Below are positions 1-64,000 of a DNA stretch of 64,000 nucleotides, piece after piece. The stretch is from NCBI RefSeq assembly GCF_900167535.1, contig NZ_FUYE01000010.1:62001-126000 (forward strand). The letters run 5' to 3'. Within the stretch, counting starts at the first letter, position 1. Every line of letters starts with the position of its first letter. Below the pieces are notes generated by a model, which was not told where the DNA came from, ran no database searches, and worked only from the letters and a program-made list of their open reading frames with translations. The position numbers were made by a program, and so were the translations under genes. This DNA is from Prosthecobacter debontii (GTDB lineage: Bacteria; Verrucomicrobiota; Verrucomicrobiia; Verrucomicrobiales; Verrucomicrobiaceae).

Positions 1-1084
1 AGAGCGGCCATTGGTCCGAAGGGTTTTTGACCACGGTGAACACCGACTGCTCACCGCTGGTGCCCGTGCTGAAGCTGGCCTGATAGACCACATAACCTTG
101 ATCACGCACCGGCACGTTCATGGTCACCACCAAAGGATCCTCTTTGCCGTTCGTGATCTTGGTCACATGGCTGGTGTATTTTTTGGCCTTCATGGTGCCT
201 GGATGAAGCTCACGCTGGAAGTCTTCCAGACGGATGGCGAAAGGCAGCTTCCACTTCATCCGGGAAAGAGCGAAGGTGTAAGAATGGTCTCCCGCCTTGA
301 AGGTGTAAGGTGCCAGTGCCCCTTCCCAGAGAAGCGTTTTTTGAGGTGTGCCCTCCTTGGGTTTGATGGTGATCTCCGCAGCCGATACGTTGGCTTCATC
401 TTCCTTCGCCAGCTTCACGGGTTGGATGCGATAACCATCAATGGCACCCACTTCACCGTCTTCCGCCTGAACGATGTTTGCATTGCGCTGATACCCTGTG
501 ACTTGAATTTCAAAAGGAAGGTCCTTGGCAAAAAAGTCACGTGCCTTACCTGGGCCGAGATCTGAAAAATGGCTCATCGGGATGATCAGTGCCGTGTCTT
601 CCCCTTTGCCAGCAGCATCAAAGCGACGGATCTCAATGATACGCTGATGGTAGCTCTGATACTGGTCACTGGCTTGACCTTCAAACAAGGGCATGGCGCC
701 TTCTGACTTGTAGAGAAAACTCACGAACCCGGCTACAAGCATGAACATGATGGCCAAGTGTGAAATGAGGACCCCAATGGTTCTCCAGCCCTTGCGTATG
801 CGAATGACTGCACCGCAAAGCATGTTGATGAACAGGATCACCATCAAGAGCCCGCCCCCAGGAAGCGGCACAGGCAAGACGACATCACCCATTTTGAAAT
901 CGTGGATGAGGCCCCAGGAATCAAAGTAAAGGCGCTGGCTATCCAATAGCCCCATGTCCTTCTGGGCTAAGGTGCCCAGAAAAGTGATCAAAAGCAGGAA
1001 GCTCAACACCACGATCGCCAAGCCGTATGAGGCAAAGAAGGCGAATACGCGGGCAGGCACATTGGTGGAAGACGTGGCAGACAT
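1..1084 (-). CDS. ResB-like cytochrome c biogenesis protein (3' end outside window)
   Basis: Open reading frame from an ATG at 1084 that runs off the window edge; 361 residues are visible. The N-terminus has three hydrophobic segments (about residues 13-40, 75-97 and 104-125), followed by a long extracytoplasmic domain rich in beta-strand-like sequence. This is the ResB/Ccs1 layout, in which the protein holds apocytochrome for heme attachment outside the membrane in System II cytochrome c maturation. The gene heads away from two predicted c-type cytochromes at 1832-4881 on the same strand, which fits that role. A CcsA/ResC partner would be expected just beyond the edge but cannot be seen. Family assignment rests on the topology and recognisable N-terminal segments; it could be a diverged ResB homologue. 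Confidence 0.8.
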   Translation of the reverse strand, partial: MSATSSTNVPARVFAFFASYGLAIVVLSFLLLITFLGTLAQKDMGLLDSQRLYFDSWGLIHDFKMGDVVLPVPLPGGGLLMVILFINMLCGAVIRIRKGWRTIGVLISHLAIMFMLVAGFVSFLYKSEGAMPLFEGQASDQYQSYHQRIIEIRRFDAAGKGEDTALIIPMSHFSDLGPGKARDFFAKDLPFEIQVTGYQRNANIVQAEDGEVGAIDGYRIQPVKLAKEDEANVSAAEITIKPKEGTPQKTLLWEGALAPYTFKAGDHSYTFALSRMKWKLPFAIRLEDFQRELHPGTMKAKKYTSHVTKITNGKEDPLVVTMNVPVRDQGYVVYQASFSTGTSGEQSVFTVVKNPSDQWPL

Positions 1085-1115
1085 TTCAAAAAAGGGTCGA
1101 TACAAAGCGTTAGAC

Positions 1116-1739
1116 TCACTGCGGCATGCGCAGACTCAAAGAACCGACAAATTGGTCAAAAGCTGCCGTATTGGCCTCCACCAGATCCTTAGGACCGACC
1201 ATTTTGACAAAGAGACCGGAATCTCCCAGCGTGGCTACGACACCGAGCAAGCGGTAGTTTTCTTTGGCCTCAGTGGCGCCGACATTGGTGTAGTTGCCGT
1301 CCACCGTCACAAAAACGCCCTGAATCCCCATGAGAGTCTTCGTCGGCAGCTTGGCCAGCTCTTCTTCGGTTATATCCGGCTGTCCCATCTGTTTACGCCA
1401 GCGATTCACGTTAGCCAGCACACCACCGGCTCCACCTGGCAGCATGGAGAGGTAGCACTCGCCTTCCTTGTTCGGACCGAACGTGAGATTCACCGGTCGC
1501 ATCTGACTACGCTCCGCACGGCCCCAGCCTGCGGGAGTCTCCCACAGCAGGCGTTCATCACCAAAACGCTCTTGAGGATAGGCATTGAGTTTCGGTTTGG
1601 CCTCATAGCTGGAAATTTCTCGGGTCTGGGTAATTTCCATGCGCTCCGTGATCCTTTCACAGGAGACGAGAGCTGGCAGGCAGGCCAAAAGAAGACCCGC
1701 GAGAGAAGAATGGGGGGCTCTAGGGGTGAGAGCAATCAT
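1116..1739 (-). CDS. Predicted lipoprotein of unknown function
   Basis: 207 residues. The N-terminus is a signal sequence ending in a lipobox-like L-V-S-C with the cysteine at residue 27, so export and lipidation are predicted. The rest is a soluble domain with no catalytic motif I recognise. It ends 31 bp before the ResB-like start and lies in the same orientation, so it probably belongs to the cytochrome maturation/electron transport operon. The phrases around residues 65-100 ('WETPAGW', 'LTFGPNKEGECYLSML') resemble short conserved hypothetical proteins found beside ResB/ResC genes in related bacteria, but that is recollection and not a search. No function is assigned. Confidence 0.75.
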   Translation of the reverse strand: MIALTPRAPHSSLAGLLLACLPALVSCERITERMEITQTREISSYEAKPKLNAYPQERFGDERLLWETPAGWGRAERSQMRPVNLTFGPNKEGECYLSMLPGGAGGVLANVNRWRKQMGQPDITEEELAKLPTKTLMGIQGVFVTVDGNYTNVGATEAKENYRLLGVVATLGDSGLFVKMVGPKDLVEANTAAFDQFVGSLSLRMPQ

Positions 1740-1831
1740 GTGGGTGTTTAGTCAACGAACGAGAACGGCGAACCGTTAGTTCGCTCAAGAAAAGCTCCAA
1801 AACAAGAAAGGAAGCGCGAGAGCTACGCTCC

Positions 1832-3694
1832 TCAATTTGCCTTCGGTGCCGGAGCTGTTGCTGGAGGAGCCTCTTTTTTGGCGTCCGGGGTAGGTTTAGC
1901 AGCGGGCTTTGCCTCGGGCTTCGGAGCTGCGGCGGGCTGAGTGCCCTCCTTTTTGGCCACAGGAGCAGCAGGTTTGGCAGCATCCTTCTTTGGCTCTTCT
2001 TTTTTAGCTGCAGGAGCAGGAGCAGGCGGTGGTGCGGGAGGAAGGGCTGTCAGCTTGGCAATCTCAGCTTCACTAAGCCCCACATTAACCTTCAGACCAG
2101 GAATCTGGCCTTCGAGCGCTTGTGCTCCGGCTTTTGTCACACCGGTCTGCCACACGAAGAGTTTTTTGAGGCCTTTGGCTCCAGCCAATTTAGCAATGCC
2201 TGCATCGGTCGTTTTGGTGGCATAAAGGTTCAAATACTCAAGCTTCTGAAGCACGGCGAGCTTAGGCAGGATGGTGTCCGTCACTTTGGTGTTCTCCAGA
2301 TGCAGACGCTGCAGATTGGTCATTTTAGCCAGGGTATCCGCAGCCGCATCCGTCACCTTGCTTCGGGCTAGGTCCACCCAGAGAATATGCGTCGCGATGG
2401 GTGCCAACATCGCCAATTCCTTATCGCCAAACTTGTCGGTGGCGTTGATGACGCTCAGACGAAGTTGCTCGGTATCCTGAGCAAGCGGCATGAGCGAACC
2501 GTTCAGTGAAGCCACCTTCGCAGTGATCTCGGCGACCTGTTTCTTTTCCGCGTCTGTCAGCGGTTTAGTTTTGGGCTTTTCTTCTTTTACGACCTTCGCC
2601 TCTGTTTTAGGCAACCCTTTGCTCAGGAGAGTGGCCAGAGCGCCTTCCACATCGGCGGTAGGCTTGGCCGCGGCCACTGTCGCCGACTCAGACGCCCCCG
2701 TGGCGATCCACCACTTGAGAAGAGCGACTTCTTCTTTGGTCATCTGGGGCTCATCGCTAGGAGGCATGTGCTCATCGTCATCCTCCGGTAGCTTGATACG
2801 CACCAGCATAAGACTGTCATCAGGCTTGCCGGACACCACGTTCACATCCCCTTCACTGCCGCCTTTCATGATGGAGGCAAAGTCATGCAACTGAAGCTTC
2901 CCTTTCTTTTTCTCAGCACCGTGGCAACTCACACACTTGGCTTCCAGGATCGGTGCGATCACATCCCGATAGACCACGGCCTTAGCCGCAATGGCCGGAT
3001 CCAGTTTGGCTGACGTGGCTGGTGCGACTTCCGTCGGTTTGGGGGCCTCTGTCGGTTTCGTTGGGGCTGGCGCAGCAGGCTTGGCCGCCGCCACGGCCGG
3101 TGCAGCCGCAGCCGCTACGGGGGTAGGTTTGGCGTCGTCTTCAGGGCTCCAGCCGACATTGACTTGCACGGTAGGGAGCTTGCCTTTGATCTGAGCTACC
3201 CCAGCTTTGGTCACCCCTGTTTGCCAGAGATAGAGCGCCTTCAGTTTGGAGAGCCCGGTCAGCTTGGCGATCCCGGCATCGGTCACTTTGGTGTTGTAAA
3301 GGTTAAGATACTCCAAGGCCGTGAGCCCCTTGATGTGATCTAAGCCCGCATCGGAGATACTGGTGTTCTCCAAGTGGAGCTCGGTGAGGTTTTTCATGCC
3401 ACCGACCGCCTTGAGCCCAGCATCCGTGATCTTGCTGCGAGCTAGGTCCAGCGAGGTGATCTTATCCGCAATCGAAGCCAGAGGGGTCAAGCCTGCATCG
3501 GTAAAGTCCTTGGCCACATTGAGCGCCGTGAAGCGGTAAGTCTTGCCCTCGGCTGAGACGGGCATCAATGAGGCCCCCGTGGCATTCACCTGATCCACGA
3601 CAGCTTTCATGGCAGGATCTGCGGCTGGCTTGTCAGCAGCAGAAGCCAGGGTGGACAAAGCCAAAAGGCACAGAAGAGAATGGCGGAGGGACAT
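1832..3694 (-). CDS. Exported LRR - c-type cytochrome - LRR protein
   Basis: 620 residues with a signal peptide (residues 1-19, ending A-S-A-A). Two clearly homologous leucine-rich-repeat blocks (about residues 45-185 and 400-545) flank a planctomycete-type cytochrome c domain. Each LRR block carries repeats of the form 'L-x-L-x-x-T-x-V-T-D-A-G'. The heme motif C254-V-S-C-H258 is followed by 'MPP' (about residue 305), a candidate methionine axial ligand. Linkers at about 185-235 and the C-terminal 60 residues are low-complexity, rich in Ala, Pro and Lys. LRR 1 and LRR 2 share blocks such as 'LARSK(I/V)TDA', 'LEYLNLY' and 'WQTGVTKAG', so one arose by internal duplication. Likely periplasmic or surface electron carrier; substrate unknown. 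The next gene upstream encodes another protein with the same cytochrome domain. Confidence 0.9.
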   Translation of the reverse strand: MSLRHSLLCLLALSTLASAADKPAADPAMKAVVDQVNATGASLMPVSAEGKTYRFTALNVAKDFTDAGLTPLASIADKITSLDLARSKITDAGLKAVGGMKNLTELHLENTSISDAGLDHIKGLTALEYLNLYNTKVTDAGIAKLTGLSKLKALYLWQTGVTKAGVAQIKGKLPTVQVNVGWSPEDDAKPTPVAAAAAPAVAAAKPAAPAPTKPTEAPKPTEVAPATSAKLDPAIAAKAVVYRDVIAPILEAKCVSCHGAEKKKGKLQLHDFASIMKGGSEGDVNVVSGKPDDSLMLVRIKLPEDDDEHMPPSDEPQMTKEEVALLKWWIATGASESATVAAAKPTADVEGALATLLSKGLPKTEAKVVKEEKPKTKPLTDAEKKQVAEITAKVASLNGSLMPLAQDTEQLRLSVINATDKFGDKELAMLAPIATHILWVDLARSKVTDAAADTLAKMTNLQRLHLENTKVTDTILPKLAVLQKLEYLNLYATKTTDAGIAKLAGAKGLKKLFVWQTGVTKAGAQALEGQIPGLKVNVGLSEAEIAKLTALPPAPPPAPAPAAKKEEPKKDAAKPAAPVAKKEGTQPAAAPKPEAKPAAKPTPDAKKEAPPATAPAPKAN

Positions 3695-3741
3695 ACGCTA
3701 GGAATCGTGGGTGGCTAAAAAGAGAGTAAGGTTCGCTGCAA

Positions 3742-4881
3742 CTACGGCTGTCCTTTCAAGAGAGCCGCGACTGTGGCCTGAGTTTCAGATGGAAATTGAG
3801 CCTCGGCGACTTTTTGGGTGTTTGAGGCACCCGACTGAACCCACCAACGGATGAGAGCCGCCTCCTCAGTCGTGAGCTGGTCTTTGCCATCCGGTGGCAT
3901 GTGCTCATCGTCATCGATGGGCAGCTCAATGCGCTGGATGCTGAGGCTTTCGGCGGGTTTTCCGGCCACGAAGTTTATTCCGCTTTCGCCGCCCTGAATT
4001 GCCAATTCATAGGTATCCATTCGCAGGTCGCCTTTGGATTTTTCTTCATTGTGACACTTATTACATTTCGCCTCAAGGATAGGCAGAATGATGTTCTGGA
4101 AAACGAGTTTTTCCCCGGAGGTAGTTAGACCGCCCAGAGGCGCTGAGGGAGAACCGGTCGGAAGAACCGTTGGAGTTTGTGGAGCGTTGGTTACCGGCTC
4201 AGGGCTGGCGCTGTCCTGAACTATAGCGGGAGGCGTGACTTTAGGTTTTTCAACAAAGCTCAGCATCCATTTTTCCATACTGGTCATCTGGCTTTTGATC
4301 GGCTCCGGCGCATGCTCGGTGAGGAACTTGTTACCATGGGACATGTTACCGCCAAAGTGAGCGCCAAGGCCCATCACACCGAAGGATAGAAAGAAAATGG
4401 CACGGTAAGCATAGAGGAGCTCAAAGCTCCCCTGCCCCATGCCAATGATTCGCACAACAAGAGCCAAAAGAACTCCTGCGGTGCCGACTAGAGCCAGCAT
4501 CTGGTGAAGGGTGAAATTACCTCCTTCATAGCCCCCCTCACGGGACAGCATGATGCCTGCAAGCACCGCAACCACCGCTCCTGCCGCCCCGACCCAGAGC
4601 GTGAGAAGCGCCGCTGGACCGAGCTTCTCCTCACCACTGCGAGTCAGACAGCCCAACTCCATGGCGCAGAGTACGATGAGGGCTCCCACGGGCAAATGTA
4701 AGAGGATGGGGTGGAAACGCCCCACGAAGAGCACCATGCTGGACGCCTCTTCCGTCGGCTTTTCAAAAAGAGGGGGGAAGACCATTAACCCGGCCACAAA
4801 TGCGACGATGAGCAACAGCGTGGCTATCCAAGTGCCAGTGTAGGATTTGGGGGCATTCGAGTCGGAAACGGAGCGGGACAT
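3742..4881 (-). CDS. DUF2231-like membrane protein with C-terminal c-type cytochrome domain
   Basis: 379 residues from the ATG at 4881; an upstream in-frame start at 4920 would add 13 residues that do not look conserved. Membrane segments at roughly residues 20-38, 55-75, 87-108, 122-142 and 153-175 include the 'FHPILLHLPVG' signature of DUF2231-type membrane domains. A Pro-rich linker then leads to a cytochrome domain with C273-N-K-C-H277 and a downstream 'MPP'. The same cytochrome domain is in the neighbouring LRR protein at 1832-3694. The pair are probably membrane-anchored and soluble partners in one electron-transfer chain. It is divergent from the truncated hemoglobin gene at 5096, sharing a 214-bp intergenic region. 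Confidence 0.85.
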   Translation of the reverse strand: MSRSVSDSNAPKSYTGTWIATLLLIVAFVAGLMVFPPLFEKPTEEASSMVLFVGRFHPILLHLPVGALIVLCAMELGCLTRSGEEKLGPAALLTLWVGAAGAVVAVLAGIMLSREGGYEGGNFTLHQMLALVGTAGVLLALVVRIIGMGQGSFELLYAYRAIFFLSFGVMGLGAHFGGNMSHGNKFLTEHAPEPIKSQMTSMEKWMLSFVEKPKVTPPAIVQDSASPEPVTNAPQTPTVLPTGSPSAPLGGLTTSGEKLVFQNIILPILEAKCNKCHNEEKSKGDLRMDTYELAIQGGESGINFVAGKPAESLSIQRIELPIDDDEHMPPDGKDQLTTEEAALIRWWVQSGASNTQKVAEAQFPSETQATVAALLKGQP

Positions 4882-5095
4882 AGGAGGTTGACGATAGCTT
4901 GATGTTATCAGGCTTATCAACGCTGATATCGGACAGAATTGTTCACCGGACTCATGCCGAATGACGCTCTTCGCATGTCCGATTAACCTTACCGTGACCT
5001 GAATCGCAAGATTGATCCAATCCCCATCAAGTCAGGGGCGAGGATTGGTGCGACTGATTGTGGCAACAATAGCCAGGCTAAGGCACACTGGGATT

Positions 5096-5467
5096 ATGAG
5101 CACGTTACCTTCTCTCTACGAACGGCTCGGTGGTGAATCAGCAATCGCCGCCCTCATTGAAGCGTTCTACATTCGGGTGCTGGCAGATCCAGAGCTCGCC
5201 CCGTTTTTCCGCCACAGTTCGATGGATCGCCTGCGCGCGATGCAGACCGAGTTTTTCTGCATGGCTCTAGGCGGGCCCATCATGTATTCCGGTCGATCAC
5301 TCGGACACATCCATCACGGACGGGGGATCAGTCGCCATCATTTTGCGCTGTTTGTCGGGCATCTTCTCGAGACCCTGAAGGACATCGGTTGTGACACCCA
5401 AGAAACGGACGCGGTGATTGAGCACATCAATACCTTTGCCAATGAAATCACCGGCACGTCTTACTGA
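5096..5467 (+). CDS. Truncated (2/2) hemoglobin
   Basis: 123 residues from the ATG at 5096 (M-S-T-L-P). It begins with the family-typical 'LYERLGGESAI' and continues with an 'AFYIRVLADPELAPFF' B/C-helix region and a 'GHIHHGRGI' F-helix stretch that supplies the proximal heme histidine. Length fits the single-domain bacterial truncated hemoglobins (about 115-135 aa). These proteins bind O2 or NO and are usually linked to NO detoxification or oxygen handling. Closest in appearance to group I, but group assignment from sequence alone is uncertain. Its stop codon overlaps the stop of the convergent sugar permease gene by 7 bp, leaving no room for separate terminators. Confidence 0.9.
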   Translation: MSTLPSLYERLGGESAIAALIEAFYIRVLADPELAPFFRHSSMDRLRAMQTEFFCMALGGPIMYSGRSLGHIHHGRGISRHHFALFVGHLLETLKDIGCDTQETDAVIEHINTFANEITGTSY

Positions 5468-6588
5468 CGCGTAAGCCGCATATCCAGCCAGACCGCCGCC
5501 AGGAGCACACTGCCACGCACCACCAGTTTATACTCAGGTGAAACAGACATCAACGTCATGCCATTGAGCAAAGCCGCCATGATCAGAGCACCGGCGAGCA
5601 CGCCTAACACACTACCACGCCCGCCACGCAGACTCACTCCGCCAATCACACAGGCAGCCACGGCGTCCAATTCCATCCACTCCCCGAGATCGGTGGTCGA
5701 GTTTCCTGTATAGGAGGTCAGCATGAAACCCGTGATGGCCACAATCGCACCCATCAGAGCAAACGCAGCGATCACTACTTTTCCAGCAGGCACTCCCGAA
5801 ACCAAAGCCGCTTCGGGATTACCTCCAATCGCATAAAGATACCTGCCAAAAGCGGTGTGCTGGGTCAGTAAGTAAACCGACAGAGCCACAACGCCGAAAA
5901 TCAACGCGGGCAACGGAATGCCGCGAAACTGATTGGTCACAATAACAAAGAGCAGTACGGCTTGCGCGGCAATGAAGAGACGCATGAAAAGCGCTTCCCC
6001 ATCCTCGACCTCAAAGCCATTGAGTCGGCGTTGTTTGCGGCCTTGGATGGCAGCGAAGCTAAAGACGGCGATGATCACTGCAGCCACGCCATAGCCAACC
6101 ATCGGAGGTAGATAATAGGTGCTGATGAGGGAATAAAGATTCGTTTGGCCACCCGCCACCACCGGTACGGTTTGATTTTGAATCACCAACCAAAACAAGC
6201 CACGAAAGACCAGCAAACCTGCCAAGGTCACGATGAAAGCGGGAATCCTTTCCCGCACGACCAGCATCCCCTTGCCCCACCAAATCAGCAGCCCAGCGAT
6301 GAGGCCGACACTCAGCGACACCGGCGCTGGCCAGCCCGCCTTCGTTGTCAAAACAGTGGCAATCCCGCTCAAGAGCGCCAGCCCGCTGCCCACGGACAAA
6401 TCGATGTGCCCGGGCAGAATAACCAAAAGCATGCCCATCGCCAAAGTGGCCGTGATGGACAGCTCTGTCATCAGCAGCGACAGGTTACGAGAGTCAAGAA
6501 ACTTGGGCTCAACGATCGCAAAGAACCCACAGATCCCCAGCAGAGCCAGAGCAATGGAAAAGTCCCGGATGGATAACGTGCGCGTCAT
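5461..6588 (-). CDS. xylH: XylH-type monosaccharide ABC transporter permease (orphan)
   Basis: 375 residues from ATG 6588; an in-frame start at 6639 would add 17 charged residues and is less likely. About ten hydrophobic segments are present, with the conserved 'GHIDLSVGS' loop and the 'GGNPEAALVSGV' cytoplasmic loop of the BPD_transp_2 permease family. A charged cytoplasmic insertion around residues 195-215 is a feature of the longer XylH-like permeases rather than RbsC. The usual partners, an ATPase (XylG) and a periplasmic binding protein (XylF), are absent on either side: upstream is the typA terminator, downstream is hemoglobin. Either the partners are encoded elsewhere or the gene is a relic that is still intact. 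Sugar specificity is inferred, not shown. Confidence 0.85.
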   Translation of the reverse strand: MTRTLSIRDFSIALALLGICGFFAIVEPKFLDSRNLSLLMTELSITATLAMGMLLVILPGHIDLSVGSGLALLSGIATVLTTKAGWPAPVSLSVGLIAGLLIWWGKGMLVVRERIPAFIVTLAGLLVFRGLFWLVIQNQTVPVVAGGQTNLYSLISTYYLPPMVGYGVAAVIIAVFSFAAIQGRKQRRLNGFEVEDGEALFMRLFIAAQAVLLFVIVTNQFRGIPLPALIFGVVALSVYLLTQHTAFGRYLYAIGGNPEAALVSGVPAGKVVIAAFALMGAIVAITGFMLTSYTGNSTTDLGEWMELDAVAACVIGGVSLRGGRGSVLGVLAGALIMAALLNGMTLMSVSPEYKLVVRGSVLLAAVWLDMRLTRQ

Positions 6589-6747
6589 GAATAGCGGCGG
6601 AAAAACCGATTTTCTACCCGGTTCTCTGACTCTCTCCAAGATAAACTATGCCAAGAATACTCGCAAAAACCCTCCCCAAGCAGTCTTGAAATGCGGATTC
6701 TTATCGATCCAACTTCTCGATCTCGAACTCACAGACTGTTCCACACA

Positions 6748-6786
6748 GCAAAAAACCGTTCTCGCTGACATCAGCGAGAACGGTTT
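6748..6786 (-). terminator. Rho-independent terminator of typA
   Basis: A perfect 16-bp inverted repeat (6753-6768 with 6771-6786) sits 32 bp after the typA stop. Read on the minus strand, the stem is followed directly by a run of six T, the classic intrinsic terminator layout. It also insulates the xylH-like gene from typA transcription. Confidence 0.92.
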
Positions 6787-6817
6787 AGAATGTTTCGGAT
6801 GAAGGCGAACCCGAGGA

Positions 6818-8662
6818 TCAACCTGCGGCTTCGATCTCGGCTTCCATGCGCTTACGCTCACGCAGACGCTGGGCGGAGTCGAGCGTGCGCTTGCGGAGAC
6901 GGATGCTCTTCGGCGTGGCTTCCACGAGTTCATCAGGGGCGATGTACTCGATGGCACGCTCCAGACCAAATCTGACAGGAGGCGTGAGCTGAATGCCCTT
7001 GTCACCACCGGCTGCGCGGAAGTTGGTGAGTTGCTTGCTGCGAGTCGGGTTCACAGGCAGGTCGTCCGTGCGTGGGTTTTCACCCACGATCATGCCATCA
7101 TAGACTTGATCACCGGAAGTGACGAACAGCTTGCCGCGCTCCTGGATCGTATCCAGAGCATAGGCGGTGGCTTCGCCAGATTCCGTGCTGACCAGAGTCC
7201 CGGTGCTGCGGGTCTGCATGTAACCGGCGTGCGGGGCGTATTCACGGAACAGGTGACTGTGGATACCATGACCGCTAGTCAAGTTCATCAGTTCAAATTC
7301 GAAACCGATCAAACCACGAGTTGGGATATAAGCCTGGAGGCTGGTCCGGCCGTTGTGGGCATTCATATCCTCGATCTTGCCTTTACGCTCGGAGATGGTC
7401 TTCATCACGCCACCGAGGTAGTCATCCGGCACGTCCACGTAGAGCGTTTCGAACGGCTCACAGATCACATCGTCGATGCGTTTGGTGATGACCATCGGAC
7501 GAGAGACGAGCACTTCAAAACCTTCACGGCGCATCTGCTCCACCAGCACGGCGATCTGCATCGCTCCACGGGCACTCACGTCAAAGATACCCGCAGTATC
7601 GGTATCAGAGACACTGATGGTCACGTTCATCTTCTGCTCACGATCCAGGCGGTCGCGGATCTTGCGGGAAGTCACGTGATCACCTTCACGACCAGCCAGA
7701 GGGCCGTCATTCACCGCGAACTGCATGACGATGGTCGGAGGGTCAATGGCCACGAAAGGAAGAGCTGGCGCATCCGCAGCACCGGCCACGGTCTGACCGA
7801 TATCCACGTCTTCAAAGCCGGAGATCCCCACGATATCACCGGCACCGCCTTCCACGGAGTCACTGGTGGTCAGCGTGGTGTATTGGAAAACCTTGGTCAC
7901 CTTGATCGGCTTCGGTTTTTCATCTGGGGTCTTGCCCAGAAGGAACACGCGGTCGCCGAGTTTCACGGTGCCACGGGTCACTTTACCGATGGCCACACGG
8001 CCCACGAAGTTATCCCAATCAATGTTTGAAACCAGCATCTCAAAGCTGCCTTCCAGTTCAGCTTTTGGCGCAGGGATGTGCTTCACAATCTGCTCCAGGA
8101 GGAAGGTCATGTCCTTCTGCTCACCGTCGGCGTGGTCAGTGACCCAGCTTGCACGGGCACTGCCGTAAACGAAAGGTGCATTGAACTGCTCTTCCGTGGC
8201 TTCCAGCTCCATGAGGAGTTCCAGCACTTTGTCATGAACTTCATCCGGCTTGATGTGCGGACGGTCCATCTTGTTGATCAGCACGATTGGCTTAATCCCC
8301 TGCTGCATTGCCTTTTTCAGCACGAAACGTGTCTGCGCCTGCGGCCCTTCATAGGCGTCCACCACGAGCATCACCCCATCCACCATCTTCATCACACGCT
8401 CCACCTCACCACCGAAGTCGGCGTGTCCAGGAGTGTCCACGATGTTGATGATGTGATCATTCCAGTGAACGGACGTGTTCTTAGCCTTGATGGTAATGCC
8501 CTTCTCACGCTCGAGGTCCATGCTGTCCATGGCACGCTCGGCGATGGCCTGATTTTCACGGAAGTTACCGCTGGCGCGCAGCAAGGAGTCCACGAGCGTG
8601 GTCTTGCCGTGGTCAACGTGGGCAATGATGGCGATGTTCCGGATCTTGGAAGGAGGGGTCAT
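6818..8662 (-). CDS. typA: Translational GTPase TypA/BipA
   Basis: 614 residues from ATG 8662 (M-T-P-P-S-K-I-R-N). E. coli BipA has 607. GTPase motifs are complete: G1 'AHVDHGKTT' near the N-terminus, G3 '[10 protein letters not shown]', G4 'NKMDRP' and G5 'GSARASW'. Domains II, III and V follow, and the C-terminal domain has the TypA-specific '[23 protein letters not shown]'-type region. TypA is a ribosome-associated elongation-factor-like GTPase that assists 50S assembly, especially at low temperature or under stress. The codons upstream of 8662 in the same frame overlap the promoter elements at 8692-8719, which supports the shorter start. Followed by a strong terminator at 6748-6786, so it is monocistronic. 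Confidence 0.97.
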
Positions 8663-8691
8663 TAGATGGGCGTTTGGGGGAAAGGGCGCGG

Positions 8692-8719
8692 AGAGTAGCA
8701 GCTTTCCGGCCTTTGGCAA
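8692..8719 (-). promoter_or_regulatory. Candidate sigma70-type promoter of typA
   Basis: On the minus strand, TTGCCA (8714-8719), a 16-bp spacer and TACTCT (8692-8697) lie about 30 bp before the typA ATG. The same TTGCCA/TACTCT combination precedes the transporter gene at 54155-55393, and a variant precedes eno. Inferred from sequence only. Confidence 0.5.
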
Positions 8720-8811
8720 ACGGCGGTTTTCGAGGGTTTCGGCACCTGCTCCTCTTCAGGCACTATTCTGCTCCCGCTGGCATTCGCTCAAAACTTCCCG
8801 AATTTGCTCCC

Positions 8812-9684
8812 ATGATTCGCCCGCTTCAGAAAGATGACGCCCTGCTCCAGGACATCGCGTCAACCCCTCAAAGCCCGGAGAGGTTGGACCTGTGGTGGCT
8901 TGGGCAAAGTGGCTTTTTGATCAGCTGGAACGGGCATTCCTTCCTGTTCGACCCCTATTTGTCCGACTCTTTGACAGTCAAATACGCCCACACGGACAAA
9001 CCCCACGTCCGCATGACCGAGCGCTGTGTGGATCCCGCTCGCCTGACCGATCTCACCCTCGTCACCGCCAGTCACCTGCACACGGATCACCTTGATGCCG
9101 AGACCTTACTCCCTCTCGCCGCCGCCAATCCTGGCCTGCCCCTTTTTCTGCCCGCCGCCATTCTCGCCGATGCTCAAACCCGGTTCGGAGATGCCTCGCT
9201 CACCTATCACCCTCTCGATCATGGGGTTCGGCATGAAACACCCGACTGGAGCATGGAGGGCATCGCCGCCGCGCATAACGATCTCAAAGTCGATGACCAA
9301 GGCCGCCACCATTATCTCGGTTTCGTCCTGCGCTGCGGTCCCTTCACCCTTTATCATAGTGGCGACACCCTCTGGCATGACGGTTTGGTCGAAACCCTTC
9401 GCCCACTGAGCTGCGACCTCATGCTGCTGCCCATCAACGGCAACCGCCCCGAACGCCGAGTCGCCGGTAACCTCAACGGCACCGAAGCCGCCGCCCTCGC
9501 CAAAGCCTGCCGCGCCCGGCTCGTCGTGCCCTGCCACTACGACATGTTCACCTTCAATACCGAGACACCTGACGAGTTTGTGCAAGCCTGCAACCGCCTC
9601 CAGCAGCCCCATCAAGTCCTTCAATGCGGCGAGCGCCTGAGCTTGAGGAAAAACGCTTCGCTTTCCTCTTCTCAGGAAAGTTAG
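8812..9684 (+). CDS. UlaG-like metallo-beta-lactamase-fold hydrolase
   Basis: 290 residues from ATG 8812, inside the divergent region shared with typA. The metal-binding signature S-H-x-H-x-D-H (in 'SHLHTDHLD') is present, with later ligands in '[10 protein letters not shown]' and the C-terminal 'VPCHYDMF'. This pattern matches the UlaG/RomA-like branch of the metallo-beta-lactamase superfamily, whose best-known member is L-ascorbate-6-phosphate lactonase. No other ascorbate utilisation genes are nearby, so the substrate is unknown and the call should stop at fold and metal dependence. The last 15 residues (rich in Ser) extend into a repeat element that begins at 9671, so the C-terminus may have been altered by repeat insertion. 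Confidence 0.85.
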
Positions 9685-9904
9685 GCGATTCGTAGACCGA
9701 CTCTCGCTCCCTTGTCTCGACTTACGCAGTCGCCCGACCGGAGCGCGAGTATGCTGAGCGAAGCGAATGCTACTCGCCACTTGTCCCTCCCTTCGACACC
9801 GCACGGCCAAGGCCCCTGCAACATCCACGACCACCCCACCTTTTACGGACCTCCCCATCTCAGGAAAGTTAGGCGAGTAGGCTCCGCCATACTCGCGCTC
9901 CGGT
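9671..9904. repeat. Short direct and inverted repeats
   Basis: An 18-bp direct repeat (9671-9688 and 9859-9876, starting CTCAGGAAAG) brackets the block. Inside it, 9737-9752 is the exact reverse complement of 9889-9904, and 9771-9778 that of 9872-9879. The two arms are therefore inverted copies of one 33-42 bp element with different cores. No protein-coding signal fits this block; it looks like interspersed palindromic repeats of the REP type. Confidence 0.7.
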
Positions 9905-10164
9905 CTCTCGGTCTGCGGCATTGCTCGAGAGGGTGGGGGCTGTATGGGGAATATCAATCAATGTCTTTGCCCCCCAATCATTGCCCCAAGGACTAATCCT
10001 TGTGTTGCTTTGCACGTCAGTGAAAAGGTAAAACGACATCATGGCTTCAAAATCCCGTCGCAAAGCCGCCTTTGTGTCGGAGATAAAGTGGCTGACAAAA
10101 CAACAAGTTTATCGATCATTGACCTGTTCGGTCAACTTCGCAGGGTCACTCCGCATCACCGACT

Positions 10165-10389
10165 ATGGATTGGATAAGCACACTGATTGGCCTTTCGCTG
10201 CTAGCAGTCATTGTCTCGGCTACAGTGCTGATGATGCGCCACAGGGAACAGACGCGACTGGCTGCACGTGAGGCGGAGGCTCTGAACATTACCTCAAACG
10301 ACACGCGTCGCTCGTTTTGGTATGCTTCTGTAGATGCCTCCGATACACCACATCCCTCATCTGACGGCATGGATGGTGACGGCGACTGA
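10165..10389 (+). CDS. Small single-pass membrane protein, hypothetical
   Basis: 74 residues from an ATG at 10165. A hydrophobic helix covers about residues 4-24, followed by a basic stretch 'RHREQTR' (positive-inside) and a polar, acidic tail ending in alternating Gly and Asp. No recognised family. The protein is plausible because of the clean membrane segment, but there is no clear ribosome binding site and a second reading frame (10041-10271) overlaps it. It sits in the gene-poor stretch 9.7-12.3 kb and is not obviously part of an operon. Confidence 0.4.
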   Translation: MDWISTLIGLSLLAVIVSATVLMMRHREQTRLAAREAEALNITSNDTRRSFWYASVDASDTPHPSSDGMDGDGD

Positions 10390-10579
10390 CTGGCCTCGTT
10401 AGAGCCCAATTGCGGATAGTGATACGTTTAGCCATAAAACCTACGACCACTGCGAGCTAGGCCATCGGCCAAACGTGGGCAGACAAACCATTGGTGGTAA
10501 CGGCTCGTAGCTGTCTGTCGCATGATCGGAGTCTTGCGCTCGCCGTCGGCATAGCCTAGACGAGTCAACTTCGCACGTC

Positions 10580-11032
10580 ATGCGCTGTAAACGATGCAAC
10601 AAGACTATCACCGAGCAGACGGTTCGGATTTACGGTGGCCGCTGCGTGCCCTGCCATCGCAAGCGCCTATCCCAAAGGTTTCCGCGCATTTTCCCAGAAA
10701 TGCTTTCCTTCATCAGATTTACTCTCACGATTCCAATCAACCTTGCTAGTCTCCTAGTCTATCTGATCCCCCTTTGGCTTGCACCGCTTCCTTTCACGCG
10801 CCGTGAGGTCAGCGCGATCATCGAACCCGTCTATGGAAGCGAGGCTGCACTCGAGTATTTCAAGGGCTTGCGCTCAGGATTCGTCAACAAGCCGGTCCAT
10901 ACAGGGCCGTGTTTTTCTGACCCTCTCTTTTTCAGTCTTGGAGTAGACGATGGTTATAAGATCAAGTGTGACTTATCCCAGTGGCCCAGAGGGGTTCAGA
11001 ATCGTGCAACAAAACCCATCGACCTCGCCTAA
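10580..11032 (+). CDS. Zinc-ribbon membrane protein, hypothetical
   Basis: 150 residues from ATG 10580. Residues 3-25 contain two Cys pairs, C-K-R-C and C-V-P-C, in the spacing of a small zinc ribbon. A single hydrophobic segment follows at about residues 50-72. The C-terminal half has no motif I know. Small proteins with an N-terminal Cys4 ribbon and one membrane helix are common orphans in Verrucomicrobiota and Planctomycetota. The gene is isolated between repeats; a GCCTAAC heptamer overlaps its stop. No function is assigned. Confidence 0.6.
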   Translation: MRCKRCNKTITEQTVRIYGGRCVPCHRKRLSQRFPRIFPEMLSFIRFTLTIPINLASLLVYLIPLWLAPLPFTRREVSAIIEPVYGSEAALEYFKGLRSGFVNKPVHTGPCFSDPLFFSLGVDDGYKIKCDLSQWPRGVQNRATKPIDLA

Positions 11033-11394
11033 CCAGGCACCGCCGCGAACGGTCCCAGGCAGTCTATTGCCCCGCATAACTTCCCACCCACCACACCCGG
11101 CGGCGCTCAGGGACTGAGCGCCCTACCGGCCCGACGCATCAACTCGGCAGCACATTCTCCCTCAGCGAATGATGGCTCCGAACGCAATCACTTGGCCCCT
11201 TTCCTGCGTCCTCGCTGAAAACCTTCTCTGGAGGCATGATCCTAGAATTCAAGGGGCAAACCATTCAGGGGCACTGATCGACACTCATGAATGCTGTTTC
11301 AGAGTCATGAGTGTTCATCAGTGTGGATGAGTGGTTCGTCATCGGCCTCAGACACGTGCTCACTTCCTCTTCAGTCCGACCCGCCATCACCGCC
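11033..11394. other. Intergenic region with a hairpin
   Basis: No convincing gene. A perfect 9-bp stem (11102-11110 with 11114-11122, loop GGA) stands out; it has no following T run, so it resembles a dispersed palindromic unit more than a terminator. Confidence 0.6.
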
Positions 11395-11455
11395 GAGAAC
11401 GGACCGCCGCGAGGACGCGGCTGTCGACACGCGGGACGTGTGCGCTCCGGTTCTC
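11395..11455. repeat. Multi-hairpin palindromic element
   Basis: The ends (GAGAACGGA at 11395-11403 and TCCGGTTCTC at 11446-11455) are near-perfect inverted copies. Between them are two small perfect hairpins, 11407-11420 (CCGCG/CGCGG) and 11427-11441 (ACACG/CGTGT). The architecture matches the element at 53942-54031 although the sequences differ. Confidence 0.55.
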
Positions 11456-11516
11456 GGCTCCCATATTCTTTGAGCTTTCCCCTGGTGGATCAACGGACCT
11501 AGATCACGGGCACCCT

Positions 11517-11593
11517 GCAATGCACCGTGGCCACTCTGCATCGCTGCACGGCCAGTCTGCATCGCTCCATGGCCACTCTGCATCATGCAGTCT
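11517..11593. repeat. 21-bp tandem repeat, about 3.7 copies
   Basis: Units at 11517-11537, 11538-11558, 11559-11579 and a partial unit at 11580-11593. The unit is of the type GCATCGCTSCAYGGCCASTCT. Reading it in frame gives repeated His-Gly-His-Ser-Ala-type peptides, but no open frame around it looks like a gene. Confidence 0.8.
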
Positions 11594-11800
11594 GAGACTG
11601 AATCCCCCTTATTGAGACGCAAAGCCCTTCTTGATGAGAATTCGATCGGGTTATTGAGAATCTCGATAACAGGATAGGCTTTGGGGGTACTGTCGGACTT
11701 TTCCTGCCCCTTCGAGTCGGGGAAGTAGATCTCCGTTCTTATTTAAGCTACGAGCCTAGCGCCCCCTCACGTAGGTTTGACACGCGAATGCCATTTAGCG

Positions 11801-12301
11801 ATGGTGGACAAAGCGCTCACATTGATGCCAACGACGGTTCTCGCCAGCAGACTTGCCTATGGGTTGTTTAAATACGGCCTGCATGGCTTATGCTTGGGCT
11901 TTGTTGGAGTGGTTTGGATGATGCTCATGAGTTCGGGCAGCAACGATCTCGGTGGAGGCCTTGCGTTTGGCTGCATCTGGACGGCAGGCATCGGCTCTTA
12001 CTTTATCCTGGCCAGACGTTTTCTCAAAACACTCGACCGCGAAGTCGAAATCGTTCCGGGGCAGTTGAGGATTGTCTTGGGAACGGGGGAAAGATCTGAG
12101 GTCCCTCTCGATGAGTCCATGGAGATCAAAATTATCCGAAAGCCAAGGCTCAGCTACTGTGAGATCGAGCAAGAAGGTCGATTAATCGCCCGCTTTCTGC
12201 CCACGAATGATCTGCTCGAGGATTTACGCCATCCCGGTCCAGCGCGACACTGGCAGTGGCTTATGGAGCGTTATTTGGAACCTCACCGAACCGCCGCTTG
12301 A
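11801..12301 (+). CDS. Membrane protein with PH-like C-terminal half, hypothetical
   Basis: 166 residues from ATG 11801; an ATG at 11825 is an alternative start, and a TTG at 11777 is less likely. Two hydrophobic segments (about residues 22-44 and 55-74) are followed by a soluble beta-rich half that starts 'LDREVEIVPGQLRIVLGTG'. Two membrane helices then a small beta domain is the arrangement seen in bacterial PH-like membrane proteins, and the proteins at 24164 and 53104 share it. Sequence similarity among the three is not obvious by eye. Function unknown. Confidence 0.65.
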   Translation: MVDKALTLMPTTVLASRLAYGLFKYGLHGLCLGFVGVVWMMLMSSGSNDLGGGLAFGCIWTAGIGSYFILARRFLKTLDREVEIVPGQLRIVLGTGERSEVPLDESMEIKIIRKPRLSYCEIEQEGRLIARFLPTNDLLEDLRHPGPARHWQWLMERYLEPHRTAA

Positions 12302-12462
12302 CTGACGTCAGGATTCGCATCGAGTTGGGGTCAAAAGAAGCTCGGTTTCCCACTTCACGAAGCCCATCTTGACTCCCTTGACCGCTGACGAGCCTTCCAT
12401 TCCCGCACTCCGCTCAATTCTCGTTTGCATCCCGCGTGTCTGTGTCCTATCACCCACGTCCT

Positions 12463-13612
12463 ATGGAAACGACCACCAAGTCAGTCCTGACCGACCTCCA
12501 GGCGTTCGACGTGGCGAGCCTTAAAGGCCGCCTGAGCGAACTCCGGAGGTATCTTTGACCTCCCTAAACTGACCGAAGAGCTGTCGGCGCTCGAACACAA
12601 GATGACCGACGCGGGCTTCTGGGATAACCAGGCAGCCGCCAAGAAAGTGATTGATCGCGCCAACGTGATCAAAAAGCAGATCAACCCGCTGGGTGAGCTG
12701 GAAACGCGCGTGGAGGACTTCCCCGTGCTGATCGAGCTGGCCAAGGAACAGGGGGATACGCAGAGTTATAAAGAAGTGCAGGTCGAATTCGATGCGCTGC
12801 AAAAGGCCATCGCCGATTACGAACTGGAGCTTCTCCTCAAGGGCCCGTTTGACCACGGCAATGCCTTCCTCACCGTCCACTCAGGAGCCGGTGGCACGGA
12901 GGCCTGTGACTGGGCGGATATGCTCATGCGCATGTTCGTCCGCTGGTCCGAGCGTCGCGGTTACAAGGTATCCATCATCGACCACCAGGAAGGTGACGAC
13001 GTGGGCACGCGTTCCGCCACGCTGGAAATCGTGGGCGAAAACGCCTTCGGTTTCCTCCAGGCCGAGCGCGGCGTGCATCGCCTCGTGCGCATCTCTCCCT
13101 TCGATGCCGCCAAGAAGCGCCACACGTCCTTTGCCTCCATCGATGTCACTCCGGATAACGAGGAAGACATCGACATCGAAGTGCGTGAAGACGATCTCAA
13201 GGTGGACACCTATCGCGCGGGCGGCAAAGGCGGCCAGAACGTGAACAAGGTGGAAACCGCTGTCCGCATCACCCACATCCCCTCCGGCGTCATTGTCGCC
13301 TGTCAGGTGGAGCGCTCTCAGCCGAAAAACCGCGCCAAAGCCATGGCGATGTTGAAGGCCAAGCTCTACCAGATCGAGGAAGACAAACGCCAAGCCGAGA
13401 TCGCCCGCCAGTATGGTGAGAAGACCGACATCGGCTGGGGCAGCCAGATCCGCAGCTACGTTTTCCAACCCTACCAGATGGTCAAAGACCACCGCACAGG
13501 GGAGAAAACCAGCGATGTCTCCGGTGTGATGGATGGTGACCTGGATGCCTTCATGGAAGCGAAACTTCGCGGCAAGAAAGCCGGTGAAGGTGATGCTGAC
13601 GAGGAGGTGTAA
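12463..13612 (+). CDS. prfB: Peptide chain release factor 2, with programmed +1 frameshift
   Basis: Translation starts at ATG 12463 and reaches an in-frame TGA at 12556-12558 after 31 codons. A +1 shift at the CTT codon (12553-12555) continues from 12557 and gives a protein of 382 residues (E. coli RF2: 365). The catalytic GGQ is at residues 256-258 and the UGA/UAA-recognising S-P-F motif lies in 'RISPFDAAK'. RF2 terminates translation at UGA and UAA; because the shift site itself is a UGA, low RF2 raises its own synthesis. A terminator at 13642-13672 follows the stop. The downstream gene is convergent, so this is a single-gene unit. Confidence 0.97.
12545..12559 (+). promoter_or_regulatory. 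prfB recoding site
   Basis: GGAGG (12545-12549), a three-base spacer, slippery CTT (12553-12555) and TGA followed by C (12556-12559). The internal Shine-Dalgarno-like sequence, spacing and CTT-TGA-C match the canonical RF2 frameshift cassette. An ORF caller would split the gene here and lose the first 31 codons. Confidence 0.95.
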
Positions 13613-13641
13613 ACGTCCCGCATTCGTCAGACTCTGAAATC

Positions 13642-13672
13642 AAAAGCCGAAGGTCAAGACCTTCGGCTTTTC
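13642..13672. terminator. Bidirectional terminator between prfB and the glycosyltransferase
   Basis: A perfect 14-bp stem (13642-13655 with 13658-13671, loop AA) whose ends are runs of A and T. It can serve prfB on the plus strand and the minus-strand glycosyltransferase operon, whose last stop is at 13691. Confidence 0.9.
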
Positions 13673-13690
13673 CATGGACGGAGCGCTTGG

Positions 13691-14509
13691 TTAGGCCACC
13701 TTGCGCTCGTGAGTGGTTCCTGTCATCGCCCCTGGGGTCATTGAGGCGATGGGGGAGGCCGGGGCGCGTTTGCCACGATAGCGGTTCACCACCACCAGAT
13801 AGCGCTTCAGCGTGCGCCAGATGCGCAGCTTGCTCACGCCTGCCTTGAGGTCATAACGCAGGGTGTAAGGAATCTCGGAGGCGGTGGCACCGATGGAGCG
13901 CAGCTTGAGCATGACCTCCAGCATGCAGACGAAGCCAGTTTCCTCGACGAGTTTGTCCTCGCCATAAGTCTGAGCCATGCGTTTGAGCACGGTGCTATCG
14001 TAACAGCGGAAGCCGGTGGAGTAGTCGCGCACGCCTCGGAAGGGCACGAGGGTTTTCATCAGCCAGAAGCAGCCCAGACTGAGCAGCTTACGAAACGCGC
14101 TCAGCCCCACAATGACGCTCCCGGGGCGGTAACGAGAGGCGATAACGAGATCGACGCCTTTGGCCTCCAACTCGCTCACCATGTCCATGACATAGATGGG
14201 ATCGTGCGTGTTGTCGGAGTCCATGACGACCACTGCGTCTGCCGCCTTCATTCCGGCCACGAGGCCATTTTGCAGGCCCATGCCCAGACCTTTGTTCACT
14301 CCATGCTGGATCAATGTCACTGGCATGGTTTGGGCTGCCTCACGGGCGATCTCTGCGGTGCGATCCTTGGACCCGTCATCGACGACGATGACCTCATAGC
14401 GGAAGTTTTGGCCTGTCAGGGTTTCTTGAATCCGCGCCAACAGCGCAGGCAGATCCTTCTCTTCATTGAAGGCAGGCAGAACGAGGGCCACGGATTCGAT
14501 GTGTTTCAT
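13691..14509 (-). CDS. Family 2 glycosyltransferase, dolichol-phosphate-mannose-synthase-like
   Basis: 272 residues. The GT-A fold begins at the N-terminus with 'LVLPAFNEEKDLPALL', then 'VIVVDDGSKDRT' and the metal-binding 'MDSDNTHDP'. It ends soon after the catalytic domain with no membrane helices, unlike longer DPM1/GtrB types. Likely transfers a sugar from a nucleotide donor onto a lipid carrier or growing glycan. Its ATG overlaps the stop of the polysaccharide deacetylase gene by 4 bp, so the two are translationally coupled, with wecB upstream: wecB - deacetylase - GT2. The operon probably builds or edits a surface polysaccharide containing N-acetylated amino sugars. Acceptor unknown. 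Confidence 0.88.
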   Translation of the reverse strand: MKHIESVALVLPAFNEEKDLPALLARIQETLTGQNFRYEVIVVDDGSKDRTAEIAREAAQTMPVTLIQHGVNKGLGMGLQNGLVAGMKAADAVVVMDSDNTHDPIYVMDMVSELEAKGVDLVIASRYRPGSVIVGLSAFRKLLSLGCFWLMKTLVPFRGVRDYSTGFRCYDSTVLKRMAQTYGEDKLVEETGFVCMLEVMLKLRSIGATASEIPYTLRYDLKAGVSKLRIWRTLKRYLVVVNRYRGKRAPASPIASMTPGAMTGTTHERKVA

Positions 14510-15537
14510 GAGCGTGTGGGATGAAGATTGAGCGATGAGACCGGGCAGTTTGGGTCCGTGTTATGCGTAGTGAGTTGATGGGCGATTTGTCCCATGGTGG
14601 CCGTGCCCCAGACGCTGCGGAGGCTGCTGAGAGTGTGGCGGACGAGTTCGATCTTCTTCGCCGCAGGGATTTGCATGGCCGGGAAAAAGCCGAGCTCAGG
14701 CACATCGTTCACATCCAAAAAGTCGGTGGGATGCAGCAGCAAGGATGGCGCCACATGCGTCATGCGGCACAGGCTGATGTGCATGTTCCAATACAAACGA
14801 GCCAGCGGCATGGAATACTGGGCCAGGAATAACAAGTAGCTCAAATGTACCGGTGTCCGGAAGATCGGCATGGTCGTCACAGGCATCTCCAGAAGCCCAG
14901 GCTGGATCTGGTAGGGCATCAGGGGCGAAAAGGCGCTGGAGAAGCTGCCATAAAGCCCCTTTCGCCGAGCCTTCTCCTCAGGAGGAAGCTTGGAGGTGAA
15001 AAAGAAATAGGCGCGTGCCACAGGAGCCATGACGGTGGGGAACAGGCTGGCATCATAATGGTAACCCCGCTGGATAAGCATCTCCCTCACTTGGGGGGAT
15101 GTGCTGAAGCCTGGACCGCGAAAACCGACGGGGCGCTGGCCTGTCGCTGACTCGATGGCGGCCTCCGCGTTTTCAAAGTCGGCCAGCAGTTCCTCCGGGC
15201 TGTAAAGATGCAACCAAGGCTCATGCATGTGACTGTGGTTGGCCACCTCATGACCAGCTGCGGTGATGCTACGCAGAACTTCATGATTTTTCTGAAGTGT
15301 GGCATCCTTTCCTACGACAAAGAAGGTGATGCGCAGACCGGCACGCTTCATCGTATCCAAAATGCGCGGGACGGCGACGTCGAGATAACTGGGAAAATCC
15401 TGCCATCCGTCCACCCCTTGGGTTTTCATATAAGCCCATTGGTTGTCGAGATCGAGAGAGACGCTGGCAGGGATGGTATTCACGGACAAGCTTGGATCAG
15501 GATTGGAGGAGTTTGGCAAGAATTCTCTCAGAGGCAT
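14506..15537 (-). CDS. Polysaccharide deacetylase family protein
   Basis: 343 residues from ATG 15537. Alternative starts are ATG 15543 or 15573, or GTG 15483, which would fall just after the wecB stop; the deacetylase domain itself only starts near 'VSLDLDNQW', so the choice does not affect it. The NodB-type motifs are visible: Asp pair in 'SLDLDNQ', metal-binding 'EVANHSHMHEP' (H-x3-H) and 'GFRGPGFS'. These enzymes remove N- or O-acetyl groups from sugars. It overlaps the end of wecB by about 41 bp and the start of the glycosyltransferase by 4 bp. Together with wecB (ManNAc supply) a role in deacetylating an amino sugar in an exopolysaccharide is the natural inference. Confidence 0.85.
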   Translation of the reverse strand: MPLREFLPNSSNPDPSLSVNTIPASVSLDLDNQWAYMKTQGVDGWQDFPSYLDVAVPRILDTMKRAGLRITFFVVGKDATLQKNHEVLRSITAAGHEVANHSHMHEPWLHLYSPEELLADFENAEAAIESATGQRPVGFRGPGFSTSPQVREMLIQRGYHYDASLFPTVMAPVARAYFFFTSKLPPEEKARRKGLYGSFSSAFSPLMPYQIQPGLLEMPVTTMPIFRTPVHLSYLLFLAQYSMPLARLYWNMHISLCRMTHVAPSLLLHPTDFLDVNDVPELGFFPAMQIPAAKKIELVRHTLSSLRSVWGTATMGQIAHQLTTHNTDPNCPVSSLNLHPTRS

Positions 15538-16618
15538 GCCCATCACCGAAGACTTTCTCAGCCCGGGCTGCATGATCAAACCACGCTGTATCGGAAACAG
15601 CCGTGTTTAAAAGGGATTCCAGATCCGTAGCCGACTCTCCCACCAGCCGCGCCACCCCGGCATCCACACCTTCGGGTCGCTCGGTATTTTCACGCAGCAC
15701 CAGGATGGGTTTCCCCAGAGAGGCGGCTTCCTCCTGAATGCCTCCCGAGTCGCTCACAATGAGCCAGGCATCTGAAAGCAAATGGACGAAGTCCGCATAA
15801 GCCATGGGGGTGGTGATGATGATCTGATCACAACCCGCCAATTCTTGAGCGGCGGCTTCCTTAACTGCGGGATTTGGGTGCACGGGAAACACCACACACA
15901 ACTCTGGATGAGCCTCGGTAAACCGGCGTAGCAAACGCAAATGCGTGCGCATGGTTTCGCCAAAGTTTTCTCGCCGATGGGTGGTGAGAAGTACCACTCT
16001 ACGCCCTGCAGTTTTCTCTCTTAACCCGGCGATCTCCGGCCCAGGCTGGGTCTTCGACAGGGTGTGATAAAGGGCATCCACCACCGTGTTACCCGTGACA
16101 ATGATTTTTGAGTCCTCAATTCCCTCAGCTCGCAAAGCGAGGCGGTTCCGCTCGGTGGCGGCAAAGTGAAGTGTCGCGATCTGCGAAACCAACCGACGAT
16201 TCATTTCCTCCGGGAAAGGACTCAGAGGATTCCCCGACCGAAGCCCCGCCTCGATATGTCCGACAGGAATCTGACGATGAAAAGCGGCCTGGGCCCCGCC
16301 AAGAGCCGTGGCGGTGTCTCCTTGAACCAGAACATAATCGGGCTGCTCCGCTTCGAGCACGGGATCCAGTCGCTCGATCACCCTTGCGAGTAAGCGATTG
16401 AGGGGCTGTCCGGCCACCATGGCCTGAAGATCATGCTGCGGATAGACCCCAAAAATATCAAAGAGTGGTGTCAGCAAATCCGCATGCTGACCGCTATTCA
16501 CGAGGATGGCTTCAGCGCCCTGTTTCCGAGCCTCAAGAATCAAGGGCGCGACCTTAATCATCTCGGGACGGGTGCCGAGAACAAATAGGAGACGCTTGGA
16601 AACCACGGGGCTTTGCAT
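15497..16618 (-). CDS. wecB: UDP-N-acetylglucosamine 2-epimerase (non-hydrolysing)
   Basis: 373 residues, the usual length for WecB. The start 'LLFVLGTRPEMIKVAPLI' and the blocks 'VLVQGDTATALGG', 'HIEAGLRSGN', 'FPEEMNRRL' and 'VSDSGGIQEEA' are family signatures, including the catalytic Asp, Glu and His positions. It interconverts UDP-GlcNAc and UDP-ManNAc in the cytoplasm, feeding surface polysaccharide synthesis. First gene of the three-gene minus-strand operon with the deacetylase and GT2. It is divergent from the YebC-family gene at 16744, with 125 bp between starts that must hold both promoters. Confidence 0.95.
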   Translation of the reverse strand: MQSPVVSKRLLFVLGTRPEMIKVAPLILEARKQGAEAILVNSGQHADLLTPLFDIFGVYPQHDLQAMVAGQPLNRLLARVIERLDPVLEAEQPDYVLVQGDTATALGGAQAAFHRQIPVGHIEAGLRSGNPLSPFPEEMNRRLVSQIATLHFAATERNRLALRAEGIEDSKIIVTGNTVVDALYHTLSKTQPGPEIAGLREKTAGRRVVLLTTHRRENFGETMRTHLRLLRRFTEAHPELCVVFPVHPNPAVKEAAAQELAGCDQIIITTPMAYADFVHLLSDAWLIVSDSGGIQEEAASLGKPILVLRENTERPEGVDAGVARLVGESATDLESLLNTAVSDTAWFDHAARAEKVFGDGHASERILAKLLQS

Positions 16619-16743
16619 TCTAGAAATTTTAACATTTCCAATGGATTAAGCAATCTCTTCTACAAAATCCGCGAGCTTTTCTCACATCACCTTGCTTTCT
16701 CCTCCGCTATGCCCTTCGATGCAGGCTCATTTTTATACTTATC

Positions 16744-17469
16744 ATGGGTGCACAATGGAAACAGAAATGGCGGGAACTAGCCGCCGATCAGAAAGGCAAA
16801 ATCGTCGGCAAGCTGACTCGTGAAATCCAAGTGGCAGCGCGCCTCGGAGGTGCCGACCCGGATCTTAATGCCCGTCTGTATGCCGCCATCACGGCCGCAC
16901 GCAAGCAAAGTGTCACGAGAGATTCCATTGAGCGAGCCATTGCCAAAGGCGCTGGTATCGGTGGAGATCCCGTCACCTACCAGACCGTCATTTTCGAAGG
17001 ATTCGCTCCGCATCGGGTTCCGGTCATGGTCGAGTGCCTGACCGACAACAACAACCGCACCTCCTCGGAAGTGCGCGTGCTTTTCAAAGTGGGCAGCATG
17101 GGCACTCCGGGCTCTGTCGCCTGGATGTTTGAGCATTGCGGCCTGATCGAAGGTCAGCACACGGATAAGGACATGGACATCGAAGTCGCCGCACTGGAAG
17201 CTGAGGCGGACAATGTGGAACCGCTCGACCTCGATGAAGATGAGTCTGCGGGGCATGTCGGGGCTCGCTTTTTCTGCCCAACCACTTCGCTCGATACGGT
17301 CACCAAAGCCCTGAAAGCCGCGGGTTGGCAGATCACCACCTCTGAGTTGCACTATCATCCGAAGGACTATCCTGAACTCACCGAAGCCCAGCGTGAAGAG
17401 GTGACCAATTTCCTCCAGGGATTGGATGGGCATGCGGATGTGCACCGCGTGTACGCTGCACTCAAATAA
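16744..17469 (+). CDS. YebC/PmpR-family (TACO1-like) protein
   Basis: 241 residues, typical for the family. It starts 'MGAQWKQKWRELAADQKGKI', the short N-terminal variant of the usual 'MAGHSKWxxIKHRK', and contains the conserved core 'DNNNRTSSEVRVLFKVGSMG' and a final 'VHRVYAAL'. Family members are described as DNA-binding regulators, and more recently as factors that help ribosomes through difficult sequences such as proline stretches. The N-terminal 'GHSKW' is replaced here by 'GAQWK', as in the YeeN-like subgroup. Single gene, divergent from wecB and convergent with the FAD oxidase. Confidence 0.92.
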   Translation: MGAQWKQKWRELAADQKGKIVGKLTREIQVAARLGGADPDLNARLYAAITAARKQSVTRDSIERAIAKGAGIGGDPVTYQTVIFEGFAPHRVPVMVECLTDNNNRTSSEVRVLFKVGSMGTPGSVAWMFEHCGLIEGQHTDKDMDIEVAALEAEADNVEPLDLDEDESAGHVGARFFCPTTSLDTVTKALKAAGWQITTSELHYHPKDYPELTEAQREEVTNFLQGLDGHADVHRVYAALK

Positions 17470-17482
17470 GGACGATGGATTT

Positions 17483-17515
17483 CGCTAGGTCGCCCAACTG
17501 TTAGGCGGCCTAGCG
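17483..17515. terminator. Hairpin at the convergent ends of the yebC-like and FAD oxidase genes
   Basis: Stem of CGCTAGG-x-CGCC (17483-17494) with GGCG-x-CCTAGCG (17504-17515), one internal mismatch and a 9-base loop. It overlaps the stop of the minus-strand gene at 17510. There is no T run, so termination is plausible but weaker than the other sites. Confidence 0.55.
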
Positions 17516-19018
17516 AGCATACCTCTGATAGAGCTGATTTTGAAACAGTTCATGAGGATCGTATTGGCGCTTTAAGGCAAAAAAAGTTCGGGCATTCGGA
17601 TAGGCCTGATCAAACTGGTCCAGCCGTGCATGCAGTCGGTAGGGCAGATAGAAGGTGCCTCCACAGGCCAAAACAGCATCAATCATTCGCTGTGTGTAAC
17701 GAATCATCTGCTGCTCATCCTCTGTCGAGCCGCAATGCTGGTGGAAGAGCATCACCAGACCAAAAACCTCCTGCCGAGCATAGCGCAAGTGGGTGATACG
17801 GTCCGTCTTCACATTCCTCACCGTGATATTGAGCAGATCGGGACAGTCGCCCTCGCGATGAATGCCCTTCATCGTCTCCAAAAAGTCTGCCAGTCGTTCC
17901 TTGGGCACAAAGTATTCGTGCAGGATCTCCGTCGCCTTCGGATCTCGGTTGCCATAGAGAGAGGCAGGCTCACTGAGAATATCACTGCGGCGTAAAATAC
18001 CTCCTCCGGTCTCCCCATAACGAGTCTCCATCGCCCAACGAAAATCCTTACCGCGATCACTGCCGACAGCATTGCGAAACACACCTCGTTTGACACTTAG
18101 AAGCCACGACGCAGGAACCAGAGATCGCTCAGATTTCAAGGGCGGAGGCACGGGCCGCAAAACGCTCACAACGCTGTCTTCTAAAAACGACGATGGCGCC
18201 ACACTGATACGTCCATAAGCCATGCCATCCCATTCCGCCTGGGTCATGGATTCAAACGTTTTCACATACTGCGCAGGAGGCACCCTTTGAGACTCCGCCT
18301 GATAATAGCTGTCAGGGATGACCTCTAAGGTCGCCTCAAGAATCACCCCGAATAAACCGTAACCTCCCAAGACGAGAGAAAACAATTCCTTCTCCTTCTC
18401 GCGACTGCATAAAAGGAGGCGGCCGTCAGCCGTCATGACGCGGATTGATTTCACCGTGCTAGCAATCGGCTCCGAGTTGTGTTGCCAGCCATGACAGTTG
18501 ACCGACAAAGAGCCCCCGACCGAGAAGTCGCTATTCGACTGCATGATTTTCGGTGCATAACCCTGCTTGCGTAACTCCGGCACAATGTCCTTCCAACGGG
18601 CCCCCGCCTCAACAGTGACCCAACGCCTACTTCCCTCTGCAAAGACCGGTCCGATGTCATCCAGCCCTAACATATCGACGGTATAACAACCGCTTTGACC
18701 TAACGTCTGCCCGCCCATGGAGTGCCGTGCTCCAGCGATGCTCACGTGTGCCTTTTTTACCTGAGCCTCTCGGAGAAACTCACGCAGCTCTTGCTCCGCC
18801 GAGTCTGGATTCGAAGATAGCTTGAGCACGCGGGCGGGTTGATGAAGCTCATGCAGGCGGCTCACATCAGTGCATCCGGCCTCTGGGATGGGTAACAAAG
18901 TGCGACGCTCCAAAGCCATCCGCCCCAGGACACAAGCCCCATCATAGAGTGAACAACTCGACACGCTGAGGAGCAGCGCAGGCATCAGCCCGAGACGCAG
19001 TGACAATGAAAGGTTCAT
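17510..19018 (-). CDS. Lipoprotein-like FAD-binding oxidase (FAD_binding_4 family)
   Basis: 502 residues from ATG 19018; a longer frame to 19129 adds 37 residues before the signal sequence. The N-terminus is an export signal ending in 'LLSVSSC', a possible lipobox. The FAD-binding domain follows, with 'AGARHSMGGQT' (the His is the position covalently linked to FAD in many relatives), 'SVGGSLSVNCHG' and 'LVLGGYGLFGVI'. This is the VAO/PCMH flavoprotein fold, and the pattern resembles sugar-lactone oxidases and DprE1-like enzymes. An exported, membrane-tethered member is unusual. Substrate unknown; an aldonolactone or sugar alcohol is a reasonable guess. Monocistronic. Confidence 0.85.
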   Translation of the reverse strand: MNLSLSLRLGLMPALLLSVSSCSLYDGACVLGRMALERRTLLPIPEAGCTDVSRLHELHQPARVLKLSSNPDSAEQELREFLREAQVKKAHVSIAGARHSMGGQTLGQSGCYTVDMLGLDDIGPVFAEGSRRWVTVEAGARWKDIVPELRKQGYAPKIMQSNSDFSVGGSLSVNCHGWQHNSEPIASTVKSIRVMTADGRLLLCSREKEKELFSLVLGGYGLFGVILEATLEVIPDSYYQAESQRVPPAQYVKTFESMTQAEWDGMAYGRISVAPSSFLEDSVVSVLRPVPPPLKSERSLVPASWLLSVKRGVFRNAVGSDRGKDFRWAMETRYGETGGGILRRSDILSEPASLYGNRDPKATEILHEYFVPKERLADFLETMKGIHREGDCPDLLNITVRNVKTDRITHLRYARQEVFGLVMLFHQHCGSTEDEQQMIRYTQRMIDAVLACGGTFYLPYRLHARLDQFDQAYPNARTFFALKRQYDPHELFQNQLYQRYAR

Positions 19019-19225
19019 CAATGAGGCCTGATCTTGCTTAATCATCGCTTGCTTGCCAAGTCCTAGTGAAAGGCTTGGTAGAAAAAATTTGAGTGCCACC
19101 CGCTCGGATACCTTACCCTCTTTTTCCATGGACTCGCCATCGGCAATACAAGGCAGAGGTTTAACAATTAACGCAGCAACAGCCTTTGAATCACCGGCGT
19201 AGCATGATCTGGCAACTTCTCTTGC

Positions 19226-19858
19226 ATGCCTACTCTCTCATCTTCTTCCCCGGTCACCGTTGGCATTGACGTCGGTGGTTTGAAAAAAGGCTTCCACGCA
19301 GTCGCCTTACGTGACGGGCGATTCCACGCAAAAATCACTTCTCGAGATGCGGCTGAAATAGCGAACTGGTGTCGAGATCTCGGAGCCGTCTGCATTGGGA
19401 TTGATGCGCCTTGTCATTGGCGTGGCCCTGAGAAAGCCCGTGCCGCAGAGGTCGCCTTGATGCGGGCAGGGATTCACTGCTTCAGCACACCGACGAAGGA
19501 GATGGCCGAGTCACATCCGAGTGGGTTCTTTCACTGGATGGTCAACGGAGCGTCCATGTTTGCCCACCTGGATTTGTCTCACCCCCTCTTTAAGGGTTCC
19601 GAGACGCCACTCCCGACTTCGTTTGAAACCTTCCCTCAGGCGATCGCTTGTGCCCTGGCTGGCAAGCGGCTGAGCGCTCAAGATAAACGACGGGAGCGCC
19701 GCCAGTTGCTGGAATCAGCAGGGGTGTGCACCCAGAAGTTAGGAAACATCGATTGGTTGGATGCAGGCCTCTGCGCGCTAACGGCCTACCGCCTGACTGA
19801 CGGACGCTGGCAGGCTTATGGAGACCTTGAAACAGGCTTCATCGTCGTCCCCAGGTAA
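19226..19858 (+). CDS. DUF429 family protein
   Basis: 210 residues. The N-terminal 'VGIDVGGLKKGFHAVAL' and later 'CIGIDAPCHW' carry conserved acidic residues of the DUF429 family, which has an RNase H-like fold and is suspected to be a nuclease. 'STPTKEM' and 'ESFP'-like 'ETFPQAIA' blocks also match what I know of the family. No partner gene is evident; the M16 peptidase gene begins 69 bp downstream in the same direction and may be co-transcribed, though their functions have no known connection. Confidence 0.8.
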   Translation: MPTLSSSSPVTVGIDVGGLKKGFHAVALRDGRFHAKITSRDAAEIANWCRDLGAVCIGIDAPCHWRGPEKARAAEVALMRAGIHCFSTPTKEMAESHPSGFFHWMVNGASMFAHLDLSHPLFKGSETPLPTSFETFPQAIACALAGKRLSAQDKRRERRQLLESAGVCTQKLGNIDWLDAGLCALTAYRLTDGRWQAYGDLETGFIVVPR

Positions 19859-19927
19859 GGGCCTGAGAAGATTCATGACTTTTTCTCGACAGGTTTGCCT
19901 GTAGCGGCGTTCTTTAGATAACCCACC

Positions 19928-22735
19928 ATGATTCGCCTTACCTGCGCCTTCGTCCTTTTGTGCCTCACGGCTTCCGCTCAGTGGCCCCAAGATCAGAGCG
20001 ATATCAAACCCGACCCGAAAGCCACCTTCGGCGTGCTCGAAAACGGGCTCCGCTATGTCATTTTGCCCAATCCTGAACCCCCGGGCCGGGCCAGCATCCG
20101 CCTTTACATGGACGTCGGTTCCCTGATGGAGGAGAACGATCAGCAAGGCATGGCGCATTATCTGGAGCACATGGCCTTCAACGGCAGCCGTCACTTCCCC
20201 GGTGGTGAAATGGTGGAGTACTTCCAGCGTCTCGGCATGGGTTTCGGCGCAGATACCAACGCCCACACCTCCTTCAAGGAAACGGTGTACATGCTGGAAC
20301 TGCCCAAGATTGAAAGCTCCATGCTCGGCGAAGGCATGCAGCTCTTCCGCGATTACCTCGACGGCATGGCCTTGGGAGAAAAGGAGATCAACAAGGAACG
20401 CGGCATCATCCTGAGCGAAAAACTCAGCCGCGACTCCATTGAATACCGCACCATGCTGGCGGGTTACAAGTTTGCCCTGCCGGATTCCCTGTTGCCCGAA
20501 CGTCTCCCAATCGGCCAGGAGGAGACCATCAAGACCATGCAGCGCCCGCGCTTTGCAGAGTTTTACAAGAAGTGGTATTCCCCGAAACGTGCCGTGGTGG
20601 TGGCTGTGGGCGACTTCAAGGACGTGGGGGCTGTGAAGGAGCAAATCGAGAAAAACTTTGCCGACGCCAAGGCTAATGGCCCTGAGGTTGCCGATCCGGA
20701 CTTGGGCAAAATCAGCACGGGCCGAGGCCTGATTGCCAAACTCCATACCGAGCCTGAAGCCCAGGCGGTAGACATCTCTGTCGAGATGCTGCGCCCTGCG
20801 AAAAACAAGCCGGACAGCATCGCCAGCCGCCGGGAAAAAATGGTGCGTGATCTTGCCGACAGCATCATCAATGAACGCCTCTCCAAGCTCGCTAAAGCCG
20901 AAGGTGCCCCCTTTATTTCCGGCGAATCCTACAGCTACGAATACCTGAAGTTCGTCGAGGTCATCGGCATCATGGCTCAATGCGCACCGGATCAATGGAA
21001 GGATGCGCTGACGCTCTTGGAAACCGAAATCCGCCGTGCCGTGCAGCATGGTTTCACCGATGCTGAGTTTGAAGAAGCCAAAGCCAAACTACTCAAGACC
21101 GCGGAACTCCGTGCCGCTCAGGCTGACTCCCGCAAATCTCGTGATCTCGCCAGTGGTCTTGTGAGCGTCATCGCCGCAGACAAGGTCATCACGCACCCCA
21201 GCGATGACCTCGCTCGCATCAAGACCGTCTTGGCCAGCCTCACCAAGGAAGAGTGCCACACCGCTCTGGCTGACACCTGGAAGGGTGACGACGTCCAAAT
21301 CTTCGTCGGTGGAAATCTGAAGCTCGAAGGCAATGCTGAAGAGCAAATCAAAGCCGTCTATCAGGCCAGCCAAGCCAACCCGGTGGCAGCCCCTAAACAG
21401 GAAGAGGCCGTTTCCTTTGCCTACACCGACTTTGGCACTCCTGGCAAAATCATCTTCCAAAAGGTGGAGCAAGATGTCGAAGTCACCTTGGCGACCTTTG
21501 AAAACAATGTGCGCGCCAACATCAAGTCCACCCCGTTTGAGAAAGGCACGGTCCGTGTCACCCTCAACTTTGGCGGCGGCAAACTCAGCACTCCCACAGG
21601 GAAGCCAGGGATCATCCCCTTTGCTCAGAGCACCTTCATCATGGGAGGTCTCAAGGCTCACAATGTGGATGATATCCGCCGCATCTTCGCCAGCAAAACC
21701 GTCAGCAGTGACTTCAGCGTGGGGGACGAAGCCTTCATGCTCAGTGGCCGCACCACGCCTCAGGATCTGGAAGCTCAGCTCCAGCTTCTCACCGCTTACA
21801 TGACCGCTCCTGGTTATCGCGAAGAAGCCGCACGTCAGTTTCAGAAGAATCTGGAGCCCATGTATGTGCAGCTCAAACACACCGCCGAAGGCATCATGGC
21901 AGATAAGGTCGTCGCTTTCATCCACAGCGATGACTACCGCTTTGGATTCCCCCCGATCACGGAGATGCAAAAACGCAACCTCGCTGAGTTGGAGGCCTGG
22001 ATGACCAAGCCTCTTACCGAGGATTTCCTGGAGGTTTCTATCGTGGGCGATGTCGAGTCTGGCGCCGCACTCGATGCCATAGCCAAAACCCTTGGCACCC
22101 TGCCAAAACGAGCCGCCGAGAAGCCCAGCTATGAAAAGGCCCGCGTGATGCCCTTCCCTCAAGGTCCCGTGGTGAAAGACATGCCCTTTGATACTGAGAT
22201 TCCGAAAGCCATCGCCGCTATGTATTGGCCCACAGGCGATATGCTGGACATCCAACGCACCCGCCGCCTCAGCCTGCTGGGCTCGGTTCTCGATGACCGT
22301 CTGCGCATCAAGGTGCGTGAAGAGTTGGGCGAAACCTACAGCCCTGCCTGCTACCATGTCGCCAGCGATACCTTCACCGGTTACGGTTACATGACCGCCA
22401 TGATCGAGTGCAAACCCGAGCAGGCAGCTTCCATCACCGAACTGGTCATCAAGATCGCCGCCGAGCTCGCCAGCGGCCCGATTACCGACGACGAGTTTGA
22501 GCGTGCTCAAAAGCCCCTGATGACCCAGCTTGAACAGATGCGTCGTGACAACCGCTACTGGGCTCAGAACGTCGTGCGCAACTGCCAGGAGCACCCCGAG
22601 CGCCTCGATTGGGCCAAGAACCTGCTCAGCGACTTCCAGGGCATCTCCAAAGAAGAAATTCAAGCGCTCGCCAAAGAGTTCCTCGAAGCCAACCGAGCCG
22701 TCGCCGTGAAGATCCTGCCGCAGGTGAAGAAGTAA
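19928..22735 (+). CDS. Secreted M16-family metallopeptidase (pitrilysin/insulinase type)
   Basis: 935 residues, about the size of two fused M16 halves plus linker. Signal peptide at residues 1-18 (cleavage near A-S-A-Q). The inverted zinc motif H77-Y-L-E80-H81 is intact, and 'NKERGIILSE' supplies the third ligand. The C-terminal half lacks the zinc motif but has the conserved 'REELGETYSPA' arginine/tyrosine region used for substrate binding. Exported M16 proteins of this length are common in Bacteroidota and Verrucomicrobiota and are thought to degrade peptides in the periplasm. The long open frames on the opposite strand are codon-bias shadows. A terminator follows at 22777-22816. Confidence 0.93.
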   Translation: MIRLTCAFVLLCLTASAQWPQDQSDIKPDPKATFGVLENGLRYVILPNPEPPGRASIRLYMDVGSLMEENDQQGMAHYLEHMAFNGSRHFPGGEMVEYFQRLGMGFGADTNAHTSFKETVYMLELPKIESSMLGEGMQLFRDYLDGMALGEKEINKERGIILSEKLSRDSIEYRTMLAGYKFALPDSLLPERLPIGQEETIKTMQRPRFAEFYKKWYSPKRAVVVAVGDFKDVGAVKEQIEKNFADAKANGPEVADPDLGKISTGRGLIAKLHTEPEAQAVDISVEMLRPAKNKPDSIASRREKMVRDLADSIINERLSKLAKAEGAPFISGESYSYEYLKFVEVIGIMAQCAPDQWKDALTLLETEIRRAVQHGFTDAEFEEAKAKLLKTAELRAAQADSRKSRDLASGLVSVIAADKVITHPSDDLARIKTVLASLTKEECHTALADTWKGDDVQIFVGGNLKLEGNAEEQIKAVYQASQANPVAAPKQEEAVSFAYTDFGTPGKIIFQKVEQDVEVTLATFENNVRANIKSTPFEKGTVRVTLNFGGGKLSTPTGKPGIIPFAQSTFIMGGLKAHNVDDIRRIFASKTVSSDFSVGDEAFMLSGRTTPQDLEAQLQLLTAYMTAPGYREEAARQFQKNLEPMYVQLKHTAEGIMADKVVAFIHSDDYRFGFPPITEMQKRNLAELEAWMTKPLTEDFLEVSIVGDVESGAALDAIAKTLGTLPKRAAEKPSYEKARVMPFPQGPVVKDMPFDTEIPKAIAAMYWPTGDMLDIQRTRRLSLLGSVLDDRLRIKVREELGETYSPACYHVASDTFTGYGYMTAMIECKPEQAASITELVIKIAAELASGPITDDEFERAQKPLMTQLEQMRRDNRYWAQNVVRNCQEHPERLDWAKNLLSDFQGISKEEIQALAKEFLEANRAVAVKILPQVKK

Positions 22736-22776
22736 GAGCCTGCGTGAGGTTTCACTCCCTGCATCCATTTCACCAT

Positions 22777-22816
22777 CCAAAGGGACCGACTCACCATCGG
22801 TCTCTTTTGGTTGTTT
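22777..22816 (+). terminator. Probable terminator after the M16 peptidase
   Basis: CCAAAGGGACCGA (22777-22789) pairs with TCGGTCTCTTTTGG (22797-22810) with one mismatch and one bulge, followed by TTGTTT. It lies 42 bp after the stop. Confidence 0.75.
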
Positions 22817-23401
22817 CAAGCTGAACCCACCCAGTCGTTCAATTCCCTTCTCTGGTCCCGTTTTGTAGCCTTTTTTCAGTTTGTCTATAAAGCTGCGCAA
22901 CACGTAGTCTAACTGACTATCATTCAATGGAATCAGGAATGACAAACGGTGTTTAGGCGGACACAAATGGCGACAAAAGGAGGCACTTGCCTAACTGGGA
23001 GTGGAGGTGGCTCGCCTCTACTCGTGCGTAGAACGACCTGATGCACGACATGTGATAAAAACGTCGGGGCGGCTCGCCCAGACTCTTTGGTGGCAATCTT
23101 CGAGTGATGCGGGCCCCCCTGCCCGCAACTCCGATCCATCCCAAGGTGTGACGATGTCTTCCTCCCCCGCATCATCTCTACCCAAGGCGTCAAGTTCTGC
23201 CGATGGCCCTAAACACGTTGTTGGGTATACCCGTTTATCCTCCGATCGGGCGGATCAACCAGCGGTCACGCAAGCTAAAAGTCTTCCGAGGACATCCATC
23301 TGCCAAGCCGCATGTGACTTGATCTTGACTGGCTGAGCCAAAAGCACTAATCTTAATGACTAATATTATTATATTAATAATATAGACTACAACACATTCT
23401 A
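22817..23401. other. Gene-poor region with a possible recombinase remnant
   Basis: No clear gene. A plus-strand frame at 23154-23336 encodes 60 residues containing 'HVVGYTRLSSDRADQ', which resembles the first strand and catalytic Tyr-Arg-x-Ser of serine recombinases, but the frame stops soon after and nothing else of the domain is visible. An AT-rich inverted repeat lies at 23363-23383 (ATATTATT ... AATAATAT). Confidence 0.4.
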
Positions 23402-23508
23402 TCAATCCTTGACTTAACGGGCCTTCAAGGTCAATCATAACCGGAAACGAACCGCTGCATCGCATCACTTCCCACCGATATTTCAGCCTACTAATTACAC
23501 TGTTCGGC
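23402..23508 (+). repeat. Dispersed leader repeat, copy A
   Basis: This stretch aligns end to end with 50459-50560. Both begin TCAATCCTTGAYTTAACGG, share CCGGAAA.GAACCG in the middle, and end CTAATYACACTGTTCG. The last 32 bases agree at 27 positions. Each copy ends about 25-30 bp before a small plus-strand ORF. Confidence 0.75.
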
Positions 23509-23537
23509 TACCCGCAGCGCATTGTGCAATCAAAACC

Positions 23538-23966
23538 ATGAATGATTTGCTATTTCTCGCACCTTTGCTGATTGGCCTCGGCACGATGGTGCTCGGCTTC
23601 AAGCTCCAGATTCCTAAAGGTCCTGCGATGAACCGACCTGCTTTTGGTGCCCTTCTTGTTGTTGGCGCTCTATTCTGGTGGCTATCTAGCGCCATTCTTT
23701 TGGCCTACGAAGGGAAGTTCTATTTCATTTTGAACATGCTCACAGTGCTCATCCTCTTCGTAGGGTTAGCATTCTTCTTTCCTCGCCCTCCTGATGCTAC
23801 ACGCGTTAATCAGCATGGTATTGGCGGCAACATCATGGTGTGGCTTGGTCTGATTTTGGGGTTCGCACATTCTTTCGCCCTGGCGTTTACGTCAGCATGG
23901 CCCACACGCCTGATTCAATTTTATAATGCACTTGGCCTGCATCCGGTACCTCATCCCGGCGCATGA
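23538..23966 (+). CDS. Small polytopic membrane protein, hypothetical
   Basis: 142 residues with four hydrophobic segments at roughly 4-22, 38-58, 64-80 and 98-120. No conserved motif I recognise. The ATG at 23538 lies 29 bp after the dispersed leader repeat at 23402-23508, the same arrangement as at 50585. The protein is plausible because the hydrophobic pattern is clean and the composition differs from shadow frames. Orphan gene, not part of an evident operon. Confidence 0.6.
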   Translation: MNDLLFLAPLLIGLGTMVLGFKLQIPKGPAMNRPAFGALLVVGALFWWLSSAILLAYEGKFYFILNMLTVLILFVGLAFFFPRPPDATRVNQHGIGGNIMVWLGLILGFAHSFALAFTSAWPTRLIQFYNALGLHPVPHPGA

Positions 23967-24163
23967 GCGCTAGCCCTCCTGCCCCACACCTGACCAAGCC
24001 GATGCGGGCGACCAGCGTTCCGGCAACGCCTGATCTTTGACGTTCGTCCGACTAGGAGAGGCGTATGGTCTTCGAGCACACAAGACATCCTGGGGAGACA
24101 CCTATGAAGTTATTGATACTGAGGTCCTATCGTTGATAAGACATCCAACGACTCCACCCACAC

Positions 24164-24739
24164 ATGTTTGTCAAACCCTCAGGCCCAAGGCACACAGTCA
24201 CAGAACAGGCGGACAGCCTTGTCTTTCGTATCCCACCGAAGCGCAATATCTTCATGCTTGGCTTTCTCACGCTATGGCTGGGCGGGTGGGTTGTCGGGGA
24301 GCTGATGGCACCCATCGGCTTTTTCACCGCAGTTCAAAAGAATCCCGGCGCAGCCGTATTCATGTTGGTGTGGTTCTGTTTCTGGACGGTTGGGGGAGCC
24401 TTCGCAATTTACACCTGGCTATGGCTGGTCAAAGGATGCGAGGTGGTGACCATTTCCGCCACGGCGCTCAGCATCAAGAACGAGATCTTTCGCTACGGAC
24501 GCACGAAGCACTACGACGTTTCCGAGATTCGGGATCTTCGTATTTCGCCGCTTGTTTACAATCCCTATGACTTTCGTTCCGGCTTGGCCTTTTGGGGGAT
24601 CGGCGGTGGTGCGATTGCCTTTGATTACGGGTTTAAGACGTATCGATTTGGTGCCGGGGTTGACGAAGCTGAGGCCCGCCTCATTCTCCAGACAATCACC
24701 TCTCGTTTGCCGCAGTTCGTCGACGCAAGCGACACCTAA
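24164..24739 (+). CDS. Membrane protein with PH-like domain, hypothetical
   Basis: 191 residues. Two hydrophobic segments (about 30-52 and 65-90) are followed by a soluble domain with beta-rich character ('VVTISATALSIKNEIFRYG', 'YDVSEIRDLRI'). This pattern, two helices plus a small beta domain reading 'L-x-I-x-x-G-x-x-R-x-Y-x-x-x-E-I', suggests a bacterial PH-like membrane protein. The 197 bp upstream contains CGTTCGTC at 24041-24048, one of the recurring heptamer-like ends discussed in the findings. Function unknown. Confidence 0.6.
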   Translation: MFVKPSGPRHTVTEQADSLVFRIPPKRNIFMLGFLTLWLGGWVVGELMAPIGFFTAVQKNPGAAVFMLVWFCFWTVGGAFAIYTWLWLVKGCEVVTISATALSIKNEIFRYGRTKHYDVSEIRDLRISPLVYNPYDFRSGLAFWGIGGGAIAFDYGFKTYRFGAGVDEAEARLILQTITSRLPQFVDASDT

Positions 24740-25090
24740 CTTTAAGCACGACCAAGCCTTCGTTGAGCAAGGCATCCAACCACAAAACCGACGCTTGTGG
24801 CCTCGGCTTAGTTGCTGTTCACTCTGGAGTTTCTTGCCTTCTGCATGCTTATTCCACCGACCTAGATCGTCGAGCCATTGAAGCCTCCGCAGATCAGATC
24901 TGAAAGGTTAACTTGGCAGCCTTCCTGACTACAGGATTAGGCTCAAGAAGTGATTCGAACTTCAGCCCACAGCAGGCGCTAAAGCTGGCGGACCCAATAG
25001 CCAGCAGTGGCTTCATCTGAATTCGAGAGGCCTAAAAAGCATCTGCCATGCGATGTCATGATTGGTTAGAACCAAATTCCCCTTATTGCC
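24740..25090. other. Intergenic region without recognisable features
   Basis: 350 bp between the membrane protein and the OmpA-like gene. No gene, repeat or convincing hairpin was seen. Confidence 0.5.
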
Positions 25091-25756
25091 ATGAAATCAA
25101 GACTCCTTATCCTTTCTGGTTTGGGCCTCCTTTCGCTCCCGCTTCCAGCCCAAGTCACTGTCGTTGCTCCCCCTACCACTCCAGTGGTCGAAGTCGTGCG
25201 TCCCGCTGAACCCTCGTTGGACACCAGCGATGCTCAGCGCCGCCTTTCAGTTGCCCCGCAAGTCGTGGTGGTGCCCTCACCCGATGCGGCTGTCCCATCT
25301 CGCACTACAACGATCACCGAAACCAAGGGACGTCCAACTCGGATTTATAATGCAGATCGAAATGTGGTGATCGTGCAAGAACAAGGCCAAAGTCGCGAGT
25401 TACCTTTCGTGACCCTGCCCGTGTTGTTCGTGAAAGAAACCGACGAACTTCTTGATGAAAAGTCACGCATCGCTGTCGAACAAATTGCGGGGGTTATTTT
25501 AGCCATCAGCCGCACGGAGGCAGGCACAGTCTTCGATATTGAAGGACACACCAGCACCGATGGTGAAGAAAACTACAATCTCGAACTGTCTGCGGCACGA
25601 GCCAAGCGTGTTTATGATGAATTGACTCAACGTTATGGCGTCCCCGCCGAAGTCCTGAGTGCGCACGGTTATGGCGAGGCTTTTCCCATGTATCCAGACG
25701 GCACGGAAAAAGAGATGCAGCAGGACCGCCGCGTGCTGGTGGTGAGGACCAAATGA
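25091..25756 (+). CDS. OmpA-family outer membrane protein
   Basis: 221 residues. Signal peptide at 1-20 (cleavage after L-P-A-Q region), then a proline- and valine-rich low-complexity segment to about residue 105. The C-terminal half is an OmpA-like peptidoglycan-binding domain: 'DIEGHTSTDGEENYNLELSA' with the conserved 'LSAARAKRVYDEL', 'LSAHGYGE' and final 'DRRVLV' arginine pair. OmpA domains grip meso-diaminopimelate in peptidoglycan and anchor the envelope. There is no N-terminal lipobox cysteine and no beta-barrel, so it is a periplasmic linker protein. Single gene followed by a hairpin at 25801-25826. Confidence 0.88.
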   Translation: MKSRLLILSGLGLLSLPLPAQVTVVAPPTTPVVEVVRPAEPSLDTSDAQRRLSVAPQVVVVPSPDAAVPSRTTTITETKGRPTRIYNADRNVVIVQEQGQSRELPFVTLPVLFVKETDELLDEKSRIAVEQIAGVILAISRTEAGTVFDIEGHTSTDGEENYNLELSAARAKRVYDELTQRYGVPAEVLSAHGYGEAFPMYPDGTEKEMQQDRRVLVVRTK

Positions 25757-25800
25757 TGAGTGTCATTGACAGCCCGCGACCTTTTTCGTCAGCGCCCAGA

Positions 25801-25826
25801 GGCCCTTGATCAAATGATCAAGGGCC
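25801..25826 (+). terminator. Hairpin after the OmpA-like gene
   Basis: Perfect 11-bp stem GGCCCTTGATC (25801-25811) with GATCAAGGGCC (25816-25826), loop AAAT. A short T run (TTTTT) comes about 11 bp later. The remainder of the 25757-26066 gap shows nothing else. Confidence 0.65.
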
Positions 25827-26066
25827 TTCGAGCATTTTTGAAGCCTGAGGAAAGTGATCATTAGCCTAGAAGGCTTAACTTGAGTTCGGGAGAAAAGCGG
25901 CTGGAATCGTCTTCTGGCAAAACGAGCTATAAACAAACCCGGCAGGAGCTTGACAGTATGTCGGGGAAAGTCAGGTTCTCTGAAAGACCCAGGGCTTGAA
26001 GCTTGTTTTTCCGTTGCCCCATGTGGGAGGCACACGTAACCCTTCCGCTTTCGTATTTTTCACTCC

Positions 26067-27503
26067 ATGTCTTCCGTTCCCCACCTCCCCGCTCTGCGCA
26101 AAGGCCGCCCTTACGAATCGCTGGATAAAGTCCAGGTGAAAGACCACAAGACCGGCGAAGTCTGTGCCGAGGTGAGCCAGGTCAATGCAGGGATCGTGCG
26201 GCGAGATCTGGCCCGCATCGGAGAGGCACGCAAAGCGCTGAAGAGATTCACGGTGAAAGAGCTGGTGGCGATTACGGCCAAGGCCGGTGATCTTTTCCTC
26301 AATGGCACCCTTCCCCTGGGCGATAAAGGCCATACTCAGAGCCCGGAGGAATACATCGCCACCCTGTCCCGCACCAGTGGTCTGCCTCATGTAATGGTGA
26401 AGCGGAACATGGCCAAGCTGCACTACGCGCTCACCCACATGGATGTGATCCTGAACGGCCTCTCCCGTGGTCTGGACATGAGCGTGATTGATAAAGGCTT
26501 CGGTGAGCAGTCCGGCTGCCCTGTGGCCTATTTTCCGACCACGGATTCCCTCGGTCTGGTGATGCCCAGCAACTCCCCTGCGGTGAATTCCCTCTGGCTG
26601 CCTTCTATCGCGCTCAAGATCCCCGTGGTAATCAAACCCGGCCGTGAAGAGCCTTGGACCCCCTTTCGTTTGATCCAAGCTTTCATCGCCGCCGGTGCTC
26701 CTGCTGAGGCTTTCGGCTTCTATCCAACGGACCACGAAGGCAGTGGTGAAGTGGTGAAGCTCAGCGGACGGAATCTGGTCTTCGGTGACGTCAACATCGC
26801 GAAGATGTATGAAGGCAACCCACGCGTGCAGGTGCACGGCCCAGGCTGGAGTAAGATCATCATCGGCGAGGACAAGATCGAGAACTGGAAGGAATACATC
26901 GACGTCATCGTCAGCTCCATCAGTGACAATGGCGGACGCTCCTGCATCAATGCCTCTGCGGTGATCGTGCCGAAGTATGGCAAAGAGATCGCCGATGCCA
27001 TCGCCCAACGCCTGGGTCCCGTCGAGCCCCTGCCTTCTGACGATGAAAACGCCCGCCTTTCAGGCTTCGCGAACACGAAGATGGCGGATTACATTGATAG
27101 CGTCATTGATGCCGATCTCGAAGGCACCCCGGGCGCTGAAGATGTGACGGCCAAGTATCGCAAGGGTCCCCGCAAGGTGGAATTCCAAGGCGGTATCTTC
27201 CTGCGCCCCACCATCATTCACTGCAATAGCTGGGAACATCCGTTGGCTAATCGCGAATTCCTCTGCCCTTACGCCAGTGTGGTGGAGGTGAAGCAATCCG
27301 AAGTGCTGAGCAAGATCGGCTACTCGCTGATCGTCACCGCCATCACCGAAGATCCCGACTTCACGGAGGCTCTTCTGGAGTGCCCCACGATTGATCGCCT
27401 CAACCTGGGACCTCTCAGCACCATGAAGATCAGTTGGGATCAGCCGCATGAAGGGAACATGTTTGAGTTCCTCTACAAACGGCGCTCCATTGATCGCGCA
27501 TGA
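26067..27503 (+). CDS. Aldehyde dehydrogenase-superfamily protein, probably CoA-acylating
   Basis: 478 residues. The nucleophile cysteine C293 is in 'NGGRSCINAS'. The motif where ordinary aldehyde dehydrogenases carry the general-base glutamate (E-L-G-G) reads 'VHGPGWSK' (H257 onward). Loss of that Glu and a G-P-G at this position is what is seen in CoA-acylating members such as PduP and EutE, which make or use acyl-CoA instead of hydrolysing the thioester. Paired with the iron-dependent alcohol dehydrogenase at 27576 it could convert an acyl-CoA to an aldehyde, then an alcohol. No microcompartment shell genes are present. Substrate unknown. A terminator-like hairpin separates the two genes. 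Confidence 0.82.
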   Translation: MSSVPHLPALRKGRPYESLDKVQVKDHKTGEVCAEVSQVNAGIVRRDLARIGEARKALKRFTVKELVAITAKAGDLFLNGTLPLGDKGHTQSPEEYIATLSRTSGLPHVMVKRNMAKLHYALTHMDVILNGLSRGLDMSVIDKGFGEQSGCPVAYFPTTDSLGLVMPSNSPAVNSLWLPSIALKIPVVIKPGREEPWTPFRLIQAFIAAGAPAEAFGFYPTDHEGSGEVVKLSGRNLVFGDVNIAKMYEGNPRVQVHGPGWSKIIIGEDKIENWKEYIDVIVSSISDNGGRSCINASAVIVPKYGKEIADAIAQRLGPVEPLPSDDENARLSGFANTKMADYIDSVIDADLEGTPGAEDVTAKYRKGPRKVEFQGGIFLRPTIIHCNSWEHPLANREFLCPYASVVEVKQSEVLSKIGYSLIVTAITEDPDFTEALLECPTIDRLNLGPLSTMKISWDQPHEGNMFEFLYKRRSIDRA

Positions 27504-27508
27504 TTTAC

Positions 27509-27540
27509 GGAGGGCGGTTGACCACCCTCCTTTTCTCTTC
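27509..27540 (+). terminator. Terminator-like hairpin between the ALDH and ADH genes
   Basis: GGAGGG (27509-27514) pairs with CCCTCC (27525-27530), extended inward by GGT/ACC, and is followed by TTTTCTCTTC. It begins 6 bp after the aldehyde dehydrogenase stop, so transcription may end or be reduced before the alcohol dehydrogenase. Confidence 0.7.
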
Positions 27541-27575
27541 GCCTTTTGCTGGCCTGACAACGCCGCCCCCTGCTC

Positions 27576-28700
27576 ATGTCCATGCCCCTTTTGCCCTTCG
27601 ACTATCAGCCTCGCACCCGACTTATCTTTGGTAACGGAACCCTTGCTCAAGTGGGTGACCTGACTCGGGAGCTCGGCGGAACGCGGGCGTTGATCGTCAG
27701 TGATCCTGGCATCGTCAAAGCAGGTTATGTCACCCGTGCCGTCTCCTATCTGGTGGCAGCCGGAGTGGAAACACGCGTCTATGGCCATGTGCGGGAAAAC
27801 CCCAGCACCGAGGATGTGGATCGCTGTGTGGAGGCGGCCAAAGAATTCCAGACTGACTTCATCATCGGACTGGGTGGGGGAAGTAGCATGGATACCGCGA
27901 AGGGCTGCAATTTCATTCTGACCAATGGCGGCCGCATGCACGACTACTGGGGCACCGGTAAGGCCACCAAGCCAATGCTGCCCCTTATCGCCATTCCGAC
28001 CACCGCAGGCACGGGCAGTGAGTGTCAAAGTTATGCGCTGATTTCCGATGCGGAAACGCACGTCAAGATGGCCTGTGGCGATCCCAAAGCCGCTGCGAAG
28101 ATCGCCATCCTAGACCCTGAGCTGACGGTTTCGCAACCGAACCGAGTCACCGTTTGCACGGGAATTGACGCTCTCTCGCACGCGTTGGAAACGGCTGTCA
28201 CCAACAAAGGCACCGCTATCTCGACGGTCTTTTCCCGCGAAGCCTTCCGGCTCTGCCATGAAGGCTTCACACGCATCCAATCCGAGCCCACCGATGTGGA
28301 AGCACGCGGCCAGATGCTACTCGGCGCGGCCTATGCCGGCATTGCCATCGAGAACTCCATGCTCGGTGCCGCGCACTCCTGCGCTAACCCTTTAACAGCT
28401 AAGTTCAACGTCGTGCACGGTGAAGCTGTGGGCGTGATGCTGCCCCACATCATCCGCTTTAATTCCAAGATCCCGCAGGCTGCCGCTACTTATGCGAGTT
28501 ACTATGCGGGCGACCTAGCCAATCGGGTCACTGAGCTTCTCGTGCTAGCGAACATGCCCGTGAAGATTTCTCATTACGGCGTGACGGAAACCGATTTGCT
28601 TCCCCTGGCGGAAATGGCCCTGAAGCAGTGGACCGCCCAGTTCAATCCGCGTCCGCTGACGGTGGAAGACTTTGTGGAGCTTTATCGTGCGGCGATGTGA
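27576..28700 (+). CDS. Iron-containing alcohol dehydrogenase
   Basis: 374 residues, standard for group III metal-dependent alcohol dehydrogenases. The NAD(P)-binding 'GLGGGSSMDTAKG' lies near residue 100, followed by 'IPTTAGTGSE'. Metal ligands are visible in 'GIDALSHALE' (Asp and His), 'LGAAHSCANPL' and 'NVVHGEAVG'. Reduces an aldehyde to an alcohol or the reverse. The preceding aldehyde dehydrogenase suggests a two-step acyl-CoA/aldehyde/alcohol route. ATG 27576 and ATG 27582 are both possible starts. Its stop is only 5 bp from that of the convergent recR. Confidence 0.92.
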   Translation: MSMPLLPFDYQPRTRLIFGNGTLAQVGDLTRELGGTRALIVSDPGIVKAGYVTRAVSYLVAAGVETRVYGHVRENPSTEDVDRCVEAAKEFQTDFIIGLGGGSSMDTAKGCNFILTNGGRMHDYWGTGKATKPMLPLIAIPTTAGTGSECQSYALISDAETHVKMACGDPKAAAKIAILDPELTVSQPNRVTVCTGIDALSHALETAVTNKGTAISTVFSREAFRLCHEGFTRIQSEPTDVEARGQMLLGAAYAGIAIENSMLGAAHSCANPLTAKFNVVHGEAVGVMLPHIIRFNSKIPQAAATYASYYAGDLANRVTELLVLANMPVKISHYGVTETDLLPLAEMALKQWTAQFNPRPLTVEDFVELYRAAM

Positions 28701-28705
28701 TCCAC

Positions 28706-29311
28706 TCACATTCTCCGCCGTCCCTGCAATGCTTGATAAAGCGTGAGTTCGTCCACATGATCCAAGCCGCCCCCAGCAGGCATACCCTGGGCCAAGCGAG
28801 ATGCGGCGACGCCTTGGGCGCGTAGGAGATCACTCAAATAACTGGCGGTTGCTTCACCTTCGACATCGCTACCCACGGCGAGGATCACCTCCTCGACTTT
28901 TTGAGCCTCGACCCTCTCCATAAGAGGCTGAATACGCAGGTCTTCAGGCGTGATGTTATCCAGCGGTGAAAGCTTACCGCCGAGCACATGGTAAACACCG
29001 GTAAACGCCCCTGAGCGTTCCAGGCGCAAGACATCTGCAGCCTGCTCGACCACACAAATGAGCTGATGGTTGCGCTTCGAGCTATGGCACAGCACGCACT
29101 CATCCCCACGCTGGATGAAAAATCCACACTGATCGCAGGAATGCACCCGTGCACTGAGGTCTCGTAAACCGTCCACCAGTGGTTCAATCCGGCCTCCGTC
29201 TTGCATGAGCCACAGGACAAGACGCTCTGCACTCCGCGGCCCCAAGCCCGGCAAAGCGCGGATCTGCGCGATCATACGCTGGAGCGGAGGCGGGTAATCG
29301 AGAGCGGGCAT
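28706..29311 (-). CDS. recR: Recombination protein RecR
   Basis: 201 residues, matching RecR (about 200). N-terminal helix-hairpin-helix 'LPGLGPRSAERL', then a four-Cys zinc finger beginning 'CDQCGFF' and ending 'CVLCH', then the Toprim domain starting 'LICVVEQAADVLRLE' with its conserved acidic residues, and the C-terminal 'GMPAGGGLDHVDELTL'. RecR acts with RecF and RecO to load RecA at single-strand gaps. dnaX and a YbaB gene, its usual neighbours, are not here. Confidence 0.97.
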   Translation of the reverse strand: MPALDYPPPLQRMIAQIRALPGLGPRSAERLVLWLMQDGGRIEPLVDGLRDLSARVHSCDQCGFFIQRGDECVLCHSSKRNHQLICVVEQAADVLRLERSGAFTGVYHVLGGKLSPLDNITPEDLRIQPLMERVEAQKVEEVILAVGSDVEGEATASYLSDLLRAQGVAASRLAQGMPAGGGLDHVDELTLYQALQGRRRM

Positions 29312-29448
29312 AAGACGACAAGTAGCAGCAAAGTCTGACTGTGGCAGGAAAACGCCGTCAGAGTAAAGAAACGCTCGGAAGCTTGCAAACGACGTCTGCT
29401 AACCGAGCAGAAATAATAGAATTCCTGAATGAGCTTGAAGCTCAGATT

Positions 29449-29781
29449 CTACTCCACAAAGCGAATCACGTATTCGCCCTTCTTATGCATGTTCTCGTGA
29501 TCACGCGCCCGAATCTCCAGGTAATTGGGGTCGGTTTTGATCCACTCCACCTGACGTAACAATTTATCACGCTCTCCTTTGAGAGTGTCTCGCTGAACCT
29601 GCATCGAGGCCAGCTTTTGGCGCATCGCATTTTGCTCCGCCAAGGGCTTTTTATAAATGGCAATCACGACAGGCACCGCCAGGAGCAGCAGGCAGAATTT
29701 ACCCAGCCGGACCAAAGCCCGCAGCCAGCGTTCAGCCTGCTGCGGTCTCTCGTGCTCGATTGGATATTCCTGATACTCCAT
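29449..29781 (-). CDS. DivIC/FtsB-like septum formation protein
   Basis: 110 residues. A short basic N-terminal region, one membrane helix at about residues 28-45, a coiled coil at about 50-80, and the conserved end 'IKTDPNYLEIRARDHENM', characteristic of FtsB/DivIC proteins. These sit in the divisome with FtsL and FtsQ and regulate septal peptidoglycan synthesis. It lies 28 bp downstream of eno in the same orientation, the same eno-ftsB order as in E. coli. A weak hairpin (about 29430-29444) follows the stop. Confidence 0.85.
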   Translation of the reverse strand: MEYQEYPIEHERPQQAERWLRALVRLGKFCLLLLAVPVVIAIYKKPLAEQNAMRQKLASMQVQRDTLKGERDKLLRQVEWIKTDPNYLEIRARDHENMHKKGEYVIRFVE

Positions 29782-29809
29782 GGCAGTGTGTCGTTGGATA
29801 GATAATCGG

Positions 29810-31108
<1,299 letters not shown>

Positions 31109-31111
31109 TTA

Positions 31112-31140
31112 AGTATGCTTAATCTTCGGGAGTTTGGCAA
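31112..31140 (-). promoter_or_regulatory. Candidate promoter of eno
   Basis: On the minus strand, TTGCCA (31135-31140), a 17-bp spacer and CATACT (31112-31117), about 16 bp upstream of the eno ATG at 31096, so the leader would be very short. The -35 hexamer matches that before typA and the transporter at 54155-55393. Confidence 0.45.
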
Positions 31141-31237
31141 GCGGGGTTCTGAGAATCCACGATTGCCGGGCTTTGATAGCAGGAAATGCACCTGTCTCAA
31201 CCGGAGATATTGCCCACAGAGGGCGGAACCATACGAA

Positions 31238-31267
31238 ATGAGGACGGATTCGAAAATCCGTCCTCAT
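31238..31267 (-). terminator. Probable terminator of the pheS-pheT operon
   Basis: Perfect 13-bp stem ATGAGGACGGATT (31238-31250) with its complement (31255-31267), loop CGAA, 33 bp beyond the pheT stop. On the minus strand it is followed by a short TTTC. Confidence 0.75.
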
Positions 31268-31299
31268 ACATCCATCTCAATTTGAGGCTAAATCGCTGA

Positions 31300-33705
31300 T
31301 TACCGGCGAATCGTCGCCGGCAGAGCTTTCTCCAGAGCTGCCAGAATGCGTGCGTGAGCGGCATCCACTTCGGCGGTCTCCAGAGTTTTGTCCGCCGAAC
31401 GATAGGTCAGCGTCCAGGCCAGAGATTTTCGGTCAGCGGGCAGTTTTGCACCGGTCGGATCGGCAAAGACATCGAACAGCTCCGTTTTCATCAAGAGCGG
31501 TTCTTTGATGCCGTTGAAGAAGGTGTTCACTTTGGTATTGGCGAGATCGGCAGGCAATTCGAAGGCCACGTCACGGGTCACTGCGGGGAAACGTGGAAGA
31601 TCCTCAAACTTGGCTGGGCCGGAGCTACCCTGGCGCAGTGCGCTGAGTAGCAACTCAGCCACATACACCGGATGACGGGCATCAATCTGCCGAGCACGCG
31701 CCGGGTGAAGCTGGGCAATCCAGCCCAAAACACGGTTCCCTGCTTTCAACTCGTGATGCAGGAGGAAGGAACCGTTGTCGGCCAGGGGTTTGACTTCCAA
31801 ACTGGTCACTCCAGGGAGTGATTCAATCAAACCACGAAGATCAAACGCATCCACGGCTTTCGGCTCCTTGCCATGCCAGGAGCTTGTCGCCGCAGGACCG
31901 CTAAGCAGGATGGAGATACGATCTTCTTCACGGGTTTGACCATTCGGCAACTTGAGGAACACACGACCGGACTCAAAGAAACGCAGCCGTTGAGCCCCTT
32001 GGCGGATGTTCAGCGCAGCGGTTGAGAGCAGCCCAGGAATCAACGAAGGCCGCAGGGTGGTGTGATCTTCACTGAGCGGGTTTTTCAGAGCTACACTGAC
32101 TGAAGTCGGGTTCGCATGACCGAGGCTGTCGCCAATCTGAGCGGTGGAGATCAGGCGCAACGTCTGGGCTTCATGGTAACCGCGATTGGCCAAAGCCAGA
32201 CGAAGCTGCATGACGTGGTCGTATTGACGATCCGTTGCATCGCCATTGGCCAGAACGGCCACATTGCGAGAAGGCACACGATCCAAGCCGACCACACGTG
32301 CCACTTCCTCGACGAGATCCACGCCGCGCACGAGGTCGAGACGATAGCTTGGGATGCTCCAGACGGTCTGCCCATCGGCCTCGGAGGTTTTATTCAAGCC
32401 GAGTTTGGTGAGGATGGCGTGAGCTTCCTCGGCCTTCAAATCAGGCATACCTAACAAGCGATGTGCTCTAGCTTCATCCAGAGTGACATCATTGACCAAG
32501 ACAGGAGCTTCACCCGCGACAGCCACCGTTTCTTCGACAGTGCCCCCCGCGATTTCCAAAATGAGTTTCACAGCCAGCTCGGAAGCTCCCTGAACCTGTT
32601 GAGGGTCCACACCACGTTCAAAACGATAGCTGGAGTCCGAGTGGATGCCCAAACGACGAGATGTGCGGCGAATGCCGGAAGGTGTGAAATAGGCGCTTTC
32701 CAGCAGCATGTTTACGGTGGTTTCCGTCACTCCTGTTTCTTCCCCCCCCATCACCCCAGCAATGGCCACAGGGCGTTGACTGTCGGCGATGACCAGGTCT
32801 TCTGCAAGGAGGGTTGGCTCAGAGCCATCAAGGGCGAGAATCTTCTCTCCTTCAGCAGCACGACGCACAACGATGCCGCCCTGGAGTTTATCCAGATCAA
32901 AGGCGTGCAGAGGCTGTCCCATCTCCATGAGCACGTAGTTAGTGATGTCCACCACGTTATTGATGGGGCGCAGGCCGATGCTCTCCAAGCGGCTCTTCAA
33001 CCACTCTGGGCTCGGGCCGACCTTGATGCCTTTGATGATGCGAGCCGTGTAATAGGAACAGCCATCCGTGTCTTGCAGACTGACTTCGGCATCTTTCGCG
33101 ACGCGTGTCCCAGCCGTGGCCTGAGCGTGATCACGTTCGCCTTTGAGAGGCAAGCCTGTCAGCGCAGCCAATTCACGAGCCAAACCCAGGTGGCTCAACA
33201 GGTCGGGGCGATTCGGGGTAATTTCGAGATCGAAGACGGTATCGGAAGCGATGATCTCCTTCAGCGGCTTACCCGTGGGCAAGGAGGCATCGAGAATCAT
33301 CAAACCACCGGTGTCTTCACCCAGGCCGATCTCCTTGCCACTGCACATCATGCCGTTGGACACAACATCGCGGAGCTTGCCTTCCTTAATGGTGAATCCA
33401 CCAGGTAACACAGCTCCAGGGAGAGCGAGAGGCACTTTATCACCAGCCTTGAAGTTCTTCGCGCCGCAAACAATCTGGCGCAGCGTGCCGGAACCATCGT
33501 CCACCTGACAGACGCTCAGCTTGTCCGCATTCGGATGCTGAACAAACGAGTCAATCCGAGCCACGACCACTTTGTCCGAGGCCACACCCTTTTCTTCAAT
33601 GCCCTCGACCTCAATGCCTGCAAAAGTCAGGAGGTCTGAAAGCTGGGCCGTGGTATAACCACTGAGATCAAGATGCGTGCTGAGCCAGGAGAGAGAAACT
33701 TGCAT
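31300..33705 (-). CDS. pheT: Phenylalanine-tRNA ligase beta subunit
   Basis: 801 residues, typical of bacterial PheT. The order is: N-terminal tRNA-binding OB domain (about 40-150, 'VVARIDSFVQHPNADKLSVC'), the B3/B4 editing region, the B5 region with 'RLGIHSDSSYRFERGVD', the catalytic-core-like domain, and a C-terminal FDX-ACB anticodon-binding domain ('FPAVTRDVAFELP'). With PheS it forms the (alpha-beta)2 enzyme charging tRNA-Phe. It is separated from pheS by a GxxExxY gene and inverted repeats, an interruption of what is normally a tight pheST pair. Confidence 0.97.
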   Translation of the reverse strand: MQVSLSWLSTHLDLSGYTTAQLSDLLTFAGIEVEGIEEKGVASDKVVVARIDSFVQHPNADKLSVCQVDDGSGTLRQIVCGAKNFKAGDKVPLALPGAVLPGGFTIKEGKLRDVVSNGMMCSGKEIGLGEDTGGLMILDASLPTGKPLKEIIASDTVFDLEITPNRPDLLSHLGLARELAALTGLPLKGERDHAQATAGTRVAKDAEVSLQDTDGCSYYTARIIKGIKVGPSPEWLKSRLESIGLRPINNVVDITNYVLMEMGQPLHAFDLDKLQGGIVVRRAAEGEKILALDGSEPTLLAEDLVIADSQRPVAIAGVMGGEETGVTETTVNMLLESAYFTPSGIRRTSRRLGIHSDSSYRFERGVDPQQVQGASELAVKLILEIAGGTVEETVAVAGEAPVLVNDVTLDEARAHRLLGMPDLKAEEAHAILTKLGLNKTSEADGQTVWSIPSYRLDLVRGVDLVEEVARVVGLDRVPSRNVAVLANGDATDRQYDHVMQLRLALANRGYHEAQTLRLISTAQIGDSLGHANPTSVSVALKNPLSEDHTTLRPSLIPGLLSTAALNIRQGAQRLRFFESGRVFLKLPNGQTREEDRISILLSGPAATSSWHGKEPKAVDAFDLRGLIESLPGVTSLEVKPLADNGSFLLHHELKAGNRVLGWIAQLHPARARQIDARHPVYVAELLLSALRQGSSGPAKFEDLPRFPAVTRDVAFELPADLANTKVNTFFNGIKEPLLMKTELFDVFADPTGAKLPADRKSLAWTLTYRSADKTLETAEVDAAHARILAALEKALPATIRR

Positions 33706-33732
33706 GAGGAGAAGGGAAACAGGGCTTTAAAG

Positions 33733-33758
33733 GACAGGATTTACAAGATTTCAGGATT
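33733..33758 (+). repeat. Left arm of inverted repeat flanking the GxxExxY gene
   Basis: A 26-bp sequence starting GACAGGATTTACAAG and ending TTTCAGGATT. Its reverse complement occurs at 34225-34250 with a single mismatch (25 of 26). The arm itself is built of repeated 'CAGGATT/CAAGATT' units of about 9 bp. Confidence 0.85.
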
Positions 33759-33788
33759 AACGAAAAGAGATCCAAGAGCTTGTTAGAT

Positions 33789-34202
33789 TCAGTGTAGATC
33801 GAGAGGTTCTGAAGAAGATGCTCGGGAACGATACAGACGATTTTTGTGCTTAAATTGAAGACTTGGCGCGCCAAAGTTTAGGATCAGTCCGTCATCAATG
33901 CCTGTAGCTGTGAGGTAGTTGACGACCTGAACTTCGTGGGCCTTGACGATGACTTCACAAGATTTCAGTTCAATTAGCAAACGCTTGCCAATGGTAATGA
34001 CCATGTCTGCTTCGAACTTGCCAACCAGCTTCCCTTTGTAGAAGACATTGATCGGCACTTCGGACTCAAAGGGAATACCCGCCGCAGCAAGCTCGACTTC
34101 CAAGCTCCGATGATAAATAGATTCGTTGAAACCTGGGCCCATCACTCGGTGAATCTCCATGGCCATGCCAATCACCTGTTCTGTGAGTTGGTCAATCGTC
34201 AT
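33789..34202 (-). CDS. GxxExxY protein (PD-(D/E)XK-like fold)
   Basis: 137 residues from ATG 34202; a frame extension to 34271 runs through the inverted repeat and is not convincing. The family signature G-F-N-E-S-I-Y is at about residues 24-30. The core 'FEADMVITIGKRLLIELK' has the Asp and the E-x-K spacing of PD-(D/E)XK nucleases, which is the fold suspected for this family. Function is unknown; such genes are scattered and often lie alone in housekeeping operons. Here the gene sits between pheT and pheS, bounded by a 26-bp inverted repeat (33733-33758 and 34225-34250), as if inserted as a unit. Confidence 0.88.
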   Translation of the reverse strand: MTIDQLTEQVIGMAMEIHRVMGPGFNESIYHRSLEVELAAAGIPFESEVPINVFYKGKLVGKFEADMVITIGKRLLIELKSCEVIVKAHEVQVVNYLTATGIDDGLILNFGAPSLQFKHKNRLYRSRASSSEPLDLH

Positions 34203-34224
34203 AAGTTCAGAGAGAAATCCTGTG

Positions 34225-34250
34225 AATCCTGAAATCTTGTCAATCCTGTC
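34225..34250 (-). repeat. Right arm of inverted repeat flanking the GxxExxY gene
   Basis: Reverse complement of 33733-33758 with one mismatch. The distance between outer ends is 518 bp, which encloses only the GxxExxY gene. It ends 20 bp from the pheS stop. Confidence 0.85.
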
Positions 34251-34270
34251 AAAACCAGGATCGCTACCCA

Positions 34271-35290
34271 TCAGAACTGCTGCAGAAAGCGCACATCATT
34301 CTCGATGAGATGGCGGATGTCGCTGATGCCGTGGAGGATCATGGCGAGGCGGTCGAGGCCCATGCCGAAGGCGAAGCCTGTGACCTGCTCAGGATCAAAC
34401 AGGTTATCGCCACGCTTCTTGCTTACTTCGGCGAAGACCGCCGGGTCCACCATACCGCAACCAGCAATCTCGATCCAGCGAGCTTCCTTGCCTTTGGCTT
34501 CCAGCTTCACGTCGATCTCGAAGCTCGGCTCCGTGAAGGGGAAGAAGTGGGGGCGGAAACGCACCACGGTTTTCGGCCCGAACACCTCACGAAAGAAGAA
34601 CTCTAGCGTGCCTTTCAGATCCGCGAGACTGACATCTTTATCCACATACAGGGCCTCGATCTGATTGAAGACGCTCAGGTGGGTCGCATCAATCTCATCG
34701 CGTCGATAAGCAGCACCTGGAGCAATGACACGCACGGGAAGAGCCTTCACCGTTTCCATCGTGCGGATCTGCACCGATGACGTGTGGGTGCGCAGGAGAC
34801 GACCATCGGGAAGATAGAAGGTATCGCTCTCATTGCGTGCAGGGTGATCTGCCGGAGTGTTCAGAGCATCGAAGCAATGCCACTCGGTTTCGATCTCTGG
34901 ACCATCAGCCAAGGTGAAACCCATACGGCGCAGCGTGCGCACGGCCAGATCGCGAATCTGAGTCAGCGGATGCAAAGTCCCCACGCCAGCTCCAGGACGA
35001 CCTGGCAGGCTGAGATCAATACCAACCACAGACGCAGCATCCTTCGCGGCTTGCAGTGCTTCCTGGCGGGTGGAGAGCCCGCCAGAGATGGCTTCGCGGA
35101 CTTCGTTCAGCTTAGCCCCCACCTCTTTCTTCAGATCTGGCGGGACATCACGCATACCTGCGCTCAGGGCGGTCAGTTTACCTTTTTTACCCAGATAGTC
35201 GATGCGAAAGGCCTCCAGCGCGGCTTCATCAGACAACGTGTCGAGTGCGGCCAAAGCCTCGGTTTTGAGAGAGTCGAGTTGAGAGAGCAT
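34271..35290 (-). CDS. pheS: Phenylalanine-tRNA ligase alpha subunit
   Basis: 339 residues from ATG 35290 (M-L-S-Q-L-D-S); the frame extends to 35404 but the extra 38 residues do not belong to the family. An N-terminal coiled-coil arm (residues 1-90) is followed by the class II catalytic core: 'DTFYLPDGRLLRTHTSSVQ', motif 2 'ARWIEIAGCGMVDP' and motif 3 'GFAFGMGLDRLAMI'. Activates phenylalanine and works with PheT. It is the promoter-proximal gene of the pheS - GxxExxY - pheT unit and is divergent from the VWA gene at 35475. Confidence 0.97.
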   Translation of the reverse strand: MLSQLDSLKTEALAALDTLSDEAALEAFRIDYLGKKGKLTALSAGMRDVPPDLKKEVGAKLNEVREAISGGLSTRQEALQAAKDAASVVGIDLSLPGRPGAGVGTLHPLTQIRDLAVRTLRRMGFTLADGPEIETEWHCFDALNTPADHPARNESDTFYLPDGRLLRTHTSSVQIRTMETVKALPVRVIAPGAAYRRDEIDATHLSVFNQIEALYVDKDVSLADLKGTLEFFFREVFGPKTVVRFRPHFFPFTEPSFEIDVKLEAKGKEARWIEIAGCGMVDPAVFAEVSKKRGDNLFDPEQVTGFAFGMGLDRLAMILHGISDIRHLIENDVRFLQQF

Positions 35291-35474
35291 GGGAAATGAA
35301 GGCGGAATCGCCAAAGGGGCCGCGATGATGAGCGTGGAATCGTCCCTGTGCAACCTAGAGGTGAAAGGACTGTCTTTCCGACAATCTGGATATTTTCTGC
35401 ACACATGACGCTAGGTTTTGCTCCATTCCTGTGTTCTTTGGAGTCCCTTCTCGTCCGTTCCGTCGCCGCCACCT

Positions 35475-37814
35475 GTGAATCCCACCACTGAAACCAGCCT
35501 TCGTTTTACCGGGGATTATCCTGCCCTAGCGGTCTGGGGCTTGGCTTTCGGGCTCGCGGCAGCGATGTGGTTTCTCTATCGCCGTGAAGTGCGCCTTCTG
35601 TCGAGTCCACTCGCTTGGGTGCCAGCGGCGTTACGTTCGGCGGCCGTATTCTTAGCCGTCCTCGTGCTGTCAGGGCCGGTATTACGCAACGAAACCACGA
35701 TGCGCCAGCTTGGCCGCGTGATCCTGGCGATTGATACCTCAGCCAGCATGAACCTGGAGGATGATCCTCCCACTGCGGACGGCGAGCCCCCCCCAACTCG
35801 CAGCGAAGCACGGATCACACGCGCCCAAAAGCTGCTTCTCGGCGGCACCTCTCCCCTGCTGGACAAACTCAAAGAGACCCAAGACGTTGAATTGGTGCTC
35901 CTCCGCGGTGGCCAAACTCAACGTCTATGGTGGCATCGCCAAGGCGGCAAAGATACCTCGGGGGAGATGCCGCAGAGCTTCGATGTCCCAGCTGATGCAG
36001 CCACGACGAACCTAGATTCGGTCCTGAGTGAAGCTGTCGCACCTGTAAGCCCAGGGACCGCGCTCGTGTTGTTTTCTGACGGTCAACACAATGGCCCTGG
36101 ATCACCTGAAGAATTTGCTTCAACGATGCGCCAATCGGGTGTGCCTATTTTCACCATCGGCTTTGGCAGTGAGATTCCTCCGCCGGATCTGAGCATTCTG
36201 AATGTCCTCACTGCCGAATCGGTGTTCGCCGAAGAAAACCTGCAAGGACGCATCCTTGTCAGTGACTCCCTTCCTGCTGGCACTCCCGCGCAAGTTCGAA
36301 TCACCAGCGCCAGCAAGACGCTGTGGGAGCAAAACTTTTCGGCTGAGGGCAAAGGAGAACGCCGGTTCGACTTTACCATTCCAGTCAAAGAACTGCCAGA
36401 GAACTCAGCGACTGCGAACGACAAAACCCTCCGCCGTCTCAATGTCCAAGTGGCAGTCCTAGGCGAGCGCTCCAACATCGAAAAAACCCGGGCCAATAAC
36501 AATCGAGAAATCGCCCTGCACCTGCTCTCCAAAAAGCGCAAGGTCCTCATTCTCGATGGGCGTCCTCGCTGGGAAACTCGCTACATCCACAACCACTTTG
36601 ATCGCGATGATCGTTGGGAAGTGAAGCTGGTCTTCAATGATTATGCCGAAAAGTCCGACAGCAGTGCCTTGCGCAAAAACTTCCCGCAAACTCGTGAAGA
36701 ACTCCTGACCTATGATCTCATCCTGCTGGGTGATGTATCCGTCTCGAATTTCAGCAGCCAGCAGTTGGATTGGCTCGTGGAGTTTGTCGAAAAGCGGGGG
36801 GGAGGCCTGATTCTTATCGATGGTGCCCACGGTCACTTGCGCACTTGGGCCCAGGGAAAAACAGCTCCACTGATGCCCATCGTTTGGACTGAAAACGCCG
36901 CTACATCGGCTCTCAAGAAGATTTCCTGGAAGCTCTCCAGCGATGGCGAACGAGAGACGGCTCTGCGCCTCAGCGATAGCCCCAGCGCCAACTCGACTCT
37001 CTGGCCGACCCTACCCGCCATGCGTTGGTTTTCAGTCGCCAAGGCTCTTCCTGGCTCGACCATACTTGCTCATTTCCAGGCCGCAAATCTCCCCACTGAT
37101 GAAGGACTCCCTGCGGCAGTCTTCCGCCCCGCAGGTGCTGGTGCCGTGCTTTACATCGGCACGGATGATCTGTGGAGATGGCGTTACCAAGTGGGAGATC
37201 TTTATCACCAACGCCTGTGGATGCAGCTCGCCGCGTGGATTTCTGCGCCTCCGTTTCAGGCCGAAGATAGACGATTCTCCATTGGCACCGATCACCTCCG
37301 TTACACCCCGGGTGAGCCGTCGGAAATCCGTGTTCGCGTCCGCGATTCGTCGGGAAACCTCATGAGCCAAGCCGAGCCTCGAGCCTTTCTTTACCATGAA
37401 GGCAAAGAAGTGGCCACGCTTCAACTTGAGCCGGACCCGACCCACTTCGGCATCTACCGCACCCTCACTCCCCCTCTCAAGAGCGGATCCTATGAAGTCG
37501 CGGTCGCAGAAAATGCCTCCGCACCCCGCAGCGATCTTCGACTAAGTCTGCATGTCGCCGATCCCGGCAATCCCGAATGGGCGACGCTGACCATGAATCG
37601 CCCCTTGCTCGAAACCATGGCCACCGTCACGGGGGGGCGATTCCTCCGCGAGGAACAAGCAGCCTCCGAACTGCCCCAGTTACTTAAATCGGTGGATCGC
37701 AAACAGAGCACCGTGAACGAAACACTCTTGTGGTCGAGTTGGTGGTGGTTTGGGGCCATTATTTCGCTCCTCACCGCTGAGTGGCTCCTACGCAAGCGCC
37801 TCAGATTAGTGTAA
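35475..37814 (+). CDS. Large VWA-domain membrane protein
   Basis: 779 residues if started at GTG 35475; an in-frame TTG at 35418 is possible, and no ATG fits. Two membrane helices (about residues 16-35 and 47-68) precede a von Willebrand A domain whose MIDAS begins 'AIDTSASM'. A beta-sandwich region follows, then a glutamine-amidotransferase-like stretch 'LLTYDLILLGDVS' and 'GGGLILIDGAHGHL', and a C-terminal membrane helix at about 755-772. This is the layout of large BatA/BatB-related proteins found beside DUF58 and MoxR genes. Those partners lie elsewhere here (56863-59639 has a DUF58-BatA pair). Role unknown, probably envelope-associated complex assembly. A strong terminator follows. Confidence 0.82.
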   Translation: MNPTTETSLRFTGDYPALAVWGLAFGLAAAMWFLYRREVRLLSSPLAWVPAALRSAAVFLAVLVLSGPVLRNETTMRQLGRVILAIDTSASMNLEDDPPTADGEPPPTRSEARITRAQKLLLGGTSPLLDKLKETQDVELVLLRGGQTQRLWWHRQGGKDTSGEMPQSFDVPADAATTNLDSVLSEAVAPVSPGTALVLFSDGQHNGPGSPEEFASTMRQSGVPIFTIGFGSEIPPPDLSILNVLTAESVFAEENLQGRILVSDSLPAGTPAQVRITSASKTLWEQNFSAEGKGERRFDFTIPVKELPENSATANDKTLRRLNVQVAVLGERSNIEKTRANNNREIALHLLSKKRKVLILDGRPRWETRYIHNHFDRDDRWEVKLVFNDYAEKSDSSALRKNFPQTREELLTYDLILLGDVSVSNFSSQQLDWLVEFVEKRGGGLILIDGAHGHLRTWAQGKTAPLMPIVWTENAATSALKKISWKLSSDGERETALRLSDSPSANSTLWPTLPAMRWFSVAKALPGSTILAHFQAANLPTDEGLPAAVFRPAGAGAVLYIGTDDLWRWRYQVGDLYHQRLWMQLAAWISAPPFQAEDRRFSIGTDHLRYTPGEPSEIRVRVRDSSGNLMSQAEPRAFLYHEGKEVATLQLEPDPTHFGIYRTLTPPLKSGSYEVAVAENASAPRSDLRLSLHVADPGNPEWATLTMNRPLLETMATVTGGRFLREEQAASELPQLLKSVDRKQSTVNETLLWSSWWWFGAIISLLTAEWLLRKRLRLV

Positions 37815-37832
37815 AACCTAGGAATAAAGCAG

Positions 37833-37878
37833 TTTTTCAACGCCAGACTTTATCCTTCATCTGGCTTTTTTTGAAAAA
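37833..37878 (+). terminator. Terminator after the VWA gene
   Basis: GCCAGA (37842-37847) pairs with TCTGGC (37860-37865) and is followed by seven T. The T run and the preceding TTTTTCAA can extend the pairing with TTGAAAAA, giving a stem nearly 46 bp across. Confidence 0.8.
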
Positions 37879-38178
37879 GTCGCGCAACGAGATCTCGCTG
37901 ATTGGAGGAGCATTGATTGCCATGTCCTGAACCCAATGACATGAAATGAATTTACTAAAGCTATCCTTATTATCAACACTTTGTGGCAACTTATCATGAC
38001 AGAGCCGTGAACCTTCACAAGGACTCACAAGCTACTTCAACCAAGTTATTCACCTAATCAACTGACGCCGACGGCTGAACACCCACGGGGTAGGCACCGA
38101 GACTGCTTGGATAAAAGGCTAGACAAAAAGTTAAATTTATAAAATATTAAATCTGCATTAACCTTTTTTAAGGAACGC
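37879..38178. other. AT-rich intergenic region
   Basis: No gene seen. The last 60 bp (38120-38165) are markedly AT-rich and precede a good Shine-Dalgarno (AAGGA at about 38170) for the small gene at 38179, so the promoter is probably here. Confidence 0.5.
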
Positions 38179-38439
38179 ATGAGCACAACACTTGATCCCA
38201 CAAGACTGCGTTGGTTGCTAAAGCGCCTTCACAGTGATTTCCCCGGAGTTGATTACGCAACTCTCGTTCGATTAGTCATGCAGGCAGAGCAGACCAGTGA
38301 TTCTGATGAATCCCTCGAAGCCTACTGTTCCCGTGTCCAAGACATGGTCAGAAAACGTCCCGAAGCTCAACAAGAAGGCCTGATCCGCAGCGCCAAAATT
38401 GTTTTGCATCGCACGGTTGCCGAACCGCATTTCTCTTAA
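38179..38439 (+). CDS. Small hypothetical protein
   Basis: 86 residues, mostly helical and soluble, with no transmembrane segment and no recognised motif. The AAGGA ribosome binding site 5-9 bp upstream of the ATG is one of the clearest in the window, which supports a real gene. It stands between the VWA gene terminator and the convergent end of the FAD oxidoreductase gene, so it is monocistronic. It might be a small regulatory or adaptor protein, but nothing in the sequence shows that. Confidence 0.65.
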   Translation: MSTTLDPTRLRWLLKRLHSDFPGVDYATLVRLVMQAEQTSDSDESLEAYCSRVQDMVRKRPEAQQEGLIRSAKIVLHRTVAEPHFS

Positions 38440-38460
38440 TCAGTCGTTTTTCGATTCCGA

Positions 38461-40425
38461 TCACCAACGCATCCTTGCCAGCAGTTCGTCGAGCAAGTCA
38501 CCGCGACTCAGCACGTCCAGCGCTGTTTGAGGATTCGTTGGAGTCGGCATTGAGCTAGGCCCACCAATTCTTTCCCAGGCTTCTCGCGTCAGGGGCGGAG
38601 ACTCCATCATCTCTGCTTCCTGAACGCGCTGCTTCATTTGTTCAGCAACCGCATCCTCAGGAATGGGCACAAGGGCTTCGGTCAGCCAGACTTTGGCCAG
38701 AGCCTCGGTGGCTGGTGCCCCCAACTTGGCATCGTAACCAGGGAAAAAACCGCGTCCGGCGAAGATCAGGGCTGCGGTGCCACCATCCTGCGCCCTTGAA
38801 ACATCCACATCGTTGAAAAAGCTGATCATCGAACGGCTTTCGGCAAGCTTCCGGACCAAATGGATGGTCTCGACACCCGCCAGCGTCGTTTCGGTTTGTT
38901 TGGCTAAGGCACAGGCATAGCCTGCCGATTCACCGATCTGCATCCAGATGGGTTCCAGGCGGATCGCACCCCAAGCCACATGAGTGGAACTGACACACAC
39001 CGGCACGATCAGGTTATCCACCTCACTCGGCAGCAAAGCCCGATACGGCACCTGGGCCGGAAACGTCTCGTGATGCAGCATCATCTTTCCCTCATCCAGA
39101 CTCGTGCCAACCTTTCCAGGTGTGCAGGCATGGGTATCCATATACCACTCGGCGAAAGCGATACTGTCCGCGTGAGCCGGTGCTCGATCGGCACCTAGCT
39201 TGAGCATGAAATCGTGTTGAGTGATCACGTAGCGCCCCCTCAAACGTCGGGCTTCTCGCACATAAAATTCATGTGGGCGATGACCGTTATCGACAAACTC
39301 ATCCTTCGCCAAGCCATAAGCACCAAAAAACTTCCGACGCTCCGGCGTCACCGAGGGATCGTTTTGCAGAAAGTAGAGCAGCCCCATCGTCGCATTCCAA
39401 TGCTGATCCATGACCTGCCGCCGCGTTTTCCAATCTCCCTCCACATATGCTTGATGCGGTCCGATGAGCTGAGGCCTATTCCAGCCTATTTTTTGGTTAG
39501 GCAAAGGCGATACGATGGATCCAAACTCCAAGGTCTTGAGAAACTCCGGATCATAATCGGCAGGCTTCTCCACGGGCAACCGATTCGCAGGATCGGAGGT
39601 CAATGTGGTTCGATAATTGAAGGCCTGAACATTCGAGTCCCCCTCCCCCGTGCTCTCTGGTTTCACGATGATCTGGAAGCCTGGAAATTGACGCAAGTTC
39701 AGCCGATCATGTTTCTCCGCCATCTGCGCCGTGGCCTCATCTGGGGGTGTCTTGGACGCTTGCATGTAGATGCGCCCTGCATGCGGTTCTTGGTATTCAT
39801 CTCGGCTTTCCCGCCCGACTCGATACTCCACGCCTGCCAATGGGAGCAAATCCCCCTCATAGGAGCAATCCGCATAGCTGGCAGCCTGAATCTCCAGAGG
39901 CGTGTCCGGCTGTCCCCAAGCCGCAAGATGCAGCTTGGTCAAAAGCCGACCTTCACGCTCTAGCTTCACGGGCACAAACCCCTTCAGCACCGTGATGTTG
40001 GGTTCTCGATGCACCAACTCCGTTAAAATTCGCTCCGCCACACGAGCCTCGAACCGCCCGTTGGTATGCCCTGATTTACCCGGTTGCGCCGCTTGGTATT
40101 GCGGAGACTTCTCACCATAGGTCGTTCGGTAGTGCTCCATGATCGAGCGCCGCACTTCATCGTAAATGGGAGACCGCTTCCCTTCGTATTGAGTATCCCA
40201 GACGCCGAGCCCGTTCGCCAAGATTCCCCCAAGATGCTGCGTGCGATTCAGCAACAGCACGGATAAACCTTCGCGGGCTGCGCGCACCGCCGTCGCTATC
40301 CCCCCCGGTGTGGCTTCGACCACCACGAGATCATACTCGGTCTTGATCGGGTCACTCGCCGACAACGACGAAACCGCCACGCCCCACATAGCCAATGTCG
40401 AAATGAAATAACGAAAGCGATTCAT
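38461..40425 (-). CDS. Exported FAD-dependent oxidoreductase (FAD_oxidored family)
   Basis: 654 residues with a signal peptide at 1-23 (cleavage near S-A-S). The N-terminal dinucleotide-binding region reads 'YDLVVVEATPGGIATAVRAA', in which the first glycine pair of the usual G-G-T-P-G-G is replaced by E-A, an odd change for an FAD site. The rest follows the FAD_oxidored family to the end, including 'SMISFFNDVDVS' and 'GFFPGYDAKLGAPATEAL', and is clearly paralogous to the C-terminal half of the sialidase fusion at 43601-47128. Last gene of the minus-strand carbohydrate cluster. Its start follows directly after a sulfatase remnant, which supplies its AAGGA. Substrate unknown, presumably a sugar or its breakdown product. 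Confidence 0.85.
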   Translation of the reverse strand: MNRFRYFISTLAMWGVAVSSLSASDPIKTEYDLVVVEATPGGIATAVRAAREGLSVLLLNRTQHLGGILANGLGVWDTQYEGKRSPIYDEVRRSIMEHYRTTYGEKSPQYQAAQPGKSGHTNGRFEARVAERILTELVHREPNITVLKGFVPVKLEREGRLLTKLHLAAWGQPDTPLEIQAASYADCSYEGDLLPLAGVEYRVGRESRDEYQEPHAGRIYMQASKTPPDEATAQMAEKHDRLNLRQFPGFQIIVKPESTGEGDSNVQAFNYRTTLTSDPANRLPVEKPADYDPEFLKTLEFGSIVSPLPNQKIGWNRPQLIGPHQAYVEGDWKTRRQVMDQHWNATMGLLYFLQNDPSVTPERRKFFGAYGLAKDEFVDNGHRPHEFYVREARRLRGRYVITQHDFMLKLGADRAPAHADSIAFAEWYMDTHACTPGKVGTSLDEGKMMLHHETFPAQVPYRALLPSEVDNLIVPVCVSSTHVAWGAIRLEPIWMQIGESAGYACALAKQTETTLAGVETIHLVRKLAESRSMISFFNDVDVSRAQDGGTAALIFAGRGFFPGYDAKLGAPATEALAKVWLTEALVPIPEDAVAEQMKQRVQEAEMMESPPLTREAWERIGGPSSMPTPTNPQTALDVLSRGDLLDELLARMRW

Positions 40426-40597
40426 AGTCCTTCAAGGTTCCTCTTTGATCTGGAATTGGTGCGGCATTGTGCTTCGGCAGCCATTGTTTCAGATCGTCCA
40501 TCATAGGCCGGGTCGAGACATCACCGGCGAGATTGCACCATTCATGTGGATCTTGGGAGTGAGGATAACGTTTCTCACTGTCATCGGCATAATCCCA
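40426..40597 (-). pseudogene. Sulfatase C-terminal remnant
   Basis: The 173 bp between the two neighbouring genes read, on the minus strand, as about 57 codons with no start: 'YPHSQDPHEWCNLAGD' followed by 'LKQWLPKHNAAP'. This is the characteristic C-terminal tail of type I sulfatases of the iduronate-2-sulfatase kind ('D-P-x-E-W-x-N-L-A' then 'L-x-x-W-L-P-K-x-N'). No catalytic C/S-x-P-x-R region is present, and the frame begins at the stop codon of the upstream gene, so most of the sulfatase has been deleted. The remnant ends at the start codon of the FAD oxidoreductase. It suggests the locus once handled a sulfated glycan. Confidence 0.8.
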
Positions 40598-40598
40598 C

Positions 40599-42062
40599 TC
40601 ACTCCGTGAAGTAGAAGCTGAACAGCTTGGCGCGTTCGCCTTTGAACGTGACACGAACCTCACGGCCCTTGATCGCACTTAAATTAGAACCGCTTTTCCA
40701 TTTCACCACAGCCTGCGTGGCGTTGGTGCGTAGGGTTTCGGAGTCTTCGAGTCCAAAGCCTTCCAGGCTCTTGCCCTCGGCATCGGTCAGGCCGACCTGC
40801 AAATGACCGAAAACGGCGGTATCCAGATTGAGAGCGAGGTTCGTTCCATCCACTTTCACCCGCTGGGTCAAGGCGCTGCCGCCGCCAGGAGCGAAGTCGA
40901 GCGAGACAAAGCCATCGACACGTTGAACATAACGAAAGATAACGCCGTCAGTTTGGATCTCGCGTGCTTTTTTATCGCCATGTCGAGAGCGAAAACCGGT
41001 GCCGTATTGCCAGATCTCTTCGCCACGCATCACCAGCCATGGTCCCATGAAAACCATGTTGGCACTCTCACTTCCTGCGAGGCCTGGGCGTGCATAGGGT
41101 GAACGATCATAGCGATGCCAGTGATAGCCATCCCGACTGCCGATGAACTGCACATCGAGCCGACCATCACTGGGGCTTTTCTCACGCTGGAAAAAGGAAG
41201 GAAAGCCGATGTACCAACGCGGGTCGAGCGGATAGGGCTGGGCGGAGATGTTGTAAACATCACTGTTGGGTGGATCAATCTCATCGGTTTCCAACACTGT
41301 GGGAAAGTCATCCCCGATCACTGGCGGTTTCTCTTTGCCCCAAAGGTAGAGCGTTTTATCGGAAGGTTGGTTAGGCAAGGGGGTGTCCAGATCGGACAAC
41401 TCAGCACGCACCACCGTGCGATAGCGCTTTTTATCCGCCCGGGTTTCCCAAGCACGCAAATAAAGGGCGTATTTGCCCACACGTTCATCCCAAAACGTGA
41501 CGGCCTGACTATCGGCGCCGAACTTCAACAAGACGTTCTCATCCCGTGTCCAATGCAGGCCATCGGGGGAATGAAAGCGCAGCATACCACCGTCTTTTTC
41601 CCAATGATGCGTGATGTAGTTGTAACGCTTCTGCGGCGGGGCACGTTCATCACGAAAGACCGTTCCTTCGAGAGAACTCAGACCAACGAGGTTGTTATCC
41701 TTGCTGCCCTCATGCTCCACGATACCGAGATTCGGCTTGATCCAGTTCACCCCATCGGTGGACTCCGCATAGGCCACATTGGGCACATTCTTCTTGTCGC
41801 GACAGATGTACCACATGCGCAGCTTGTCCCCATCGTCCAGGACGGTGAGAAACAGACTGATCATCAATTGCTCCCAGGGCTTATCCGCCCGAATAACGGT
41901 TTCACGCTGCTGAGCGGCATTCACATGCAGCGTGGCGTTTTCGGCCTTCGCGATGAACGCCGGATCGAGAAACAAATGGCGCAACGGCTGGGCCGGGGAC
42001 TGCGCATTCAAAAAGGGAGAGACTGTCAGCAGCAAGCCTGCAAGACCCATTGGAAAGTTCAT
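40599..42062 (-). CDS. Secreted glycosidase-like protein (five-bladed propeller, GH32/43-like)
   Basis: 487 residues with a signal peptide at 1-20 (cleavage after L-N-A). The body has the repeating 'YAESTDGVNWIKPNLG', 'FHSPDGLHWTRDENVLL' and 'IGSRDGYHWHRYDRSP' pattern of blades with an S-x-D-G-x-x-W turn, seen in the arabinanase/sucrase-like five-bladed propellers that include GH32 and GH43. I do not see a full catalytic triad I can assign, so it may be a hydrolase or a binding protein. The C-terminal 100 residues form a beta-sandwich-like domain. It lies 20 bp downstream of the beta-helix gene, clearly in one operon. Confidence 0.75.
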   Translation of the reverse strand: MNFPMGLAGLLLTVSPFLNAQSPAQPLRHLFLDPAFIAKAENATLHVNAAQQRETVIRADKPWEQLMISLFLTVLDDGDKLRMWYICRDKKNVPNVAYAESTDGVNWIKPNLGIVEHEGSKDNNLVGLSSLEGTVFRDERAPPQKRYNYITHHWEKDGGMLRFHSPDGLHWTRDENVLLKFGADSQAVTFWDERVGKYALYLRAWETRADKKRYRTVVRAELSDLDTPLPNQPSDKTLYLWGKEKPPVIGDDFPTVLETDEIDPPNSDVYNISAQPYPLDPRWYIGFPSFFQREKSPSDGRLDVQFIGSRDGYHWHRYDRSPYARPGLAGSESANMVFMGPWLVMRGEEIWQYGTGFRSRHGDKKAREIQTDGVIFRYVQRVDGFVSLDFAPGGGSALTQRVKVDGTNLALNLDTAVFGHLQVGLTDAEGKSLEGFGLEDSETLRTNATQAVVKWKSGSNLSAIKGREVRVTFKGERAKLFSFYFTE

Positions 42063-42082
42063 GGTGGATAGGGGTATGAAGT

Positions 42083-43570
42083 TTATTGAGCTTGGACTTT
42101 CTTCATCACCAGGTTGCCCGTCAAGACGGTCTCCAAACCCTTGTCGGTGATGGCGGAAGCTGTGACGTTGTCACGGATAATGTTGGACTTAGCACCCGGA
42201 GCGATTTCGAGCGTGCCGTTGACATGAGTGTTGCCGGTCCAAATCCAGTGACTTGCGTTCAAGGTCGTGGGTCCAGGTTGGCGCAGCATGTTTCCTCTCA
42301 CCACGATATGGGTCGAAGTCATCGCCTCCTGAGGTTCGGAGAGCAACGCTCCTTCGCAGACATTGTCTGCAAAGATGATATCCTGGACGGTGGTCCTCCC
42401 AGCGGTGCGCACATCGTAAAACTGGACATCTCCATCGAAAACATTGCCTGTGAGGGTAATGCCCTCATACACGCACGAGAGCGCTTCCGGGCGGGTCACG
42501 AAGCGTGCCGTGCATTTACCTGCGGTATGCTGGTTGCGAAAAACATTCCCTGTGACCACGACATCGCTGATTCTTGAATGTAGAGGTAGCGGCTCCGTAC
42601 GGAAGAGCAGACAAGGCAAAACCGCTTTCTTCGACACCTCTGGCATCGGCTCCACATGGTTGCCGCTGACTCGGATGTGATGGGAGCCTTCGGTGATATT
42701 GATGCCCGTTCGGGTGAAATGGACGATATTGTCGCGGATCTGCACGTTGCGACTGCCAAAGATCACCTGCGGTCCATCCACCACATTGACAATATAGTTG
42801 TCCGCGATGAGGCCGCCGTTGCACTCGGCAAGCTCGATCGCTTTGTTGCCACAGGTCTCGATGTAGTTGTTGTGCACCTGCCAGTTTTTGAACTGCGTGG
42901 CCATTCGGTCGGCATCAAAGTAACCCGTGCGCACTTTTTCAGGGTCCTCCGAGGCGGCTTTAGCTTCCTCGGCCGGAATGACATGCTTGACCAGATACAT
43001 CGCTGTGGCCGCCTTCGTGCAACCTACCGCCTGTTTGGCGTCATAGATCCAGCAATGGCGCACGGTGATGTTGTCGCAGGATAGCAGCAGCGATTCCTTT
43101 TCATCCAACCGAGCATTGAACCCCATGATGGAACCTCCCCCGATGGCTTTATCATTTCCGGTATAACGTAGGTTTTCGATCACCACATTGTGAGAAGGCA
43201 CACTCGCCGTGCCGATCCTCATGGGAAAATAACGCAGTTCGTTAGGCGGAGTGGTGGGATCAAGATAGATGTGAGTGGCATACCCTTGCCCACGCAGAGT
43301 GATGTTACTCTTGATGACCACGGTTTCATCATCGGCGTGACGGGACAGTTTAAAGTCCCCTGCCCCAAGCAAGACCACACCACCACCGGCAGCAGCCACT
43401 TGATCAATAGCTTGCTGTAAAAGGGTATCCGCAATCACATCCGGACCTGGAGCAGGAACGCGCAGTTCAAACCCGGGCGATACAGGGGCAGAAGCCGCAA
43501 GCGATGACTGCGACCATAAAACCTGGGTGATGCCCGTGCAGAGTAGAGCGAGAGACAAGAATCGAGACAT
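42083..43570 (-). CDS. Secreted parallel beta-helix protein, pectate-lyase-like
   Basis: 495 residues with a signal peptide at about 1-26 (cleavage near L-A-A-S). From residue 80 onward the protein has successive short repeats with hydrophobic, Asn and Gly positions ('ITLRGQGYATHIYLDP', 'VVIENLRYTGNDKAIGG', 'NVQIRDNIVHFTRTGINITEG'), the pattern of right-handed parallel beta-helix carbohydrate-active proteins. Members include polysaccharide lyases, epimerases and glycosidases, so the activity is not settled. It sits between the sialidase fusion and the propeller protein in the same operon-like run, which supports a role in polysaccharide breakdown outside the cytoplasm. Confidence 0.82.
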   Translation of the reverse strand: MSRFLSLALLCTGITQVLWSQSSLAASAPVSPGFELRVPAPGPDVIADTLLQQAIDQVAAAGGGVVLLGAGDFKLSRHADDETVVIKSNITLRGQGYATHIYLDPTTPPNELRYFPMRIGTASVPSHNVVIENLRYTGNDKAIGGGSIMGFNARLDEKESLLLSCDNITVRHCWIYDAKQAVGCTKAATAMYLVKHVIPAEEAKAASEDPEKVRTGYFDADRMATQFKNWQVHNNYIETCGNKAIELAECNGGLIADNYIVNVVDGPQVIFGSRNVQIRDNIVHFTRTGINITEGSHHIRVSGNHVEPMPEVSKKAVLPCLLFRTEPLPLHSRISDVVVTGNVFRNQHTAGKCTARFVTRPEALSCVYEGITLTGNVFDGDVQFYDVRTAGRTTVQDIIFADNVCEGALLSEPQEAMTSTHIVVRGNMLRQPGPTTLNASHWIWTGNTHVNGTLEIAPGAKSNIIRDNVTASAITDKGLETVLTGNLVMKKVQAQ

Positions 43571-43600
43571 GAGGTGAAGAATGGAACGTGAAACTTGAGA

Positions 43601-46600
43601 TTAACGTTTCGCCAGCGAGCGCCACAAACCCGCCAAAAAGTCACCCCGTGTTTCGGAATTCGCTGCGGCGGTTTGCTTTTCAGCGGCGTGAACTTTTCGA
43701 GCAAGAACCATCGGATCCAATGATCCCTGTTTCAGGCTTTCGAATCCTTCCAACCACACGGTCTTCAGCGCCTCACTCAAAGGTGCATCGAGTCGGGCAT
43801 CATAGGTGGAAAAGAAACCCTGGGTGCCAAAATACTGAGCGGCTGCTACACGCGGATCGTCCGAAGTGACATCCACATCATTGAAGAAGCTGATCATCAC
43901 ATGGCTGGAAGCGAGCTTACGCATGAGCAGATCGGGATCGAGCTTCGCGGGCGTTGTGCTGTTTTGCGTGGCTAGGGCCGCAGCAAAACCCGCCGCCTCT
44001 CCCGCCTGCATCCACACAGGTTCCAGGCGAATGGAACCCCAGCCCACATGCGAGGCGGACAAGGGCACCGGCACTAACAGATTATCCACCTCCTGAGCCA
44101 ACAAACAACGGTAGGGCACCTGCGCCGGACGGCTTTCTTCCGCAAGGAAAAAGATGCCATCGTCATGCCCCCCTGGCACGCTGCGATCCAGGCAGGCCAC
44201 CGAATCCACGGGCCAATCCGTGATAGCAATGCTGTCCGCATGAATGGGAGTCCGGCCGATGCCGTCCGCGACTTTATTGTCATGCTCTGTAAAGACAGAG
44301 CGCCCAACTAAGCGCCGAGCCTCGCGCACATAGATTTCATAGGGCACGTGATGGTTGTCGGGGAACTCGTCGGCCGCCAGACCGTAACCCGCGAACTGTT
44401 TGCGCTCTTTCTCCGATGCCTCAGGATCGTTCTGCATCCACCACAGGCGCATGAGCATGGCCTCCAGGTAACGCTTGGAAATGGCCTCACGCGTGGGCCA
44501 ATCCGCCGCTGGATAGTCATTCTGCGGACCGATAAGACGGCCACCATTCCAAGCGACTTTACCGTTGGGAAGATTCGGCACAAAACCACCCCCACCCGCT
44601 GATTTAGCCATAGCGTCGTCGTAGTTGGCAGGCTTGGTCACCATGATCCTATTCGCTGGATCGCGAGTGAGGATAAGCCGGTAGTTATAAGCCATCACTG
44701 AGCCATCGGCTTCACCACTATCAGGTCCCTCTAGGATCTCGGCTGTGGCATGACTGTTGTAACGAATGTTGAGGCGGCCTTCATCGGCATCTTTGGGGAA
44801 GCCGCGTTGACCTGGAGCCTTTTCACGTTCTGCGGTGTAAATGACGCCCGCATGAGGTTCATTGTACTGGCTGCGAGCCTCACGGCCAATCTGAGATTTC
44901 ACGCCAGCGGCCGCAATGAGATCGCCTTCATACATGCCATCGGCAAAGATCTTCGCCCTGACCTTCACCACGTCTTTGCCGTTCCCATGCAAGGCTTGGA
45001 GTGTCACACTTTTGAGCAAACTCCCTTCACGCTCGGCCTGAGTCACAATGTGACCTAACAAAACGGTGAGATTTTTTTCCTTCTCAACCATCTGATTGAA
45101 AAGCATCTCCGCAATCCGAGGCTCCACCTTCGGACGATCAATATGTGCTCGGCTAGTGGCACTGGGCATGGAAGCCAAATATTGAGGCGATTTCTCACCA
45201 TAGGTCTCCCGATAGTAGGTCGAGATACCTCGCAGCATCTCCGCGTAGAGTGGAGACCGGAGACCATCATACGGAGCCTCCCAACCACCGGCACCACTGG
45301 TGATGAAGCCGCCCAAATGCTGTGTGTGATTGACCAGCAACACGCTCAAGCCTTCCCGTGCCGCGCGCACGGCTGTGGCGATACCTCCCGGTGTTCCGCC
45401 AATCACCACGAGGTCGTAGCTTTGACCATTCACCACATCGGGAGCCGCTGCAGATTTCAGCAGCATCGGTGCAGGGATCTTAACCTCAACCGGTGGCTGC
45501 ACGGATGTGGATGACTGAAGCGAAAAACCTGCATCCGCACGGGTGTTACGTTCCACCTTGGCCTCGGCTTCAGGAACGATCTGTAAACCATCCACAACCG
45601 CATAACCACTCTTCGCCTTGGACAAGATGCGAATGGTCGCCTTTTTGCCTTTAACGAACTCGAACACCCCGAGCGAATGAGGAATGCCTTCTTCCAAGCA
45701 CTCCTCACGTTGGTTCAAGGTCACCTTCTTTTCACCTTGGGCATCTTGAATCAGGATCTCCACCTTGCTGCTGCGGTTCGAGGAAGCCACATAGAGTAAC
45801 CGCACTTCGTAACGCCCATCAGCAGGAATATCTGGCGTAAAGGTGGCGCTGCCGTCTTGAGTGGTGGCTTGATATCCGGTGCCCGTGAGAAAGCCGATCT
45901 TACTGCCCCCAGTGATCCATTGGCCCTCATACCGAGCTTGATCGTCATCCAATAGAATGCCAGCCACCTTCGCTTGTGAAATGCCGGTTGTTTTCTCCAT
46001 CGCATCCGTCTCCTTGAGCTGGAAGCGAGTGCTCACCACGGAGTGCTTATCTGGGCCTTCACGATATTTGACGTAGGTGGTGGCTACGAAGGTGCCATCG
46101 GGCAGCACTTCCAAACCTGGATAACCGCAATCGCTACGAGCATGGCTGTGCAGCAGCTTGATTTTGTATTCACCATCCTTACCTGAGATGATATCCTCAT
46201 AACGTCCCACCCAAGCCACGAAGTGGTTACGGGTAGGGCTGCTGGCCCCCATATCGCGGAAGGTCACCACCAATCGCCCATCGGGAGCATACTTGGCTTT
46301 GTGGCGATCCCCATGCAGGCCGGGAGGTAATGTTTTCACATCGGACCAGGTGCGACCTTCATCATCACTGGTGATGAAGTGACTGCCGTGCGTGCGGATG
46401 TTTTCACGGATCAGACAGAGGAGTTGTTTGCCATCGGGTGAACGCACCACTTCGGGTTCACAAGGCTTGAGGTCGCCGAGGTCCACCAGCACACGCCAGG
46501 GACTCCAGGTCAGGCCGCCATCCAGCGATTCACTCTGCGTGACGATGTTTGACCTCGGGTCCTTCGTTTCCCCTGGACGACGGATATTGGATAGACCAAT

Positions 46601-47128
46601 CAAGCGCTTACCGCCATCCACGGGCGTGATGGTGCAAAAGGGCATCACACAGTCGAGGCCATTCGCTTTCATCTCCGTCCAGGTTTTCCCCTGATCCAGA
46701 GAGTAGGCCTGATGCATGCCGCCGTTGTCGGGATGGCGTGTGCCTCCTGGTCCCTGCCCCGCAAACACAAAGAGACGTGAGACGCCCTGGGGATCGGTCA
46801 GCCAATAAAGGGCGGGACAGTTGCGTGTCGTGGCCCAGTTCTCCGGCACGGGCAGCAGCTCACTCCAGGTCTGGCCGCCATCTTCACTGCGTTTCATCGG
46901 TCCACAACCACCACCGTGTCCATAGGTCCAGACGCAATACATGGTTTTGCCATCGGGGAGTAGGACGGTCGTAGGATGTCCCTGATAGATCTCAGGGGTG
47001 CCTTGGGCGACGATGACGTGGCGAGAGGTGTCTTTAGAAAGATCCACAAGGAGCGGATGATCAGCCCCCGTGAGATGACCCGCTATAAGCCCTAAGGCCG
47101 TAACGAAAAGCGTAGAAAAACGAAACAT
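43601..47128 (-). CDS. Sialidase - carbohydrate-binding-like - FAD oxidoreductase fusion, secreted
   Basis: 1175 residues from ATG 47128, with a signal peptide at 1-22 (cleavage near L-T-G-A-D). Residues about 25-385 form a six-bladed sialidase/BNR propeller with at least four Asp boxes ('SEDGGQTW', 'SLDQGKTW', 'SLDGGLTW', 'SDDEGRTW'). Residues about 390-540 are a beta-sandwich like the golvesin/xanthan-lyase carbohydrate-binding type ('ARYEGQWITGGSKIG', 'GRYEVRLLYV', 'GYAVVDGLQIV'). From about residue 575 a complete FAD_oxidored domain starts 'YDLVVIGGTPGGIATAVRAA' and continues to the end. The last part is a paralogue of the protein at 38461-40425. A continuous frame joins all three; a sequencing-level frame error is unlikely because no frame change is needed. 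Confidence 0.88.
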   Translation of the reverse strand: MFRFSTLFVTALGLIAGHLTGADHPLLVDLSKDTSRHVIVAQGTPEIYQGHPTTVLLPDGKTMYCVWTYGHGGGCGPMKRSEDGGQTWSELLPVPENWATTRNCPALYWLTDPQGVSRLFVFAGQGPGGTRHPDNGGMHQAYSLDQGKTWTEMKANGLDCVMPFCTITPVDGGKRLIGLSNIRRPGETKDPRSNIVTQSESLDGGLTWSPWRVLVDLGDLKPCEPEVVRSPDGKQLLCLIRENIRTHGSHFITSDDEGRTWSDVKTLPPGLHGDRHKAKYAPDGRLVVTFRDMGASSPTRNHFVAWVGRYEDIISGKDGEYKIKLLHSHARSDCGYPGLEVLPDGTFVATTYVKYREGPDKHSVVSTRFQLKETDAMEKTTGISQAKVAGILLDDDQARYEGQWITGGSKIGFLTGTGYQATTQDGSATFTPDIPADGRYEVRLLYVASSNRSSKVEILIQDAQGEKKVTLNQREECLEEGIPHSLGVFEFVKGKKATIRILSKAKSGYAVVDGLQIVPEAEAKVERNTRADAGFSLQSSTSVQPPVEVKIPAPMLLKSAAAPDVVNGQSYDLVVIGGTPGGIATAVRAAREGLSVLLVNHTQHLGGFITSGAGGWEAPYDGLRSPLYAEMLRGISTYYRETYGEKSPQYLASMPSATSRAHIDRPKVEPRIAEMLFNQMVEKEKNLTVLLGHIVTQAEREGSLLKSVTLQALHGNGKDVVKVRAKIFADGMYEGDLIAAAGVKSQIGREARSQYNEPHAGVIYTAEREKAPGQRGFPKDADEGRLNIRYNSHATAEILEGPDSGEADGSVMAYNYRLILTRDPANRIMVTKPANYDDAMAKSAGGGGFVPNLPNGKVAWNGGRLIGPQNDYPAADWPTREAISKRYLEAMLMRLWWMQNDPEASEKERKQFAGYGLAADEFPDNHHVPYEIYVREARRLVGRSVFTEHDNKVADGIGRTPIHADSIAITDWPVDSVACLDRSVPGGHDDGIFFLAEESRPAQVPYRCLLAQEVDNLLVPVPLSASHVGWGSIRLEPVWMQAGEAAGFAAALATQNSTTPAKLDPDLLMRKLASSHVMISFFNDVDVTSDDPRVAAAQYFGTQGFFSTYDARLDAPLSEALKTVWLEGFESLKQGSLDPMVLARKVHAAEKQTAAANSETRGDFLAGLWRSLAKR

Positions 47129-47186
47129 GGTTCGAGTTAACAAAAGGTTGGTATCCGTGCAGTGCCGAAGCGATTCCGTGAAGCCT

Positions 47187-48911
47187 TCAGTGAGCACCGC
47201 TGTTACCGTGCTTCCACTCGAGGACTTGGCCATCCTGATCCAGACGCTGGCGCAGTTTTGCATAGTCCACTTTTTGAATCGGCGTCTGATCCTCAATCGC
47301 CATCACCGCAGCCGTGGCGGCGCTTTGGCTCGTGACCATAAAGACCGGCTCCATGCGCAGGCTGCTAAAAGCCGTGTGGCTACAGCTCAGAGCAAATGTG
47401 ACCAGAAGGTTGTCGCACTCGGCCTGCTTGGGCACGATGCAGTCATAGCCAATGTGATACGGACCAAAACCACCTCGCCCACCCGCAGTCTTGCCCTCAC
47501 GGATCACGACGCCGTCTTTGACAATGCGGCGGATCTCATGCGTATCGGTGCCATAGCTGCCGAGGCTAATCGGTTTAGGGGCAACTTCTCGACCGAACGT
47601 ATGATGTTCTGTCAGCACAAGGTCACTGACCATGCGTCGTGCCTCACGGACATAGATCTGATGTGGCCAGCCGCCGGTATCTTTGAATTCGTCCTTGGGC
47701 AAACCAAAGCGCTTCATGTCTTGGCGCACTTTCTCAGGCACACGTGAGTCGGTGGCGAGGAAATGCAGAAGGCCCCGATGATAGTTCTCGTGCTCTTTGG
47801 CAATTTCATCCCGTCGCGCGTAAGTCGCCTCAGGCCATTCATGGCTGGCTCCCGGCAGATTGCCACCAAAGGTCGCCGTGTTGAAATCCCATTTCTGGTT
47901 AGGCAAGGCATCGTATTTGGAAAACCAGCGCAAATCCATATCGTCCCCGTTGGCCAAACAAGCCTCGATGAAACGCACCACGATTTCATATCGCTTTGGA
48001 TCGTAACCCGGTGGTGGAGCAATCGGAATGCTATTTGCAGGATCGGTGGTTAAGCAGAGACGGTAGCAGTAAGCCTGCACGCCAGGGGCAGCCTCTCCAG
48101 GAGTTCCAGGTTCACCCTCCTGAATCAAAGGCAAAAGCCCGCTCTTGGGATCGCCTTTGATCACATAAGGATCGAGGGGGAAGTCACGATCCCACACGCC
48201 TTGTCCACCCGTCACACGCCCCGTTTCTCCTGGCATGAGATGCCCCGTGCGAGGACGATACTTCTCATCATAATAGATGCCGTTGTAGGTCTCGCCATAC
48301 TTCGCATTGCCTTCTCTCATCAGGGAGTAGCTCACCCCTGCCTTCGCCATCAGATCGCCTTCATAGGTGGCATCGATAAACATCTTCGCGCGGAAAACGG
48401 TGCCATCCTCCGTCACAATCTCGGTGATGCGCGCGCCATCCTTCACAGCCCGTGCGAGACGTGCTTTAAAGTGCACCTTCACTCCCGCCTCGCGTGCCAT
48501 CGCATCAAAGACGCCTTCGGCCTTATGAGGCTCGATGGCATAGGCGCCACCTGTGGCTGGGCCACCGCCTTTCGCGACGAAGGGTTTATCCCAGGCCAGC
48601 ACCACGCCCACTGTTGCGGCGAGTTGGGTGAAGTATTCACGAGCGATGCCACCGACACTGCGAGGATCGCCGATATCCACCGCACTCAAGCCCCCCGAAG
48701 TCATGCCACCGAGATGCTTCCCCGGTTCGGCAATCACGGTGCTTTTCCCCATACGAGCCGCCTGAACGGCCGCCGCGACACCACCGCTGGTGCCACCATA
48801 CACACACACCTCGGATTCAATAACGGCAGCTTGGGCACTCGCAAAACCAAGCCCCAAACAACTCAAGAGGGCAAAACGACAATGAAACTGGCGATGGAAG
48901 AAACGCATCAT
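47187..48911 (-). CDS. Secreted FAD-dependent oxidoreductase (FAD_oxidored family)
   Basis: 574 residues with a signal peptide at 1-28 (cleavage near A-Q-A-A). The dinucleotide-binding 'VCVYGGTSGGVAAAVQAARMGK' has the intact G-G-T-x-G-G. It belongs to the same broad family as the two oxidoreductases downstream but is a more distant branch: the C-terminal 'FFNDVDV' block of the other two is missing. Third of a minus-strand series starting with the beta-propeller gene at 48985. Substrate unknown. It ends 58 bp before the sialidase fusion starts. Confidence 0.85.
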   Translation of the reverse strand: MMRFFHRQFHCRFALLSCLGLGFASAQAAVIESEVCVYGGTSGGVAAAVQAARMGKSTVIAEPGKHLGGMTSGGLSAVDIGDPRSVGGIAREYFTQLAATVGVVLAWDKPFVAKGGGPATGGAYAIEPHKAEGVFDAMAREAGVKVHFKARLARAVKDGARITEIVTEDGTVFRAKMFIDATYEGDLMAKAGVSYSLMREGNAKYGETYNGIYYDEKYRPRTGHLMPGETGRVTGGQGVWDRDFPLDPYVIKGDPKSGLLPLIQEGEPGTPGEAAPGVQAYCYRLCLTTDPANSIPIAPPPGYDPKRYEIVVRFIEACLANGDDMDLRWFSKYDALPNQKWDFNTATFGGNLPGASHEWPEATYARRDEIAKEHENYHRGLLHFLATDSRVPEKVRQDMKRFGLPKDEFKDTGGWPHQIYVREARRMVSDLVLTEHHTFGREVAPKPISLGSYGTDTHEIRRIVKDGVVIREGKTAGGRGGFGPYHIGYDCIVPKQAECDNLLVTFALSCSHTAFSSLRMEPVFMVTSQSAATAAVMAIEDQTPIQKVDYAKLRQRLDQDGQVLEWKHGNSGAH

Positions 48912-48984
48912 GGTGGAGCTATTCTAAACGACCACCCCAACCCTCAACTAACTGGTCAATCCCACCAACCAGTGCAAGTTTCTC

Positions 48985-50181
48985 TCAGGGGGCTGCTGGA
49001 GCTGCCGCGTTTTTAAAGGCGTAAAGCACCCCATCATCCGCACCGACGAGCACATAGTCACCGGCAACCGCAGGCGATGTCTTCACCGCCGCCCCGATCT
49101 CGTAGGACCACAGCTCCTTCCCGTCCTTCAAATCGAGCGCATATACATAGCCATCATCGCAGCCGAAAACCGCTGCTTTACCGGCACAGATCACCGCACT
49201 GCTGTCGATGCGATCCCGGCAGCGATACTCCCAGAGCTGCTCACCGGTGACACGATCAATCGCATGGAAGCGCTTATCCCGGCCTCCCACGTAGACACCC
49301 TTTTCCCAAATAGCAGGGCCAGCATAAAACTCAAACTCACGCTCACCGTATTCCCAGATCTTGGCTCCATCGTTGAGACTGTAGGCGCTCACACGATTGC
49401 CATAGTGAGACACATAGACCACCCCATCGGCAATCGCCACGTTGTTACCGATGTAGGCCCCCACTTCGATCTGACGCTTTTCTTCGCCATTCGTCACGTC
49501 GTGAACGTGCAGCACACTGTCACAGCCGCCAAAGACCACCACGCCCTCGCCCACCGCAGCGCCGCCATTGATGTAGTAGCCCGTCTCCGCCGCCCAGTCA
49601 CTTTTCCCCGTCTTGGCATCCAGGCAATAGACCTTGTAGTCATAGCTGCCGATGAGGATTTTCTGCACGCCCGTTTGGGGATCGGTCCAGGTGTTGGCCG
49701 CCGCATGAATCTCAGCCTCCGTTTCAAACTTCCAGGCTTCTTGACCCGTCTCCGCATTCCAGGCATACACGAACCCATCCTGGCAACCCGCCACGACCAG
49801 ATCACCCGCAAAGGAAGCAGCCCCGTCAAAGGCCCCTTTCGCCGTGGTTTCCCAGACTTTCTGGCCCGTCTTCAGATCAATCGCATAGAACTGCCCATCT
49901 TTGCACCCCGCATAGACTTTCCCCGCCTTGACCACCGCACTGCTGACCAGCATCTCCGCCTGCCCCTTGGGTTTGTCCTGCAGCTTAAACTCCCACGCGA
50001 GTTCTAGAGGAAACCGCAGTTCCTGGGGAGACACCCCCGTCATGGACTCATTGCCACGAGTGAAAACCCAATCGCCAGCCACCTGCCCCACCGCCTGTTG
50101 CATGGGAATCACCGAGAGAGAGGCCGAGACGAGAAAAGCAAACACTGGATTCATGAAGAGAAATACGGTTCGAGACTTCAT
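48985..50181 (-). CDS. Secreted PQQ-like beta-propeller protein
   Basis: 398 residues. Signal peptide at the N-terminus (about 1-33; start may be ATG 50181 or ATG 50154). Six to seven repeats of 'V-Y-A-x-x-x-D-G-x-x-Y-A-x-D-x-x-T-G-x-x-x-W' build a PQQ-type eight-bladed-like propeller ('VYAGCKDGQFYAIDLKTG', 'VYALDLKDG'). The repeat pattern is that of BamB and PQQ-dependent dehydrogenase relatives, but no PQQ or metal ligand set can be identified by eye. First gene of the cluster 38461-50181. It may bind or sense rather than catalyse. C-terminal 'AAPAAP' tail is low-complexity. Confidence 0.85.
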   Translation of the reverse strand: MKSRTVFLFMNPVFAFLVSASLSVIPMQQAVGQVAGDWVFTRGNESMTGVSPQELRFPLELAWEFKLQDKPKGQAEMLVSSAVVKAGKVYAGCKDGQFYAIDLKTGQKVWETTAKGAFDGAASFAGDLVVAGCQDGFVYAWNAETGQEAWKFETEAEIHAAANTWTDPQTGVQKILIGSYDYKVYCLDAKTGKSDWAAETGYYINGGAAVGEGVVVFGGCDSVLHVHDVTNGEEKRQIEVGAYIGNNVAIADGVVYVSHYGNRVSAYSLNDGAKIWEYGEREFEFYAGPAIWEKGVYVGGRDKRFHAIDRVTGEQLWEYRCRDRIDSSAVICAGKAAVFGCDDGYVYALDLKDGKELWSYEIGAAVKTSPAVAGDYVLVGADDGVLYAFKNAAAPAAP

Positions 50182-50584
50182 TCATGGCATAAAAGATGGG
50201 TCGATGAAATCCCAACGTTCCTCGCCGCCGTTTTGAGCATCATAAGAGGACAACACGGACTCTCTGTCCTCATTTTTCATTCGGGGTCCATCCGTGATGG
50301 CGTGATCCAGTCTCCGTTGACTCCATTTATATGCATTTAATCATAAGAATTATTTGCAACGTTTTCAAGCCATGGATATTTTACAGTCAGTCATCAGTTC
50401 ATTCTGAAGACCGAATGATGAAGAGTTTAAAGCAATGACTCAAAGCATCAGGCCTCCTTCAATCCTTGATTTAACGGTGCTCACCTCTCGTTCATGGCCG
50501 GAAAGGAACCGATGACAATCAATTCAAACCGATATTGCGGCACACTAATCACACTGTTCGCCCGACTTGCCACATCTCCATCCA
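50182..50584. other. Promoter region of the carbohydrate cluster plus leader repeat
   Basis: 403 bp with no gene. It must hold the promoter of the minus-strand cluster. The last 126 bp (from 50459) is a copy of the element also seen at 23402-23508. Confidence 0.5.
50459..50560 (+). repeat. Dispersed leader repeat, copy B
   Basis: Second copy of the element at 23402-23508, with the same beginning (TCAATCCTTGATTTAACGG) and end (CTAATCACACTGTTCG). It lies 24 bp before the ATG at 50585, compared with 29 bp at copy A. Confidence 0.75.
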
Positions 50585-50929
50585 ATGATACCAATCCTTC
50601 AAGTCCTTGATAACCACCGTCAAAAATATCTGAAATCGTGCTCCGCGTCTCTAGTGGAGATTCTCCTAAAGTTTCACGAGAAAGTCCCGCTGGATTATTT
50701 TGAGCTTCAGGACCAATACCAAAACGAGAACATTGGATTGACTCATTTTCGCGACCAAGAAATACAGGGGTTACACATCCATTGTCATAGCGAATCTACA
50801 GGCCATGAGACTCAGGAATCGGCGGGACTTCCTTATCTCCTGACGAAGCTAAGCGAACGAGGCAATGGGGAGGGACGCCAAACATATCGACATGGCTTCC
50901 CCCTGTTAGGGACCAATCCAATTCAATAA
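50585..50929 (+). CDS. Fragment resembling a papain-like (C39-type) protein
   Basis: 114 residues from ATG 50585. The first half, 'YLKSCSASLVEILLKFHEK' then 'YFELQDQY', looks like the active-site cysteine helix of C39/papain-like peptidases, in which a Cys precedes a hydrophobic helix. After 'GLHIHC' the sequence becomes polar and no His/Asp motif follows, so I suspect a truncated or frameshifted gene. Copy B of the dispersed leader repeat lies just upstream. The family call is a pattern judgement only; it could be a hypothetical protein with chance resemblance. Confidence 0.35.
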   Translation: MIPILQVLDNHRQKYLKSCSASLVEILLKFHEKVPLDYFELQDQYQNENIGLTHFRDQEIQGLHIHCHSESTGHETQESAGLPYLLTKLSERGNGEGRQTYRHGFPLLGTNPIQ

Positions 50930-51021
50930 CTGATTTGATATATGGCAGTTGCCCCAATGTGTAGCAAACGTGTATGGGGCAATAGTATATGCGGGCTCTG
51001 AATCCAACGCGGGCGACCAAG

Positions 51022-51062
51022 GCGCTGCACCCAACGGGCGTTCGCCCGTGTTAGCAGCCGCG
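51022..51062. repeat. Imperfect palindrome upstream of the DUF4304 gene (attC-like)
   Basis: GCGCTGC (51022-51028) pairs with GCAGC-C-GC (51054-51061) and AACGGGCG (51033-51040) with CGCCCG-T-G-TT (51043-51052). Single-base bulges on one strand and a GTTAGC end are features of integron attC sites. It lies 47 bp before the DUF4304 gene. Confidence 0.4.
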
Positions 51063-51108
51063 TTTTCACCCGCCCGTGGGTGAACTAAGTCGATAGCCAA
51101 AAATAATC

Positions 51109-51522
51109 ATGCGATCCGCAGCAGACGAAGCTCTCAAATCAGTCGTGGTTCCCGACCTTCGGGTTCGTGGCTTTAAGGGAAGTTACCCCAATTTCTTTCG
51201 AGATCGTGGTGGTCATATCGATTTGCTGACTTTTCAATTCAGGTCGAGTGGCCACAGTTACGTCTGTGAGATCTCATTCGTGGACCAAGATAAATCGAAT
51301 GTCGCAATCTACAAGGATACGGAGCCCAAGAAGCTTCGCACCAATCAGACCAGAATTCGCTTACGACTCGGGTCGTCACCTGATCGAGGAGTGAATGATC
51401 ACTGGTTCTGTGTGGAGACCGTTGATGCAGTGAAGGCAGCACATGAAGTTGTTGCGCTCATCGAGTCCCAAGGTGAGCCCTGGTGGTTCGAACACCAAAG
51501 AAGAGCAGCTATCAAGTCGTGA
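51109..51522 (+). CDS. DUF4304 domain protein
   Basis: 137 residues. The pattern 'VVVPDLRVRGFKGSYPNFFR', then 'IDLLTFQFRSSGHSYVCEIS', and the late 'HWFCVETVD' and 'PWWFEH' match the DUF4304 family of small soluble proteins. These are often found near toxin-antitoxin or polymorphic-toxin loci and are thought to be immunity-like, although this is not settled. No toxin is recognisable beside it. The next gene is a SUKH/SMI1-like protein, another immunity-type fold, in the same direction 83 bp downstream. Confidence 0.82.
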   Translation: MRSAADEALKSVVVPDLRVRGFKGSYPNFFRDRGGHIDLLTFQFRSSGHSYVCEISFVDQDKSNVAIYKDTEPKKLRTNQTRIRLRLGSSPDRGVNDHWFCVETVDAVKAAHEVVALIESQGEPWWFEHQRRAAIKS

Positions 51523-51605
51523 GTGGCAAATGGCGATAATGCCCCTTCTTGAATCGGAGCTTGATCTCGCCGTTTCTACCACTCCACGTTAGGCAAAATC
51601 GAACG

Positions 51606-51908
51606 ATGATTCCGGAAGCTCTAATTGCGTATCGAAGAACAGGTGGAGCTGAATTCGCCTTCACAGACGGTGCTCCCGGCTATTTCCAGCTCTGGCCTGA
51701 AAATGAAATCCAGCAGTGGAACCTCGATTATCAAGTCTCCGAATATGCCCCCGGATTTATCGGATTCGGCAGCGATGGCGGAGGCGAGATGTTAGCGTTC
51801 GATAAAACGGGGGCGGTTTATATGATCCCATTCATTGGCATGTCACCCGAGGACGCCCAAAAGATTGCCGAGTCTTGGTCCGAAATAGCCCAACGAATCG
51901 AAAAATGA
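51606..51908 (+). CDS. SUKH/SMI1-KNR4-like protein
   Basis: 100 residues from ATG 51606, 11 bp after a GTTAGGC. The middle 'APGFIGFGSDGGGEMLAFDKTGAVYMIPF' is the core of the SMI1/KNR4 (SUKH) fold, including the 'GFGSDGGGE' turn. SUKH proteins are the best-known class of immunity proteins for contact-dependent and polymorphic nuclease toxins. It is shorter than most (130-180) because the N-terminal helices are minimal. An orphan immunity gene next to DUF4304 suggests decayed or acquired immunity to competitors' toxins. Confidence 0.8.
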   Translation: MIPEALIAYRRTGGAEFAFTDGAPGYFQLWPENEIQQWNLDYQVSEYAPGFIGFGSDGGGEMLAFDKTGAVYMIPFIGMSPEDAQKIAESWSEIAQRIEK

Positions 51909-52030
51909 AAACTGAATCTGACAAGGAGCTAGTGACAACTTCGGTAGCTGTCATAGATTGTGGTTTCGCACGCTCCGCGCCATTTGCCTCCTCGACTCAT
52001 CTTTGATGTTCACCTAAAATTCCATTTCCG

Positions 52031-52990
52031 ATGTCCGATCTGCCAGCCAGTCCGAAGCAGGTAGCCTACCTCTCCTATATGGGCATCAGTGAGGCAGCAA
52101 CGATGACTCGAAGAGAAGCGTCTGTGCGCATTGATACACTGATGGACAGTGCCTCGCAGGAAGAATGGAACTGGCTATATGAGCGACAGGGAGAGTGGCT
52201 GACAGATCGATTTATATTGTATCCCGACCTATACACCTCGGAGTTCCAGCGGTATCTTGATGACCAGCTACCGGATGCACTTCATACGTATGTGCGAGGG
52301 AGAGTTACCGGAGCCGCTGAGACCCTCACTAAGGCTAAGATCAGGAAAGTGATTCATGCCATTACGGCTGAAGACCGAGAATGGTGGCGTTCGCCACAGA
52401 GGAAGGAAGTCTTCTTTGACAGACTATCCCGCATGTTTCCAGGCTGCTGTGAGGGAGGCCCGCGAGTTCGTTCACACCGAGAAGGGCCCAAGATTGAGCA
52501 ACAACGATTCTCACTGTTAGATCACTCTACATTAGGATCACTGTTACGCCACTATACCGAGTTTTGTGAGCCTTGGGAGGTCACGCTGAGTGACGGCAGC
52601 ACATCAGGCAGTCCCCAGGAGCTACTTGAGTCGCTAGATGCCGACTGGTTGACCACGCAGATCACCGAATATCGAGGGGATGCCGATGGCAGTCACTACA
52701 CCGTGACGAGGAAGAGGCTATTTGGGACTAAGAGCCGAACGTTCACTCCCATATGGCACCAGGAGCGGCACGGTTGGACGGACTCGGGTGTTGGCAGCAA
52801 GGCCGTTCACTATTTTGTCCCTCGCTCGTGGATTGTTAATCCGCCATACACGTCGGAGGGAATGCTCATCTCATTGTGTAAGAAGGCTTGGATAAGTAAT
52901 GGCTTGCCCTTTTACCCGGTTGATCCCCGACGGACGTTTTGCCGAGTTTGCACATCACACCATGAAAGTTGGAACAACCAACAGACCTAA
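52031..52990 (+). CDS. Hypothetical protein with N-terminal SPK-Q-type motif
   Basis: 319 residues. The N-terminus 'ASPKQVAYLSYMGISEAATMTRREAS' matches a short motif found at the ends of many phage- and plasmid-related proteins ('A-T-x-K-Q-x-x-Y-L-x-Y-x-G-I'), with a helix that often binds a partner. The remainder is a mixed fold without a motif I know; it is rich in Trp and Arg. It follows the SUKH gene in the same direction. Nothing in it points to a toxin, but the context with two immunity-like genes leaves that open. Confidence 0.65.
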   Translation: MSDLPASPKQVAYLSYMGISEAATMTRREASVRIDTLMDSASQEEWNWLYERQGEWLTDRFILYPDLYTSEFQRYLDDQLPDALHTYVRGRVTGAAETLTKAKIRKVIHAITAEDREWWRSPQRKEVFFDRLSRMFPGCCEGGPRVRSHREGPKIEQQRFSLLDHSTLGSLLRHYTEFCEPWEVTLSDGSTSGSPQELLESLDADWLTTQITEYRGDADGSHYTVTRKRLFGTKSRTFTPIWHQERHGWTDSGVGSKAVHYFVPRSWIVNPPYTSEGMLISLCKKAWISNGLPFYPVDPRRTFCRVCTSHHESWNNQQT

Positions 52991-53103
52991 CACAAAGGCG
53001 AACAAAACAGATGTAGTCAATGACTCGTATGGCACCGGTCGTGTCATCGACGTTTCGCCGCTCGCTGTCGTCTGCCCTCGATCATCAAACACCTCACCCA
53101 CCC

Positions 53104-53628
53104 ATGCATTGGCGTGAGCCCATAGAAACCATCCAAGCCCGAGAACGGTTTTGGAACCAGCCCAGAATCACCGCCCCGATCATGCTGGCGGTGACGGCCT
53201 TGGGCGCATTCGGTGGAGCACTCCTCGGCACCCTTGCCATCCGCGTCCTGACCGGCGGTTGGCACTGGCCGACAGCGCCCTTGCTGGGCACCATTTTCGG
53301 AGGGTTCTTCGGATTGGCCGTCTCCTATCCCCAACGTCTTCAGGTTTCGACGCAGGAGATTGAACTTCGTTCCGATGACTTTTCGGTGCGGGATGAGACC
53401 CAAGAGCGTCAACTGCGCTATGACCAACTCCGTGGCTACTCGCTCATGGAGTCCCTGAGCGACGGCCATCGTCTCCGCCTGCTGGTGCTTTATCCGCAAT
53501 CTGGACGCGCCCTGTCGATAGGCCTCCCGGAGAGTGTGACGGACGCACAGATTCACGCTTACCTGAGTGACCATGCACCCTTCGTGACCATCATTGATGA
53601 TGAAGCCCTCCAATGCCCCGCGTCATGA
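53104..53628 (+). CDS. Membrane protein with PH-like C-terminal half, hypothetical
   Basis: 174 residues from ATG 53104; a longer frame from 53020 begins inside the upstream sequence. Two hydrophobic segments (about residues 22-48 and 56-76) are followed by a beta-rich soluble half beginning 'LQVSTQEIELRSDDFSVRD' with 'LRYDQLRGYSL'. This is the same architecture as the proteins at 11801 and 24164, each in a gene-poor accessory stretch. Function unknown. Confidence 0.65.
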   Translation: MHWREPIETIQARERFWNQPRITAPIMLAVTALGAFGGALLGTLAIRVLTGGWHWPTAPLLGTIFGGFFGLAVSYPQRLQVSTQEIELRSDDFSVRDETQERQLRYDQLRGYSLMESLSDGHRLRLLVLYPQSGRALSIGLPESVTDAQIHAYLSDHAPFVTIIDDEALQCPAS

Positions 53629-53725
53629 TGCCAGATGTCTGGCATCCTGGCTCGTTTTGGCGGGGTTGGGCAGGTTTTTCCGGCCATGGGCATGCTTTCC
53701 TGGAATCAGGGCCCGTTGTCTGAAA
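53629..53725. repeat. Degenerate continuation of the CTAG-rich repeat
   Basis: Shorter, poorly conserved units (ATGCCAGATGTCTGG, GGTTGGGCAGGTTTTTCC, CATGCTTTCCTGG) that resemble the 20-bp unit of 53726-53855 but lack the CTAG core. No gene is present. Confidence 0.4.
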
Positions 53726-53855
53726 TCCAGGCTAGTTTTTGCCAGACATGGCTAGTTTTTTCAGAAACTAGCGTGCTTTTCTGAAATCATGGCTAGTTGT
53801 TCCGAAAGGTAGCCATGGTTCGAAAAAAACTAGCGATGGCCAAGAAAAACTAGCG
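53726..53855. repeat. CTAG-rich block of 20-bp degenerate repeats
   Basis: Six CTAG tetramers occur in 126 bp, at 53732-53735, 53752-53755, 53768-53771, 53793-53796, 53830-53833 and 53850-53853. Three read GGCTAGTTTTT or GGCTAGTTGTT and three read AACTAGCG, i.e. both orientations. The consensus unit is about ATCATGGCTAGTTTTTCTGA. CTAG is usually rare in bacterial DNA, so the density is striking. No open frame fits. Confidence 0.85.
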
Positions 53856-53941
53856 TGACTTCAGCCTGTTTGATTCGGGTTTCGCTCTTCGGTGATGTCT
53901 TCAAACTCTTCAATGATTTACAACCATCCAGGAAGCGCATG

Positions 53942-54031
53942 GAGAGGAGCGCGGACACTTTGTCCGCCATCTCCAAATGGCGGCGAAGCCGCGAAGAAGA
54001 TGGTGCGGGCAGGAGTGCCCACGCTCCTCTC
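53942..54031. repeat. Multi-hairpin palindromic element
   Basis: Ends GAGAGGAGCG (53942-53951) and CGCTCCTCTC (54022-54031) are perfect inverted copies. Inside are GCGGACA/TGTCCGC (53951-53967), CGGCGAAGCCG (about 53981-53991) and GGGCA/TGCCC (54007-54020). The pattern resembles nonautonomous palindromic repeats of the REP/BIME kind and shares its layout with 11395-11455. Confidence 0.7.
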
Positions 54032-54095
54032 GCGGTAAGTCGGCTTCCTTGCCGAACACGACCGAGCGTGCGTTGCTCGATACCACGGGCTGAAA

Positions 54096-54128
54096 AAGAA
54101 AAACCGGTGGCCTAGAACCACCGGTTTT
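54096..54128 (-). terminator. Terminator of the transporter gene
   Basis: Perfect stem of 10-11 bp, AAACCGGTGG (54101-54110) with CCACCGGTTT (54118-54127), 27 bp beyond the transporter stop. On the minus strand it is followed by a T-rich stretch (TTTTCTTTTTC). Confidence 0.85.
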
Positions 54129-54154
54129 CAAAAGTCAGGTCCGTGCGCAGGGCA

Positions 54155-55393
54155 TCAGTGCGACACCTCCGCCGGAGCATCCAGATCCTTCGGCGGCCAG
54201 AAGGCGAACAGAAGGAGCAGTGCTGCGGCCAGAGACATGCCAGTGGGCCACAAGAAAAGCTCTTTGTAGTTCACCACACCGTCCGTAGTCAGATGGCCCT
54301 GAAGAGGAATGAAAACCAATTTGGCAGCGAGATCGCCCACACCGAGCACCAGCAGGTTGAAGAGTCCTTGAGCACTGGAGCGAACGTCTTTCGGGAACGC
54401 GGCATCAATGAAGATGTAGAGGGTGGCAAAAAAGAACGCGTAGCAGATTCCGTGTAAGACCTGAACGGCGATGATCATGGTCTGATTCTGGGGCATGAAG
54501 GCAAAGACGGCGAAGCGTGCGGCATGACCGAGAACGCCTAAGATCATGGTCGTTTTCCAGCCCATGCGGGAAAGGAACCAGCCCAACATCGCCATCGTCA
54601 AGATTTCAGCCACCTGCCCGATGCTCATCACCGGCATGATCCACTTGGCCTCAATGCCGACCGTCGAACTGCCCAGGAAACCTCCAGCCATCAAGAAGTA
54701 ACCGTTGTGAATCGTCGAGTCGATAAAGGTGACGATGAACAACACCAGGATAAACGGCTTCTTCAGAAAAGTAACTGCACGCAACCAAGCGAAGCTGCCT
54801 TCACCCTTCGCCGCAGGCTTCGGTGGAGTGTGAGGCAAGCCCAGGCTGTAAACCGCCAGCACTAAAGACGCGATCCCTGAGACGAGGAAAATGTTGCGGC
54901 TCGCCGCGACGGCCTCAGCTCCAGCTTTTCCCTCAAGCACAAAATAGAGCGGCCAAGCTGCGAGCATCCATCCGATCGTCCCCCCCATTCTGACCAGGCC
55001 GAACTCTTTCTGAGCATCCTTCAGGTGAGTGAAGGCAATGGAGTTAGAAACCGAAATGGTCGGCACGTAGAGAATCGAATGCAAAAGCATCAATCCAAAG
55101 AAGGTGGGGAAATCCTTCACCCAATACATGCCTAAAATCGCCAGGCCACCGACCAGATGGCTAAACGCCATGAACTTCTCCGCAGCGAAATTCCGGTCGG
55201 CAAATTGGTTGCTGAAGAAGATTCCCAAAAACGAGGCAATCACGAAGGCAGTTCCAACCCAGGTGATTTGAGTTTCTGAAAAAGCCAAACCATCCTTGCC
55301 CATGTAGCCCCAAATCAGCGGCAACCACGCCCCCCAGATGAAGAACTCCAGGACCATCATGACGAATAGCTTCTTGGCAGCGGGGGATTTCAT
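54155..55393 (-). CDS. NupG-like nucleoside MFS transporter
   Basis: 412 residues from ATG 55393, with about 12 hydrophobic segments. The N-terminus 'MVLEFFIWGAWLPLIWGYM' and the later 'LVRMGGTIGWMLAAW' and 'LHGICYAFFFATLYIFID' resemble the nucleoside:H+ symporter family (NupG/XapB). The in-frame extension to 55528 adds a stretch with no family character. It probably imports a nucleoside or related sugar compound. Monocistronic, with a candidate promoter at 55417-55445 and a terminator at 54096-54128. No nucleoside catabolic gene is beside it. Confidence 0.82.
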   Translation of the reverse strand: MKSPAAKKLFVMMVLEFFIWGAWLPLIWGYMGKDGLAFSETQITWVGTAFVIASFLGIFFSNQFADRNFAAEKFMAFSHLVGGLAILGMYWVKDFPTFFGLMLLHSILYVPTISVSNSIAFTHLKDAQKEFGLVRMGGTIGWMLAAWPLYFVLEGKAGAEAVAASRNIFLVSGIASLVLAVYSLGLPHTPPKPAAKGEGSFAWLRAVTFLKKPFILVLFIVTFIDSTIHNGYFLMAGGFLGSSTVGIEAKWIMPVMSIGQVAEILTMAMLGWFLSRMGWKTTMILGVLGHAARFAVFAFMPQNQTMIIAVQVLHGICYAFFFATLYIFIDAAFPKDVRSSAQGLFNLLVLGVGDLAAKLVFIPLQGHLTTDGVVNYKELFLWPTGMSLAAALLLLFAFWPPKDLDAPAEVSH

Positions 55394-55416
55394 AGAATAA
55401 GGAGGGAAAGCGCAGC

Positions 55417-55445
55417 AGAGTAGGAAGCTGAACCAACGCTGGCAA
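55417..55445 (-). promoter_or_regulatory. Candidate sigma70-type promoter of the transporter gene
   Basis: On the minus strand, TTGCCA (55440-55445), a 17-bp spacer and TACTCT (55417-55422), 24 bp upstream of the ATG at 55393. Same hexamer pair as upstream of typA. Confidence 0.5.
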
Positions 55446-55585
55446 GACAGGATTCCTGGCAAAGCATTTCCGTTTTCATTGCCGTCACCCTTGGACCAGT
55501 TTGGCAAAGAGCACGCCGCTCTTGTCATTCCCGCACTCCGGGCTAACAGTCGCGCCCCACCTGCGTATTGTCTGACCGATACGCC

Positions 55586-56737
55586 ATGCTTTCCGATCCT
55601 TTTTTAAACATGACCGCCGAAACTACCCCCATCGAACATACCGAGGAAATCAATGCCCGCATCCTGGCGGTCAGTGAGGACCGGGTGAAAGGATTTCACC
55701 GGCACCCGTTCCAGTTCATTGCCGAGGAAAGCGGCGTGCCCTTCGAAACGGTCGTCGAACGCATCCGCGCCATGCTGAAAGGCGGCGTGATCCGTCGCGT
55801 CCGCCAGACTTTGCTGGCCAACAAGCTGGCTGAAGGTGCCTTGGTGGCCTGGAAAGTGCCGAACGACAAGCTGGATGCGGCCTTTGACTTCATGTTCAAG
55901 CAGGACCCCTTCAGTGGTCACGTGGTGCTGCGCTCCACCGACCGTGAGGTCAGTGGCAGTGACTACAAACTCTGGACCACTCTGAAGACCCCCCAAGGCA
56001 CCGACATGCGTGAGCATGCCGATGTGCTCAAACGCCTCACAGGTGCGGAAGAATACCTGCTCATGCCTGCCCACGGCATCTTTGCCCTCGGCGTCGGTCA
56101 CGTGCGCCGTAAGACGATGGAGCCCGGCGAAAAAGCGGATGAACCCGCCAAGATGATGACCACTAACATCGCCGATATGGATGAAGAGGAGTGGAACGTG
56201 CTTCTGCATCTCAAAGGCGAACTCTCGGCGGAAGAAGTCGGCCCTGAACCTTGGGCAGGTCGTGCGGAAGCGGCAGGCACCACGCTGGAGCGCTTCTGTG
56301 AAGTGGCCAAGAACCTCGATAAGAAAGGCGTCATCGGTCGCTTCTCCACCTTCCTGGAACACGTCAAGCCCAGCCAGGCCGGCGTGCGGGTGACCCGCTT
56401 CAACGGCCTTTTCCACTGGAAAGTGCCCGATGGCATGCAGGAGCGTGGCGGTGGCGAAGTAGGCCGCCATACCATCATGACCCACTGCTACTGGCGCGAG
56501 GGAGGTCCTCGTTTTGGCAACGTCAATATCATGGGCGTGGTGCACGGCACCGACAAAGACCTGATCATGAAACACAAGGAAGCCATTGATGCCCACCTGG
56601 CCTCCATCGGCATCCCAGTGGAATACACCAACGTCTTCTGGGGCGGTCGCAGTGAGATCAAGCCCAGCGAGATCAGCCCCATCGTCTATCGCGAATGGCA
56701 CCAGAAGTGGGCTGGCGTGGAAGGACCTGTGGTCTAG
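55586..56737 (+). CDS. Fused double siroheme-decarboxylase/Lrp-AsnC-like protein
   Basis: 383 residues from ATG 55586 (ATG 55610 is an alternative). It contains two tandem modules, each a winged helix-turn-helix followed by an AsnC-type ligand-binding domain. Module 1 has 'FHRHPFQFIAEESGVPFETVVERIR' then 'GVIRRVRQTLLANKLAEG', and 'VAWKVPNDKLD'. Module 2 has 'LERFCEVAKNLDKKGVIGRFSTFLEH' and 'GLFHWKVPD'. This module type and the 'RR...K...AWKVP' blocks resemble AhbA/AhbB (NirD/NirL) siroheme decarboxylases of the alternative heme pathway and heme d1 synthesis. A fused single protein is unusual but known. It may be a regulator instead; no heme genes lie beside it. Confidence 0.75.
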   Translation: MLSDPFLNMTAETTPIEHTEEINARILAVSEDRVKGFHRHPFQFIAEESGVPFETVVERIRAMLKGGVIRRVRQTLLANKLAEGALVAWKVPNDKLDAAFDFMFKQDPFSGHVVLRSTDREVSGSDYKLWTTLKTPQGTDMREHADVLKRLTGAEEYLLMPAHGIFALGVGHVRRKTMEPGEKADEPAKMMTTNIADMDEEEWNVLLHLKGELSAEEVGPEPWAGRAEAAGTTLERFCEVAKNLDKKGVIGRFSTFLEHVKPSQAGVRVTRFNGLFHWKVPDGMQERGGGEVGRHTIMTHCYWREGGPRFGNVNIMGVVHGTDKDLIMKHKEAIDAHLASIGIPVEYTNVFWGGRSEIKPSEISPIVYREWHQKWAGVEGPVV

Positions 56738-56770
56738 TCCTGCACTGACATTGATTGAGCAATCCTCGTT

Positions 56771-56804
56771 ACATCCCTTTCTCCCTCTGTGGTGAAAGGG
56801 ATGT
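56771..56804 (+). terminator. Terminator-like hairpin after the siroheme-decarboxylase-like gene
   Basis: ACATCCCTTTC (56771-56781) pairs perfectly with GAAAGGGATGT (56794-56804), 12-base loop, 33 bp after the stop, followed by only TTG. It may also serve the convergent minus-strand BatA-like gene. Confidence 0.65.
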
Positions 56805-56862
56805 TTGCTAATGCGCTCTTTCTAACAAAAAATCCTCGCGAGATTTCATTGTCAGGCACCGC

Positions 56863-58704
56863 TCAAAACACCGCCTTGCGATGAAATAAAAAGCTCTCGA
56901 GAAGCAAGGTGCCGAGCAGACCCCAGATCAGGAATCGCGGCCAATTGCTCACACCGCCAGAGCCCTTGAGCTTGGGCAGAGAACCGGTCACGGCATCCTT
57001 GGATCGAGCTGGCAAATTGGTTTCTTGAGCTGAGGCCAGCAGACTGGTTCCCACACGGCCATCGGCGGTTTGCCAAGCGCCAAGCCGATGAATGGGTAGC
57101 AGCCCCGCAGGAATGGATTCGGAAGTCTCCGTGAACTGCACGCCATCCCATTCGGTCCACTGGACCAAGCCGGTTTCTTCCAGCAAATCCCCAGGGTGCA
57201 GCACCGTCAGCCCCAAGGTCGAGCTGCGCTCCTCAGCGGCCCAATAAAGAGCATTCCCCAGCATCAGGGGAAAGGCAGGCAGAAGTGCCAATTGCTCGGA
57301 TCGCGACGGGGAAAAAGCCGACACCACCACTCGCTGGCCATTCACCTCTCCGGCAGCGAGCACGGGCTCTGCTCCCGCCATCCACAGAGGTTCAAACGAG
57401 GTCTCCAGATTCAGAAGTGAAGTTTGGGTGACGGCTAGGCGCGTGGGCGACACACGATACAGCACGGGATGATCTGGCATCACACTGCGCACGCTGTCAT
57501 GCGGCAACCCCAGGCCAGGCAGCGGCTTTAGCTTGATCGGCCCTGCGCTTTTCACCGGGTTGAGAGCAATCACAGGGCGCTCCGTCGGCCATGTGTCGGG
57601 CAACCAGTGCTCAAAGACATAGACATCCGGCTGATCCTTCATGGGCCAAGAAGATGGCGTGCCGCGCAGCATCTCGATGCGCCCCGCCTCAATCATCGAG
57701 GTCAAAGCCAGTTCGGTAAACGGATCAGGCTTCTCAGCCACCCACGCCACCACCAGTGGGCGAGCCTTCGGCAGAGGTGCCGCCACGGCATCATCCCAGC
57801 CGAGTTGATCACCTGGAGTCTTCAGACGGATTTCCACCCGCTGACCACGAATCCCCTCCAATGGCAACATGAGCGCACTTGCCTCACCGGGCTTCAGCTC
57901 CAGTTCACGGAGTTGCGCTAAACGTCCCGCGACTGTGATCTCCATCGTCGTTGTGACCACCGCAGGATTAGCGGTCGCCGCAGACACCTTCAGGAAGCCC
58001 TCATAACGGTCATGCGAGAGCGGTGCCTGTCGGATCTGAAAGCTGGTGATGCCGACATTCACCACCTCAGGCAAAGCGACATTGATGAACTCATAGTTAA
58101 GCCCTTCGGTATCGGACCACGCGGTATCCCCCACATGCCAGACCTGGGTTTCCTTTTCCAGAGCAGCCAATCGTCGCACGACCGTGACGGCTTCATCCGC
58201 ATGCTCTTCCATCGGTTGCGGCTGGATCTCTGCCAATAACCTCAGGCACTCTCGGCGATTCCGGTTTCGTGAAAGCACCACCTGGGCCTTGGCATCGTAA
58301 GCCACCAGAGAGATCACCACCTGCTCAGGCAACTGCCTCAGCCGCTGAGCCATGACCTTCTGCGCCTCCTCCACCCGCGTCTGTCCTGCCCCATCTTGAG
58401 CATCCATGGAAGCGGAGCGATCCACCACGACAATGACCGCACCAGGGGAATCCGCATCCCCCTGCTCTACCGGACGCGATAGAGCCAGCACCGCCAGCAG
58501 GACCACCAACAATGTCAGCGCTAACGACAGCCACTTCTTCACCTTGCGGAGCCAAGCCGACTCCTGATGCTCGCGAGATAACGAGCGGAAAAAGAGTAAC
58601 GTGGACACCGGAACCCGCCGCGCCTTCTTGCGAAAGAGATACAACGCCAGCGGGATCAACGCGAGCCAAGCCAGATGCAGCAGTTGGGGAGAAAGGAAGT
58701 GCAT
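56863..58704 (-). CDS. BatA-like VWA membrane protein
   Basis: 613 residues. The N-terminal 'FLSPQLLHLAWLALIPLALYLFRKK' is the BatA N-terminal domain; a second helix follows at about 58-78. The VWA domain begins 'VIVVVDRSASMDAQDG', an intact MIDAS D-x-S-x-S. A long beta-rich region and a C-terminal helix at about 590-608 complete it. Bat proteins work with MoxR AAA+ ATPases and DUF58 proteins. The DUF58 gene is 20 bp upstream on the same strand, and the pair are clearly one operon; the MoxR partner is not in the window. Related in layout to the VWA protein at 35475. Confidence 0.88.
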   Translation of the reverse strand: MHFLSPQLLHLAWLALIPLALYLFRKKARRVPVSTLLFFRSLSREHQESAWLRKVKKWLSLALTLLVVLLAVLALSRPVEQGDADSPGAVIVVVDRSASMDAQDGAGQTRVEEAQKVMAQRLRQLPEQVVISLVAYDAKAQVVLSRNRNRRECLRLLAEIQPQPMEEHADEAVTVVRRLAALEKETQVWHVGDTAWSDTEGLNYEFINVALPEVVNVGITSFQIRQAPLSHDRYEGFLKVSAATANPAVVTTTMEITVAGRLAQLRELELKPGEASALMLPLEGIRGQRVEIRLKTPGDQLGWDDAVAAPLPKARPLVVAWVAEKPDPFTELALTSMIEAGRIEMLRGTPSSWPMKDQPDVYVFEHWLPDTWPTERPVIALNPVKSAGPIKLKPLPGLGLPHDSVRSVMPDHPVLYRVSPTRLAVTQTSLLNLETSFEPLWMAGAEPVLAAGEVNGQRVVVSAFSPSRSEQLALLPAFPLMLGNALYWAAEERSSTLGLTVLHPGDLLEETGLVQWTEWDGVQFTETSESIPAGLLPIHRLGAWQTADGRVGTSLLASAQETNLPARSKDAVTGSLPKLKGSGGVSNWPRFLIWGLLGTLLLESFLFHRKAVF

Positions 58705-58724
58705 GGGTCAGATCAAACTCCTTT

Positions 58725-59639
58725 TTACACTCCACCCGCCAAGGCCGACCCATGGTTCAACAGATCGAGGAACCGATCTTCAAACGGTTCCTCGGCACCA
58801 CACTGCACGAAATCTATGCGATGACTGGCACATTCCCGGGCTAGCTCATCACAAAAAGCATCGAAGGTCTCCACGTAGCGTTGCACGTCGCGTCGAGTTA
58901 GCCAGAAACGTCGCCGTTCTCCAGTCTCGACCTCTGCCAGTTCCACTTCTCCTTCCAGACTGGGCTGCCGCTCCTCGGGATGCAAGATCTGAACAAAGTG
59001 ACATTCCCCAGGCCAAGCCGCGGCGCGCTTCACCGCCTCTGAAGCCGTGTTTACATCTCGTCCAAAGAAGTCAGAAATCACAAAGATCACCCCATAGCGC
59101 TGCCGCGTGGGGCGAAACTCGGTAAAACTCCGCTCCAGGTCCGTGAGTCCGCCATATTGCAAGCGGGTAGCCGCCTGGATCACCTTATCGATGTTTCCCT
59201 GTCCTCGCAAAGGAGGCAGCTGCTGATGGACCGTATCCCCGATGGAATAAAAGCTCACCCGCTGCTGCCCCGCGAGGCCCAGGTAAGCCAGAGCCACCGC
59301 AAAACGCAGAGCCTGCCTCCTCTTCTCGCCATAAGGCTCTGCCATGGAGCCGCTCGTATCCACCAGGATGTGCAGATTCAGCTCCTGCGTCTCTTCATAA
59401 AGCCGCACGAAGAGCTTATCGAGCCGTGCATACAAGCGCCAATCAATGGCCCGATAATCCTCACGGGGCGTGTAGTGGCGGTAATCCTTGAACTCTCGGG
59501 TGAAACCCGTAGCCGGGGTCGATTGCGCTCCTCTACGGCTTAGCATCCGCCGCTTGCGGAGACGAACGGCCAAAGACCGTAACCGATCCAGAAACACCGC
59601 ATCAAACAGATCATCGCGGGCGAGAGTTTCAGGGGTCAT
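58725..59639 (-). CDS. DUF58 family protein
   Basis: 304 residues. Begins with helical stretch 'FDAVFLDRLRSLAVRLRKR' then the DUF58 signature 'EFKDYRHYTPREDYRAIDW' (G/E-F-x-x-Y-x-x-Y-x-x-G-D-x-x-R-x-I-D-W), followed by a VWA-like domain with 'LVDTSGSMAEP'. This is the soluble or peripheral partner of BatA and MoxR, a chaperone-like complex linked to envelope or metal-insertion tasks in other bacteria. The start overlaps the stop of a possible 57-residue ORF by the ATGA arrangement. Operon order: small ORF - DUF58 - BatA. Confidence 0.9.
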   Translation of the reverse strand: MTPETLARDDLFDAVFLDRLRSLAVRLRKRRMLSRRGAQSTPATGFTREFKDYRHYTPREDYRAIDWRLYARLDKLFVRLYEETQELNLHILVDTSGSMAEPYGEKRRQALRFAVALAYLGLAGQQRVSFYSIGDTVHQQLPPLRGQGNIDKVIQAATRLQYGGLTDLERSFTEFRPTRQRYGVIFVISDFFGRDVNTASEAVKRAAAWPGECHFVQILHPEERQPSLEGEVELAEVETGERRRFWLTRRDVQRYVETFDAFCDELARECASHRIDFVQCGAEEPFEDRFLDLLNHGSALAGGV

Positions 59640-59809
59640 GGAGAGTGCTTTATAGCTTTGGCTGGGCCGTGTTCAATCAAATACCAGTCCCCCGCAGCCC
59701 CCGACTCAAAGGCTGCGACATAAAGATAATATTTAGCAGGTGATAATCCACGATCAGAAATACGAATGAAATGGGGGTATTCTAGGGCTTTCTCCTTTCC
59801 AATCGGCAT
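59636..59809 (-). CDS. Possible small protein coupled to the DUF58 gene
   Basis: 57 residues if started at ATG 59809, with the stop overlapping the DUF58 start as ATGA. The peptide contains 'FIRISDRGLSP' and 'YYLYVAAFESG', which do not match anything I recognise. Translational coupling to a downstream gene argues for reality; the absence of a clear ribosome binding site and a known family argues against. It could also be upstream leader sequence that happens to be open. Confidence 0.35.
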   Translation of the reverse strand: MPIGKEKALEYPHFIRISDRGLSPAKYYLYVAAFESGAAGDWYLIEHGPAKAIKHSP

Positions 59810-59862
59810 TGTTGCGGTAGGGGCAAGGACTCCTCCCCCCAACCCGCTGGTGCCCCTCCGCC

Positions 59863-62800
59863 ATGTACAAACGCCTCTGGAAACTTTTCCCTCTCGTCCT
59901 CTTCGCTCTGACGGCGAGAACTGCGACCGCTCAGCTCTATTGGGATGTGAATGGAACCACCGTTTACTCCGGGAATGCAGGTGGTCTTTGGGATGGTGCG
60001 TTCTGGAGTTCCGATGTGAATGGTCTTGCGACTCCCTCAGGTTATGTTGCCAATAGCTTCGTGAACTTTGCCGCCGGCACGGATGGTCTCGGCACCTACA
60101 CGGTCACGCTACCTGGTAACCAGACGGTCTCGGGTATTAACTTTCTCAGCGGACATGTCACCATCGCTCCGGAGACGACCTCTCCCATTGCCAGCGTGCA
60201 GATCCTGACTCTGAGTGGCACGGCTCCCACAGTCAATGTCCAGAACATGGACTCCACGATCAGTTCCCGAGTCACTTCGAGCGGTCTGACGAAAACCGGT
60301 TATGGCAAGTTGTCCCTGAATTTCGGAGCCATTGCGTCCAGCGGCTATTTTATCTTCACCGGAGCACCCATCACCGTGAACTCCGGTACTTTAGAACTGA
60401 CAGGCACTGGCGGCAGTGCTGACCAAATGACGACGAACGGCAGCATCGTCATCAACAATGGAGGCACCTTCCTCTGGGGAGGCAATGCCAACAACATCAG
60501 CAACAGCACCCGCTTCACGATCAATGTCGGCGGGACCATGATTGCCAAGATCAGCGACAACGTAGGCTCGATTGAAGGTGCGGGGCATCTATCCTTGCAA
60601 GGAGGCACGCTCAATCTGTCCCAGGGGTCTGCTAACACCACCTTTTCAGGTTTAATCACGGGTGGCGGAAACATCTATGCCTCCAGTGGCACGGGCATCC
60701 TCACCTTGGCGAATGCTAACACCTTCACGGGAGCCATCGGCAGCGTCAATACCAATACAAATACCGGAGGCATTCGACTCGCGCACAACCGAGCAGCTCA
60801 ATACGCCACCCTCACGCTCAACAACTTCGACACGTCCAAGATCAACGTGAGCTTTGCTAGCGATATCGGCACCTTCGTTACCGGAGGTTTGACGGGCATC
60901 AGTAAACTCACGCTCGAAGATGTCTCGGGGGCACCCATTGACCTACAGGTCGGGAACAATGACGCCTCCACGACCTATCGCGGCTCCCTGAGTGGGTCCG
61001 GCGGCCTAACCAAAATTGGCATCGGCATCCTGACGCTCACCGGTGAATACTTGACGGTTACCAACACCACATCGAACACCGTCATCACGACCGCAGGCAC
61101 AAGCTCACATACCTACACCGGTGACACGACCATCCTCTCCGGCACTCACACCAATGCAGGGATCAGCGGCAACAACAGCAGCAATAATCTCAGCACCCTG
61201 AAGCTGGACTTTAACGCCCAATCCACGTCCACCACCGTCAGCGGCAATACCTACACCATGGTGGGCACAGCCCCCACCAGCAACATCATCAGTTCCGCCA
61301 GTCGTCTTGTGCTCGGCGGCGGCAGACTCTGGGTGGCGGGCAACAATGCAGGAACAGCCGTCAGCCAGACCTTCAACAATACCCTCATCAAGTCGGGCCG
61401 TAACTTTGTCACGGTTACGCAAGGCAGCACGCCCGGCAATACGGTGGTGAACCTTGGAAACATCACCCGTGAGAACGCCGCAACCTTAGAGTTCTTCCTC
61501 CCCAATGGCGCAATCAGTCTGAGCAATGGTATCACCACCACCACACCGAATGATGCCAGCGGTATCCTCGGTGCTTGGGCCATCGTCGGCAGTGACTGGG
61601 CCATCAAGAATACGGCCGGAAACACCCTCGGCAATGTCGTCGCAGCCGGGTCTGAACTTTACACCGCTTACACCAGCGGCGACATCGTCAGCACGGGCAC
61701 GACCAATCTCCTGATCAACAACACCGAGGCCACCATCAGCACCGGCGCTGGGGTTACGGACATCAACACGCTCATGCTGCGGGATGCGGGATCAGCGACC
61801 CCACGTCTCATTGATATCGGCAGTGGCGAGACCCTTCGCTTCGGTGCCAATGGCGGCCTTTGGAACCAAGGAAGCCTAGCCAACACACTCACCATCGGCA
61901 GCACCGTCAATGTCGGCAGTATCACCGCAGGTGGAGCAGATAACACCGATGGTGAACTGGTCATCAATCACTCGGGTAGCGGTGACATGACCCTTCGCTC
62001 CTCCATTCGCGACAATGGCACTGGCGTTGTCACGGTGATCCGGACAGGCAACAGCCCAGTCATCCTTTCAGGCACCAACTACCACACAGGTGGCACCATC
62101 TTCACCCAAGGCCGCACCCGGGCGGACAGCATCGGTGCCCTGAGCACAGGGTCAGTGACGGTTGTCGCTGGCGGTCAACTTTGGGTCAATGCCTCCGGTG
62201 TTTTTAACAATGACTTCTACCTCGCTGGCACGGGTTATGGTGAAGGCACCATCCCTGGAGCTATCCGCATGCGTGGTGGAGAAACGCTCGGCACTTCAGC
62301 CAAAACCATCACGCTAACCGGTGACACCCGCCTCGGTGCCGTGAACAGTTCATCGCCGAGCACCCTGGCAGGCAAGATCACGGGTGACTATGCTCTGGAC
62401 CTCGCGGGAGGTGCCGGTGGCACCAACATCATCGTGCTCAGCCACACCGGCAACGACTTCACCGGCAATCTCTCCATCAACACCAACCTCAACAGTACCT
62501 CCGCCTTCAATCTCAGCGCTTTGGTCACTGTGCGGTTAGGCGCTTCCGAGGTCATTCCCCATGGCTTAGGGAAAGGCAATGTCATCATCTCAGGCGGCAC
62601 GGGCACCGTCTCCACCAACAGCGCCACATTGGACCTCTTCGGTTTTAATGAGACCATCAACAGCCTGATCTCCTATGGCAATCATGCCAATGTCTTCGTG
62701 ACGAACAGCAAGGCGTCCACCACTTCGACCCTGACCTTGGGAGGCAACGATAACAGCACCTCCACAAGCACTTCGGCCACTTACAACACCTTCTACGGTG

Positions 62801-63909
62801 GCACGCTTCAAGATGGGGCTGGCGTCCTTGCCCTCACCAAGATTGGCAAAGGCACTCAAACCTTGAGTGGCACGAGCACCTATTCAGGAGCCACCTTGAT
62901 CCAAGAAGGCACGCTGCAAACTGGAGCCGCTAATGCCTTATCCCCAAACTCCGATATCACCATCAGCGAAGGCAGTTCAAACATCCTCTCGCTGAGCAAC
63001 GGCCTCGCGGATTACTCGCAAACCATCAAGTCCCTCTCCGGCGGTGGCGTGGTGATTCTCGGCACGGTCGCTGCCGCCGATACAGCCGCCGCTCCTGGGG
63101 TTCGTCTCACCACAGGCAGCACGGCCGACACCCTCTATTCGGGTTTGATCGTCGGTGGGGGCGGGCTGGTCAAACAAGGCAGCGGACGCTTCACCCTCAC
63201 AGGGCCCAACACCTATGTCGGCACCACCACTGTGAATGCGGGCAACCTCCAAATCGGCGTGGCGGGTGTGGGGCAAAGCGGCAGTGGCGCTGTAGATATC
63301 ACGAGCAGTGGTACCCTTTCTGGCACCGGCACCGTTCGTGGAGCTACCACGGTTTCCGGTCTCCTCAGCCCAGGCGACAATGGCGGCGCTTCTATTGGTC
63401 AACTGGTCTTTAGCGATCTCACCGCCAGCAGCCTCACCCTTTCCGGTGGCGGCAGCGCTTCGGCACCACGCCTCCTTTTCACCCTCAATGGCGCCACTGG
63501 CAACGTCTCCGACTTGACCGGTGGGATCACGAATCCCAGCCTGCTGGATGGCACCTTTGGTCAGCATGACGCGCTCGAAGTCCAAGGCACCCTCAACCTC
63601 ACCAGCGGCAGCACCATCAAGATCGAATTGGCCGATGGCTACTCGCCGACTTTGGGGGACGTCTTCAACCTCATGGACTGGGGCACCATCTCGGGCACTC
63701 TCAATGCGGGCGGCTTCAACGCCGCCTCCGTCGGTGGCGACCTCGACCTGGAACTCAGCAACGACATGCTGACCAATGGCTGGATCTGGAACACCAGCCA
63801 GTTTTTGTCCTCTGGCATCATCTATGTCGCCGCTGTGCCTGAGCCTAGCCGGGTGACCTTCCTGCTCCTGGCCCTTGGCCTCCTCATCATGCGCCGCCGC
63901 CGGAATTAA
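59863..63909 (+). CDS. Autotransporter-repeat surface protein with PEP-CTERM
   Basis: 1348 residues with a signal peptide at 1-24 (cleavage near T-A-T-A-Q). The body has many beta-strand repeats, including passenger-type repeats of the form 'G-x-L-x-K-x-G-x-G-x-x-x-L-T-G-x-N-x-Y-x-G-x-T-x-x-x-x-G-x-L' at about residues 380-400, 1000-1025 and 1100-1130. The C-terminus 'VPEPSRVTFLLLALGLLI' followed by 'MRRRRN' is a PEP-CTERM tail (Val-Pro-Glu-Pro, hydrophobic helix, basic end), handled by an exosortase. So it is exported and likely anchored or trimmed at the outer surface, where the beta-helix body probably forms an adhesin or matrix protein. Divergent from the DUF58 operon. Confidence 0.93.
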   Translation: MYKRLWKLFPLVLFALTARTATAQLYWDVNGTTVYSGNAGGLWDGAFWSSDVNGLATPSGYVANSFVNFAAGTDGLGTYTVTLPGNQTVSGINFLSGHVTIAPETTSPIASVQILTLSGTAPTVNVQNMDSTISSRVTSSGLTKTGYGKLSLNFGAIASSGYFIFTGAPITVNSGTLELTGTGGSADQMTTNGSIVINNGGTFLWGGNANNISNSTRFTINVGGTMIAKISDNVGSIEGAGHLSLQGGTLNLSQGSANTTFSGLITGGGNIYASSGTGILTLANANTFTGAIGSVNTNTNTGGIRLAHNRAAQYATLTLNNFDTSKINVSFASDIGTFVTGGLTGISKLTLEDVSGAPIDLQVGNNDASTTYRGSLSGSGGLTKIGIGILTLTGEYLTVTNTTSNTVITTAGTSSHTYTGDTTILSGTHTNAGISGNNSSNNLSTLKLDFNAQSTSTTVSGNTYTMVGTAPTSNIISSASRLVLGGGRLWVAGNNAGTAVSQTFNNTLIKSGRNFVTVTQGSTPGNTVVNLGNITRENAATLEFFLPNGAISLSNGITTTTPNDASGILGAWAIVGSDWAIKNTAGNTLGNVVAAGSELYTAYTSGDIVSTGTTNLLINNTEATISTGAGVTDINTLMLRDAGSATPRLIDIGSGETLRFGANGGLWNQGSLANTLTIGSTVNVGSITAGGADNTDGELVINHSGSGDMTLRSSIRDNGTGVVTVIRTGNSPVILSGTNYHTGGTIFTQGRTRADSIGALSTGSVTVVAGGQLWVNASGVFNNDFYLAGTGYGEGTIPGAIRMRGGETLGTSAKTITLTGDTRLGAVNSSSPSTLAGKITGDYALDLAGGAGGTNIIVLSHTGNDFTGNLSINTNLNSTSAFNLSALVTVRLGASEVIPHGLGKGNVIISGGTGTVSTNSATLDLFGFNETINSLISYGNHANVFVTNSKASTTSTLTLGGNDNSTSTSTSATYNTFYGGTLQDGAGVLALTKIGKGTQTLSGTSTYSGATLIQEGTLQTGAANALSPNSDITISEGSSNILSLSNGLADYSQTIKSLSGGGVVILGTVAAADTAAAPGVRLTTGSTADTLYSGLIVGGGGLVKQGSGRFTLTGPNTYVGTTTVNAGNLQIGVAGVGQSGSGAVDITSSGTLSGTGTVRGATTVSGLLSPGDNGGASIGQLVFSDLTASSLTLSGGGSASAPRLLFTLNGATGNVSDLTGGITNPSLLDGTFGQHDALEVQGTLNLTSGSTIKIELADGYSPTLGDVFNLMDWGTISGTLNAGGFNAASVGGDLDLELSNDMLTNGWIWNTSQFLSSGIIYVAAVPEPSRVTFLLLALGLLIMRRRRN

Positions 63910-63987
63910 GCCTTTCGCGATTTTGTAGATCCTTGATTTTCCATTGACTCCACGCGTGGCTTTGTGGACGAAGGGGGTTTCCCATCC

Positions 63988-64000
63988 ATGGCTCGCAATT
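63988..64000 (+). CDS. Possible start of the next gene (4 codons visible)
   Basis: ATG GCT CGC AAT at 63988 with an AAGGGGG ribosome-binding-site-like stretch 12 to 18 bp upstream (about 63970-63976) and TTGACT at 63944-63949. Too short to identify; may be a chance ATG. Confidence 0.3.

Follow-up and report, generated by a model that had tools for sequence, protein, structure and literature searches.

A sialidase-superfamily propeller, a Golvesin-type module and an FAD oxidoreductase joined in one reading frame in Prosthecobacter debontii and related bacteria

In the 64,000-nucleotide stretch of the Prosthecobacter debontii genome analysed here (the window), a single gene joins a propeller of the sialidase superfamily, a beta-sandwich and an FAD oxidoreductase, and the same fusion occurs in related genomes. 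We tentatively propose, as a possible rather than a probable reading, that the product is a secreted bifunctional glycan-processing enzyme combining acidic-sugar hydrolysis with FAD-dependent oxidation.

Results

An ORF scan and translation revealed one open minus-strand frame of 1175 residues from 47128 to 43601, which agrees with the continuous frame of the preliminary description, and the plus-strand reading of 43601-47128 contains many stops. The 1175-residue product starts at the ATG at 47128; an alternative TTG start at 47296 gives a longer frame that overlaps the upstream gene. Pfam places BNR_2, Golvesin_C and FAD_oxidored within this one frame, in line with the three-module chain first described. 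The gene, its parts and its neighbours are listed by their coordinates in the window.

48985..50181, minus strand: PQQ/BamB-like propeller of 398 residues, encoded by the gene that opens the row (Pfam)
47187..48911, minus strand: upstream neighbour, FAD_oxidored, 574 residues (FAD574); a relative is fused ahead of the propeller in locus L040
43601..47128, minus strand: whole fusion gene, 1175 residues; frame kept in relatives
47066..47128, minus strand: signal-peptide-like N-terminus, residues 1-21 (by eye; helix 2-19 in the predicted model)
45992..47053, minus strand: six-bladed sialidase-superfamily propeller, residues 26-379 (Pfam BNR_2, VIA-align Z up to 30.4, Asp boxes)
45578..45943, minus strand: Golvesin_C (PF25275) beta-sandwich, residues 396-517 (Pfam, xanthan lyase match)
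45434..45538, minus strand: Golvesin-to-FAD linker, roughly residues 531-565 (predicted model; confidence below 50 at 531-546)
43913..45415, minus strand: FAD_oxidored (PF12831), residues 572-1072 (Pfam, profile and structure searches)
43604..43912, minus strand: C-terminal helical extension past the FAD domain, residues 1073-1175 (predicted model; no Pfam match at E 0.1)
42083..43570, minus strand: downstream neighbour, right-handed beta-helix, 495 residues (Pfam, locus comparison)
40599..42062, minus strand: downstream neighbour, 487 residues, with relatives beside the fusion elsewhere; no Pfam family and no PDB sequence match
38461..40425, minus strand: third FAD_oxidored, 654 residues, paralogue of the fused FAD domain

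The earlier claim of an exported chain was borne out as far as the signal-like N-terminus goes, by eye; export itself is presumed. The full-length structure model (pTM 0.50) does not fix how the two predicted active sites lie relative to each other.

The BNR_2 match covers residues 80-345 (E 3.1e-10). Where at least four Asp boxes had been reported, a scan for [ST]-x-D-x-G-x-[TS]-W found exactly four, at residues 81, 143, 201 and 254, against a mean of 0.0017 in shuffles of the first 380 residues. In VIA-align comparisons, the propeller matched 5hx0 with Z 30.4 (rmsd 3.0, 320 aligned), the P. gingivalis sialidase 8t24 with Z 29.2 (rmsd 2.9, 312 aligned) and Neu2 (2f10) with Z 28.5 (rmsd 3.3, 316 aligned); sialidases scored Z 27-30 (Foldseek and VIA-align), and GH93 arabinanases came close to a tie with them (Z 27.1-27.4). 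The fold is that of a sialidase-superfamily propeller, which is common to GH93 and so not exclusive to GH33.

In GH33, the first arginine of the triad sits in an R-I-P motif and the acid/base aspartate comes after it. Positions 49-52 of the fusion read Q-G-H-P, and none of the 21 sequences compared (the window's included) has an arginine there; nor do they share an invariant aspartate at the distance expected for the acid/base role, D59 being invariant but too close. His71, Y336, R241, R291 and D274-R275-H276 are found in 21 of 21 sequences and E224 in 20. Glu224, Arg241, Arg291 and Tyr336 fit the glutamate, the second and third arginines and the tyrosine of GH33 by blade order and spacing, on which their putative catalytic assignment rests; a HMMER alignment to PG_0352 set R291 against an arginine that follows a glutamate by 16 residues, where the spacing-based reading, one blade away, would place R241. 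When the propeller profile was compared with a BNR neuraminidase from one locus (L062), and sub-profiles with PDB sequences, the Asp boxes matched in several registers, and neither search fixed a catalytic residue. Of the earlier call of a sialidase, the superfamily fold stood on structural comparison, while the missing R-I-P arginine and the nearly equal GH93 matches speak against the narrower assignment; we use the word for a fold and a lead, with hydrolase activity presumed.

The beta-sandwich noted after the propeller is a Golvesin_C match at residues 396-517 (E 4.9e-14, 53 bits against a cut-off of 31.6; 57.5 bits when the module was searched alone); its sequence matches the final part of xanthan lyase 6f2p (948-1037, E 1.9e-8). 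The FAD_oxidored match at residues 572-1072 (E 9.8e-79, 266 bits against a cut-off of 27) spans profile positions 1-416 of 416, so the domain is complete, as had been stated; its paralogy to the gene at 38461-40425 also holds, since no other FAD relative in the genome scores as high as the product of that gene (50% over residues 558-1127). This genome contains 17 PF12831 matches covering at least 395 of the 416 profile positions. In the structure search only about 210-300 of 624 residues of the FAD module fit, and structure and profile searches matched only the FAD-binding part (FAD-Rossmann fold), an absence in the list that is no proof of a new fold. In the open-licence PMC literature, the name or number of the PF12831 family turned up a single paper, and among the matches listed none dealt with a fusion of sialidase and FAD enzyme or linked PF12831 to the breakdown of glycans; the text of PMC8857213, on Verrucomicrobiota and sulfated sugars, does not contain the word 'oxidoreductase'.

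A single frame spans the junction in 14 of the 56 genomes examined, all of the window's genus (12 nearly whole and two contig-cut). Phylum-wide, 5 of 387 genomes have the complete fusion, every one from a single family; both counts include the window's own genome. No stop was reported at the junction in the 12 nearly whole and two contig-cut genomes, nor in the five of the phylum-wide set. An indel joining two genes near residue 560, the doubt raised at the outset, is thus contradicted, and a frame artefact uniting two genes is ruled out; contamination or a single odd genome is ruled out by the same counts together with the neighbouring genes kept in four other loci (L096, L097, L099, L100). 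The three-domain order, sought elsewhere, was found in relatives within one family of the phylum, and the arrangement is as uncommon as had been supposed. Among 34 other genomes of the genus, several of them incomplete, 13 cross the junction and 19 lack such a match; in G031 the frame begins at the propeller end, at a contig end, and G032 is without the propeller. The distribution within the genus is patchy. In quick trees with SH-aLRT support only and several long-branched distant rows, a single branch groups the 19 fused propellers together, which suits a single origin of the fusion; its SH-aLRT of 90 falls short of the 95 at which the tool stars a branch. One genome carries Golvesin-FAD and the propeller as separate genes, a likely pre-fusion state.

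Other joinings were found in one genome each: FAD574-propeller in L040, another BNR propeller-FAD together with FAD574-FAD in L094, and a GHL10-like domain ahead of FAD in L095, a TIM-barrel call made by eye and from a weak match (E 0.017) below the Pfam cut-off. Golvesin-FAD occurs without the propeller in L070. Pairwise joinings are seen in L040, L074 and L094, some between genes that are adjacent elsewhere. Since related FAD modules are joined to another BNR propeller and to other modules, the FAD module appears to behave like an auxiliary oxidative module.

A relative of the beta-helix neighbour adjoins the fusion in L036 (Brevifollis gellanilyticus), L097 and L099 and lies one gene away in L096. 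Among the 11 gene rows with the fusion that were compared, one of them the window's, 6 contain sulfatase-like genes; beta-helix proteins also occur and, in one row, a nucleoside-hydrolase domain; no NanA-, NanM- or SSF-type gene was detected in them, and one weak GntR match was. This comparison detects only homologues of chosen reference proteins (E 1e-6). Against NCBIfam, the NanA-, NanM- and NanR-type matches fall below the curated cut-offs. Around standalone-type propeller relatives of Bacteroidetes (53-68%, seven loci), GntR, SSF and DUF6772 occur in six loci, SusC/SusD in five and NanM-like genes in five; nan-type genes are present in 6/7, and two of three extended loci have a NanA-like gene, at distances of 8 and 18 kb. 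Such company is a lead that points to an acidic, sialic-acid-like substrate in these loci. The standalone paralogue in the window's genome starts 48 bp past a NanA-like lyase. Among 20 chosen regions with standalone-type relatives from the window's phylum, a NanM-SSF gene stands beside one and a NanA-like gene beside none, and a second, poorer ORF caller, which missed the propeller in three of the 20, gave the same outcome; two further standalone-type loci (L049, L050) have neither kind of gene beside them. In three of nine standalone-type loci (L042, and L047 and L048 through their extensions L062 and L063), the propeller has a 3-keto-disaccharide hydrolase domain (PF06439) some 2 to 12 kb away.

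Discussion

In the enzyme that we tentatively propose, the Golvesin module would keep the protein on the glycan, while the divergent propeller would cut an acidic sugar off the chain end, most probably one of the sialic-acid type (a nonulosonic acid), with putative catalysis by the Tyr336/Glu224 pair and the help of Arg241 and Arg291. The flavin part, as an oxidative auxiliary module, may then oxidise a hydroxyl of the released or newly exposed sugar and pass the electrons to a respiratory acceptor. Cleavage followed by oxidation at one place, as first suggested, is plausible; we infer export, hydrolase activity, the substrate, sugar oxidation, the electron acceptor and the order of the two steps.

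It is somewhat doubtful, yet worth weighing, that both halves are enzymes acting independently on the same glycan, the fusion serving co-secretion in equal amounts with no hand-over of product. The pairwise joinings, some between genes adjacent elsewhere, agree with this, and the predicted model, with its pTM of 0.50 and poorly modelled linker, gives no sign of a shared channel; however, the fused form is kept in 14 of 56 and in 5 of 387 genomes, as counted above, and falls into one tree group. We regard as unlikely a propeller that is a hydrolase of the same fold with another specificity, for example GH93-like, rather than a nonulosonic-acid enzyme. GH93 uses catalytic residues other than those of GH33. 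Z scores of 27.2-27.4 for 2w5o and 2ydt (both GH93) and for 3a71 (an arabinanase), against 27-30 for sialidases, favour such a hydrolase, as do the sulfatase-like, beta-helix and nucleoside-hydrolase company of the fused rows and their want of NanA- or NanM-type genes, but the NanR-, NanM-, NanA- and SSF-type company of the standalone Bacteroidetes relatives and the GH33-like spacing of Tyr336, Glu224, Arg241 and Arg291 do not. The scarcity of nan-type genes in the phylum and in the fused rows slightly lowers the bifunctional acidic-sugar reading and slightly raises this alternative. Still less probable is a propeller that is a non-hydrolytic glycan-binding or scaffold module, with FAD as the sole enzyme, aimed by propeller and Golvesin: the first GH33 arginine is missing and close relatives of the FAD module have no such propeller (L070, L094), but the putative active-site residues are invariant down to 42% identity, and standalone single-domain relatives in degradation and uptake loci suit an enzyme better.

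The bifunctional reading has a bolder, and in our view improbable, extension: an unrecognised class of secreted FAD auxiliary enzymes, combined in varying ways with modules of hydrolase type across Verrucomicrobiota and Planctomycetota, the FAD module oxidising first and the propeller, short of the usual arginine and acid, cleaving the keto-sugar by elimination. If true, such an oxidise-first fusion would be a redox-assisted counterpart of a sialidase. The fusion that relatives in one family share, with the single joinings to glycan-active-type modules, would tie PF12831 flavoproteins to glycan breakdown; it gives a hint of flavin helper enzymes, of a kind so far unstudied, in sugar-chain breakdown and offers a purifiable protein for probing PF12831 function.

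Compared with GH33 sialidases (P. gingivalis PG_0352, 8t24; Micromonospora viridifaciens, 1eur/1w8o), the propeller shares six blades with Asp boxes, and its candidate glutamate, second and third arginines and tyrosine fit by order and spacing; it differs in having no R-I-P arginine and no evident acid aspartate, at 15-19% identity in structure alignments. The M. viridifaciens enzyme also has a sugar-binding module, judging by the title of 2bzd. AmGH181 (Amuc_1547), which as 8axi is among the Foldseek matches, is described in passages of PMC10067855 and PMC12018670 as a divergent propeller with two of three arginines kept (R234, R305) and a C-terminal beta-sandwich; a Gln preceded by His replaces its catalytic tyrosine (PMC10067855). 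The fusion likewise has a divergent sialidase-type propeller and a beta-sandwich, of another type, but those passages mention no FAD module, and Tyr336 is invariant (21/21), which, if the place is equivalent, rules out membership of GH181. In Ruminococcus gnavus, according to PMC7535918, the product of the IT-sialidase, 2,7-anhydro-Neu5Ac, is the substrate of the NAD-dependent oxidoreductase RgNanOx, which acts after cell uptake through a 4-keto intermediate. Our proposal would similarly pass a sialidase-type product to an oxidoreductase, although RgNanOx, as described there, is not a secreted FAD module. Closest to home, in four FAD paralogues of the window's genome (C13, C27, C22, C11) a Golvesin-type match directly follows that to FAD_oxidored, whereas in the fusion the Golvesin module precedes FAD and the propeller precedes both.

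The fusion gene, its junction and its gene row

The preliminary description placed a sialidase-like propeller, a sandwich domain and an FAD oxidoreductase in one frame, and this three-part architecture was confirmed by the Pfam domains and by a stop-free junction in 14 of 56 genomes.

Features of the fusion gene
47128 to 43601, minus strand: fusion gene, 1175 residues encoded
Residues 80-345: BNR_2 (Pfam)
Residues 396-517: Golvesin_C (Pfam)
Residues 572-1072: FAD_oxidored, profile covered whole (Pfam)

The fusion junction is real. We searched the window's own genome, 34 others in its genus and 21 in its order, and found that in 12 of the 56 (own, G004, G005, G008, G009, G011, G016, G024, G027, G028, G029 and G030) nearly all of both the propeller and the FAD part lies in one stop-free frame, and that such a frame also crosses the junction in G015 and G034, both cut by contig ends. 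All 14 belong to the window's genus, and no junction-crossing frame was listed among the 21 genomes of the order. G031 was left out of the count, as its match starts at the propeller's end, at a contig end; G032 is without the fusion's propeller, and no such match was seen in the remaining 19 genomes of the genus. The suggestion that the arrangement is uncommon was borne out across the phylum, where 5 of 387 sampled genomes (own included), all within one family, bear the full-length fusion. The fusion recurs within one family but is patchy and uncommon; among the carriers with a name are Brevifollis gellanilyticus (L036) and Verrucomicrobium sp. BvORR034 (L032), and full-length identity among fusions is 72-81%. 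Two contigs titled Akkermansia muciniphila (L035, L038) bear the fusion or its end; they cluster with Verrucomicrobiaceae rows on our trees and are probably misnamed MAGs.

The fusion is the third of six genes in a minus-strand row (PQQ-like propeller, FAD_oxidored, fusion, beta-helix, 487-residue protein and a second FAD_oxidored besides the fusion's own), with intergenic gaps of 73, 58, 30, 20 and 173 bases. Neither Pfam nor the PDB sequences gave a match for the 487-residue protein (window 40599-42062); its relatives repeatedly adjoin the fusion, and one is joined to the propeller family in locus L074. A signal-like N-terminus (judged by eye) precedes the propeller and, if functional, would carry out the FAD module together with it. 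The part C-terminal to the FAD domain (window 43604-43912; AAQYFGTQGFF...) has no Pfam match and slightly resembles an S-layer homology motif. Window 59863-63909 holds a repeat-rich, autotransporter-like frame of 1348 residues with a PEP-anchor-like tail at its end (by eye).

Structure of the propeller and the FAD module

In the full-length fusion model (pLDDT 72, pTM 0.50), 25 of the 36 ten-residue blocks from residue 21 to 380 reach 85 or more. The propeller matched 5hx0 (unknown function; Z 30.4), the P. gingivalis sialidase (Z 29) and Neu2 (Z 28.5), further NanA and NanI, and also GH93 arabinanases (Z 27). The earlier label of sialidase is right for the fold; the activity is putative. The propeller has four Asp boxes (residues 81, 143, 201 and 254), and H71, R241, E242, N243, D274, R275, H276, R291, Y336 and Y352 are invariant in 21 of 21 propellers, the window's included, with identity down to 42%; E224 differs in one of them. 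E224 opens and R241 closes a strand pair in blade four, R291 holds R241's equivalent place in blade five, and Y336 opens blade six; by order and distance, these four would correspond to the GH33 Glu, second Arg, third Arg and Tyr. Their equivalents in AmGH181, a divergent sialidase, are E218, R234, R305 and Q350 in an excerpt of its description (PMC10067855). Where GH33 has R-I-P the propeller reads Q-G-H-P, the arginine being absent. The HMMER alignment to PG_0352, the P. gingivalis sialidase, pairs R291, not R241, with an Arg 16 residues after a Glu, one blade off from the spacing-based placement.

The isolated FAD module was modelled well, with pLDDT 85.4 and pTM 0.92. Its structure alignments span only ~210-300 of 624 residues, with partial matches to GidA (Z 17.5), Thi4 (17.3), urocanate reductase (16.7) and flavocytochrome c3 (16.5), and a profile search against PDB sequences matched chiefly at the dinucleotide-binding start.

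Origin of the fusion

In a quickly built tree of 54 propellers, a single branch (SH-aLRT 90) has all 19 fused rows on one side. Closest to them are L072, standalone as judged by its frame length of 442, and L040, a Pirellulaceae record of 995 aa in which a relative of the 574-residue FAD gene (the fusion's upstream neighbour) is fused N-terminal to the propeller. On the FAD tree (56 rows), a clade of 22 rows (support 97) comprises 21 rows from fusion genes and the FAD of G032; the frames behind the L037 and L038 rows are cut off inside the propeller or at its end. The sister of the clade (support 99) is L095, in which the same FAD module (70%) comes after a domain that, judged by eye, resembles a TIM barrel (its Pfam match to GHL10, E 0.017, is below cut-off). 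Genome G075 encodes a Golvesin-FAD protein of 795 residues that has a signal-like start of its own; a standalone propeller (70%) lies on a separate contig, and the two genes together look like the pre-fusion state. In G032, from the window's genus, another kind of BNR propeller (BNR_2, E 1.2e-34) is fused to an FAD module (51%) in a protein of 1020 residues, and a frame of 1523 residues (L094:2066-6634) combines a GDSL lipase domain with two of FAD_oxidored type; in L073, the FAD module is joined to ~330 other residues. All of these other combinations come from one genome each. Given such varied partners, the fusion's FAD clade is repeatedly joined to other modules, some glycan-active in kind, and this recurrence supports, as a fair hypothesis, the proposal that the fusion cleaves and oxidises a sugar at one place.

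Gene company of the propeller and comparison with nan operons

The window genome's own propeller paralogue (40-43%) begins 48 bases after a NanA-like gene. Against a link to sialic acid we count the scarcity of nan-type (sialic-acid) genes elsewhere: among 20 chosen phylum regions with standalone-type relatives (not fused to the FAD module), NanM-SSF genes adjoin one and a NanA-like gene none, neither was seen in locus L049, and NanA-, NanM- or SSF-type genes are absent from 11 fused gene rows. Sulfatase-like genes occur in 6 of these 11 rows (one, L034, confirmed by Pfam). In 3 of 9 standalone-type loci (L042, L062, L063), a 3-keto-disaccharide hydrolase domain is encoded 2 to 12 kb off, a weak hint of keto-sugar chemistry.

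On contig C13 of the window genome (L125:7011-9435), a NanM-like mutarotase gene stands head to head with a BNR gene of more typical sialidase-like kind, in which Y-H-I-P, SDWDD and MYSD were read by eye; given this pair, the genome may possess a sialic-acid pathway separate from the fusion. Contig C11 (L124:5954-11394) carries a second gene of the DHDPS family and, after it, three frames in which Asp-box-like motifs were read by eye.

Seven Bacteroidetes loci contain a standalone-type relative (L043-L048, L050). A GntR regulator, an SSF symporter and DUF6772 are found in 6/7, SusC/SusD in 5/7 and a NanM-like mutarotase in 5/7, and a NanA-like lyase lies 8 and 18 kb away in two of three extended loci; L050 is without GntR, SSF, DUF6772, SusC/SusD, NanM-like or NanA-like genes. 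The best NCBIfam names for these neighbours, all below cut-off, are NanR, cyclically permuted mutarotase and N-acetylneuraminate lyase. According to an excerpt of PMC3969230, nan operons of Bacteroidetes contain nanR, a lyase, a transporter, a TonB receptor/SusD pair and a sialidase, and it is these operons, as there described, that the Bacteroidetes loci with standalone relatives resemble.
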